This document shows, piece by piece, positions 1 through 37,131 of a stretch of DNA of 37,131 nucleotides. The DNA lies in the NCBI GenBank assembly GCA_021155855.1, contig JAJNAZ010000025.1, positions 1 through 37,131 of the forward strand, in the 5' to 3' direction. The notes under the pieces were generated by a model. The model made no database searches. It was not told where the DNA came from and was given only the letters and a program-made list of their open reading frames with translations. Numbering within the stretch: position 1 is the first letter of the stretch; every line of letters begins with the position of its first letter. Position numbers and translations under genes: made by a program. The DNA comes from Solirubrobacterales bacterium (GTDB lineage: Bacteria; Actinomycetota; Thermoleophilia; Solirubrobacterales; 70-9).

Positions 1-100
1 GGAAATCGAAGATCCAGTCCATCGTGTGGCCGGGACCGGCGATGAAGCCGTCAAGCGACATCGCCCTGTTCACGACCACCTTGCCAGTGTCGGTGCTCAT
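1..100 (-). CDS. Dihydrofolate-reductase-fold (RibD C-terminal-like) protein, 5' end only
   Basis: Only the first 33 codons lie in the window; the rest runs off the left edge. The start ATG (bases 98-100) is preceded by a strong ribosome-binding site, GGAAGGAG, about 7 bases upstream, which fixes the start. The N-terminal residues include the MSLDGFIAGP stretch followed by MDW, a signature of the small DHFR-like/RibD C-terminal-domain proteins (YyaP/YwjB type), which are presumed NADPH-dependent reductases. The substrate cannot be told from this fragment. The gene faces away from the mobile-element remnants to its right and looks intact as far as it goes. Confidence 0.75.
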   Translation of the reverse strand, partial: MSTDTGKVVVNRAMSLDGFIAGPGHTMDWIFDF

Positions 101-237
101 AACACGCGCTCCTTCCAGAAGCTTGGGGCCCCGGGCTGAACCATAAGTCCGGGGCGGTGAGCTGGGCGAGGGCGAGACTGAGTGCGGCGAGGGCGATGCC
201 GGTGGGGCGCCCGGGTGACCGGTCCGTCGGCGCGCTC
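101..237. other. Intergenic stretch without a recognised gene
   Basis: This holds the upstream region of the reductase gene (minus strand) and GC-rich sequence leading into the hairpin repeat. Several frames are open by chance, but none has a ribosome-binding site or family-like protein sequence. I see no clear promoter hexamers. Confidence 0.5.
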
Positions 238-303
238 CTGCTTCGCGCGAGAAGTAGCAGCGAGCCCCGCCGCTCCCGCATTCTCTTTAAGCGGGAGCCG
301 CCA
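238..303 (+). repeat. Hairpin repeat, copy 1
   Basis: The copy starts with a CTGCTTCGCGCGAG-like block, continues through CAGCGAGCC and ends in an inverted pair, GCTCCCGC (about 272-279) and GCGGGAGC (about 290-297), around an ATTCTCTTTAA loop. A near-identical segment lies at 34791-34853 in the opposite orientation: the hairpin and loop are almost identical and the flanking 30 bases are clearly related. A looser relative is at 36610-36679. It looks like a dispersed non-coding palindromic repeat (REP/MITE-like). All three copies sit next to broken genes. Confidence 0.7.
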
Positions 304-321
304 GCCGCTCCCGCTTCTCAT

Positions 322-506
322 GGAGGCTGTCGCACAAACCCAAACCGGGCCGATAGGAGCCGATCTCCGCACCGGTTAACAATCCCGGCAACCTTCGGCC
401 TCGTCCACCGCGCGCTCGTCCTGCGGGCCGCCAGCCCACTCGCTCAGTCCCTATCTGAGCCTCGTTAGGGGTGCTTGTCGCCAGGACCCTTTGTGCGACA
501 CCCTCC
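322..506. mobile_element. Transposase-less element bounded by 17-bp inverted repeats
   Basis: The left end, GGAGGCTGTCGCACAAA (322-338), matches the reverse complement of the right end (490-506) at 16 of 17 positions. The roughly 150 bases between them have no credible reading frame. This is the form of a MITE or a solo derivative of an insertion sequence. I see no clear target-site duplication. The left end abuts the hairpin repeat and the right end lies 15 bases from the stop codon of the broken integrase gene. The parent insertion-sequence family cannot be assigned from the ends alone. Confidence 0.55.
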
Positions 507-520
507 AGCGGAGCAGGCAC

Positions 521-860
521 CTACGCGACACCCGCTCGCGCCCGCTCCTCGGCCTCGGCGTGCTGGGCGGTCAGGTAGGCGTCGAGCAGCCCGGCTGCCT
601 CGGCCTCTGAGCCCGGCATCAGGTGCCCGTAGCGGTCGAGCGTGATCCCGATGTTGGCGTGGCCCATGTAGGTCGAGAGGGCCTTCGCGTTCACGCCCCG
701 CGATCATCAGCGAAGCGAAGGTATGCCGGCACTCGTGCAGAGTGATCCGGTCGAGGCCGCCGGCCTCCCAGGCCTTGTCCGCACGCTTTGTGAGCTTGCC
801 CGGATCGAACGGGACGCCGCCGGTGCCGACGTCTCCGGGGGACGCCCGCGTCCAAAGCAG
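521..860 (-). pseudogene. Tyrosine recombinase (phage integrase family), 3' part, frameshifted
   Basis: Read on the minus strand, about 780-700 gives the LHECRHTFASLMIAG block, with the HxxR catalytic pair of tyrosine recombinases. After a one-base shift in the CCCC run at 696-699, the frame continues through YMGHANIGITLDRYGHL, with the GH motif and the nucleophilic Tyr, to a natural TAG at 521-523. Removing one base from that run restores a continuous, family-like C-terminal catalytic domain. The N-terminal arm-binding and core-binding domains are absent, because the homology fades near 850. This is the remains of an integrated element, or possibly an intact 3' end with a sequencing error plus a real 5' truncation. 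Confidence 0.8.
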
Positions 861-965
861 GCGGTCGCCGACGCACTTTATGTCTCGCTCTCGACCGCCG
901 GTCGACTGATCGCGGCCGCCCGGGATGCGGGCGAGCTTGAGCCAGCGGCGACCGGCTCGAGCTAG
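846..965 (+). pseudogene. Helix-turn-helix protein, C-terminal remnant
   Basis: The plus-strand frame ending at TAG (963-965) encodes about 40 residues. They include AVADALYVSLSTAG followed by RLIAAARDAGEL, which reads like a recognition helix-turn-helix as seen in small regulators next to actinobacterial integrases. Codon third positions are strongly G/C, as in real genes of the window. No start codon or N-terminal half is present, and the frame runs leftward into antisense integrase sequence. I therefore interpret it as a fragment joined to the integrase remnant by deletion. The assignment is tentative. Confidence 0.35.
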
Positions 966-1177
966 TAGCTACTCGCGACGTCCGTCGCGATCATCTGCTC
1001 GCGGCCGCGCGGGTTGTGCGTTTGGAGGCACAGGCGGTGATCGCGATAGCCGGTGAAAGCGTCCCGCGCGGGACAATGGCGGGACAATGAACACCCCAGC
1101 GGAGCGGTTTCTAACGGTTGTCAGCTGTCCCAAAACCGCTTAGCAGAGCGAAACTTCGCTTTCTGAAGCCACGTAAG
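966..1177. other. Gap with a possible gene remnant and a short direct repeat
   Basis: The minus strand carries an open stretch (about 962-1070, ending in TAG at 962-964) that translates to HRLCLQTHNPRGREQMIAT plus a few residues, with coding-like third positions but no start. It may be the tail of another lost element gene. Two CGGGACAATG units in tandem (about 1069-1089) are also visible. Nothing else is recognisable before the Rrf2 gene. Confidence 0.3.
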
Positions 1178-1576
1178 CTAGATGTAGTACATCCCCGCGC
1201 CCCCCTCGGCGGCCTGTCGGCGGGCGATGTCGGCGATCGTGGTCGAGGCGAAGACGCCGCGAAGCGCCTGCACGCCCTCGAGCCAGATGCCCCCCGCCTC
1301 GTCGGCCTCCTGGCCGACCTTGCCGTCGAGCGCCTGCACGACTTCGAGCACGGTGATCTCCTCGGCCGGGCGGGCGAGCGTGTAGCCGCCCTTGACGCCG
1401 CGCTGGCTCTGCAGCAGGCCGTCGCGGCGCAGGGTGGAGAAGAGCTGCTCGAGGAACTGGACCGGCATCGCGCGGCGCTCGGCGATCTGGGCGATCGGGA
1501 CCGGAGCCGGGCCCGAGCGGGCGAGCTCCGCCATCGCGACGACGGCGTATCGCGACTTCGAGGTGACGGAGATCAC
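1178..1576 (-). CDS. Rrf2 family transcriptional regulator
   Basis: A 132-residue protein of normal Rrf2 length. The N-terminal winged helix-turn-helix spans about residues 5-65 (SKSRYAVVAMAELA, then PVQFLEQLFSTLRRDGLLQS and RGVKGGYTLARP), and the C-terminal end is the typical MYYI. Rrf2 proteins control iron-sulfur biogenesis, cysteine metabolism or nitrosative-stress genes. This one has no cysteine at all, so it cannot bind an Fe-S cluster as IscR or NsrR do, and is closer in that respect to CymR-type members. The start is a GTG (1574-1576). A TACAAC -10 element lies only 6 bases upstream, so the mRNA may be leaderless. It diverges from the response-regulator gene. No cysteine desulfurase gene is nearby. 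Confidence 0.9.
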   Translation of the reverse strand: MISVTSKSRYAVVAMAELARSGPAPVPIAQIAERRAMPVQFLEQLFSTLRRDGLLQSQRGVKGGYTLARPAEEITVLEVVQALDGKVGQEADEAGGIWLEGVQALRGVFASTTIADIARRQAAEGGAGMYYI

Positions 1577-1681
1577 GCGACTGTTGTAGCGGATGCCGAA
1601 ACGAAAAACGCGCTCGTACCGAGGCCGGGCCGGTCGCTCTCACTGGACCCGGTTAGGATGGCCGCGGCCGTCGGGTTTCGA

Positions 1682-1698
1682 CCGAACGAGTCGTTCGG
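1682..1698. promoter_or_regulatory. 17-bp perfect palindrome between two divergent regulator genes
   Basis: CCGAACGA-G-TCGTTCGG is an exact 8-base inverted repeat around one central base. It lies in the 177-base intergenic region between the divergent Rrf2 and LuxR-type regulator genes. Its symmetry and size fit a dimeric regulator site. Which of the two regulators binds is unknown. Confidence 0.45.
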
Positions 1699-1753
1699 AA
1701 CGGCGACCGAGAGCGTCCCGGGGCCGCGAGGTCCCGTTGTCGGGGCACATGGA

Positions 1754-2368
1754 GTGAACGAGGAACGGCGCTGCCTGGTGATCGATGCGCACCCAACCAT
1801 CCGGCTGGGGGTGCGGAGGCTGCTCGCGGACCGCTACGAGGTCGAGGAGGCTGAGGACGGCCAGGGCGCGCTCGAGATGATGACCTCGCTCGGCGACTTC
1901 GACGTCGCGATCGTCGAGCTCGCGCCGACCCAGAACCGCGGCCAGCACGGGCTGATCGGGATTCCGGCGATCCGTGCCCTGCGCAAAGCCCGGCCGGGCC
2001 TCGGAATCGTCGCCCACGGGCGCCGGCCCGAGCGCCAGGCGGCGAATCGCGCGCTGGACGCGGGCGCCAGCGCCTACGTCGCCAAGAGCTCGCCGACCGA
2101 GTCGTTGGCTCAGGCGGTCGACGCCGCCGCCGAGGCGGAGAGGTTCGTCGATCCCGCGGCGAGCAAGCGGGCGCGGACGATCACCAAGCGCCAGCGCGAG
2201 ATCCTTCAACACTACGCGGACGGTCTCTCGACCACCACGGTTGCGAAGCGGCTCGGGCTCGGCACCGAGACCGTCCGCACCCACACAAAGGCGCTGCTCT
2301 CGCGCCTCGGCGCCCGCGACCGCACCCACGCGGTCGCAATCGGGCTGCGCAACTCCCTGATCGAATAG
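1754..2368 (+). CDS. LuxR-type response regulator with non-canonical receiver
   Basis: About 204 residues from the chosen GTG (1754); the frame is open further upstream, so an ATG near 1659 is possible. The N-terminal receiver domain (residues about 6-120) keeps the conserved Lys (AYVAKSSP, residue 111) and one acidic-pocket Asp (D11). The usual second acid is Ala12, and the phosphoacceptor position is Glu55 (DVAIVELAP) instead of Asp. The C-terminal LuxR/GerE helix-turn-helix (about 140-200) is complete (ITKRQREILQHYADG, then VAKRLGLGTETVRTHTKALLSRLG). Glu at the phosphosite suggests a constitutively active or phosphorylation-independent regulator. No sensor kinase is adjacent. The gene converges with gltX over a hairpin. 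Confidence 0.88.
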   Translation: MNEERRCLVIDAHPTIRLGVRRLLADRYEVEEAEDGQGALEMMTSLGDFDVAIVELAPTQNRGQHGLIGIPAIRALRKARPGLGIVAHGRRPERQAANRALDAGASAYVAKSSPTESLAQAVDAAAEAERFVDPAASKRARTITKRQREILQHYADGLSTTTVAKRLGLGTETVRTHTKALLSRLGARDRTHAVAIGLRNSLIE

Positions 2369-2384
2369 CGCCGGGAACGGCGCT
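2367..2384. terminator. Bidirectional hairpin between convergent genes
   Basis: AGCGCCG-GGAA-CGGCGCT forms a perfect 7-bp stem with a GNRA-type loop and includes the last bases of the regulator's stop codon and of gltX's stop codon. No T-run follows on either side, as is common for actinobacterial terminators. Confidence 0.5.
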
Positions 2385-3778
2385 CAGCCAGAGTCGGAAC
2401 GATCGCGCAGGCGCTCGACCGCCGCTTCGACGCGCTCGAGCGCGCGCTGGCGGCCGAGCGCGGCCAGCGAGTCGAAGATCCCAGGCGACACGGTGGTGCC
2501 GGTGATTGCGACGCGCAGCGGCTGATAGACGTCCCTCGCCTTCACCCCGAGTCGCTCCACCAGCGCCGACAGCTCCGCCTCGAGGGTGGTCGAATCGAAC
2601 GGCTCGGCGGTGCGCAGCGCCTCGAGCGCCGCTTCCAGGTTCGGGCCCGCCCCGTCGCGCATCACCTTGCTCCATGCCTTCGGGTCCTCGAGCGGCGGCT
2701 CGAACAGGAATCGCACCAGCGGCCAGAGCTCGCTCAGCGTCTGCGCCTTCTCCTGGGCGATCGCGCAGGCCGCGCGCAGCCGCTCGCGATCGCCCGGCAC
2801 CTCGGGATGGCCCTCGCGCTCGAGCTGCGCGGCGGCCGCCTCGACGTAGGCGTCGAGCGGCATCTCGCGCATGAAGCGCCCGTTGAGCCAGCGCAGCTTG
2901 CGCTCGTCGAACACCGCCGAGGCCCTGCCGACGCGTTCGATCGAGAAGCGCTCGATCAGCTCCGAGGTCGGCATGAACGTGGTGTCGTCGTCGGCGCCCC
3001 AGCCAAGCAGGGCGAGGTAATTGCGGACCGCCGCCGGCAGATATCCGGCCTCGCGCAGTTCCTGGACCGAGGCGGCGCCGTGGCGCTTGGAGAGCTTCTT
3101 GCCGTCGGGCCCGTGCAGCAGCGGCAGGTGCGCGTAGCGCGGCGGCTCGCACCTGAGCGCTCGCAGCACCAGCAGCTGCTTCGGAGTGTTTGAGAGATGG
3201 TCGTCACCGCGGATCACGTCGCTGATCCGCATCTCGGCGTCGTCGACGGCGACGGCGAAGTTGTAGAGCGGGGTCCCGTCCCCGCGAGCGATCACAAAAT
3301 CGTCCTGGAGCCGGTTCTCGAATCTCACCGGGCCGCGGATCAGATCGTCGACGACCGTCTCTCCTGCGTTCGGCACCCGAAGCCGGATCGCCGCCCCCTC
3401 CCCCGGTCTCGGCTCGCCACGGTAGCCGGCGTTGCCATGCGCCCGCTTGAACGCGCGCACGTCCTCGGAGGTCGCGGTGTCGGGGTAGGCCGCCCCCGCC
3501 TCGACCAGCTCGGCAATCCGCGCCCTGTGGCGGTCGGAGCGCTCGGCCTGGCTCAGTGGGCCCTCGTCCCAGTCGAGCTCGAGCCAAGCGAGCGCCTCGA
3601 GGATCTGCGCGACGTTCTCGGGCGTCGAGCGCTCACGATCGGTGTCCTCGATCCGCAACACCATCGTCCCACCCGATCCTCGCGCCAGAAGCCAGTTGTA
3701 GAGTGCGGTGCGGGCCCCACCAATGTGAAGGACGCCGGTCGGCGACGGGGCGAAGCGGACTCTCGGGGACTGGTTCAT
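2384..3778 (-). CDS. gltX: Glutamyl-tRNA synthetase
   Basis: Class I synthetase that charges tRNA-Glu (and possibly tRNA-Gln, for later amidation) in the cytoplasm. The 464-residue product has the HIGH-type motif HIGG at residues 18-21 within APSPTGVLHIGG, and the KMSKS-type loop KKLSKR at 227-232. The C-terminal anticodon-binding region ends with YQPLRVAITGTTVSPGIFDSL, typical of the family. Cysteines of the zinc-binding insertion found in some bacterial GluRS are absent (YPDTATSED region). The start is taken at ATG 3776-3778 by family alignment. An in-frame ATG seven codons upstream would make it overlap the divergent nfo gene. The downstream end converges with the response regulator. Confidence 0.95.
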   Translation of the reverse strand: MNQSPRVRFAPSPTGVLHIGGARTALYNWLLARGSGGTMVLRIEDTDRERSTPENVAQILEALAWLELDWDEGPLSQAERSDRHRARIAELVEAGAAYPDTATSEDVRAFKRAHGNAGYRGEPRPGEGAAIRLRVPNAGETVVDDLIRGPVRFENRLQDDFVIARGDGTPLYNFAVAVDDAEMRISDVIRGDDHLSNTPKQLLVLRALRCEPPRYAHLPLLHGPDGKKLSKRHGAASVQELREAGYLPAAVRNYLALLGWGADDDTTFMPTSELIERFSIERVGRASAVFDERKLRWLNGRFMREMPLDAYVEAAAAQLEREGHPEVPGDRERLRAACAIAQEKAQTLSELWPLVRFLFEPPLEDPKAWSKVMRDGAGPNLEAALEALRTAEPFDSTTLEAELSALVERLGVKARDVYQPLRVAITGTTVSPGIFDSLAALGRQRALERVEAAVERLRDRSDSG

Positions 3779-3781
3779 CAC

Positions 3782-4648
3782 TTGCTGATCGGCGCGCATG
3801 TTTCCACAGCCGGCGGGCTCACGAAGGCGGTCGAGCGGGGAACCGAGCTTGGCTGCGACGCGATCCAGATTTTCAATCAGAGCCCGCGGATGTGGCGGCC
3901 GACCGCGTATACGGACGGGGACTTCGCCGAGTTTCGCGACGCGATCGGCGGCTCGGCGCTCGCGGCGGTCACCATCCACGCCGTGTACCTGATCAATGGC
4001 GCCTCGCGGGAGCGCGAGATCCGCGCCAAGTCGATCGCCTCGCTCACCCACGCGTTGCGCGTCGGCGACGGAATCGGAGCCGAGGGCGTCGTCCTTCACG
4101 CCGGCGCCCGGAAAGGCGAGCCATTGGCCGCGTCGATGAAGCGCGCCGCGAAGGCGATCGCCGCCGCGCTCGCCGAGTCCGAGGTCTGCGCGGTGCTGCT
4201 CGAGAACACGGCCGGGACGCAGGGACCGCTGGGGCGCGACTTCGACGAGCTCGCCCGCCTGCTGGAGCTGCTCGACCGCGATCGGAGGGTGGGGATCTGC
4301 CTCGATTCATGTCACCTGCTGGCGTCCGGGTACGAGATCCGTACGCCGGAGGCGCTGGACCTCGTGCTCGCGGAGTTCGACGCCAAGGTGGGCCTCGAGC
4401 GCCTGCGCTGCCTGCACCTCAACGATTCGCAGATCCCGCTGGGCGGAAACCGCGACCGCCACGCGAATCTGGGCGCCGGTGAGATCGGCGAGCGCGGTCT
4501 CGCCGTCTTCCTCTCCGAGCCGCGCTTCGAAGAGCTACCGGTCCTGATCGAGACCGGCGGCGAGGACGGCGCGCCCGTGGCGGAGGACATCGAGCACGCC
4601 CGCCGGCTGCGCGAGCAGGGGCTCGCGGCCCGGCGCAAGACGCCCTAG
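3782..4648 (+). CDS. nfo: Endonuclease IV (AP endonuclease, base-excision repair)
   Basis: Zn-dependent TIM-barrel nuclease that incises DNA 5' of abasic sites. The 288-residue product begins IGAHVSTAGGL and contains the metal-ligand blocks in order: TIHAVYLIN, VLHAGA, VLLENTAG, ICLDSCHLLASGY, LHLNDSQIPLGGNRDRHANLG and PVLIETGG. All the His, Asp and Glu ligands of the family appear present. The best start is TTG at 3782, since no ATG or GTG fits the conserved N-terminus. It lies only 3 bases from the gltX start on the other strand. The stop overlaps the stop of the cysteine-rich gene in a shared CTAG. Confidence 0.95.
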   Translation: MLIGAHVSTAGGLTKAVERGTELGCDAIQIFNQSPRMWRPTAYTDGDFAEFRDAIGGSALAAVTIHAVYLINGASREREIRAKSIASLTHALRVGDGIGAEGVVLHAGARKGEPLAASMKRAAKAIAAALAESEVCAVLLENTAGTQGPLGRDFDELARLLELLDRDRRVGICLDSCHLLASGYEIRTPEALDLVLAEFDAKVGLERLRCLHLNDSQIPLGGNRDRHANLGAGEIGERGLAVFLSEPRFEELPVLIETGGEDGAPVAEDIEHARRLREQGLAARRKTP

Positions 4649-5043
4649 CTCAGCGCATTGCGGAGGTCGAAGGCGCGGATGCCCTCGGGGCCCCGATCGG
4701 TGCAGTCGAAAAAACGCGGGTTGACGCAGTCGTAGGCCGGCCCGACGCCCTCGTAGCAGGGCTCGACGCTGAACTGGCACTGGGGCAGCGCCTCGCCGGT
4801 CATCTTGATTCCGCCGAAGCCGCCGCTCGCCTCGGCGAGCTCGAACATGTCGACGTCGATCTCGGCCCGAAACACCTTGCGCAGGCAGCCCATGTAGCGG
4901 CCGCCGGTGAGTTGCTCCTCGTAGCTGTAGAGGTAGCGGCAGCCGAGCTCGATGCAGCCGCGCGGCTCGATCAGCTTGTCGCAGAAGGTACGGCAGCGCC
5001 GGCACTCTCCGGACTGGGTCTGGGCTCGCTCAGCGGTTGCCAC
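4645..5043 (-). CDS. Conserved cysteine-rich protein of unknown function
   Basis: A 132-residue soluble protein with ten cysteines, at residues 14, 17, 21, 30, 35, 53, 89, 96, 106 and 114. The N-terminal CxxCxxxC cluster (ECRRCRTFCDKL) is followed by RGCIELGCRYLYSYE, and later by a DCVNPRFFDCTDRGPEG pair. The spacing suggests binding of zinc or an Fe-S cluster, but I do not recognise a named family or reaction. The start is GTG 5041-5043. A -10 element (TAGACT) and a -35 (TTGGCG) are placed so that transcription would start at or near the GTG. The gene converges with nfo, the two stop codons overlapping, and lies 113 bases downstream of dnaE on the same strand. Confidence 0.75.
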   Translation of the reverse strand: MATAERAQTQSGECRRCRTFCDKLIEPRGCIELGCRYLYSYEEQLTGGRYMGCLRKVFRAEIDVDMFELAEASGGFGGIKMTGEALPQCQFSVEPCYEGVGPAYDCVNPRFFDCTDRGPEGIRAFDLRNALS

Positions 5044-5049
5044 GTGGAA

Positions 5050-5077
5050 AGTCTACGCCGTGAGCGGGGAGCGCCAA
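5050..5077 (-). promoter_or_regulatory. Candidate sigma-70-type promoter of the cysteine-rich gene
   Basis: On the minus strand TTGGCG (5072-5077), a 16-base spacer and TAGACT (5050-5055) match housekeeping hexamers well. The start codon begins 7 bases after the -10 box, implying a leaderless mRNA. Confidence 0.45.
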
Positions 5078-5156
5078 GCCGGGCAAGGAAGCAGCGAGCG
5101 TGGCGTGCTCTGCACGCGAGCGAGCGATGACGCCGCCCGTCGCCGGCGATCGCCGC

Positions 5157-8100
5157 TCACGCGGCGAGAGCCGCGGGGCCGAGGAGCTGATCGATCTCGG
5201 CCCGCAACGCCGGCGAGGCGCAGACACGGTAACCGGTGCCGAAGCGCAACCTGCGGAGGCCCACGCGGGTGCGCATCTCGAGCAGCACCTCGCTGTCGCC
5301 GGGGAAGGTCTCGAAGACGGACTTGAGCTCGTCGACCAGCCCGGCGCCGAGTTCGGCGGCGTTGATCCGCAGCACCAGGGGGCCGGTCGCCGCGTTCGCC
5401 TTCTCCCGCGCCGCCGCGAGCTCGTCCGCGCCCGGCTCGAAGCGCTCGGCCTCCTGCACCACCAGGCTCATGTCGCCGCGACCCTTGTGGTCGACGCGCC
5501 CGCGGACGACGACCACGCGGTCGACCTCGAGCACCGCGGCGGCCTCGCCCGCCGCGTCGCGGACGAAGAGCTCGAGCCCGCCCTCAAGGTCGTCCAGGGT
5601 GGCGAACATGACGAATCCTCCGCTGCGTGTGCGCACCTTCTTCGCCTCGCTGACGATCCCGCCGACCGTCACCCAGGAGCCGTCCTCGAGCTCGCCGACC
5701 GCCGTCAGCGAGCGCTCGACCCGTGCGCGGAGCGCGTCGCGGACCTCGCTCAACGGGTGCGCCGAGAGGAAGGTCCCCAGGGTCTCCTTCTCCAGCCGCA
5801 AGCGCTCGCGCTGGTCGAACTCCCCCTCGGGCACCCGCGGGTGACGCGGCGGCGCCAGGCCCCCGGAGGGACCCTGAGGCCCGGCGTCACCGGCCTCGAG
5901 GTCGAAGATCGAGCCCTGGCCGCGGCGCGAGTCCTCCTGGTGCTTCTGGCCCGCCGACTGCGCCTGGGCGAGCACCTCGAGCATCCCCCGCCGGGTGGCG
6001 CCGGTGGAGTCGAGCGCGCCGCACTTGACCAGGCACTCGATCGCGCGCTTGTTGACCGTCCGCGAGTCGACTCGGTCGCAGAAGTCCCAGATCGACTCGA
6101 ACCGCCCGCCCGATTCACGCGCGGCGATGATCGTCTCGACCGCGGCGTGGCCGACGTTCTTGACCGCGTCGAGGCCGAACCGGATCGAGTTCCCGGCGAC
6201 GACAAACCCGTGCTCGGAGGAGTTGACATCCGGGGGCAGCACCTCGATCCCCATCGCCTCACAGCGGTTGACGAAGAACGGCACCTTGTCCTTGGTCGAC
6301 ATCACCGACGAGATCACCGCCGCCATGTACTCGGCCGGGTAGTTCGCCTTCAGGTAGGCCGTGCGGTAGGCGATCAGCGCGTAGCACGCGGCGTGACTGC
6401 GGTTGAAGCTGTAATCGGCCGCGGCGGTCATCAGCGACCACAGGTCCCGGGCCACGCCGGGCTGGGTGCCCGAAGAGGCGAGCCCGGCGAGGAACTGGCT
6501 TTCCATGGTCGCCATCAGGTCGCGCTTCTTCTTCCCCACCGCCTTGCGCAGGTCGTCCGCCTCGGCGGGGCTGAAGCCGGCCATCTGCTTGGCGATCTCC
6601 ATCAGTTGCTCCTGGTATATGCAGCAGCCGTAGGTGGTCTCGGTGATCGCCCGTAGGCGGTCGTCGGCGTAGGTGACCGAGCTCGGGTCGCGCTTGCCCC
6701 GCGCGTAGTCGTCGATGTAGCGCATTGCCCCCGGCCGGTAGAGGGAGACGAGCGCGACGATGTCCTGGAACTCGGTCGGCCTGACCTTGCGCAGGGCGTC
6801 TCGCATCCCTTCCGACTCGAGCTGGAAGACGCCGATCGAGTCACCTCGGGCGAGCATCTCGAAGCTGCGCGGATCGTCCATCGGGATCGCCTCGATGTCG
6901 AGCTCTGCCCCGCGCGAGCGTCGAATGATCTCGACCGCGTCCTCGATCACGTCGAGGTTGCGAAGGCCGAGGAAGTCCATCTTCAGCAGCCCGATCTCCT
7001 CGATCGGGCCCATCGAGTACTGGGTGACGATCTTGTAGGAGCGCTCGGGCCTGCCGCTGCCGTTGCCGTTGCCGTTCGAGGCGGCGCCGCCGCTGCGATC
7101 CTCCGCGAGCTGCAGCGGGACGATCTCGTTCAGAGGCCGGTCTGCGATCACCACAGCCGCCGCGTGGATCGAGTTGTTGCGGACGATCCCCTCGAGTCCC
7201 TTGGCGACGTCGACGATCCGGCGGACGTCGGCGTCCGCGTCATAGGTTCTGCGCAGGTCCTGACCCTGGCGCAGGCAGTCCTCGAAGCTCGGGCTGCGCC
7301 CCATGATCGGCTCCGGGATCAGCTTCGCGGCCCGATCGCCGGTGCCGTAGTCATATCCGAGCACCCGTGCGGCGTCGCGGGTGGCCGCCCGCGGGGCCAT
7401 CTTGCCGAAGGTGATGATCTGGGCCACCGATTCGCGGCCGTATTTCTCCTGCACGTAGCGAATTACGCGCTCGCGGCCGCGAACCGAGAAGTCGATGTCG
7501 ATGTCGGGCATCGATTTGCGCGCCGGGTTGAGGAAGCGCTCGAACAGCAGGTCGTTGGCGAGCGGGTCCAGGTCGGTGATGTTGAGCGCGTAGGCGACGA
7601 TCGAGCCGGCCGCCGAGCCGCGCCCGGGCCCGACCGCGATCCCGCTCTCCTTCGCGTAGCGGACGAAGTCCCAGACGATGAGGAAGTAGGAGTCGAAGCC
7701 CATCTCGCCGATCACCCCGAGCTCGAAGTCGAGCCGCTCGGCCGCGGCGGCCGGCGGTGGGTCGCCATAGCGACGGGCGAGACCCTCGCGGGCGAGGCGG
7801 CGCAGCATCTCCCGCGGCTCCTCGCCCTCGGGGGTGGGAAAGCGCGGCAGCAGCAGCTTGCCGAGCTCGAGCTCGAGCTCGCAGCGAGCGGCGATCTCGA
7901 GTGTCGTCGGGACCGCCTCGGGCCAGTCGGCGAACGCCCCCTCCATCTCCGCGGCGCTCTTGAGGAAGAACTCGTTGGTGTCGAAAGTAAGCTTCGGCTG
8001 CTCGAGCGTCGACTTGGTCTGCACGCAGAGCAGCGCCGCGTGGTTGTCGTAGTCCTCACGGCGCAGGTAGTGGACGTCTGCGGTGGCGACCAGCGGCCGG

Positions 8101-8687
8101 TCGAGCTCGCGGGCGTGGCGGACGATGCCCTCGTTGGCCTTCGCCTGCTCGGCGATCCCGTTCGCCTGGATCTCGAAGTACAGGTTCTCGCTTCCATAGA
8201 TCTGGGCCAGGTCGTCGAGGTGCGCACGGGCGTCCGCCGGGCGGTCCTCGACCAGACGCCGGCAGAAGCGCGACTGAAGGCAGCCGGTGAGCGCGATCAC
8301 GCCCTCGGAGTGACGGGCCAGAAGCTCGGCGTCGACGTTCGCCTTGCCGCGCGCGAAGCCCTCGAGATAGCCCGCCGAGGTGAGCTTGACCAGGTTGCGG
8401 AAGCCGGCGTCTGAGGCGGCGATCAGGGTCAGGTGGTTGCGCTCCACCCGCCCCTCGGCGCGCCGGTCGTCGACCAGGTAGGCCTCGAGCCCGAGGATCG
8501 GCTTGACGCCGTGCCTGCGGCAGGCCTTGTAATGCTCGACCGCGCCGTTCATCACCCCGTGGTCGGTGAGCCCGAGCGCCGGCATCCCGAGCTCGGCCGC
8601 CCGGGCGGCCATCGCGTCGATCTTGCAGGCGCCGTCGAGCAGCGAGTACTCGCTGTGCACGTGCAGGTGGACCACCTTCCCGCTCAC
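5157..8687 (-). CDS. dnaE: DNA polymerase III alpha subunit
   Basis: Replicative C-family polymerase catalytic subunit, 1176 residues, within the usual DnaE1 range. The N-terminal PHP domain opens with HLHVHSEYSLLDGA and keeps its metal-type histidines (LTDHGVMNG, ATADVHYL). The palm carries PDIDIDF, with the two catalytic Asp residues, and LLKMDFLGLRNL, with the third. Then come the YRPGAMRYIDDY and KKRDLMATM regions, the helix-hairpin-helix part and a C-terminal OB fold (TVGGIVSEAKKVRTRSGG). A Ser/Gly/Asn-rich insert encoded by a CCGTTG-type microsatellite (about 7050-7100) lies just before the third catalytic Asp. The start is GTG 8685-8687, immediately before the PHP motif; the frame is open upstream but that part does not look coding. 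It diverges from sixA. Confidence 0.95.
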   Translation of the reverse strand: MSGKVVHLHVHSEYSLLDGACKIDAMAARAAELGMPALGLTDHGVMNGAVEHYKACRRHGVKPILGLEAYLVDDRRAEGRVERNHLTLIAASDAGFRNLVKLTSAGYLEGFARGKANVDAELLARHSEGVIALTGCLQSRFCRRLVEDRPADARAHLDDLAQIYGSENLYFEIQANGIAEQAKANEGIVRHARELDRPLVATADVHYLRREDYDNHAALLCVQTKSTLEQPKLTFDTNEFFLKSAAEMEGAFADWPEAVPTTLEIAARCELELELGKLLLPRFPTPEGEEPREMLRRLAREGLARRYGDPPPAAAAERLDFELGVIGEMGFDSYFLIVWDFVRYAKESGIAVGPGRGSAAGSIVAYALNITDLDPLANDLLFERFLNPARKSMPDIDIDFSVRGRERVIRYVQEKYGRESVAQIITFGKMAPRAATRDAARVLGYDYGTGDRAAKLIPEPIMGRSPSFEDCLRQGQDLRRTYDADADVRRIVDVAKGLEGIVRNNSIHAAAVVIADRPLNEIVPLQLAEDRSGGAASNGNGNGSGRPERSYKIVTQYSMGPIEEIGLLKMDFLGLRNLDVIEDAVEIIRRSRGAELDIEAIPMDDPRSFEMLARGDSIGVFQLESEGMRDALRKVRPTEFQDIVALVSLYRPGAMRYIDDYARGKRDPSSVTYADDRLRAITETTYGCCIYQEQLMEIAKQMAGFSPAEADDLRKAVGKKKRDLMATMESQFLAGLASSGTQPGVARDLWSLMTAAADYSFNRSHAACYALIAYRTAYLKANYPAEYMAAVISSVMSTKDKVPFFVNRCEAMGIEVLPPDVNSSEHGFVVAGNSIRFGLDAVKNVGHAAVETIIAARESGGRFESIWDFCDRVDSRTVNKRAIECLVKCGALDSTGATRRGMLEVLAQAQSAGQKHQEDSRRGQGSIFDLEAGDAGPQGPSGGLAPPRHPRVPEGEFDQRERLRLEKETLGTFLSAHPLSEVRDALRARVERSLTAVGELEDGSWVTVGGIVSEAKKVRTRSGGFVMFATLDDLEGGLELFVRDAAGEAAAVLEVDRVVVVRGRVDHKGRGDMSLVVQEAERFEPGADELAAAREKANAATGPLVLRINAAELGAGLVDELKSVFETFPGDSEVLLEMRTRVGLRRLRFGTGYRVCASPALRAEIDQLLGPAALAA

Positions 8688-8758
8688 CGCTCGATCATCG
8701 CAACCGGCCCGGTCGGCATCGGCGGCCGAACGCGCTAACTGCGACGATCCCGATTCGC

Positions 8759-9193
8759 GTGATCTGGCTACTGCGACACGGCGACACCGAGGACCTTGCT
8801 GCCGACGACGCCTCGCGCGAGCTGACCGCGAAGGGCGAGCGACAGGCCCGGGCCGCGGGTGCGGCCCTGGCGGCGCTCGGGGTCGAGATCGACTGCTGCC
8901 TGAGCAGTCCCAAGGCCCGCGCGGTGCAGACGGCGAGGCTCGCATGCGAGCCGCTCGGCGTCCAGCCGGAGGTCGCTGAGGCGCTTCGCGGCGGCGACTT
9001 CGATCCCGGCGGGCTCGCCGCCGGCCGCGGCGAGGTGCTGTTGGTCGGCCACGAGCCCGACTTCTCACGCGCGATCCAGCTCGTTACCGGCGGCCGAGCG
9101 GAGATCAAGAAGGGCGGAATCGCGGCGCTTCACGGATCGGCCCTGGTCACGCTGCTGCGCCCGGCCGCGCTGCGCCGGATAGCCGGGCTCTGA
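8759..9193 (+). CDS. sixA: Phosphohistidine phosphatase, SixA-type histidine phosphatase
   Basis: A 144-residue single-domain member of the histidine phosphatase superfamily. The phosphorylated-His motif is at the extreme N-terminus (WLLRHGDTE, residues about 3-11), followed by ELTAKGERQAR, SSPKARAVQTA and the second catalytic His in VGHEPDFS. Length and motif spacing fit SixA, which removes phosphate from histidine-containing phosphotransfer domains, although the substrate in this lineage is not known. The start is GTG 8759-8761, nine bases before the RHG-encoding region. The gene is divergent from dnaE across 71 bases and is followed by the riboswitch leader of the next gene. Confidence 0.88.
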   Translation: MIWLLRHGDTEDLAADDASRELTAKGERQARAAGAALAALGVEIDCCLSSPKARAVQTARLACEPLGVQPEVAEALRGGDFDPGGLAAGRGEVLLVGHEPDFSRAIQLVTGGRAEIKKGGIAALHGSALVTLLRPAALRRIAGL

Positions 9194-9341
9194 CCCGATC
9201 AACCGTGGCGAGCGTCCGGCGAACGGTGGGCCCTCGGTCGAGTCCACTTCGCGGTGGCATCGAGACGTGCAAGTTCTATTGCAGGCGGCGCCCGGGCGCG
9301 CACGCCGCTAACCACCCCCCAACACTCCGCTAGTCTCCCGC

Positions 9342-9507
9342 TCTCGCCGAGTTCCCTGCAAATCGCCGCATCCTGGTGGCGAGGAGCCGGGGATCGGGGG
9401 ACCCGGGGGCGGCCTGCTCTTCGCCGCCAGGGGCGAATCGCCGGCCGTGGCCGCGTAGCGCCAGCCCATGGGCGCGAGCCCGTCAGCTAACCCCGTAGGC
9501 AGGACCG
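9342..9507 (+). promoter_or_regulatory. ydaO/yuaA (cyclic-di-AMP) riboswitch
   Basis: The leader contains the conserved blocks of the c-di-AMP aptamer in the right order: GGAGCCGGGGATC (about 9382-9394), GGGGCGAATC (about 9430-9439), a GTAGCG element, then GCGAGCCCGTCAGC and the highly conserved TAACCCCGTAGGC ending at 9500. This arrangement, directly before an Rpf-like cell-wall enzyme, is the classical actinobacterial context. The aptamer ends only 7 bases before the ATG, and a possible AGGA ribosome-binding site (9501-9504) abuts it, so control may act at translation initiation. The bases from the sixA stop to 9341 show no gene. Confidence 0.87.
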
Positions 9508-10548
9508 ATGGGCAGGCCCAAGCACCACATCTCACCCGCCCCCGCCCGCTCCGCCCCCGCGGTGCCGCTGAGGGCATTCGCCACGCTCACGCTCTGCGGT
9601 GCGCTGGCGCTTGGGGCGGCGCAATCGGAGGCACAGTCGATTGGCGAGCTCAACTCGAGAATCGCGGGTGCGCGCGACCAGGCCCAGGCAATGGGCGCGG
9701 AGATCGAAGCGGCCTCGGCGGAGCTCGCTTCGGTCCAGGCGGAGGCGATGGCCGCTGCGCAGCGGGAGGCTGAGCTGAGCGCCGTACTCGCACGCGGCCA
9801 GGCGCGTGAGGCGAGCCTCGAGGCCACCGTCGCGGTCGCCGAGGGGGAGTTGCGGGCCGCCCGCGCCCAGCTTGCCCGCTCTCTCGACGTGCTCGCCGAC
9901 CGCTTGGTCGCGATCTACAGGGGCGGGATGCCGGACGCGACCACGCTGCTGCTCGAGGCCGACGGCTTCGACGAGCTCGTGACCCGCGCCGAGTACCTGC
10001 GCCGGATCGAGGAGGCCGACGCTGCGCTCGTCGCCCGTGTGCGTGCCCTGCGCGACGAGGTTGCAGCGAGGCTGGCGGCGGTCGAGGATGCCGAGGCGCG
10101 CGCCGAGGCTTTCAACCAACGCATCGCCGCCGCGCGCGACGAGATCGCCGCCGTGCGGGCGAACGCTGAGGCTGAGGCCGCGGCGCTGGCCGCGGCCCGC
10201 GCACGGCGCGAAGCGGTCGTCGAGAGCCTGCAGTCACAGGTCGCCGGCTGGACATCCGAGGTCCAGCGGCTGGAGCGGATCTCCGCCCGCCAGGCCGAAA
10301 AGCAGGTCGGCGACTGGTTCGGCGACTGGGCGATCCCCGAGTCGATCGTGCAGTGTGAGTCGGGCGGCAACTGGGACGCGGTCAACCCCAGCTCCGGTGC
10401 CGGCGGCGCCTATCAGATCCTGCCCTCCACCTGGGACCTCTATGGCGGGGAGGGCGATCCCGAGGACGCCTCGCCGGGCGAGCAGTCGGACATCGCGTCC
10501 CAGATCTGGGCCGACTCCGGCGGCGGCGCCTGGGTCTGCGCGCGCTGA
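9508..10548 (+). CDS. Secreted coiled-coil protein with Rpf/transglycosylase-like C-terminal domain
   Basis: 346 residues. A signal peptide (about 21-43, hydrophobic core FATLTLCGALALGAA) is followed by a long Ala/Glu/Arg-rich coiled coil (about 45-265, as in CwlO/PcsB-type wall enzymes). A compact lysozyme-like domain (about 275-346) has the QCESGGNW motif, in which Glu about 284 is the expected catalytic acid, then AYQILPSTWDLYGG and two Cys (about 283 and 344) that could form a disulfide. It probably cleaves peptidoglycan glycan strands for growth or resuscitation. The c-di-AMP aptamer immediately upstream supports a role in wall or osmotic homeostasis. A GTG near 9563 would also give a signal peptide, but the ATG fits the leader better. 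Confidence 0.87.
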   Translation: MGRPKHHISPAPARSAPAVPLRAFATLTLCGALALGAAQSEAQSIGELNSRIAGARDQAQAMGAEIEAASAELASVQAEAMAAAQREAELSAVLARGQAREASLEATVAVAEGELRAARAQLARSLDVLADRLVAIYRGGMPDATTLLLEADGFDELVTRAEYLRRIEEADAALVARVRALRDEVAARLAAVEDAEARAEAFNQRIAAARDEIAAVRANAEAEAAALAAARARREAVVESLQSQVAGWTSEVQRLERISARQAEKQVGDWFGDWAIPESIVQCESGGNWDAVNPSSGAGGAYQILPSTWDLYGGEGDPEDASPGEQSDIASQIWADSGGGAWVCAR

Positions 10549-10552
10549 GCGC

Positions 10553-10705
10553 TCAGCCTTCCGGCGGCTGGCGCCTGGCGAGCAGGTAACCCCCTGCCAG
10601 CACCAACACCGCGAGCACGCCGCCCCCAAGCTTGATCTGGCGGCCGAAGCGAAGCCACGCCAGGCGGACGACCAAACGGCCGATGAGCTCGTAGATCTTG
10701 GACAT
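10553..10705 (-). CDS. 50-residue membrane protein translationally coupled to argG
   Basis: A short gene beginning MSKIYELIGRLVVRLAWLRFG, with one transmembrane segment (LGGGVLAVLVLAGGYLLA, about 27-44) and a basic RR tail ending PPEG. The ATG (10703-10705) shares one base with the argG stop codon (TGATG), and a purine-rich GGAGAGAAGG ribosome-binding site lies inside the argG 3' end, so translation should be coupled. The N-terminal 26 residues look amphipathic and basic. I do not recognise the family. It converges with the Rpf-like gene at a distance of 4 bases. Confidence 0.7.
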   Translation of the reverse strand: MSKIYELIGRLVVRLAWLRFGRQIKLGGGVLAVLVLAGGYLLARRQPPEG

Positions 10706-11994
10706 CACCTTCTCTCCTCTCGTCGGTCGTCTACCCCATCGCCGCGGTGGCGAACCCGGTGTGCCAGGCGGCTCTGCAGTGTGAACAACTCGATGAATCC
10801 GGGGCCGGCCTGTTGGCTGACCTCGCCGCCCGACTCGCCGAACCCGGCCAGGGCGCTGTCGTACAGAGCGTACGGGGAGGAGCGCGCAACGACGCTCGCC
10901 GAGCCCTTGTAGAGCTTCACGGTCAGCTCACCGGTGACGTGGGCGTTGGCCGAGTCCATGTAGGCGTCGAGGTCCGCGTGCAGCGGCTCGTGCCAGAGGC
11001 CCGCATAGCAGAGGTAGGCCCACTTGTCCTCGAGCATCCGCTTGAAGCCGTTCTGGTGGCTGGTCGAGACCAGCCGCTCGAGATCGCGGTGCGCCGGCAT
11101 CAGGATCGCTGCCGCGGGAACCTCATAGATGTCGCGTACCTTGAGCCCGACGATCCGATCCTCGAGCTGGTCGACGATCCCAACCCCGTGCCGGGCGCCG
11201 AGCTCCGTCGCCCGCTCGATCAGCTCGACAAGCTCGAGTCGTTCGCCGTCGAGCGACACGGGACAGCCGCGCTCGAACCCGACCCGCAGCAGTTCGGGCT
11301 CGTCCGGGGCCTGCTCCGGCCTGGTGACGAGGTTGAAGACGTCTTCGGGCGGGGGCTGCTCGAGATCCTCGATCGAGCGACCCTCCGAGGAGCGGCCCCA
11401 GAGGTTGTCGTCGATCGAGTATGGCGGCCGCTCGCTTCCGCCTCTGACCGGGATCCGGTGCTCGCGCGCGTAAGCGATCTCCTCGTCGCGGCCCATCTCC
11501 CACTCGCGAACCGGTGCGATCACCTTGAGCCCGGGATCGAGTGTGGCGATCGTGCCGTCGATTCGGACCTGGTCGTTGCCCTTGCCGGTGCAGCCATGGG
11601 CGATCGTGTCGCACCCGGTCCGGCGCGCTTGCTCGACCGCGAGCTTGGCGATCAGCGGCCGGGCCAGCGCCGTGAACAGCGGGTAGCCGCCGCCGTAGAG
11701 GGCGTTCGCGCGGATCGCCGGCAGCACGTAGTCGCGGGCGAACTCCTCGCGCGCGTCGATGCGGATCGCGTCGACGGCGCCGAGGACGCGCGCCTTGCCG
11801 AGGACGGCCTTCCAGTCCTCGCCCGGCTGGCCGAGATCGACGGTCAGGGTGATGATCTCGACTCCGTAGCGCCGCTGGATCCAATGCAGCATCACGGAAG
11901 TGTCGAGCCCGCCCGAGTACAGCAACAGGACGCGCCCGATCCGCTCGGGATCGGCCTGATAGCCGGCGATTCGCGCTCTCGGGGCCTCACTCAC
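10705..11994 (-). CDS. argG: Argininosuccinate synthase
   Basis: Condenses citrulline and aspartate with ATP to argininosuccinate, the penultimate step of arginine synthesis. The 429-residue product has the N-type PP-loop LLLYSGGLDTSV (about residues 23-34) followed by GVEIITLTVDLGQ. It continues with the ALYGGGYPLFTALARPLIAK block, HGCTGKGNDQVR and ERPPYSIDDNLWGRSSEG, all family signatures. The C-terminus is about 25 residues longer than usual, with a basic tail (RHRGDGVDDRREERR) into which the next gene's ribosome-binding site is built. The start is GTG 11992-11994, with no strong Shine-Dalgarno. It lies 53 bases downstream of the Thr-rich protein gene on the same strand. The argH partner is not in the window. 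Confidence 0.95.
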   Translation of the reverse strand: MSEAPRARIAGYQADPERIGRVLLLYSGGLDTSVMLHWIQRRYGVEIITLTVDLGQPGEDWKAVLGKARVLGAVDAIRIDAREEFARDYVLPAIRANALYGGGYPLFTALARPLIAKLAVEQARRTGCDTIAHGCTGKGNDQVRIDGTIATLDPGLKVIAPVREWEMGRDEEIAYAREHRIPVRGGSERPPYSIDDNLWGRSSEGRSIEDLEQPPPEDVFNLVTRPEQAPDEPELLRVGFERGCPVSLDGERLELVELIERATELGARHGVGIVDQLEDRIVGLKVRDIYEVPAAAILMPAHRDLERLVSTSHQNGFKRMLEDKWAYLCYAGLWHEPLHADLDAYMDSANAHVTGELTVKLYKGSASVVARSSPYALYDSALAGFGESGGEVSQQAGPGFIELFTLQSRLAHRVRHRGDGVDDRREERR

Positions 11995-12047
11995 AGGCGG
12001 GCAAGTCTCGCACGCGGGCGGCCGCCGGGAGTGCCGGGGCGCGAGAG

Positions 12048-12452
12048 CTAGGGCGCTGCAGTGCCGCCGCTGCCCTCGGTGGTCGTCCCGAGGTCGGTCG
12101 TCGTCGTCGTCGTCGGCTCGGTCGCCGTCGTCGGCTCGGCGGTCGTCGTCGACGCCGTGGTGGTCGCCTGCGTCGTCGTCGTCGGTTCGGTCGCGGTCGT
12201 CTCCGCGGTCGTCGGCTCCTGAGCGGTGGTCGTCGGCTGGGTGGCGGTCGTTGTCCCCTCGTCGCCGTCGTCGGCGGCCACCACCGCCAGCGCGACGCCC
12301 AAGCCGATCACCGCGGCGACCAGGATCGCGATCACGGCCTTCATCGCGCCGCTCATCCCTCCACCGCCGTCGGGCGGCGCGGCGCGCCCGTCCTCGGGGC
12401 CGGGGCGGCCCGGCGGCGGCGCGTCCATGCGGCGGGTCGGGTCCTCGTGCAT
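12048..12452 (-). CDS. Membrane-anchored protein with Thr-rich extracellular tail
   Basis: 134 residues. A Pro/Gly-rich cytoplasmic stretch (1-35) is followed by one transmembrane helix (about 37-61, KAVIAILVAAVIGLGVALAVV), a short acidic stretch (DDGDEG) and a roughly 65-residue Thr/Glu/Ala low-complexity tail. I do not recognise a specific family. Similar anchored Thr-rich tails occur on many actinobacterial surface proteins and could be glycosylated. It lies 31 bases after argD and 53 bases before argG on the same strand, so it is probably co-transcribed with arginine genes despite having no obvious link to the pathway. Confidence 0.65.
   Translation of the reverse strand: MHEDPTRRMDAPPPGRPGPEDGRAAPPDGGGGMSGAMKAVIAILVAAVIGLGVALAVVAADDGDEGTTTATQPTTTAQEPTTAETTATEPTTTTQATTTASTTTAEPTTATEPTTTTTTDLGTTTEGSGGTAAP
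12085..12262. repeat. Imperfect GTC/GTCGGCTCG-type low-complexity repeat
   Basis: Degenerate tandem GTCGTC and GTCGGCTCGGTC units encode the Thr-rich tail on the minus strand. Such tracts are prone to copy-number change, and the unit length of 3 would preserve the frame. Confidence 0.55.
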
Positions 12453-12483
12453 CGGCGGCGAGTGTAGACCTGCGCCCGGCCCT

Positions 12484-13659
12484 CTACGCCATCGCCTCGC
12501 CGAGTCGTTCGAGCGCCTCGTCGACCTCCGCCTCGCCGATCACCAGCGGCGGCAGGAAGCGCAGCATGCGCTCGCCCGGCACGTTGATCACCAGCCCCGC
12601 CGCGAGCGCGCGCGCGGCGGCCTCGCCCGCTTCCATTCCCTCGGCCAGCGTCACGCCGAGCATCAGCCCGCGGCCGCGGACCTCGACCACCCCGTCGAGG
12701 GCGGAGAGCCCGGCGCACAGACGCTCACCGGACTCGCCTACCCGGGCGAGCAGCTCCGGCTCGTCGAGCAGCTCGAGCGCCGTCAGCGCCGCCGCGGCGG
12801 CCACCGGCCCACCGGCGAAGGTGGAGCCATGGTCGCCGAGCGCCAGCCCCTCGCCAAGCTCCGGGGAGATCACGACCGCCCCGACCGGCAGGCCGCCGCC
12901 GAGCGCCTTCGCCGCGGTGATCGCGTCGGGCCGGACGGGGAGCTGCTCGTATGCCCACAGGGTCCCCGTCCTCCCCATCCCGCATTGGACTTCGTCGAAG
13001 ACGAGAGCGGCCCCGGTCGCATCGCACGCCTCGCGCGCCGCGATCAGCACCTCGGCGGCGATCGGGAAGATCCCGGCCTCGCCCTGGATCGGCTCGATCA
13101 GCACCGCCGCCGTGCGCTCGCCGACCGCCGCCCGCAGCGCAGCGGGATCGTCGCGGGGCACGGCGACGAACCCGCGCGGCAGTGGCCCGAAGAGGTCCTC
13201 ACGGGCCAGCTTCGGCGTCGCCGCGAGCGCCGCCAGGGTACGGCCATGGAAGGCGCCCTCGAGGCTGACGATCTCGGGCTCGTCGACCCCGCGGGCGTGG
13301 GCCCGCTTGCGGGCGAGCTTGATCGCGCACTCGGTCGCCTCGGTGCCGGTGTTGGCGAGAAAGACGCGGCCGCCGAGGCTCGACCGCGCGAGCCGCTCGC
13401 AGAGGCGCAGCGCCGGCTCGGAGTAATAGAGGTTGGAGGTCCCGCCGAGGCGTCCCGCCTGCTCGCTGATCGCGGCGACGATCCGCCGGTTGCAGTGGCC
13501 GAGGTTGTGGACCGAGAGCCCGGCGAAGAAGTCGAGGTACTCGCGCCCCTCGGAGTCCCACACCCGCGCGCCCTCGCCGCGCACGAACTCGACCGGCGCC
13601 CGCGCATAGGTCGGCATTGCGTAGCGGGCCTCGAGCACCCGCATCTCGGCGACGCTCAC
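12484..13659 (-). CDS. argD: Acetylornithine aminotransferase
   Basis: PLP-dependent class III aminotransferase, 391 residues, converting N-acetylglutamate semialdehyde to N-acetylornithine (often also acting in lysine synthesis). Visible signatures are WDSEGREYLDFFAGLSVHNLGH, LANTGTEATECAIKLAR, FHGRTLAAL, the metal-free cofactor site LVFDEVQCGMGRTG and the Schiff-base Lys in ITAAKALGGGLPVGA. The start is GTG 13657-13659, overlapping the argB stop by 4 bases (GTGA). It is the last of the four tightly overlapped arg genes. Confidence 0.95.
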   Translation of the reverse strand: MSVAEMRVLEARYAMPTYARAPVEFVRGEGARVWDSEGREYLDFFAGLSVHNLGHCNRRIVAAISEQAGRLGGTSNLYYSEPALRLCERLARSSLGGRVFLANTGTEATECAIKLARKRAHARGVDEPEIVSLEGAFHGRTLAALAATPKLAREDLFGPLPRGFVAVPRDDPAALRAAVGERTAAVLIEPIQGEAGIFPIAAEVLIAAREACDATGAALVFDEVQCGMGRTGTLWAYEQLPVRPDAITAAKALGGGLPVGAVVISPELGEGLALGDHGSTFAGGPVAAAAALTALELLDEPELLARVGESGERLCAGLSALDGVVEVRGRGLMLGVTLAEGMEAGEAAARALAAGLVINVPGERMLRFLPPLVIGEAEVDEALERLGEAMA

Positions 13660-14558
13660 GGTGTGACCATCGTGCCGATGCCGGCGTCGGTGAACAGCTC
13701 CAGCAGCAGCGCATGTGGTCGCCGGCCGTCGATGATGTGCGCCGAGGCGGTCCCGCCGCGAATCGCCTCGACGCAGGCGCCGAGCTTCGGCCGCATGCCG
13801 CCACCGACGCCGGCCAGACCGGCCTCGACCTCGCCCACGCCCACCTGCGAGCACAGCGAGCCCTCGTCGGCGGGGTCGGCGAGCCAGCCGCGCACGTCGG
13901 TGAGGAAGATCACCTTGTGGGCGGCGAGCGCCGCGGCGACCTTGCCCGCCGCCGTGTCGGCGTTGACGTTGTAGGAGCGACCCTCGCGATCGACGCCGGC
14001 AGAGGCGATCACGGGGATGTAGTCGGCGGCGATGTGGTTGAGCACGTCGACGTCGACGCGCTCGATCTCGCCGACGAATCCGATCTCGTCGGTGTTCGGG
14101 TGCGGGCCGATCTCGAACAGTGCGCCATCCTCGCCCGAAAGCCCGACCGCCGGCTGGCCATGCCGGTTCAGCCGGGCGACGATGTCGGCGTTGACCTTGC
14201 CGAGCAAAACCATCTTCGCGATCTCCACCGTCTCGGCATCGGAGACGCGCACACCCTCGACGAAGCGCACCTCGAGCCCGAGCCGCTCCATGTAACGGGT
14301 GATGTCGGGGCCGCCCCCGTGGACGACGACCGGCTTTAGGCCGACGTACTTGAGCAACACGACGTCGGTCGCGAACTCCTCGCGCAGGGCCTCCTCCCGC
14401 ATCGCCGCGCCGCCGTACTTGATCACCACGGTGCGGCCGTGGAACTGCCGGATGTAGGGCAGCGCCTCGCGCAGGGTCTCGACCCGGGCCTGCTCGGACC
14501 GCGACACCCCCGGGCGCGAGGCCGAGGAGGCCTGACGCGAATGTCCGAAAGTGCTCAC
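13656..14558 (-). CDS. argB: Acetylglutamate kinase
   Basis: Phosphorylates N-acetylglutamate, the usual feedback-controlled step. The 300-residue protein has the Gly-rich nucleotide sites VVIKYGGAAM and VVHGGGPDI, and the YNVNADTAAGKVAAAL and FLTDVRGWLAD blocks. It begins with an extension containing an extra helix (VETLREALPYIRQFHG), typical of arginine-inhibited hexameric enzymes. I therefore infer allosteric inhibition by arginine. The start is GTG 14556-14558 (sequence GTGA), overlapping the argJ stop by 4 bases; its own stop overlaps argD likewise. Confidence 0.95.
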   Translation of the reverse strand: MSTFGHSRQASSASRPGVSRSEQARVETLREALPYIRQFHGRTVVIKYGGAAMREEALREEFATDVVLLKYVGLKPVVVHGGGPDITRYMERLGLEVRFVEGVRVSDAETVEIAKMVLLGKVNADIVARLNRHGQPAVGLSGEDGALFEIGPHPNTDEIGFVGEIERVDVDVLNHIAADYIPVIASAGVDREGRSYNVNADTAAGKVAAALAAHKVIFLTDVRGWLADPADEGSLCSQVGVGEVEAGLAGVGGGMRPKLGACVEAIRGGTASAHIIDGRRPHALLLELFTDAGIGTMVTP

Positions 14559-15736
14559 GTCGTGTACTCCGCGTTGATGCGGATGTACTCGGGCGTCAGG
14601 TCGGAGAAGTAGACGTATGCCCCGGCGTCGCCGCGGCCGAGGACGATCGCGAGCTCGGCCTCCTGTAGGGCGCCTGCCAGTTCGTCGGCGTCGATCGCGT
14701 CGGCACCCAGCTCCGCGAGCCGCTCGCCGGCGAGCGCCATCCCGGCCGCCTGCGCGATCCGACCCCAGTTCGCATCGCGCCCGTAGAGCGCCGTCTTCAC
14801 CAGCGGCGAGTTGGCGATCGCCCGCGCGACCCGCTCGGCCTCCTCGGAGGTGGCCGCCCCGCGCACGTGGGCCCGCCCGACCCGGGTAGCGCCCTCGCCG
14901 TCGGCGACGACCGCGAGCGCGAGCTGGAGCAGTACCGCCTCGAGCAGCCCGGCGGGCAGGGGCGCGCCCGCGGCGCCCGTCGCCTGCAGCAGCACGGTGT
15001 CGTTGGTGCTCAGCTGACCATCGACCGTGATCCGCTCGAACGAGCCGGCGACCGCGCCGCGCAGTGCCGTCTCCGGCTCGGGGACCTCGGCGTCGGTCTG
15101 CACGAAGCAGAGCATGGTCGCGAAGCCGGGCTCGATCATCCCGGCGCCCTTAGCCTGGGCGGAGACAGTGACCCCGCCGGCGCGCGCCGTGCACGCCTTG
15201 GGCCCCCGGTCGGTGGTCATGATCGCGCGCGCGAGCTCTCCCCCGCCGCGCTCCGAGAGCCTTCTCGAGGTCGCCGCGACCCCGCGGACGACGTCGTCGA
15301 TTCGCAGCGGCACCCCGATCACCCCGGTCTCGGCGACGGCGACCGAGCGCGGCGGGATGCCGAGCGCGTCCGCGGCCGCGTCGCGCATCGCCAGCGCGTC
15401 CGCGTAGCCGCGCTCGCCGGTCGCCGCGTTGGCGTTGCCCGAGTTGACCACCGCTGCGCGGATCGCTCCCGGATCGCACTCCTCGCGGCAGACACGCACC
15501 GGGGCCGCGGCGGCGGCGTTGGCGGTCAGCAACAGAGCCGAGCGCAGGTCGTCCGAATCGCAGACAACCAGCCCGACGTCGGTCTCGCCCCCGCCCTTGA
15601 GCCCGCAGGCGGTGCCCGCGGCCCGAAACCCCGGCGCCAGCCGGTCGGGGTCGAGCTCCTCGACCCCCGCGGGAGGCGCCACCCAGCGCGAGCGAAAGAA
15701 GCGCTGCCTGCTGCCCGGGGCCTGCTGAGTGGTCAC
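14555..15736 (-). CDS. argJ: Bifunctional ornithine acetyltransferase / N-acetylglutamate synthase
   Basis: Recycles the acetyl group between acetylornithine and glutamate. The 393-residue precursor has the self-cleavage site KGAGMIEPGFATMLCFVQTDA, where the enzyme is normally cut between Ala and the nucleophilic Thr of ATML. It ends with SDLTPEYIRINAEYTT, the conserved family tail. Other blocks are AVVNSGNANAATGERG, MTTDRGPKA and GQLSTNDTVLLQATG. The start is GTG 15734-15736, overlapping the argC stop by 4 bases. Presence of argJ means the cyclic acetyl route, so no argE is expected. Confidence 0.95.
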   Translation of the reverse strand: MTTQQAPGSRQRFFRSRWVAPPAGVEELDPDRLAPGFRAAGTACGLKGGGETDVGLVVCDSDDLRSALLLTANAAAAAPVRVCREECDPGAIRAAVVNSGNANAATGERGYADALAMRDAAADALGIPPRSVAVAETGVIGVPLRIDDVVRGVAATSRRLSERGGGELARAIMTTDRGPKACTARAGGVTVSAQAKGAGMIEPGFATMLCFVQTDAEVPEPETALRGAVAGSFERITVDGQLSTNDTVLLQATGAAGAPLPAGLLEAVLLQLALAVVADGEGATRVGRAHVRGAATSEEAERVARAIANSPLVKTALYGRDANWGRIAQAAGMALAGERLAELGADAIDADELAGALQEAELAIVLGRGDAGAYVYFSDLTPEYIRINAEYTT

Positions 15737-16764
15737 ACCAAGCCCTCCGTCTCGTCGAGGCCCAGCATCAGGTTCAGGTTCTGGACCGCCTGCCCGGCCG
15801 CGCCCTTCCAGAGGTTGTCGATCGCGGCGAAGATCGCCGCCTTGCGCGCGCCGATCGAGGCGGCGTGGATCCGGCAGAGGTTGGTCTCGCGGACCTCGCG
15901 CACCCCGGGGGCCCGATCGACCACCTCGACGAACGGCTCGCCAGCGTAGCGCTCGGCGTAGAGCTCGGCCAGCGCCTCGGCCTCGAGCGGCTCGACGAGG
16001 TCGACGTAGCAGCTCGCCAGCAGTCCCTGGTCGAGCGGCAACAGGTGCGGCACGAAGGTGACCCGTCCTTCCCAGGACCGCATCGCCCCCGGCAGCGAAG
16101 CCGAGGAGGCGAGGCGCAGTAGCTCCTGTTCGATCTCGGGCTGATGGCGGTGGCCCTCGACCCCGTAGGCGGTGAAGTTCTCGGTCAGGTTGACGAACGA
16201 GAGCCGCTCCCCCGCACCTCGCCCGGCCCCCGAGACGCCCGACTTGGCGTCGATGACGACCGTGTCGATTACGCCGCGCTCCGCCAGCGGGGCGAGCGCG
16301 AGCAGCGCCGCGGTGGGATAACAGCCCGGATTGGCGACCAGGTCGGCATCGCGGATTCGCTCGCGGTCGAGCTCGGCGAGCCCGTAAACGGCGCTGACGA
16401 GCAGGTCCGGGTCGCCGTGAGTGCCGTACCACTTCTGATAGGTGGGGATGTCGCGGAGGCGGAAATCGGCGGAGAGGTCGACCACCTCGACCCCCAGGCC
16501 CCGCATCGCGGCGCAGACCGGGGCCGAGGCGCCGGCCGGATAGGCGACGATCCCGGCGTCGACCTGCTCGAGTCGGTCAGGGTCGAGCTCGGTGAGCTCG
16601 ATCGGAACTCGATAACGCGGATGCAGGCGGTCGAGCCGCGTGCCGGCGTCGGTGCGCGAGGTCGCCGCGGCCAGCTCGAGCCGCGGGTGGTTGTAGACCA
16701 GCGCGGCGGCGAGCGCGCCCGCGTAGCCCGAGGCGCCGGCGACGATCACCCGGACCTCACTCAC
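15733..16764 (-). CDS. argC: N-acetyl-gamma-glutamyl-phosphate reductase
   Basis: NADPH-dependent reductase of the third arginine step, 343 residues. A Rossmann GASGYAG motif lies at the N-terminus (residues about 9-15). The catalytic Cys is in LVANPGCYPTAALLAL, followed by IDAKSGVSGAGR and the HRHQPEIEQEL block. The start is GTG 16762-16764 and overlaps the pheT stop by 8 bases, giving a GTGAGTGA junction. This close join places arginine synthesis directly behind phenylalanyl-tRNA synthetase. Confidence 0.95.
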   Translation of the reverse strand: MSEVRVIVAGASGYAGALAAALVYNHPRLELAAATSRTDAGTRLDRLHPRYRVPIELTELDPDRLEQVDAGIVAYPAGASAPVCAAMRGLGVEVVDLSADFRLRDIPTYQKWYGTHGDPDLLVSAVYGLAELDRERIRDADLVANPGCYPTAALLALAPLAERGVIDTVVIDAKSGVSGAGRGAGERLSFVNLTENFTAYGVEGHRHQPEIEQELLRLASSASLPGAMRSWEGRVTFVPHLLPLDQGLLASCYVDLVEPLEAEALAELYAERYAGEPFVEVVDRAPGVREVRETNLCRIHAASIGARKAAIFAAIDNLWKGAAGQAVQNLNLMLGLDETEGLV

Positions 16765-19225
16765 GCAGCGACCCCCCGATTTCGGTGAGCTCGGCCTTGA
16801 TCCGCTCCCGTCGCTCGGCGACCTCGGCGTCGGTGAGCGTGCGGTCGGGCGCCCGGAACTCGAGCCGCAGGGCAAGGCTCTTGTGCCCCTCGCCGAGCTG
16901 CTCGCCGCGATAGAGGTCGAATACCTCGGCGCCGCGGAGCAGCTCGCCGCCGCCGGCGCGAACCGCCTCCCGGACCCGCTCGGCCGGGACCTCGTCGGGC
17001 AGAGTGACCGCGAGGTCCTGGAACACTGCGGGGAACGTGGTCACGTCCGCGTAGTGCTCGTCCCCAGCCGCTGACGCGGCCAGGATTGGCGCCAGGTCGA
17101 GCTCGAACGCGCCCCCGCCGGGAAGGTCCCAGGCGCTGACGACAAGCGGGTGCAGCTCCCCGAGCCAGCCGGCGGCGACACCGCCGACCTCGATGCGGGC
17201 GGCGCGCCCGGGGTGCAGGAACGGCTGCGCGCTCGTGGCGAGCGACACCCGGGCGCCGAGCTGGCGGGCGAGGAGCTCGACCGTTCCCTTGAGCGTGAAG
17301 AAGCCCGTTGCCTCGCCCGGCTGCGCCGGACTCGCCCACGAGGGCGGCGCCAGGTCACCGACCACGAGCCCGGCGAGCCGGTGCGGCTCGCGCACCGGGG
17401 CCGGCATCCCGCCGGCGAACTGACCGGCGAGCGGACCGCCCCGGTCGGGCGCCGGCTCGCGCAAATAGGCGCGCCCGGACTCGAACAAGGCCACCCGTTC
17501 GACGTCGCGGGCGAGGTTGTGACGAGCGGCGTCGAGCAGGCCGCCGAGCAGCGTGGTGCGCATCACCGCGTGCTCCTCGGAGATCGGGTTCAGGGTCGCG
17601 ATCGCGTTGCGCCGAGGGTCGTCGGCCGCCAGTCGCAGCCGATCGGCGAGCCCGCGGTCGACGAACGCCCAGGCGACGATCTGGTCGAAGCCAAGATCGC
17701 GAAGCACGTCCTCGGCGCGCCGCCGCGCCGCCTGCTCGCGGCTCAGGCCGCCGACCCGCTCCGCCTGGGCGGGAAGGGTCCGGGGCAGCCGATCGAAACC
17801 GTGCAGACGGCCCACCTCTTCGATCGCGTCGACCTCGCGGCTGACGTCGTAATGGCGCTCGACCGGCACCATGACCGAGAGCTCGTCGTCGCCGGCATCG
17901 GCGACCGCGAACCCCAGCCGGCCAAGGCTCTCCCGTGCCTGCTCGCGCTCGACGCCGATGCCGAGCAGCGAGTCGAGGCGGGCGCCGTGGAGCGAGATCA
18001 CGTGCGGCGGCGGGATCTCGGCGGCGACGTCGATCGTCCCAGGGACCAGCTCGGCGCCCGCGAGCTCGACCAGGAGTCGCGAGGCGTACGCCTGGGCGCG
18101 CGGCGCCAGCTCCGGGTGAAGCTGCTTCTCGAACCGCGCCGAGGCGTCGGAGCGCAGCCCGAGCAGGCTCGAGGTGCGCAGGATGTTGACCCCGTTCCAG
18201 GTCGCCGCCTCGAGCAGCACCCTGGTGGTCTCGTCCGAGACCTCGGAGACCTGACCGCCCATGATTCCCGCGATTCCCGACGGGCGCTCGCGGTCGCAGA
18301 CCAACACCGTCTCGGCATCGAAAGTGCGCTCGACGCCGTCGAGGGTCGTCATCCGCTCGCCCTCGCGGGCCGTGCGGATGATCAGCTCACCGCCAGGGAC
18401 ACGGTCGAGGTCGAACGCGTGCAGCGGCTGGGCGGTGGTCAGCATGACGTAGTTGGTGATGTCGACGACGTTCGAGATCGGCCGCATCCCCGCGGCGATC
18501 AGGCACCCTCGCAGCCACTCCGGGGACCGCCCGACCTCGACCCCGGTGAAGGCGCGGGCGGTGAACCGCGGGCAGAGCGCGGGGACCTCGACCGCGACAG
18601 ATGCAAGCTCCTCGACGCTCCCCTGTGTGGCCGGCTCGGCGTCGTACTCCCAGGGCGGGTCGGCGAGCGGCGCGCGGGTGATCGCGTGCACCTCGCGCGC
18701 GACCCCGTAGACGCCCATGCAGTCGACCCGGTTCGGGTTCAGGTCCAGCTCCAGCACCGACTCCGAGATCGGCAGGACTCGCTCGAGCGGTGTCCCCGCC
18801 TCGACATCGGTCTCCAAGACCATGATCCCGGCCTGGTCGTCGCCGAGATCCAGTTCGCGCTCGGAGAGGATCATGCCGTCGGACTCGACCCCGCGCAGCT
18901 TCGCCCGCTTCAGCTCCTCGCCGCCGGGCATCCGCGCTCCCGGCAGCGCCACCGCGACCGACTGCCCCGCGGCGACGTTCGGGGCGCCGCAGACGATCGT
19001 CCGCACGCTGTCGCCGTCGTCGACCTCGCAGACCCGCAGGCGGTCGGCGTTCGGATGCTGCCCCGCGGAGACCACGCGGCCGACCACGAACCCCTCGCCC
19101 GACGGGACTCCGAGCCGATTCACTCGCTCGACCTCGACCGCCCGCATCGAGAGCAGCTCGGCGATCTCCTCCGGCCCCAGCCCCGGATCGCAGTACTCGC
19201 ACAACCAGCCGAGCGGCACTCTCAT
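16757..19225 (-). CDS. pheT: Phenylalanyl-tRNA synthetase beta subunit
   Basis: Large subunit of the alpha2-beta2 class II synthetase, 822 residues. It begins MRVPLGWLCEYCD and has a tRNA-binding (EMAP-like) domain at about 40-150 (VVGRVVSAGQHPNADRLRVC). The B3/B4 editing region follows, with NVVDITNYVMLTTAQPLHAFDLD and GIAGIMGG, then the B5 and catalytic-like domains. The C-terminal anticodon-binding ferredoxin-like domain spans about 725-822 (TTFPAVFQDLAVTLPD). The start ATG overlaps the pheS stop by 4 bases. Confidence 0.96.
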   Translation of the reverse strand: MRVPLGWLCEYCDPGLGPEEIAELLSMRAVEVERVNRLGVPSGEGFVVGRVVSAGQHPNADRLRVCEVDDGDSVRTIVCGAPNVAAGQSVAVALPGARMPGGEELKRAKLRGVESDGMILSERELDLGDDQAGIMVLETDVEAGTPLERVLPISESVLELDLNPNRVDCMGVYGVAREVHAITRAPLADPPWEYDAEPATQGSVEELASVAVEVPALCPRFTARAFTGVEVGRSPEWLRGCLIAAGMRPISNVVDITNYVMLTTAQPLHAFDLDRVPGGELIIRTAREGERMTTLDGVERTFDAETVLVCDRERPSGIAGIMGGQVSEVSDETTRVLLEAATWNGVNILRTSSLLGLRSDASARFEKQLHPELAPRAQAYASRLLVELAGAELVPGTIDVAAEIPPPHVISLHGARLDSLLGIGVEREQARESLGRLGFAVADAGDDELSVMVPVERHYDVSREVDAIEEVGRLHGFDRLPRTLPAQAERVGGLSREQAARRRAEDVLRDLGFDQIVAWAFVDRGLADRLRLAADDPRRNAIATLNPISEEHAVMRTTLLGGLLDAARHNLARDVERVALFESGRAYLREPAPDRGGPLAGQFAGGMPAPVREPHRLAGLVVGDLAPPSWASPAQPGEATGFFTLKGTVELLARQLGARVSLATSAQPFLHPGRAARIEVGGVAAGWLGELHPLVVSAWDLPGGGAFELDLAPILAASAAGDEHYADVTTFPAVFQDLAVTLPDEVPAERVREAVRAGGGELLRGAEVFDLYRGEQLGEGHKSLALRLEFRAPDRTLTDAEVAERRERIKAELTEIGGSLRE

Positions 19226-20328
19226 GCGAACTGCTCCAAGAACCGCACGTCGCTTTCAACGAACAACCTCAGATCCGGAATCCCGTGCTTGAGCATCGCG
19301 ATCCGCTCGATCCCCATACCGAACGCGAACCCCTGGGTCGTCTCCGGGTCGTAGCCGTCCTCGACGAACCCGAACACGTTCGGATCGACCATTCCCGCGC
19401 CGAGGATCTCGATCCAGCCGGTGCCCTTGCAGAGCGGGTCGCGCTCCCCGCCGGCGAGCCTGCCGCTGCCATCGCAGGCAAAGCACGACACGTCGACCTG
19501 CACCGAGGGCTCGGTGAAGGGGAAGTAGTCGGGCTTCAGCCGGGTGCGGCGCTCGGGCCCGAAGAGCGCCTTTGCGGCGTGGTCGAGCGTCCCCGCGAGA
19601 TCGGCGAGCGAGATCCCCTCGGCAACGGCCAGCCCCTCGACCTGGTGGAACATCGGCAGGTGTGTGGCGTCGATCGTGTCGCGGCGGTAGGCGGCGCCGG
19701 GAACGACGATGAACAGCGGCGGCCTCTGGGCCTCCATCCCGCGCACCTGCATCGGGGAGGTGTGGGTGCGCAGGAGCACGTCAGTCGGCCCCGGAGGCAG
19801 GCCTCGCTCGTTGACCACTGCCTCGGGCAGCGTTTCAGGGTCGATGTAGAAGCTGTCCTGAGCTTGGCGCGCGGGATGGCCGGGGGGATGGTTGAGCGCG
19901 GTGAAGTTGTAGAAGTCGTGCTCGACCTCGGGCCCTTCCATCACCCGGTATCCGAGCCCGACGAAGACATCCTCAATCTCGCGCCGGGTGCGGGTGAGCA
20001 GGTTCAAGTGGCCGACGGCGACCGGGGGCGTGCCCGGGAGGGTGACGTCGATCGCCTCGGCGGCGAGCGAGCCCTCGATCTCCGCCGCCTCGAGCCGCTC
20101 GCGGCGCGCCGCGAGCTCACCCTCGAGTGCCGCGCGGGCCGCGTTCGCGGCCGCGCCCACCGGGCCACGCTCGGCCGGCTCGAGCTCGGCGATACCTCGC
20201 AAGAGACGGGTCAACTCCGACTTGCGGCCCAGGTGTCGCACCCGCAGCTCCTCGAGCGCAACCGCGTCGGGCGCCGCGGCGATCGCCGCGGACGCCTCCG
20301 CGCGCAGGCTTTCGATTCGTTTCAGCAT
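19222..20328 (-). CDS. pheS: Phenylalanyl-tRNA synthetase alpha subunit
   Basis: Catalytic subunit, 368 residues. An N-terminal coiled coil (1-90) contacts tRNA. Class II motifs follow: GPEVEHDFYNFTALNHPPGHPARQ, then LLRTHTSPMQVR and FHQVEGLAV, and finally GFAFGMGIERIAMLKHGIPDLR (motif 3). Two Cys pairs near FACDGSG and PLCKGTG form the small insert seen in many bacterial PheS. The start ATG shares one base with the stop of the SpoU gene (TGATG). Confidence 0.96.
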   Translation of the reverse strand: MLKRIESLRAEASAAIAAAPDAVALEELRVRHLGRKSELTRLLRGIAELEPAERGPVGAAANAARAALEGELAARRERLEAAEIEGSLAAEAIDVTLPGTPPVAVGHLNLLTRTRREIEDVFVGLGYRVMEGPEVEHDFYNFTALNHPPGHPARQAQDSFYIDPETLPEAVVNERGLPPGPTDVLLRTHTSPMQVRGMEAQRPPLFIVVPGAAYRRDTIDATHLPMFHQVEGLAVAEGISLADLAGTLDHAAKALFGPERRTRLKPDYFPFTEPSVQVDVSCFACDGSGRLAGGERDPLCKGTGWIEILGAGMVDPNVFGFVEDGYDPETTQGFAFGMGIERIAMLKHGIPDLRLFVESDVRFLEQFA

Positions 20329-21029
20329 CAGCTCGGTCCCCCGAGGTCATCTGCGGGGGCGGCCGACGATATCCGCCCGAGCGCGATCGCCGCCGCGGCG
20401 GCGACGTTGAGGGACTCGGCGCCGCCCTTCGCCAGGGGGATCGTCCACAGCCGGTCGCAACGCTCGACGATCTCGGCCGGCAGCCCCTCGCGCTCGGCGC
20501 CGAGGGCGAGCGCGCCGACCGGCCCGTCGTCGAGCGGCTCGCCGCCGTGAGCGACCAGGCCGACGATCGGTGGCGCCAGCTCGGCGACCCCGCCGAGCAT
20601 CGGCGGCTGGGCGAAGATCGAGCCCATGCTCGCGCGCACGGCCTTGGGTCCGAACGGATCGGCGCAGCCGGGGCCGAGGAGCACCGGCGCGTCGAGCAGC
20701 GCGTGCGCGATGCGGATGATCGCGCCCACGTTCCCGGGGTCCCTGACCCGGTGCAGATAGACGCAGAAGCGATCGCCGCCGGCGCCCTCGATCCGCTGAT
20801 AGACCCCGATCACCCTGGTTCCGGAGCCCAACGTCGTCACCGAGTCGAGCAATCCGGCCTCGACGTCGGTGCCGGCGCGTAGCACGAATACGGCCGGTGC
20901 GCCCGCCGCCTCCGCAGCCGCCACCAGGTCCTCCCCCTCGGCCACGAACAACCCCTCTCGCCGGCGGTGTTTGCGCTCACCCAGCCGCCGGATCAGCTTC
21001 AGCTTCTCGTTGTCCTTGCTCGTGATCAT
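20328..21029 (-). CDS. SpoU/TrmH family RNA 2'-O-methyltransferase
   Basis: A 233-residue SPOUT enzyme. The N-terminal substrate-binding part (KDNEKLKLIRRLGERKHRRREG) is followed by the three SpoU motifs: RVRDPGNVGAIIRIA, LALGAEREGLP and SLNVAAAAAIAL. Genes at this position between rplT and pheS are usually annotated as 23S rRNA ribose methyltransferases (RlmB/TsnR-like), but the target nucleotide cannot be fixed from sequence. The start ATG (21027-21029) is preceded by GAGG about 10 bases upstream, directly after the T-run of a terminator-like hairpin, so expression may depend on read-through. Confidence 0.9.
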   Translation of the reverse strand: MITSKDNEKLKLIRRLGERKHRRREGLFVAEGEDLVAAAEAAGAPAVFVLRAGTDVEAGLLDSVTTLGSGTRVIGVYQRIEGAGGDRFCVYLHRVRDPGNVGAIIRIAHALLDAPVLLGPGCADPFGPKAVRASMGSIFAQPPMLGGVAELAPPIVGLVAHGGEPLDDGPVGALALGAEREGLPAEIVERCDRLWTIPLAKGGAESLNVAAAAAIALGRISSAAPADDLGGPS

Positions 21030-21043
21030 GCGTCTGCGGCCTC

Positions 21044-21069
21044 AAAAAAGGACGCCCTCTCGGACGCCC
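21044..21069 (-). terminator. Rho-independent terminator between rplT and spoU
   Basis: On the minus strand GGGCGTCC, a GAGA loop, GGGCGTCC and then six T residues. The two arms are identical yet self-complementary when G-T pairs are allowed, giving an 8-bp stem with a GNRA tetraloop. It lies 31 bases after the rplT stop and 14 bases before the spoU start, so it can act as a full stop for infC-rpmI-rplT or as an attenuator of the spoU-pheST-arg genes. Confidence 0.7.
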
Positions 21070-21100
21070 GGTCGACCTCGTTCGGCGGTCTTGGTCTCGC

Positions 21101-21460
21101 TCAGGCCGCCGCGGCCTCCCGGGCTTGCTCGGCAAATCGGCGAAACGCCTCCGGGTCGCGGACGGCGATGTCCGCGAGCATCTTGCGGTTCACGTCGACC
21201 CCGGCCTCGCTGAGGCCGTGGATCAGCTCCGAGTAGCTCATCCCCTCGCGCCGGGCCGCGGCGTTGATGCGCACGATCCACAGCCGCCGCATCTCGCGCT
21301 TGCGCCGGCGCCGGTCGCGGTAGGCATAGTTGCCCGAACGCATCACCTGCTCGTTGGCGAGCCGGTAGCTCGAGTGCTTGCGACCCCAGTAGCCCTTCGC
21401 TTGCTTGAGGACCTTCTTGCGGCGCCGCCTGCGGGCGACGGCGTTCGTCGCCCTGCTCAC
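21101..21460 (-). CDS. rplT: 50S ribosomal protein L20
   Basis: 119 residues, full length. It starts [22 protein letters not shown] and carries the conserved [19 protein letters not shown] and [20 protein letters not shown] blocks. L20 binds 23S rRNA early in 50S assembly and in other bacteria represses its own operon. The start is GTG 21458-21460, overlapping the rpmI stop by 4 bases. Confidence 0.97.
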
Positions 21461-21657
21461 TTGCCGCCCCCGAGCAGATTGCGAACCCGCTTCGTGTCAG
21501 CCGGCGCGATCTCGACCGGCTTCGCCATCCGCCGCTTGCGCTTCGGCGACTTCTTCTCGAGGATGTGGCTCGAGTAGGCGCGCCGCCCGCGGAGCTTGCC
21601 GTTGGCGGTCTTGCGAAAGCGCTTCTTGGCCCCCGAATGGGTCTTCATCTTCGGCAT
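21457..21657 (-). CDS. rpmI: 50S ribosomal protein L35
   Basis: 66 residues beginning [20 protein letters not shown], the invariant L35 N-terminus, followed by [21 protein letters not shown]. It sits between infC and rplT in the universally conserved order, 34 bases after infC and overlapping rplT by 4. Confidence 0.97.
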
Positions 21658-21691
21658 TGGAGCCGACTATTGAAGCAGAAGGTCGGGCCTG

Positions 21692-22318
21692 CTACTGCGA
21701 CTCGGCCGCCGCCGGCTGACCGTCCTCGGCGGCCTCGGACCGGCTGCGCTGCTCACGTGCCCGCGCCGCGCCCTCCTTCGAGGGGGCCAGCATCATGTGC
21801 ATGTTCCGCCCCTCCTGCTGGGGATGCTGTTCGATCGTCGCCAGCTCGGCGACGTCCTCGTAGAGGCGGTCCAGCAGCGCGCGGCCGCGCTCCGGATGGG
21901 CCTGCTCGCGGCCGCGGAACATGATCGTCACCTTGACCTTGTCCTGGTTGCGCAGGAAGCGTTCGACGTGGCCGCGCTTGGTGGCGTAGTCGTGGTCGGC
22001 GATCTTTGGCCGTAGCTTGATCTCGCGCACGTTCACCTGCTGCTGGTGCTTGCGTGCCGCCTTCGCCTTCTGCTCCTGCTCGTACTTGTATTTCGAGTAG
22101 TCGAGCAGGCGGGCGACCGGCGGGCGCGAGTCGGGCGCCACCTCGACCAGGTCGAGGTCGCGGTCGTGGGCCATCGCCAGCGCGTCGTCGGTCTTGATCA
22201 CGCCGATCTGGCTCCCGTCCTCGTCGATCAGACGCACCTCGTTTACGCGGATTCGCTCGTTGATCCGGGTCGGGTCGCGCTCCGGGGGCTGCCGGTCGAA
22301 CCGCCGTGGGACCGGCAC
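21692..22318 (-). CDS. infC: Translation initiation factor IF-3
   Basis: 208 residues. The N-domain starts at about residue 19 ([17 protein letters not shown]), followed by the basic linker ([15 protein letters not shown]) and the C-domain ([27 protein letters not shown]). A roughly 30-residue Ala/Glu-rich tail after MMLAPSKEG is typical of actinobacterial IF-3. The start used is GTG 22316-22318; the codon just before it is ATA, and infC is known to use non-standard starts elsewhere, so the precise start is uncertain. No good Shine-Dalgarno is visible. A roughly 120-base leader separates it from a likely promoter at 22447. Confidence 0.93.
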
Positions 22319-22405
22319 TATGCGATCACGCCGTCGCGGAGCGTCAAGCTGCCTCCGGTCGAGCGGAGGGGGTGGACGGGGCTGACAAAGGGAAGGGCGA
22401 TGGCG

Positions 22406-22438
22406 CTAGCGGCGCGCGCGGATCTGGCTGCCCTTCAT
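22406..22438 (-). CDS. Possible 10-residue leader peptide upstream of infC
   Basis: ATG (22436-22438) to TAG (22406-22408) would encode MKGSQIRARR. It begins 8 bases after a TATACT -10 box, so it could be translated from a leaderless transcript before the infC gene. A CCTCCG/CGGAGG hairpin (22352-22369) lies between it and infC. This is speculative; chance is a fair alternative. Confidence 0.25.
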   Translation of the reverse strand: MKGSQIRARR

Positions 22439-22446
22439 CGCCGGGC

Positions 22447-22475
22447 AGTATAGACGCCGATCGCGGGGCGGTCGG
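22447..22475 (-). promoter_or_regulatory. Candidate promoter of the infC operon, with inverted repeat
   Basis: On the minus strand a near-consensus -10, TATACT (22447-22452), is preceded at 17 bases by CCGACC, a weak -35. An exact inverted repeat, GACGCCGA and TCGGCGTC, spans about 22453-22479 directly upstream of the -10. It could act as an operator or as a thrS transcript end. Confidence 0.45.
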
Positions 22476-22557
22476 CGTCGCGACGATGGTTTCTCATCTA
22501 CGTCAATGCTTTCGGTGCCCGCGTGGCATGGCGTGAGCCCGGAGACGGCCGCCTCCG

Positions 22558-24501
22558 CTACTCGCTCGCGAGCAGGCCCGCAACGCGGGCAGGGTCGATC
22601 GCGCCCAGGTCCCCCGCGGCGTGCGAGCGCACCGAGACCGTGCCCTCGGCCCGCTCGCGCTCGCCGACGATGAGCATGAACGGGGTCTTTGCCAGCTCCG
22701 CATCGCGGATCTTGCGTCCCACCGACTCCGAGCGATCGTCTACGCGGACTCGGACGCCGTCGGCGGCGAGTCGCGCCGCGACCTCGCGCGCGTAGGCGAG
22801 CTGTGGATCCGAGACGGGCAGGATCGCCGCCTGCGTCGGGGCCAGCCAGGCCGGAAAGCGGCCGCCGTGGTGCTCGATCAGGATCCCGGCAAAGCGCTCC
22901 ATCGAGCCGAGCAAAGCGCGGTGGATCATCACCGGGCGGTGCGCGGCGTTGTCCTCGCCCTGGTAGCTGAGCTCGAATCGCTCGGGCATCTGGAAGTCGA
23001 GCTGGCAGGTGCCGAGCTGCCACGAACGCCCGAGGGCGTCAGTAACGTGGAAGTCGATCTTCGGGCCGTAGAAGGTCCCCTCCCCCGGGTTGACCTCGTA
23101 CTCGCGCCCCTGGCGCTCGAGCGCCTGGCGCAGACCGGCCTCGGCACGCTGCCACTGCTGGTCGGTGCCGATCGACTTCTGCGGCCGGGTCGAGAGCTCG
23201 ACCCGCACCCGGTCGAAGCCGAAGCGGGCGTAGAGCTCGTCGATCGCCTCGCAGATCGAGTCGACCTCCTCGGGGACCTGCTCGAGCGTGCAGTAGACGT
23301 GGGCGTCGTCCTGGGTGAAGGCACGCACCCGCAGCAGGCCGTGCAGGACCCCCTCGCGCTCGTAGCGCGAGACGTCGCCGAACTCGGCCAGCCGCAGCGG
23401 GAGCTCGCGATAGGAATGGCGCTCCGAGGCGAAGACCAGGCAGGCCCCAGGGCAATTCATCGGCTTGAGCGCGAAGCGGCGCTCGTCGCCCTCGCGTCGG
23501 GAGGGCTCGACGAAGTACATGTTGTCGCGGTAGTTGTCCCAGTGTCCGGAGCGGTGCCAGAGCTCCTCGTCGAGCACGCGCGGAGTCTTGATCTCCCGAT
23601 AGCCGCGACTGTCGAGCTGCGCGCGGACCTCGCCTTCGATCAGCCGCAGAAGCACGGTCCCCTGGGGCAGCCAGAACGGCATCCCCGGGGCCTCGTCTCG
23701 GAAGCGGAACAGGCCGAGCTCGGGGCCGAGCCGGCGATGATCGTTCTCGCGGGCGCGCTCGAGCTGCTCGAGGTGCCGATCGAGCTCGGCCTGGGTATGA
23801 AAGGCGGTGCCATAGATTCTGGTCAGCATCTGGCGGCTCTCATCGCCACGCCAGTAGGCACCGGCGAGCGAGTTGAGCTTGAAGGCGCCGATCCGCCCGG
23901 TCGAGGGCGCGTGCGGGCCGCGGCAGAGGTCGGTGAAGGGGCCATTCCGATACAGCGACACGGTCTCGACGCCCTCGTCGGCGACCAGGTCCTCGATCAG
24001 CTCGACCTTGTAGGGCTGGTCCTCCGCGCGGAAACGCTCGATCGCCTCGGTGGCCGGCAGCTCCGAGCGCTCGAACGGTTCGTCGGCCTCGATGTGCGCG
24101 CGCATCGAGGCCTCGATCCGCTCCAGGTCGGCCTCGATCGGCCGCTCGCCGTCGGGGAAGTCGAAGTCGTAGTAGAAGCCGTCGGGAATCGGCGGCCCGA
24201 TCGAGACCCTCGTCCCCGGCCAGAGCTCGGTCACCGCGGTGGCCATCACATGGGCGGCGTCATGGCGCACGAGCCAGAGCGCGTCGTCGGCGTCCTCGCC
24301 CTTGCTGGTCGCGGTCACGATCGCGATCGGGGCGCCGTTTGGGAGCGGTGCGCCGAGATCGCGAAGCTCGCCGGCGACCTTGATCCCGAGCGCGTCCCGG
24401 GCCAAGCCGGGGCCGATCGCCGCCGCGGCATCGGCTCCCGAGGAGCCCGCGGGCAACTCCAGCGGCGAACCGTCCGGAAGCGTCACGGTGATCGCGGACA
24501 T
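22558..24501 (-). CDS. thrS: Threonyl-tRNA synthetase
   Basis: 647 residues, the usual bacterial length. An N-terminal TGS domain (1-60, TVTLPDGSPLELP) is followed by the editing domain with HDAAHVMA and the catalytic class II core. Core signatures are KPMNCPGACLVF (zinc Cys), RLAEFGDVSRYEREGVLHGLLRVR (motif 2) and DNAAHRPVMIHRALLGSMERF (motif 3). The C-terminal anticodon-binding domain begins at about PAWLAPTQAAILPVSD. The start is ATG 24499-24501. It heads the minus-strand translation-gene run and is divergent from the decayed CHRD gene 53 bases away. Confidence 0.96.
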   Translation of the reverse strand: MSAITVTLPDGSPLELPAGSSGADAAAAIGPGLARDALGIKVAGELRDLGAPLPNGAPIAIVTATSKGEDADDALWLVRHDAAHVMATAVTELWPGTRVSIGPPIPDGFYYDFDFPDGERPIEADLERIEASMRAHIEADEPFERSELPATEAIERFRAEDQPYKVELIEDLVADEGVETVSLYRNGPFTDLCRGPHAPSTGRIGAFKLNSLAGAYWRGDESRQMLTRIYGTAFHTQAELDRHLEQLERARENDHRRLGPELGLFRFRDEAPGMPFWLPQGTVLLRLIEGEVRAQLDSRGYREIKTPRVLDEELWHRSGHWDNYRDNMYFVEPSRREGDERRFALKPMNCPGACLVFASERHSYRELPLRLAEFGDVSRYEREGVLHGLLRVRAFTQDDAHVYCTLEQVPEEVDSICEAIDELYARFGFDRVRVELSTRPQKSIGTDQQWQRAEAGLRQALERQGREYEVNPGEGTFYGPKIDFHVTDALGRSWQLGTCQLDFQMPERFELSYQGEDNAAHRPVMIHRALLGSMERFAGILIEHHGGRFPAWLAPTQAAILPVSDPQLAYAREVAARLAADGVRVRVDDRSESVGRKIRDAELAKTPFMLIVGERERAEGTVSVRSHAAGDLGAIDPARVAGLLASE

Positions 24502-24554
24502 CGGCGGCCATGCTAGAGAGGCCGTCGCGACGCTGAACGAGGAGGTCGGAACGA

Positions 24555-24800
24555 TGCTGCGCAACTCGAAGCTGAGGGTGGGGATGCTCGCGCTCGCGGT
24601 GGTCGCGCTCGCGATTCCGGCGCTGGCACTGGCGGGCAAGAACACCGTCGTCACGACCGCGAAGCTGCAGGGCAAGAACGAGGTCCCGAGCCCGGAGACC
24701 GCAACGGCAAGGGCGCGGTCGAGGTTACGTCAACGTCCATAACCCGGAGTACCCGGACGGCGCGATTCGCGGCCAGCTCGAGCTGGCAACCGCCCCCTGA
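24555..24800 (+). pseudogene. CHRD-domain secreted protein, internally deleted and frameshifted
   Basis: The gene keeps a strong ribosome-binding site (GAGGAGG), an ATG (24555) and an intact signal peptide (hydrophobic core MLALAVVALAIPALALA), followed by the CHRD opening TAKLQGKNEVPSPET. The frame then shifts. A second frame carries NGKGAVEV and a third carries YVNVHNPEYPDGAIRGQL, the conserved end of CHRD domains, to TGA 24798-24800. The roughly 60 residues that normally separate these blocks are missing. The reading frame from the ATG stops at about 24742. The original protein would have been a small exported beta-rich protein of unknown function. Confidence 0.75.
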
Positions 24801-24815
24801 GGCTGACCTGGCGGT

Positions 24816-26576
24816 TCAACCGTTCGCCCCGGCCGAGGGGTCGGCCCGCGCCCGGTCGGGAATCAACGGGCAGGGCTCCTCGGCATCGGGGGGACGGGCG
24901 GCGCGCTGCAGCGCCTCCGGCACCACCGCGCCGTCTTCGAGGCTCACCGTCAGGGCGCCGGCGCCCGCCGGCGCCCTGGCCGGGCCGTCGGCGGGCAGCT
25001 CCTCGACGCAGATCCGGTTGCCGCGCAGCTCCCAGGCAAGGTAGTCGCGGCCGTGCTGTTCGTCGAGCAGCTCCCCCGGGGCGAAGACCACGGTCGACCG
25101 AGGCCCGAGCTGGGACCGAAGCTCGGCCAGCGCCGGCGAGTAACCGCTCGGCCCGACCGGCCCGTTGGCGAGGGCAAGCACGCTCGAGCCGCCCGCGGCG
25201 ACCAGGAACGCGGCGGCCACCAGCGCCGGCGCGGCGGCACCTAGCGCCCTGATCGTTACCAGGGCGACGAGCGGGCTCGCGAGCACGAGCGCCTTCGCCT
25301 CCTGATACGGCGTTCCGGCGACCAGCGAGTAGAGCCACAGCAGCGCCGCCGCCACCAGCGCCGCGGGGACCGCGCCCTCGCCGCGCCGCCACCACCAGGC
25401 AAGCCCGAAGCCGAGCGCCGCGAGGCCGAAGGCTGCCCCGAGGTAAAAGGCGACCGCGGGCACGGCGCCGTCGCCGGGCTCGACCCGGAAGTCGCCCGAG
25501 GGCCAAATCCCCAGGGCCTCGAGTGGCGAGAGGCGGTCGAAGAGGTTGCCGAGGCCCTCACCGTCGGGGTCGAAGGTCTCGAAGTCGGCGAAGTCGGCGA
25601 TCCGGCCCGCCTCGGGCGCGATCGCGACCACCAGCACCAGCAGCGTGATCAGCGCCGTTGGCGCCGCCCGGCGCGCCAGTCGCAGCGCTTCGGCGAACGG
25701 GCGCCGAGGCGCCGCCCGTCCGAGCTCGAACGCCGCCCAGACGGCGAGCGCGCCGATGAGCCAGGCGAGCCCGGGGAAGCTGTAGACGTAGACACTGCCG
25801 ATCGCGAGCACCGCCAGCGGCATCGCCTCGAGCGCTCCCGGAGCTCGGGACTCGCCCGGCGCTCGGCCCCGGGCGAGGTGACGCAGCGCGATCGCGAAGG
25901 CGAGCACGAACAGCGCCTGCATGGTCTCCTTGAACGCACCCTGGACCAGGTAGGCGGCGACCAGGTAAGTGAGGCCGATGCAGAGCGCCCCGGCGGTGCG
26001 CCGCCAGGCCCCGCGCATGTCGAACAGCGCCAGCGGCGCCAGGCAGGCGGCGACCGCGACGGCCAGCGTCAGGCCGTTGAACGCCTCGACCGCGCTCGGC
26101 CCGAGGGCGCTGACGGCGACGACGATCGAGTGCGGGCCGAGCGGGTAGCCGTCGGCGATCAGCCGCTCGCTGCCGCCGGAGGCGAGCCGGTCGGCCGCGA
26201 ACAGGTGCTGGGACATGTCGGGGTTGAGCCCCGTGCCGAGGATCCCGAAGCGGGCCTCGACGATGAACGGCAGCGAGGCGAGCAGCAGCGCCGCGAGCCC
26301 GACCCACGGCGCGTCGCCCACGGTCGCGGACCGCCACGAGACCCGGCCGCGAAGCAGGAGCGTCGCGGCGGCCGCGGCGGCCGCGATCGCGACCAGCGCC
26401 GCGGTTCCCTCCCCCGGCAGGCGGACCGTCCACCAGGCAAGCGGGCAGAGGGCGGCGAGCCCGACCGCCGGCGCCAGCCACGACCACTCGCGCCGCCCGC
26501 AAGCGGCGAGGATCGCCTGCCCGGCGAGCGACGAGGCGCCGAAAACGACGACGAAGGACGCGTAGGTCCCGAGCAT
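24816..26576 (-). CDS. Large polytopic membrane protein, possible GT-C-type glycosyltransferase
   Basis: 586 residues, with about 12 or more hydrophobic segments over residues 1-480 and a soluble C-terminal domain (about 480-586: LRSQLGPRSTVVFAPGELLDEQHGRDYLAWELRG). The first extracytoplasmic loop carries LNPDMSQHLFAADRLASGG, an acidic D..xH-like element reminiscent of GT-C transferases and related envelope-sugar proteins. No specific family is certain. Function would be at the membrane with a lipid-linked sugar donor, if the guess is right. The start ATG (26574-26576) is 110 bases downstream of a 19-residue peptide gene on the same strand; the 3' end converges with the CHRD remnant. Confidence 0.6.
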   Translation of the reverse strand: MLGTYASFVVVFGASSLAGQAILAACGRREWSWLAPAVGLAALCPLAWWTVRLPGEGTAALVAIAAAAAAATLLLRGRVSWRSATVGDAPWVGLAALLLASLPFIVEARFGILGTGLNPDMSQHLFAADRLASGGSERLIADGYPLGPHSIVVAVSALGPSAVEAFNGLTLAVAVAACLAPLALFDMRGAWRRTAGALCIGLTYLVAAYLVQGAFKETMQALFVLAFAIALRHLARGRAPGESRAPGALEAMPLAVLAIGSVYVYSFPGLAWLIGALAVWAAFELGRAAPRRPFAEALRLARRAAPTALITLLVLVVAIAPEAGRIADFADFETFDPDGEGLGNLFDRLSPLEALGIWPSGDFRVEPGDGAVPAVAFYLGAAFGLAALGFGLAWWWRRGEGAVPAALVAAALLWLYSLVAGTPYQEAKALVLASPLVALVTIRALGAAAPALVAAAFLVAAGGSSVLALANGPVGPSGYSPALAELRSQLGPRSTVVFAPGELLDEQHGRDYLAWELRGNRICVEELPADGPARAPAGAGALTVSLEDGAVVPEALQRAARPPDAEEPCPLIPDRARADPSAGANG

Positions 26577-26685
26577 CGGCGGCGAGCATATTGGCGGCGG
26601 CCGCGGCTGCTCATACAGTTGGCGCCCTCACCGTCGTCCCGCTGAGGCAACGATCGAGGCGCTCCCCCCGCCGGCCCCAACCCGG

Positions 26686-26745
26686 CTACGCGATCAGAAT
26701 GATCAGCAGAATGATGATCAGCAGCGTCCCGATGCCGATGTACAT
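26686..26745 (-). CDS. 19-residue hydrophobic membrane peptide
   Basis: ATG (26743-26745) to TAG (26686-26688) encodes MYIGIGTLLIIILLIILIA, a single transmembrane helix with almost no flanks. A perfect Shine-Dalgarno, AAAGGAGG, lies 5 bases upstream, and a strong sigma-B-type promoter is placed about 35-40 bases before that. Such a combination is unlikely by chance for a 60-base frame. Small hydrophobic stress peptides of this style occur in Actinobacteria, but I cannot name the family. A membrane-modulating or type I toxin-like role is possible; no antitoxin RNA is evident. Confidence 0.65.
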   Translation of the reverse strand: MYIGIGTLLIIILLIILIA

Positions 26746-26787
26746 GTCGTCCTCCTTTCGAGGCCGTCAATGACCTGCCCGAACGAG

Positions 26788-26812
26788 ATACCCGCCGCGT
26801 GCGGCGCGAAAC
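26788..26812 (-). promoter_or_regulatory. Sigma-B/F-type general-stress promoter
   Basis: On the minus strand GTTT (26809-26812), 15 bases, then GGGTAT (26788-26793) is an exact match to the GTTT-N15-GGGTAT core recognised by actinobacterial stress sigma factors of the SigB/SigF group. It sits between the GNAT stop codon and the 19-residue peptide gene, with a predicted transcript start near 26780. Confidence 0.6.
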
Positions 26813-26834
26813 GGGCCCAGCGACGGGAACGGCC

Positions 26835-27296
26835 TCAGAGATCGCGCTCGTAGACGAGCATCTGCGGACCGTCGGGCTCGCCCTCACGGTTGCTGAACCC
26901 GCAGCTCTCATAGAGCCCGATCGCCGCGGTGTCGTCGACGCTCGTCCCGAGATCGATGCGAACCGCGCCCGCCTCGCGAGCGGCGTCCATCGTCGCCTCG
27001 AGCATGGCGCGACCGATGCCCTGACCGCGCCGCTCGGGGGCGACGTAGAGCTCCTCGAGATAGGCATCGAGCCCCTCGGCCCAGAGCGCCGGCCGGAGCC
27101 TCAGCACGGCGATCCCGTCGGGTCGCTCGCCACCGAGCAGCACCGTGATCTCGCCCTCCGCCATCAGCCGCCGGGCCCGTTCGCTGAGCGCCTCGACGCC
27201 CGGCGTCGGCTCGTCGAACTCGGTGTTGAAGTCGTGCAGCAGCCGTGCAACCTCCGGGGCATCGGCTGCGCCGGCGCGGCGGACGCGGATCTCCAT
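26835..27296 (-). CDS. GNAT family N-acetyltransferase
   Basis: 153 residues spanning a whole GNAT fold. The acetyl-CoA loop is PERRGQGIGRAML (about residues 88-100), followed by GAVRIDLGTSVDDTAAIGLYESCGF, typical of the last strands. It transfers an acetyl group to an amine, but the substrate is not predictable. The start ATG is at 27294-27296. It is divergent from the small membrane protein gene 88 bases away and ends just before the stress promoter of the 19-residue peptide. Confidence 0.9.
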   Translation of the reverse strand: MEIRVRRAGAADAPEVARLLHDFNTEFDEPTPGVEALSERARRLMAEGEITVLLGGERPDGIAVLRLRPALWAEGLDAYLEELYVAPERRGQGIGRAMLEATMDAAREAGAVRIDLGTSVDDTAAIGLYESCGFSNREGEPDGPQMLVYERDL

Positions 27297-27383
27297 GACC
27301 GTATGGTCGCCGACCGGGGGGCGCCGTTACATGCGCGGACCTCCGGGCCGTGCACTCACAGGCATTAGCATCATCGGACTCCG

Positions 27384-27755
27384 ATGCCGAGCACTCAGAG
27401 GCTGATCGCAGCGTTCGCCCTCGGTCGAATTGCATTCGGCGTCGGGCTGATCGCCGCGCCCGAGCGGGTCGCGAGCGGGTGGATCGGCGAGGATGCCCGG
27501 CGCCGTGCCGTGAAGATCGCCGTCCGCGGCCTCGGCGCTCGCGACGTTGCACTCTCCGCGGGCGCGCTCGCGTTCGCGCGTGATGGCGACGCGGCGCGGC
27601 CGTGGCTGCTCTCGGCGGTCGCCTGCGACTGTGCCGACGTCGCCGCGACGATCGCCGCTGGCGACGCGATTCCCGAACGCGCGCGGGTCGGCACCCTCGC
27701 CTTGGCAGGAGGCTCAGCGCTCGTCGGCTCGGCCCTCGCGGCCGCCGTTCGCTAG
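27384..27755 (+). CDS. Small membrane protein of unknown function
   Basis: 123 residues with four hydrophobic segments (RLIAAFALGRIAFGVGLIAA; VRGLGARDVALSAGALAF; WLLSAVACDCADVAATIAA; LALAGGSALVGSALAAAV). The layout, with RIAFGVGLIAAPERV near the N-terminus and a C-x-DxxD-like CDCADV, resembles DUF4267-type hypothetical membrane proteins. No function is known to me. The start ATG at 27384 lacks a clear Shine-Dalgarno. It lies upstream of the photolyase cluster and is separated from it by a stress-type promoter. Confidence 0.6.
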   Translation: MPSTQRLIAAFALGRIAFGVGLIAAPERVASGWIGEDARRRAVKIAVRGLGARDVALSAGALAFARDGDAARPWLLSAVACDCADVAATIAAGDAIPERARVGTLALAGGSALVGSALAAAVR

Positions 27756-27798
27756 CGGGCTCCGGCTCGTCGCCTGGAGCCGACGGGCCCATTGACGA

Positions 27799-27826
27799 GG
27801 TTGAATAGCGTCCATCGAACGGGTAC
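27799..27826 (+). promoter_or_regulatory. Candidate sigma-B-type promoter of the photolyase cluster
   Basis: GGTTG (27799-27803), a 17-base spacer and GGGTAC (27821-27826) match the actinobacterial stress-sigma consensus (GGTTT, 15-17 bases, GGGTAT) with two mismatches. Transcription would begin within a few bases of the ATG at 27837, giving a leaderless or nearly leaderless message. An overlapping TTGACG (27792-27797) has no good -10 partner. Confidence 0.4.
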
Positions 27827-27836
27827 TCGGACGACG

Positions 27837-28754
27837 ATGAGAGCGTTGATAACAGGCGCGACCGGCTTCGTCGGCGGCCGACTGGCCCGGGCCCTGGCAG
27901 AGGCCGGCATGGATACCCGATGCCTGGTCCGGGATCGCCGTCGCGCTGGCCATCTTCTCGACGCAGGGCACGAGGTCCGGGAGGGTGACGTGCTCGACCC
28001 GGCCAGCCTCAGGGGCACCGGCGAGGAGGTCGACGTCGCCTATTACCTGATCCACTCGATGGGCCGAGGTGGAGACGCCGACTTCGCGGAGCGCGAGCGC
28101 CGCGCCGCGCGCAACTTCGCTCGCATGGCCGCCACCGATGGCGTACCGCGAGTCGTGTACCTCGGTGGTCTCGGGAACGGGGGTGGCTCCAAGCATCTGC
28201 GAAGTCGTCACGAGACGGCGGAGCTGCTCGCCGACGAAGGACCGCCGCTGACCTACTTCCGGGCGTCGATGGTCGTCGGCGCCGGCAGCGAGTCGTATCG
28301 CACGCTGCGCTATCTCGTCAGCAGGCTGCCGGTGATGATCGCGCCGTCGTGGCTGCGGACTCCCACTCAGCCGATCGGGATCGATGACGTCGTCGCCTAT
28401 CTGCGCGCCGCGCCCACCATCGGCGCTGCCGCCGGGCGCGAGGTGCAGATCGGGGGCCCCGACGTGCTCTCCTACGGCGACATGCTCGGCGAGATGGCTG
28501 AGGCGCTCGGGGTCGCGCGGCGGCCGATGGTTCCGGTGCCGCTGCTCTCCCCCACGCTCTCCTCGCTCTGGATCGGCCTGGTCACACCCGTCGACGCCGG
28601 CGTCGCCAGGCCCCTGATCGAGGGATTGAGCACCAAGACCGTGGTCACTGACCCGAGCGGCGCCGCGCTGTTCGAGGTCGAGCCGGTGCCGTTTCGCGAG
28701 GCGCTGGATCGGGCTGTGGCCGAGGAGCGAAGTGGCGTGAGCGACGAGCGATGA
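27837..28754 (+). CDS. Atypical SDR / NAD(P)H-binding protein (NmrA/NDUFA9-like)
   Basis: 305 residues. A Rossmann start, MRALITGATGFVGGRLARALAE, has the GxxGxxG nucleotide motif at residues 7-13. It is followed by GDVLDPASL and VDVAYYLIHSMGRGG, the family block in which the classical YxxxK active site is lost or altered. The C-terminal half (QPIGIDDVVAYLRAAP, GGPDVLSYGDMLGEMAEALG) matches extended atypical SDRs. It likely binds NAD(P) and acts as a reductase or as a redox-sensing protein. The start ATG at 27837 is preceded by the stress-type promoter. The stop lies 9 bases before a possible GTG of phr. Confidence 0.88.
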   Translation: MRALITGATGFVGGRLARALAEAGMDTRCLVRDRRRAGHLLDAGHEVREGDVLDPASLRGTGEEVDVAYYLIHSMGRGGDADFAERERRAARNFARMAATDGVPRVVYLGGLGNGGGSKHLRSRHETAELLADEGPPLTYFRASMVVGAGSESYRTLRYLVSRLPVMIAPSWLRTPTQPIGIDDVVAYLRAAPTIGAAAGREVQIGGPDVLSYGDMLGEMAEALGVARRPMVPVPLLSPTLSSLWIGLVTPVDAGVARPLIEGLSTKTVVTDPSGAALFEVEPVPFREALDRAVAEERSGVSDER

Positions 28755-28796
28755 GCCGGCAGGGTGCCCTTGCAGTCTCGACCGCAAGCGCCTGAG

Positions 28797-30188
28797 ATGA
28801 GCTCGCTCCTGTGGTATCGCCGGGACCTGCGGGTCCGCGATCATCCGGCGCTTCGCGCCGCCTCCAAGGATCGGGTCGTGCCGGTGTTCTGCTTCGATGA
28901 CCGGCTGCTGCACGGTCGTCACGCCTCGGGCGCGCGAACCCAGTTCCTGCTCGAGTGCCTGGTCGACCTCGACGCGTCCCTGCGCGAGCGGGGGTCGGGC
29001 CTCGTGATCAGACATGGCCCGCCCGAGCGAGAGCTGGTTATGCTCGCGCGCGAGCTGGGCGCCGGGCGCGTTCACTTCACCGGCGATGTGAGCCCGTTCG
29101 CGCGGCGGCGCGGCGCACGCGTCGAGCGAGCGCTGCGCAAGGCCGGGATCGAATCGCTCGCACACCCGGGCCTGAACGCGGTCGACGACGTCGCCGAGCT
29201 GCGGACCAAGGCCGGCAAGCCCTACACCGTGTTCTCGCCCTTTCATCGCGCCTGGCTCACAGCCGAGCGCCGCGCGGTGCTCGAGGCCCCGCGCGAGCTG
29301 ACACCGTTGCCGTCCGGACTGAGGAAGGGACGCATACCCTCACTGGAATCGCTTGGCCTCGAGCAGGAGGTAGCCGATCCTCCGCCAGGGGGTGAGACCG
29401 AGGCGCGGCGGGCAGCGAACCGGTTCCTGCATCGTCCGCTGCACGACTATGCCGCCGACCACGACGCGCTCGGGCGCGACCGCACCTCACGACTCTCCCC
29501 CTACCTGCACTTCGGCTGCCTCGCCCCGCGCGAGCTCGAGGGTCGCCTGCCTCGGGGGGAGGGCCCCGAGGCATTCCGCCGGCAGCTGTGCTGGCGCGAC
29601 TTCCACCATCACGTGCTCGCGCACTTCCCCCGGAACGCGCGCTCGGAGTTCCAGCAGCGCTACCGGGGCAAGATCAAGTGGAGCTACGCGAAGCGGCGAT
29701 TCGAGGCCTGGACCGAGGGGCACACCGGCTACCCGCTGGTCGACGCCGCGATGCGCCAGCTTCGCAGAGAGGGCTGGATGCACAATCGTGCCCGGCTGGT
29801 CGTCGGCTCGTTCTTGACCAAGCACCTGGGGATCGACTGGCGCTGGGGCGAGCGCTGGTTCATGCGCCTGCTGGTCGACGGCGACGAGGCCAACAACAAC
29901 GGAAACTGGCAGTGGATCGCTTCGGTCGGCACGGATCCCCAGCCGGCGTTCCGGCGCATCTACAACCCCGCCCGCCAGATGGAGCGGTTCGACCCCAACG
30001 GCGACTACGTGCGCCGCTACGTCCCCGAGCTTTGCGGCGTACCCGATCGCTATCTCGCCGAGCCCTGGAAGATGCCGGCGGAGGTCCAGCGCGAGGCCGG
30101 CTGCGTGATCGGCGAGGACTATCCGGGGCCCATCGTCGATCACAGCAGGGCCCGCGAGGAGGCGCTGGAGCGCTACCGGTCAGGGTGA
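28797..30188 (+). CDS. phr: Deoxyribodipyrimidine photolyase (class I type)
   Basis: Repairs UV pyrimidine dimers using blue light. 463 residues from ATG 28797, which fits the family N-terminus LLWYRRDLRVRDHPAL; a GTG at 28764 is an alternative. The N-terminal antenna-binding alpha/beta domain (1-130) is followed by the FAD-binding helical domain: TSRLSPYLHFGCLAPRE, QLCWRDFHHHVLAHFP, GYPLVDAAMRQLRREGWMHNR, then DGDEANNNGNWQWIASVGTD and NPARQMERFDPNGDYVRRY. The flavin and DNA-contact residues (NNNGNWQW) are intact. It is the second gene of a plus-strand stress cluster, just after the atypical SDR gene and 62 bases before the next SDR gene. Confidence 0.95.
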   Translation: MSSLLWYRRDLRVRDHPALRAASKDRVVPVFCFDDRLLHGRHASGARTQFLLECLVDLDASLRERGSGLVIRHGPPERELVMLARELGAGRVHFTGDVSPFARRRGARVERALRKAGIESLAHPGLNAVDDVAELRTKAGKPYTVFSPFHRAWLTAERRAVLEAPRELTPLPSGLRKGRIPSLESLGLEQEVADPPPGGETEARRAANRFLHRPLHDYAADHDALGRDRTSRLSPYLHFGCLAPRELEGRLPRGEGPEAFRRQLCWRDFHHHVLAHFPRNARSEFQQRYRGKIKWSYAKRRFEAWTEGHTGYPLVDAAMRQLRREGWMHNRARLVVGSFLTKHLGIDWRWGERWFMRLLVDGDEANNNGNWQWIASVGTDPQPAFRRIYNPARQMERFDPNGDYVRRYVPELCGVPDRYLAEPWKMPAEVQREAGCVIGEDYPGPIVDHSRAREEALERYRSG

Positions 30189-30250
30189 ATTCGTGAGCGA
30201 CACTGATCCGATGCGGTAGCGGGCGGGTAGTAGGGCCGAAGTCGTGGCCG

Positions 30251-31285
30251 GTGGCCGCGGCCCCGCCCGTATCCGGACCTCGGAGAAACTCGATTCGTCA
30301 GCTCCTCGACAAAGCGTTAGACCTCACCATCGCCCCCGGCTACACGGCGGCCGGGTACCGGCTCCGGGGGCTCTCCTGGGAGGACGCGATCGCGGGCGGC
30401 TTCGTCCGTGGCGGGGTCGCACTGGTGACCGGGGCGAGCTCGGGGCTCGGCCAAGCGACTTGCGAAGGCCTCGCCGTCGCCGGCGCGCGGGTTCACATGC
30501 TGGTCCGCAACCGGGAACGCGGCGAGCGGGCGCGCGAGCAGATCGTCGAGCGCTTGGGGGAGCGTGGGGTGAGGCCGGAGCTGAGGCTCGAGCTCTGCGA
30601 TCTCGCCGAGCCTCGCTCGATTCGCGAGTTCGCCTCGCGTTTCACCGAACGGGAGCGCGAGCTCACGGTGCTGGTCAACAACGCGGGCGTCCTGCCCCCC
30701 GAGCGGGTTCGGACGAAGGAAGGATTCGAGCTCACCTTCGCAACCAACGTGGTCGGCCCCTTTTTGCTCACGAACCTGCTCCTGCCCGCGCTGCGCCGCG
30801 GCGCGCCATCACGGGTGGTCACCGTCACCTCCGGAGGCATGTATGCGGCCGGACTCGACGTGGACGACCTCCAGCTCGAGCGACGTGATTACGCCGGCAC
30901 CCGGTTCTACGCCCACACGAAGCGGGTCCAGGTCGCGCTCACCGAGCTCTGGGCGGAGCGGGAGCGCGGGCACGGAATCGCCTTCTTTGCCATGCACCCC
31001 GGATGGGCGGACACCCCCGGACTGGCGCGCTCGCTGCCACGTTTTCATCGGCTGCTGAAGCCGGCGCTGCGCGACGCCCACCAGGGCGCCGACACGATCG
31101 TCTGGCTCGCGACCGTGGCCAAGCCACCCGGAGACTCGGGTGAGCTCTGGCAAGACCGTCGCGTGCGTCCCAAGCACCGACTCCCTCGGACCAGGGAGGG
31201 GGCCGCCGAGCGCGAGCGGCTGTGGTCGGAGCTCAGTCGGCTGGTCGAATCGCCGGGGCCGGAGCCGGGGGCGCCGGGGAAGTGA
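30251..31285 (+). CDS. Short-chain dehydrogenase/reductase
   Basis: 344 residues from GTG 30251. After an N-terminal stretch of about 50 residues, the classical SDR core has TGASSGLG (nucleotide binding), LVNNAGVL, a catalytic Ser in VTVTSGGMYAAG, and YAHTK as the YxxxK active site, then MHPGWADTPG. The long N-terminal segment (LLDKALDLTIAPGYTAAGYRLRG) and this active-site style resemble DHRS12-like dehydrogenases. The substrate is unknown but, from context, probably a lipid or oxidised lipid. The stop overlaps the next start by 4 bases (GTGA), so this gene and the FAD enzyme are translationally coupled. Confidence 0.9.
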   Translation: MAAAPPVSGPRRNSIRQLLDKALDLTIAPGYTAAGYRLRGLSWEDAIAGGFVRGGVALVTGASSGLGQATCEGLAVAGARVHMLVRNRERGERAREQIVERLGERGVRPELRLELCDLAEPRSIREFASRFTERERELTVLVNNAGVLPPERVRTKEGFELTFATNVVGPFLLTNLLLPALRRGAPSRVVTVTSGGMYAAGLDVDDLQLERRDYAGTRFYAHTKRVQVALTELWAERERGHGIAFFAMHPGWADTPGLARSLPRFHRLLKPALRDAHQGADTIVWLATVAKPPGDSGELWQDRRVRPKHRLPRTREGAAERERLWSELSRLVESPGPEPGAPGK

Positions 31286-32580
31286 AGGTCGCGATCGTGG
31301 GCGCCGGCATCTCCGGACTCGTCGCCGCGCGGATGCTTCACCTCGCCGGCCATCAGGTGTGCGTGTTCGAGGCCGGCGACCATGTCGGCGGGCACGCAAA
31401 CACGATCAGGGTCGAGACCGAGTCCGGCGCATGGAACGTCGACACGGGATTCGTCGTCCTCAACGATCGCAATTACCCCAACCTCGAGCGCCTGCTCAAC
31501 GAACTCGCGGTGCCGACCCAGACCGCGCCGATGAGCTTCGGCGTCTCCGACGGCGACGGGCGGTTCGAATGGGCGGCGCGTCCGCTCGGTCTCTTCGCCC
31601 GCCCGGCGCACGTGATCGACCCGCGATTTCATCGGATGCTGCTCGACCTGGTTCGTTTCAACCGCGAGGCGCGCGGTCTCATCGGGCTCAATGGACACGG
31701 ACCATCGCTGCGCCGCTTCCTCGCCGACGGTCGCTACTCGCCCTATTTCGTCGAGCGCTTCATCGCGCCGCAGGCAGCGGCGATCTGGTCCGCACACCCG
31801 GAGGAGCTGTGGTCGTTCCCCGCCAGCTTTTTGGCCGAGTTCTTCGACAACCACGGTGCGCTGCAACTTCTCGGCCGCCCGCGCTGGCGCTCGATCACCG
31901 GCGGCGCGGCTCGCTACGTGAAGGCGCTGACCGCGCCGTTTCGCGATCGGGTTCACCTGCGCACGCCCGTGCGGACGGTCCGCCGCGACCACGCCGGCGT
32001 CGAGATCGTCCTCGACGACACCGTCGAACGCGCCGACGAGGTCGTGATCGCCACCCACTCGGACCAGGCGCTGGCAATGCTCGCCCTGCCCACCCGGGCC
32101 GAGGAGGAGCTGCTGGGCGCGTTCCCCTACCGTCGCAACGAAGTGGTGCTGCATACCGACACCAACCTGATGCCCGCGCGGCGAACGGCCTGGGCGAGCT
32201 GGAACTACCACCTCGACGGGGGCGACGACGGCGCGACCGTCACCTACCACATGAACCGCTTGCAGGCTCTGGATGCGGACCCCCAGTTCCTCGTCACCTT
32301 GAACCGAAGTGCGGCGATCGACCCCGTGCAGGTGATCCGGCGGCTCGACTACTCCCATCCCGTCTACACCCGCGAGGGGATCGCCGCCCAGCGGCGCTGG
32401 GAAGAGATATCGGGGCGCAACCGGACCCACTACTGCGGCGCCTACTGGCGTTGGGGCTTCCACGAGGACGGCGTCTGGTCGGCGATGCGCGCCTGCGCGA
32501 CGCTCGCTGCCGGCGCGCCACCGGATGATGACAGGGCGACGGATGGGCTCGCCGAGGCGCTCGTCGTCGAGACCGGATGA
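31282..32580 (+). CDS. FAD-dependent amine-oxidase-like NAD/FAD-binding protein
   Basis: 432 residues from GTG 31282. The dinucleotide motif GAGISGLVAARML (residues about 7-19) and the GHANTI region that follows FEAGDHVGG are typical of the NAD/FAD-binding amine-oxidase-like family found next to DUF1365 genes. Further family blocks are DTGFVVLNDRNYPNL, RFIAPQAAAIWSAHPEEL, VVIATHSDQALAML and HPVYTREGIAAQRRWEEI. In proteobacterial singlet-oxygen and light regulons the homologue is thought to act on membrane fatty acids. It overlaps both the upstream SDR and the downstream DUF1365 gene by 4 bases. Confidence 0.88.
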   Translation: MKVAIVGAGISGLVAARMLHLAGHQVCVFEAGDHVGGHANTIRVETESGAWNVDTGFVVLNDRNYPNLERLLNELAVPTQTAPMSFGVSDGDGRFEWAARPLGLFARPAHVIDPRFHRMLLDLVRFNREARGLIGLNGHGPSLRRFLADGRYSPYFVERFIAPQAAAIWSAHPEELWSFPASFLAEFFDNHGALQLLGRPRWRSITGGAARYVKALTAPFRDRVHLRTPVRTVRRDHAGVEIVLDDTVERADEVVIATHSDQALAMLALPTRAEEELLGAFPYRRNEVVLHTDTNLMPARRTAWASWNYHLDGGDDGATVTYHMNRLQALDADPQFLVTLNRSAAIDPVQVIRRLDYSHPVYTREGIAAQRRWEEISGRNRTHYCGAYWRWGFHEDGVWSAMRACATLAAGAPPDDDRATDGLAEALVVETG

Positions 32581-33353
32581 TCGGCATTGACCCTAATGGC
32601 GACGGTCCCCGGTCCGCCCTCTATGAGGGCTGGGTCGTTCACCGCCGTCTGGCGCCCGTGGCTCACTCGTTTCGCTATCCGATCCTGATCCCCCTGCTGG
32701 ACCTCGGCGAGCTGCCCGAGCTCCTCGACCGCCATCCCCTCTGGTCGGCGCGCCGGCCGGCGCCGGCGTGGGTGCGGCGGAACGACCTGCTCGGCGGCGG
32801 CGAGCGACCACCCGCGCAGGTTGCCCGGACCCTGGTCGCGGATCAGCTGGGCCGCAAGCCCGACGGACCGGTGCTCGTACTCGCCCACCCGCGCTACCTC
32901 GGAGTCGGCTTCAACCCGATCCGCGTGTACTTCGTCTGCGATGCGGACGGGCAGGCCGAGGCGGCGGTCGCCGAGGTCACGAACACCCCGGCGGGCGAGC
33001 GCCACGCCTACGCCTTCGCGCGCGCCGAGGGCGAGCCGGAGATCCGCGGCCATGCGACGAAGCGGATGCACGTCTCACCGTTCATGTCGCTCGAGCAGGT
33101 GTACGAGTGCCGGATCGGCCAGCCGGGGGAACGGCTCGAGATCGCGATTCGCAATCTCGAAGCCGAACGGGTCGTCTTCGAGGCGAGGCTGTCGCTGCGC
33201 CGGCTCGGCCTCTCGCGGAGCCTGACGACCCGGGCGCTCCTCTCCTATCCCGCGCAGACTGCGGCGACTCTCGCCCGGATCTACTGGCAGGCGGCAAAAC
33301 TGCGAGCGATGGGGCTTCGCCCCCGCGCTTCGGGACGCGCGCATTGGCGATGA
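32577..33353 (+). CDS. DUF1365 family protein
   Basis: 258 residues. DUF1365 hallmarks are ALYEGWVVHRRLAPVAHSFRYPI at the N-terminus, HPRYLGVGFNPIRVYFVCD, AEVTNTPAGERHAY and KRMHVSPFM in the middle, and a C-terminal LTTRALLSYPAQTAATLARIYWQAAKL helix. The biochemical role is unproven. The family nearly always neighbours the FAD protein above, and often a cyclopropane-fatty-acid-synthase-like methyltransferase, which is missing here. Start ATG 32577 and stop 33353 both lie in 4-base ATGA overlaps. Confidence 0.9.
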   Translation: MIGIDPNGDGPRSALYEGWVVHRRLAPVAHSFRYPILIPLLDLGELPELLDRHPLWSARRPAPAWVRRNDLLGGGERPPAQVARTLVADQLGRKPDGPVLVLAHPRYLGVGFNPIRVYFVCDADGQAEAAVAEVTNTPAGERHAYAFARAEGEPEIRGHATKRMHVSPFMSLEQVYECRIGQPGERLEIAIRNLEAERVVFEARLSLRRLGLSRSLTTRALLSYPAQTAATLARIYWQAAKLRAMGLRPRASGRAHWR

Positions 33354-33805
33354 GCCCGCGGCTCGCCCGCTCGACGACCGCGGGCACGCTCGCGGCCGCG
33401 GTCTGGGCAGCCCAGCAGCCGCTCGACAAGCGGATCTTCCGCTGCGCCTACGACGACGTCGAGCTCCTCGGCAAGCTCGTCACGCGCGATCGCTGGTGGC
33501 CGCTGGCCAGGATGCTGATACACCTTGGCAACGGGGCCCTGTTCGGGGCCGCGTACACGATCGTCGAGCCGCGGCTGCCCGGCCCAGGCTGGGCCCGTGG
33601 CCTGCTCGCGGCGCAGATAGAGAACTTCGGCCTCTGGCCACTCGGGCGGCTCAGCGATCGCCATCACCCCGCTCGCGGCGAGCTGCCTCGATTGGGTGGC
33701 AACGATCGAGCCCTGGCGCAGGCGACCTGGCGGCACACCATCTTCGGGCTCATCCTCGGAGTCGCCGAGCGTCGCCTCAACCGCTCGAGCCCCGCGTCGG
33801 CTTAA
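33350..33805 (+). CDS. Small membrane-associated protein at the end of the photolyase cluster
   Basis: 151 residues from ATG 33350, which overlaps the DUF1365 stop. Weakly hydrophobic segments (TAAGTLAAAVWAAQQPLDKR; ARMLIHLGNGALFGAAYTIV; TWRHTIFGLILGVAERRL) and a His/Arg-rich loop (LSDRHHPARGELPRL) suggest two or three membrane passes. I do not recognise the family. Its tight overlap with the preceding genes marks it as the last member of the operon. Confidence 0.65.
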   Translation: MSPRLARSTTAGTLAAAVWAAQQPLDKRIFRCAYDDVELLGKLVTRDRWWPLARMLIHLGNGALFGAAYTIVEPRLPGPGWARGLLAAQIENFGLWPLGRLSDRHHPARGELPRLGGNDRALAQATWRHTIFGLILGVAERRLNRSSPASA

Positions 33806-33807
33806 CG

Positions 33808-33839
33808 GTGAGCAACCGGCGCGGCGGTCGCGCGCTCAC
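33808..33839. terminator. Candidate hairpin between convergent genes
   Basis: GTGAGC (33808-33813) and GCTCAC (33834-33839) form a stem that can extend inward through GCGCG/CGCGC pairs. It spans the 30-base gap between the end of the photolyase cluster and the convergent secreted-protein gene. There is no T-run. Confidence 0.35.
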
Positions 33840-34476
33840 TCGGGCGGGTCTTCGAAACTCCAGGCCGGAGACACGGCGGCCCGGCAGACCGTGAGTCCAT
33901 CGGGGCCGTCGACGATCACCCGATCCGCGCGCGCCTCACAGGTGCCGCCCGCCTGGGCGATCGCCCAGGCGCCGGCCGCGTCGGTGAGATCGAAGCCGAC
34001 GAACACGGGATCGGCGCTGATCTCGTACAGGGAGATCACCCGGTCGGGCTCGCATGCCTCCAGACTGGAGAAGAGCACCCCCCGGAAGGCGCCGTTGCTG
34101 GGGCCGCCGGACAAGGTCACCTCGTCGACTGCGACGTCGACTGCAGCCGCTTCGCACACTCGGCTGCCGAAGCGCAACTCCGTGACCGTGATCCGAAGTC
34201 CGGAGGCCCCGGCGGGCATCGCTTCCAGGCTGAGCGCGAGGGCTCCAGCGCGATCGCTCGTCGTCGTCTCGATGACAGCCCCGGCGCCGTCGGCGAAGGT
34301 CACCGTCCGCTCGCGAAGGCATCCCTTGAAGTCGCTGCTCAGCTGCACTCCGATCGAGTCTGCCGCCGCCTCGAAGACGGTGATCTCCGTGGGCAGGCGC
34401 TTCTCCTTGGCCTCCGCGACCCGACGACCGCCAACGCACAGGACGCGACCAACGCTCCTCGCACTGCCGCCTTCAC
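33836..34476 (-). pseudogene. Secreted Cys-containing protein, signal peptide out of frame by one base
   Basis: The last 170 codons read MQLSSDFKGCLRERTVTF onward with five Cys (e.g. SRVCEAAA, LEACEPDR, GGTCEARA, LTVCRAA), likely forming disulfides outside the cell. Upstream the same frame continues without a start (AEAKEKRLPTEITVFEAAAD). A good ribosome-binding site (GAGGAGG), GTG 34474-34476 and a signal peptide (VKAAVRGALVASCALAVVG) are found in another frame. Adding one base to the C-run at 34420-34422 would join them into a single roughly 213-residue exported protein. It is either a recent frameshift or an assembly error. The family is not recognised. Confidence 0.6.
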
Positions 34477-34530
34477 CGGCACCTCCTCGACCGCGAGGTG
34501 GGCGCTACCGGCGCAATTTGGCCGCAGTAC

Positions 34531-34770
34531 TCACGAGTCAGCCGCCTTGCTACCGGTTGCGCTACCAGATCCGGCGTCGTTCCACTCGAAGGCCCGTAGT
34601 AGCCGGTTCTTAGCCGCGTCCACCGAGGGATGCCCGTAGCGGGCCATGACGAGCGCACCGCCGTCCGTGTGTCCAAGAGAGGCCGAGCTCGAGAAGCTGC
34701 GTCGCGCAGAAATGCCGTAGGTCGTGCCAGCGCGTTTCGACCCCGGCGCGCGCCTTCTGCGCTCGGCAGG
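34531..34770 (-). pseudogene. Second tyrosine recombinase remnant (C-terminal catalytic part)
   Basis: The minus strand encodes AGVETRWHDLRHFCATQLLELGLS (HxLR motif; about 34750-34680). After a shift of frame and loss of about seven residues it continues as LGHTDGGALVMARYGHPS (GH and nucleophile Tyr), then a natural end at TGA 34531-34533. The missing segment normally links the two blocks. The sequence differs from the integrase remnant near base 521-860, so these are two independent insertions. Coding similarity stops just before the hairpin repeat at 34791, with no N-terminal domain. Confidence 0.78.
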
Positions 34771-34790
34771 ACCGGCGCCCTCGTGGCCAC

Positions 34791-34853
34791 GCCGCTCCCG
34801 CTTCAAAGAGAATGCGGGAGCCGCGGGCTCGCTGTTCTTCCTCGCGCAAGCAG
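34791..34853 (-). repeat. Hairpin repeat, copy 2
   Basis: Read on the minus strand it matches copy 1 (238-303): a CTGCTTGCGCGAG block, CAGCGAGCC, then GCTCCCGC, an ATTCTCTTTGAA loop and GCGGGAGC. The hairpin portion is nearly identical to copy 1. It lies next to the second integrase remnant. Confidence 0.7.
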
Positions 34854-35239
34854 AAGTTCCGCTTTGCATGGCAAGCGAATACTTTCGGCCGTGCGCAAGA
34901 CGATGGATGTCGACGACATAGATGCATCGACACTCCTACTCGGGACCGGGGTTTGGCCGGCACGGAGGATGAAGCTGCAGCTGAACCGCAAACGTCAGGA
35001 TCGCGACTGGGAGCGACCTTGCGACGGCGGCCCGGGACGGAACCGAGCACGGAACTGCGAAGCGACGCCGGACGTCCCGTAAGCGCCAGAGACGCGCTGT
35101 CCAAGAACGCGAAAGGCGCAGGGTGAACGCTGCGGCCGGCTAGTCGTTGCGCCGCACCGCCTCCGCTTGGCCGCCGAATTGGTCGATAAGCTGCGGCGGC
35201 TCGGACCGCAGCGATGGGGGACCGTTGGAGCCGACCAAC
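34854..35239. other. Intergenic stretch without a recognised gene
   Basis: About 390 bases between the repeat and the lipoprotein gene. Open frames here have poor codon bias and no family-like sequence. I see no clear promoter for the downstream gene. Confidence 0.5.
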
Positions 35240-36409
35240 ATGCACCAGGCCACATTGAGGCTCGCAGCCGTCTGGGCCGCGGCCGTTCTCACACTCGGGA
35301 TCGCCGCCTGTGGCGACTCGGACGACGACAGCTCGGGAGATGACGCGGGGAAGTTGCGGATCGGGCTGGAGGCGCCCCTCTCGGGTGACCTGCAGACCCT
35401 GGGCGAGGGGATGCTGAACGGCGCGAAACTCGCAGCCGGCCAGCTCAACGCCGATGGTGGCCTGCTCGGCAGGGACATCGAGATCGTCCCAATCGACGAC
35501 GGCGGCGACGCCGAGATCGGCGTCCCGGCAGTACAGGACGCAATCGACGAGGGTCTCGACGGCGTGATCGGCCCCTACAACTCCGGCGTCGGGGTCCAAA
35601 CGCTTCCGCTCTATCAAGACGCGGGCCTGGTCCCGATCAGGCTCACCTCGGACAACGACACCGAGGGCTTCGGGTTCACGTTGCAGCCGATGGGCTCGCA
35701 GATCGCTCCGGTGACCGCCGAGGCGCTGACGGACTTCATCGGCGCCTCGAAGGTGGCGATCGTGTATGACAACACCGAGGAGTACACGAAGGGCATTGCG
35801 GGCGAAGTCCGCAGCCAGCTCGAGGGCCGTGACGTCGAGGTGACGGTGTTTCAGCAGCTTGAGCCCGGTCAGGAGGACTACTCCGGCGTCGTCAACAAGC
35901 TCGCCGCCGGCAAGCCCGACGCGATCTACGCCGCGGTCTACTTCCCGGAGGGCGCCCGAATCGCCAAGGCGATCTCCCCGGGCTCGAGTCCCACCTGCCT
36001 GCTCGACTACGGCGCCTACGACACCGGCTACGTGGAGGATGCCGGCGACGCGGCGCCCAACTGCGACGTGGTCGGCGTGCCCGCGCCCAGCGATTTCGCG
36101 GGCTCGGAAACCTTCGTCTCCGAGTACGAGGACCAGTTCGACGAGGCGCCGGGCACATGGAGCCCCTACACCTACGACTCGCTGAACGTGCTCGCCCAGG
36201 CAGTCGAGCAGGCCGGCGGCTTCGACGCCAAGGCGCTGACCGCCGCGCTCAACGATGTCAAGGCCTTCGAGGGCTGGACCGGCTCGACTACGCTCGTGCC
36301 CGGCACCGGCAATCGCGAACCGGCTACGGTCACGGTCGACGAAGTCAACGACGAGGGGGCGTTCAGCGTCGATCGGGCCTGGGCGAAGGCGGTCGGCGCT
36401 CCGTACTAG
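35240..36409 (+). CDS. ABC-transporter substrate-binding lipoprotein, branched-chain amino acid type
   Basis: 389 residues. The signal peptide ends in a lipobox (LGIAACG, Cys about 24), so the mature protein is lipid-anchored outside the membrane. A Ser/Asp linker (DSDDDSSGDDAG) precedes the type I periplasmic-binding fold: LRIGLEAPLSGDLQTLGEGMLNGAKLA, VIGPYNSGV, KVAIVYDNTEEYTKGIA, DAIYAAVYFPEGARI and a terminal SPYTYDSLNVLAQAV. This is the LivJ/LivK-like family, which binds branched-chain amino acids, amides or other small ligands. No liv permease or ATPase genes are in the window. Start ATG 35240 has GGAG 9 bases upstream. Confidence 0.9.
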   Translation: MHQATLRLAAVWAAAVLTLGIAACGDSDDDSSGDDAGKLRIGLEAPLSGDLQTLGEGMLNGAKLAAGQLNADGGLLGRDIEIVPIDDGGDAEIGVPAVQDAIDEGLDGVIGPYNSGVGVQTLPLYQDAGLVPIRLTSDNDTEGFGFTLQPMGSQIAPVTAEALTDFIGASKVAIVYDNTEEYTKGIAGEVRSQLEGRDVEVTVFQQLEPGQEDYSGVVNKLAAGKPDAIYAAVYFPEGARIAKAISPGSSPTCLLDYGAYDTGYVEDAGDAAPNCDVVGVPAPSDFAGSETFVSEYEDQFDEAPGTWSPYTYDSLNVLAQAVEQAGGFDAKALTAALNDVKAFEGWTGSTTLVPGTGNREPATVTVDEVNDEGAFSVDRAWAKAVGAPY

Positions 36410-36416
36410 GACAAGC

Positions 36417-36437
36417 AAAAAGCCCTCCGTAGAGGGC
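36417..36437 (-). terminator. Hairpin terminator
   Basis: On the minus strand GCCCTC-TACG-GAGGGC is followed by five T residues, a textbook intrinsic terminator. Its hairpin also lies 12 bases after the lipoprotein stop codon on the plus strand, where an A-run precedes it but no T-run follows. Confidence 0.65.
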
Positions 36438-36705
36438 AATCGGTGAATAGGGGGCCCGATTCGTTTCTCGCTACCACCTGCGGATCAGGGAACAGAATCC
36501 GCCTCGCACCGTCCACGAGAGAGCCGCTTTCATGGCAAGCAGTACCAATCGTGAGCGCTCCCGCTTCTCGCGTGAGAGCGAGCACGCCGGTGCCCTCGTC
36601 CAGAGGTCTGGCTCGCTCCCGCAAGGGACGAGCACCGGGAGCCAGCAGCACGGCTGTCGCTGCTCGCGCGAAGGAGAAGTCGTGTGAGCACGCCCCTCGA
36701 TGCCG
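36438..36705. other. Intergenic region with a degenerate repeat
   Basis: No convincing gene. It contains the possible third repeat copy at 36610-36679. The minus-strand terminator at 36417 would end transcripts from the membrane protein gene to the right, if they run through this region. Confidence 0.45.
36610..36679 (-). repeat. Hairpin repeat, possible divergent copy 3
   Basis: On the minus strand it reads CTTCGCGCGAGCAGCGACAGC, then GGCTCCCG, a GC-rich loop and GCGGGAGCGAGCC. Block order matches copies 1 and 2, but the loop and spacing differ, so kinship is only probable. Confidence 0.4.
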
Positions 36706-37131
36706 CTAGCGGGGACCCGCTCCCACTGCAGCCGGCGCCGGGGAGACCGTCGTTTGGCTGCGGAGCAAGATGGCCACAGAAAGGGGTGCTCCAGCGCGAC
36801 CGCGGAGGGCGACCCCGGCGGCGATCAGTGCCGTGACCAGTGCGAGGTTCCCGATGCTTACGAAGACTCCGAAATCGCGAAAGAGGATGTTCTCTGCGAA
36901 GTCCTGGGTTAGGTCCTCACGTGTCGCCTGATCGATTCCCGATTGCCCGTTCAGGTCGTCGACGAGAGTGCCGACCCCGATTCCCTGCAACGTCTCGAAG
37001 GCGCCGTAGAAGATGATGAATGGCATGAGCGCAATCCGGCTGACCCGCGCCGCAGTCCCCTCAACATCGCGCATGAGCACATAGACCGCAGCGGCAAACA
37101 GCGGGATGAAGATCAGCATCCCGATGTGGAC
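36706..37131 (-). CDS. Polytopic membrane protein, 5' end beyond the window
   Basis: The last roughly 141 codons of a gene that enters from the right edge. Hydrophobic segments are MLIFIPLFAAAVYVLM, SRIALMPFIIFYGAFETLQG and FGVFVSIGNLALVTALIAAGVAL, separated by a polar loop (DDLNGQSGIDQATREDLTQD). The final 19 residues (SQTTVSPAPAAVGAGPR region) are unlike a membrane protein end and may result from truncation near the repeat at 36610. I do not recognise the family. Confidence 0.6.
   Translation of the reverse strand, partial: VHIGMLIFIPLFAAAVYVLMRDVEGTAARVSRIALMPFIIFYGAFETLQGIGVGTLVDDLNGQSGIDQATREDLTQDFAENILFRDFGVFVSIGNLALVTALIAAGVALRGRAGAPLSVAILLRSQTTVSPAPAAVGAGPR

Follow-up and report, generated by a model that had tools for sequence, protein, structure and literature searches.

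A gene of 60 bases lies on the minus strand at positions 26686..26745 of the window, the whole stretch of 37,131 nucleotides of DNA analysed here. It comprises 19 codons and a TAG stop and encodes MYIGIGTLLIIILLIILIA, a 19-amino-acid, all-hydrophobic peptide; its own sequence, its homologues and a codon-position test identify it as a gene. Annotation skips such genes, yet they recur in several phyla as well as in phages, and in Actinomycetota their stress promoter can be recognised. In fact, comparison with homologues shows that the reading frame is selected and that, in Actinomycetota, the stress-type promoter is conserved. We infer, in addition, that the micropeptide is induced by stress and inserted in the membrane. 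The gene probably stands alone and encodes a micropeptide with a single membrane helix, which would belong to the general stress response, be controlled by SigB/F/G-type sigma factors and act via its fixed N-terminus. A first-pass annotation of this DNA had proposed both a real 19-residue micropeptide gene and a hydrophobic helix in its product, and the homologues support the two proposals.

The frame opens with an ATG at 26745 on the minus strand and closes with a TAG at 26688-26686. Five nucleotides ahead of the ATG, the Shine-Dalgarno sequence AAAGGAGG (26751..26758, minus strand) is present as first annotated. The combination AAAGGAGG-N5-ATG occurs a single time in the 37-kb window and in none of 100 dinucleotide-preserving shuffles, and an AGGAG-like sequence is also found in many homologues that have a leader. 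A peptide search covering 41 genomes returned 19-residue homologues with the same start and length from two other genomes, one of which belongs to another family of the order. We also ran a DNA pattern in which codon 2 was left free on 232 genomes of the order: all 25 distinct short-ORF matches carry Tyr at this codon, while the readable non-Tyr matches sit inside long ORFs and the others have no short frame shown. Reversed-pattern controls matched 0 genomes in the order, Actinomycetota, Streptomyces-group and Oxalicibacterium samples. A scan of the genome_contigs collection returned at least 119 stretches, nearly all of them short peptides. Among the matches listed, a few fall by chance in long ORFs (Paenibacillus and others), and Ile occupies position 3 in 102 of 103 short peptides, with any NTN codon allowed.

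Because the search patterns fix some second positions, the informative codons are those outside the patterns. Over codons 11-24 of 16 Streptomyces-group 24-mers, 1680 comparisons at each position yield 48 differences at position 2, 535 at position 3 and 503 at position 1, where Ile, Leu and Val exchange; 66% of sites differ over the 45 nt past the stop in the same copies. Similarly, for 12 Oxalobacteraceae-sample homologues that are 19 residues long, the differences number 35 at position 2 and 387 at position 3, out of 594 comparisons each. Such variation is what a selected hydrophobic helix would give. The first-pass annotation had itself asked for conservation to be checked in this way, and across the order the frame and promoter are kept and third positions are far more variable than second positions. 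In six copies from one genus (including Solirubrobacter), GGGTA and most of the frame are retained, as is a CCCCACC/GGTGGGG inverted repeat past the stop.

Upstream of the window copy and on the same strand, a -35 element GTTT (26809..26812) lies 15 nt upstream of a SigB/F/G-type -10 element GGGTAT (26788..26793), which is conserved as GGGTA in homologues. This arrangement, GTTT-N15-GGGTAT at 26812-26788, is present where the first-pass annotation had placed it, with one match in the 37-kb window and 0 in 100 dinucleotide-preserving shuffles. GGGTA is found at most 60 nt from the ATG in 23 of 25 distinct homologues of the order (2.4 expected, with a maximum of 7 in 200 shuffles). When these are aligned on GGGTA, G appears at -20 in 21/23 and T at -17 in 19/23, giving GNNT-N16-GGGTA for the order; the window copy has GTTT and a spacing one base shorter. 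In one genus of the Streptomyces group, 7 of 16 copies carry GTTT-N14-GGGTA, and the other nine have no visible GGGTA promoter within 200 nt. Among the matches listed for the remaining collection, GTTT-N13-16-GGGTA precedes 9 of 103 copies (expected 0.11). Two sigma factors of the source genome score above the SigBFG cut-off (TIGR02980). Conservation in the order and in part of the Streptomyces group, together with these two factors, bears out the earlier assignment of a SigB/SigF-type promoter. In the portion of PMC8346170 considered here, S. coelicolor has nine SigB homologues, whose promoters likewise combine a GTTT or GNNT -35 with a GGGTA -10 at matching spacing; these are promoters of other genes, and no MYIG-family micropeptide was found in that portion.

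The distance between promoter and start differs between copies. GGGTA lies 15-16 nt ahead of the ATG in 11 homologues of the order, and their mRNA should therefore be leaderless, whereas the window copy has a leader of ~35-40 nt. Neither a sigma-70-type promoter nor an intrinsic terminator was found in 26400-27000. There is no support for a terminator behind the window copy, although a strong hairpin is present after the copy at locus L010.

The window peptide belongs to what we call a new family, MYIG, within a known kind, the stress-linked small membrane proteins, and its breadth is unusual. We collected at least 156 distinct peptides, none longer than 30 residues and most of 19-25 amino acids, that read M-Y-I-G-x-G-[T/A] followed by a hydrophobic stretch. 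Among the matches listed, the 156 peptides include 67 of 19 and 43 of 24 amino acids; none contains an acidic residue, and 100 carry between one and three basic residues, almost always at the C-terminus, many ending in Arg. A few of the collected peptides, for example L265, may be chance members. The family occurs in Actinomycetota, Betaproteobacteria, Chitinophagaceae, several phyla represented by MAGs only and 15 viral contigs. Isolate records come from Actinomycetota, Betaproteobacteria and Bacteroidota; Acidobacteria, Chloroflexi, Spirochaetes, Saccharibacteria and Verrucomicrobia are represented by metagenome bins or single records only. In a Dehalococcoidia MAG (L144, 7446-7621), two copies stand in tandem, MYIGLGTLLLIIVIVLLLVWLL and MGIGLGTLLLIVIVVLLLVWLL.

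Searches of Pfam and NCBIfam (for example TatA and GG_III-CTERM) gave best scores below the curated cut-off for all representatives tried; relatives stood in for the window peptide, whose 19 residues fall below the 20-residue minimum. The strings MYIGIGT, MYIGLGT and MYIGVGT appear in no paper of the searched library, and among its papers on stress, small proteins and leaderless genes none is, by title or abstract, evidently about the MYIG family. Clusters of MYIG peptides may nevertheless be found among catalogued unannotated small ORFs. Small single-helix membrane proteins induced by stress exist, for example in E. coli. MYIG peptides are like them in having one hydrophobic helix, fewer than ~30 residues and apparent stress control, but no sequence relation was found, and the MYIG N-terminus is nearly fixed and spans phyla and phages.

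The distribution of the gene is patchy. Pattern matches were found in 12 of 396 sampled Actinomycetota genomes, 16 of 35 genomes of one Streptomyces-group genus, 14 of 145 in a sample around Oxalicibacterium, 5 of 149 around a Chitinophagaceae genome (at least one of these five lying outside the MYIG family) and 1 of 148 around a Mycobacterium MAG; divergent members may escape the strict pattern. No copy was detected in one genome of the same genus, which is ~87% complete.

Outside Actinomycetota, other elements precede the gene. Of 28 copies, mostly betaproteobacterial, 19 have an ACAGA box 56-95 nt upstream (expected 1.2). Ahead of the ATG it takes the form CACAGAC or GNACAGA, for example at L067, L076, L127 and L168, and in several genera a CCCTC/GAGGG inverted repeat lies nearer the ATG than the box. 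In all five Chitinophagaceae-type copies, TGGCAC/T stands at -57 to -70 (expected 0.2); it is similar to a sigma-54 promoter's -24 part, with no clear -12 part. The sequence GTGGCACGCTTTT or a close variant, with the same likeness to a -24 part, was seen ~56-70 nt ahead of the ATG at L072, L112, L115, L130, L158, L263 and L266. We tentatively entertain a broader picture, in which an undescribed family whose N-terminal signature of seven residues is nearly fixed, and which several bacterial phyla share with their phages, could be expressed from stress-type promoters that differ by phylum (SigB/F-type in Actinomycetota, TGGCAC in Chitinophagaceae, ACAGA in Betaproteobacteria) because it serves one widespread membrane target.

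How might so small a peptide act? An alternative SigB/F/G-type sigma factor would transcribe the gene, and the micropeptide would presumably be made under osmotic, desiccation or stationary stress. It would then insert in the cytoplasmic membrane, most plausibly with the N-terminus outside and the C-terminus inside because its relatives carry a C-terminal Arg and lack acidic residues altogether. We envision that small-residue contacts let the near-invariant M-Y-I-G-x-G-[T/A] end pack against itself or against a membrane partner, with Y2, G4, G6 and T7 making specific contact, and that this packing could stabilise or modulate the partner during stress. Since the motif persists in different phyla and in phages, the partner should be a widespread one, and its gene would not be a neighbour of the micropeptide gene. 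A generic membrane filler is disfavoured because a fixed N-terminus would be needless for one. Carried on an otherwise generic hydrophobic helix, a fixed MYIGxG[T/A] end points to a specific contact in the membrane. The gene becomes a candidate member of actinobacterial stress regulons in cultivable groups (Solirubrobacter and Streptomyces relatives), and stress membranes may be connected with phage genes in a way that can be tested.

Type I toxins such as Ibs and TisB, of 18-29 residues, are also very small and almost purely hydrophobic. A MYIG peptide could by analogy be a membrane-damaging toxin kept in check by an antisense RNA, or a self-poisoning peptide triggered by stress. Size and hydrophobicity speak for such a toxin, as do some phage copies that adjoin lysis genes, but we consider it unlikely. 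In the 11 homologues of the order with GGGTA 15-16 nt ahead of the ATG, an antisense RNA would have no leader to mask; this applies to the family, whereas the window copy itself has a leader. Unlike Ibs and TisB, the family combines many apparently leaderless homologues with a fixed MYIGxG[T/A] start, unneeded by generic pore peptides, and with no acidic residue in any of the 156 peptides among the matches listed. Finally, a sigma-70 scan, which covers that promoter type only, detected no antisense promoter in the window.

The viral copies raise a different idea, namely that the peptide belongs to a phage lysis module, as a holin, antiholin or lysis regulator, and was domesticated by bacteria under stress control. 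In fact, all 15 IMG/VR contigs that match the strict pattern encode short peptides of the MYIG form, 19-26 amino acids long (three of them identical in sequence). In one viral contig (L195) the peptide lies 12 nt behind an endolysin gene and is followed by a small hydrophobic protein; in another (L190) a short membrane protein and a holin come after it. The holins of L190 (phrog_9233 and phrog_881) are adjacent to or near the peptide but are separate genes of ~130 residues, and a lysis role of the peptide there is putative. Endolysin or holin adjacency is absent from several other viral contigs and was not observed among the bacterial copies. Against the idea, the neighbours of other viral copies are terminase, polymerase-like or nucleotide-metabolism genes, and four Streptomyces phages whose holins are related have no such peptide nearby. 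The motif is missing from the stretches examined of these four phages and of one Arthrobacter phage. Moreover, bacterial copies outnumber viral ones here and have conserved bacterial promoters. We regard this lysis-module reading as improbable. When 24-residue homologues were compared by tblastn with named phages and plasmids, no match appeared, which is uninformative because the low-complexity filter was on.

Two other kinds of phage product came to light in viral contigs. L205, L210 and L215 encode a related-looking peptide, MEIGVGTFLLLLLVIVVIVVLVRR, with Glu replacing Tyr. L209, L214, L217 and L207 encode proteins of 57-59 residues that start MxIGIGT or MKIGLGP and continue IDWSWWW; these are probably another family with a similar start.

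Turning to the bacterial neighbourhood, the gene upstream of the window copy encodes a GNAT acetyltransferase. Downstream, a hydrophobic ORF without a Pfam match starts at 26576 on the same strand, 109 nt past the stop codon. The shared strand and short distance could suggest that the peptide acts in cis on this membrane protein or partners it, and the first-pass annotation had offered such a role. This link was rejected, and we regard it as highly improbable: the downstream genes of homologues are unrelated and often on the opposite strand, and no neighbour conserved across the MYIG family was found. Lastly, although 19 codons are few and the same-genus genome yielded no copy, a chance ORF with coincidental motif matches can be dismissed with near certainty, given the independent recurrence of start, motif, length and promoter, the codon-position bias and the blank reversed-pattern controls.

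Several local associations are to be recorded, the first of which speaks for the preferred reading, a stand-alone stress-controlled membrane micropeptide. CsbD-like general-stress genes (PF05532) lie at most 1 kb away in a minority of loci, 11 of 150, and farther in 4; given the bases covered, this proximity has p = 0.0015 against more distant positions, for loci that are not independent. The likeness to CsbD-like proteins consists in this neighbourhood and in their association with general stress, but CsbD is a charged protein with no sequence relation to the MYIG peptide. Genes of the HATPase_c_2 type (anti-sigma-like) adjoin some copies, and a rhodanese-like gene lies directly upstream in 10 loci from two genera of the order (L010, L026-L034).
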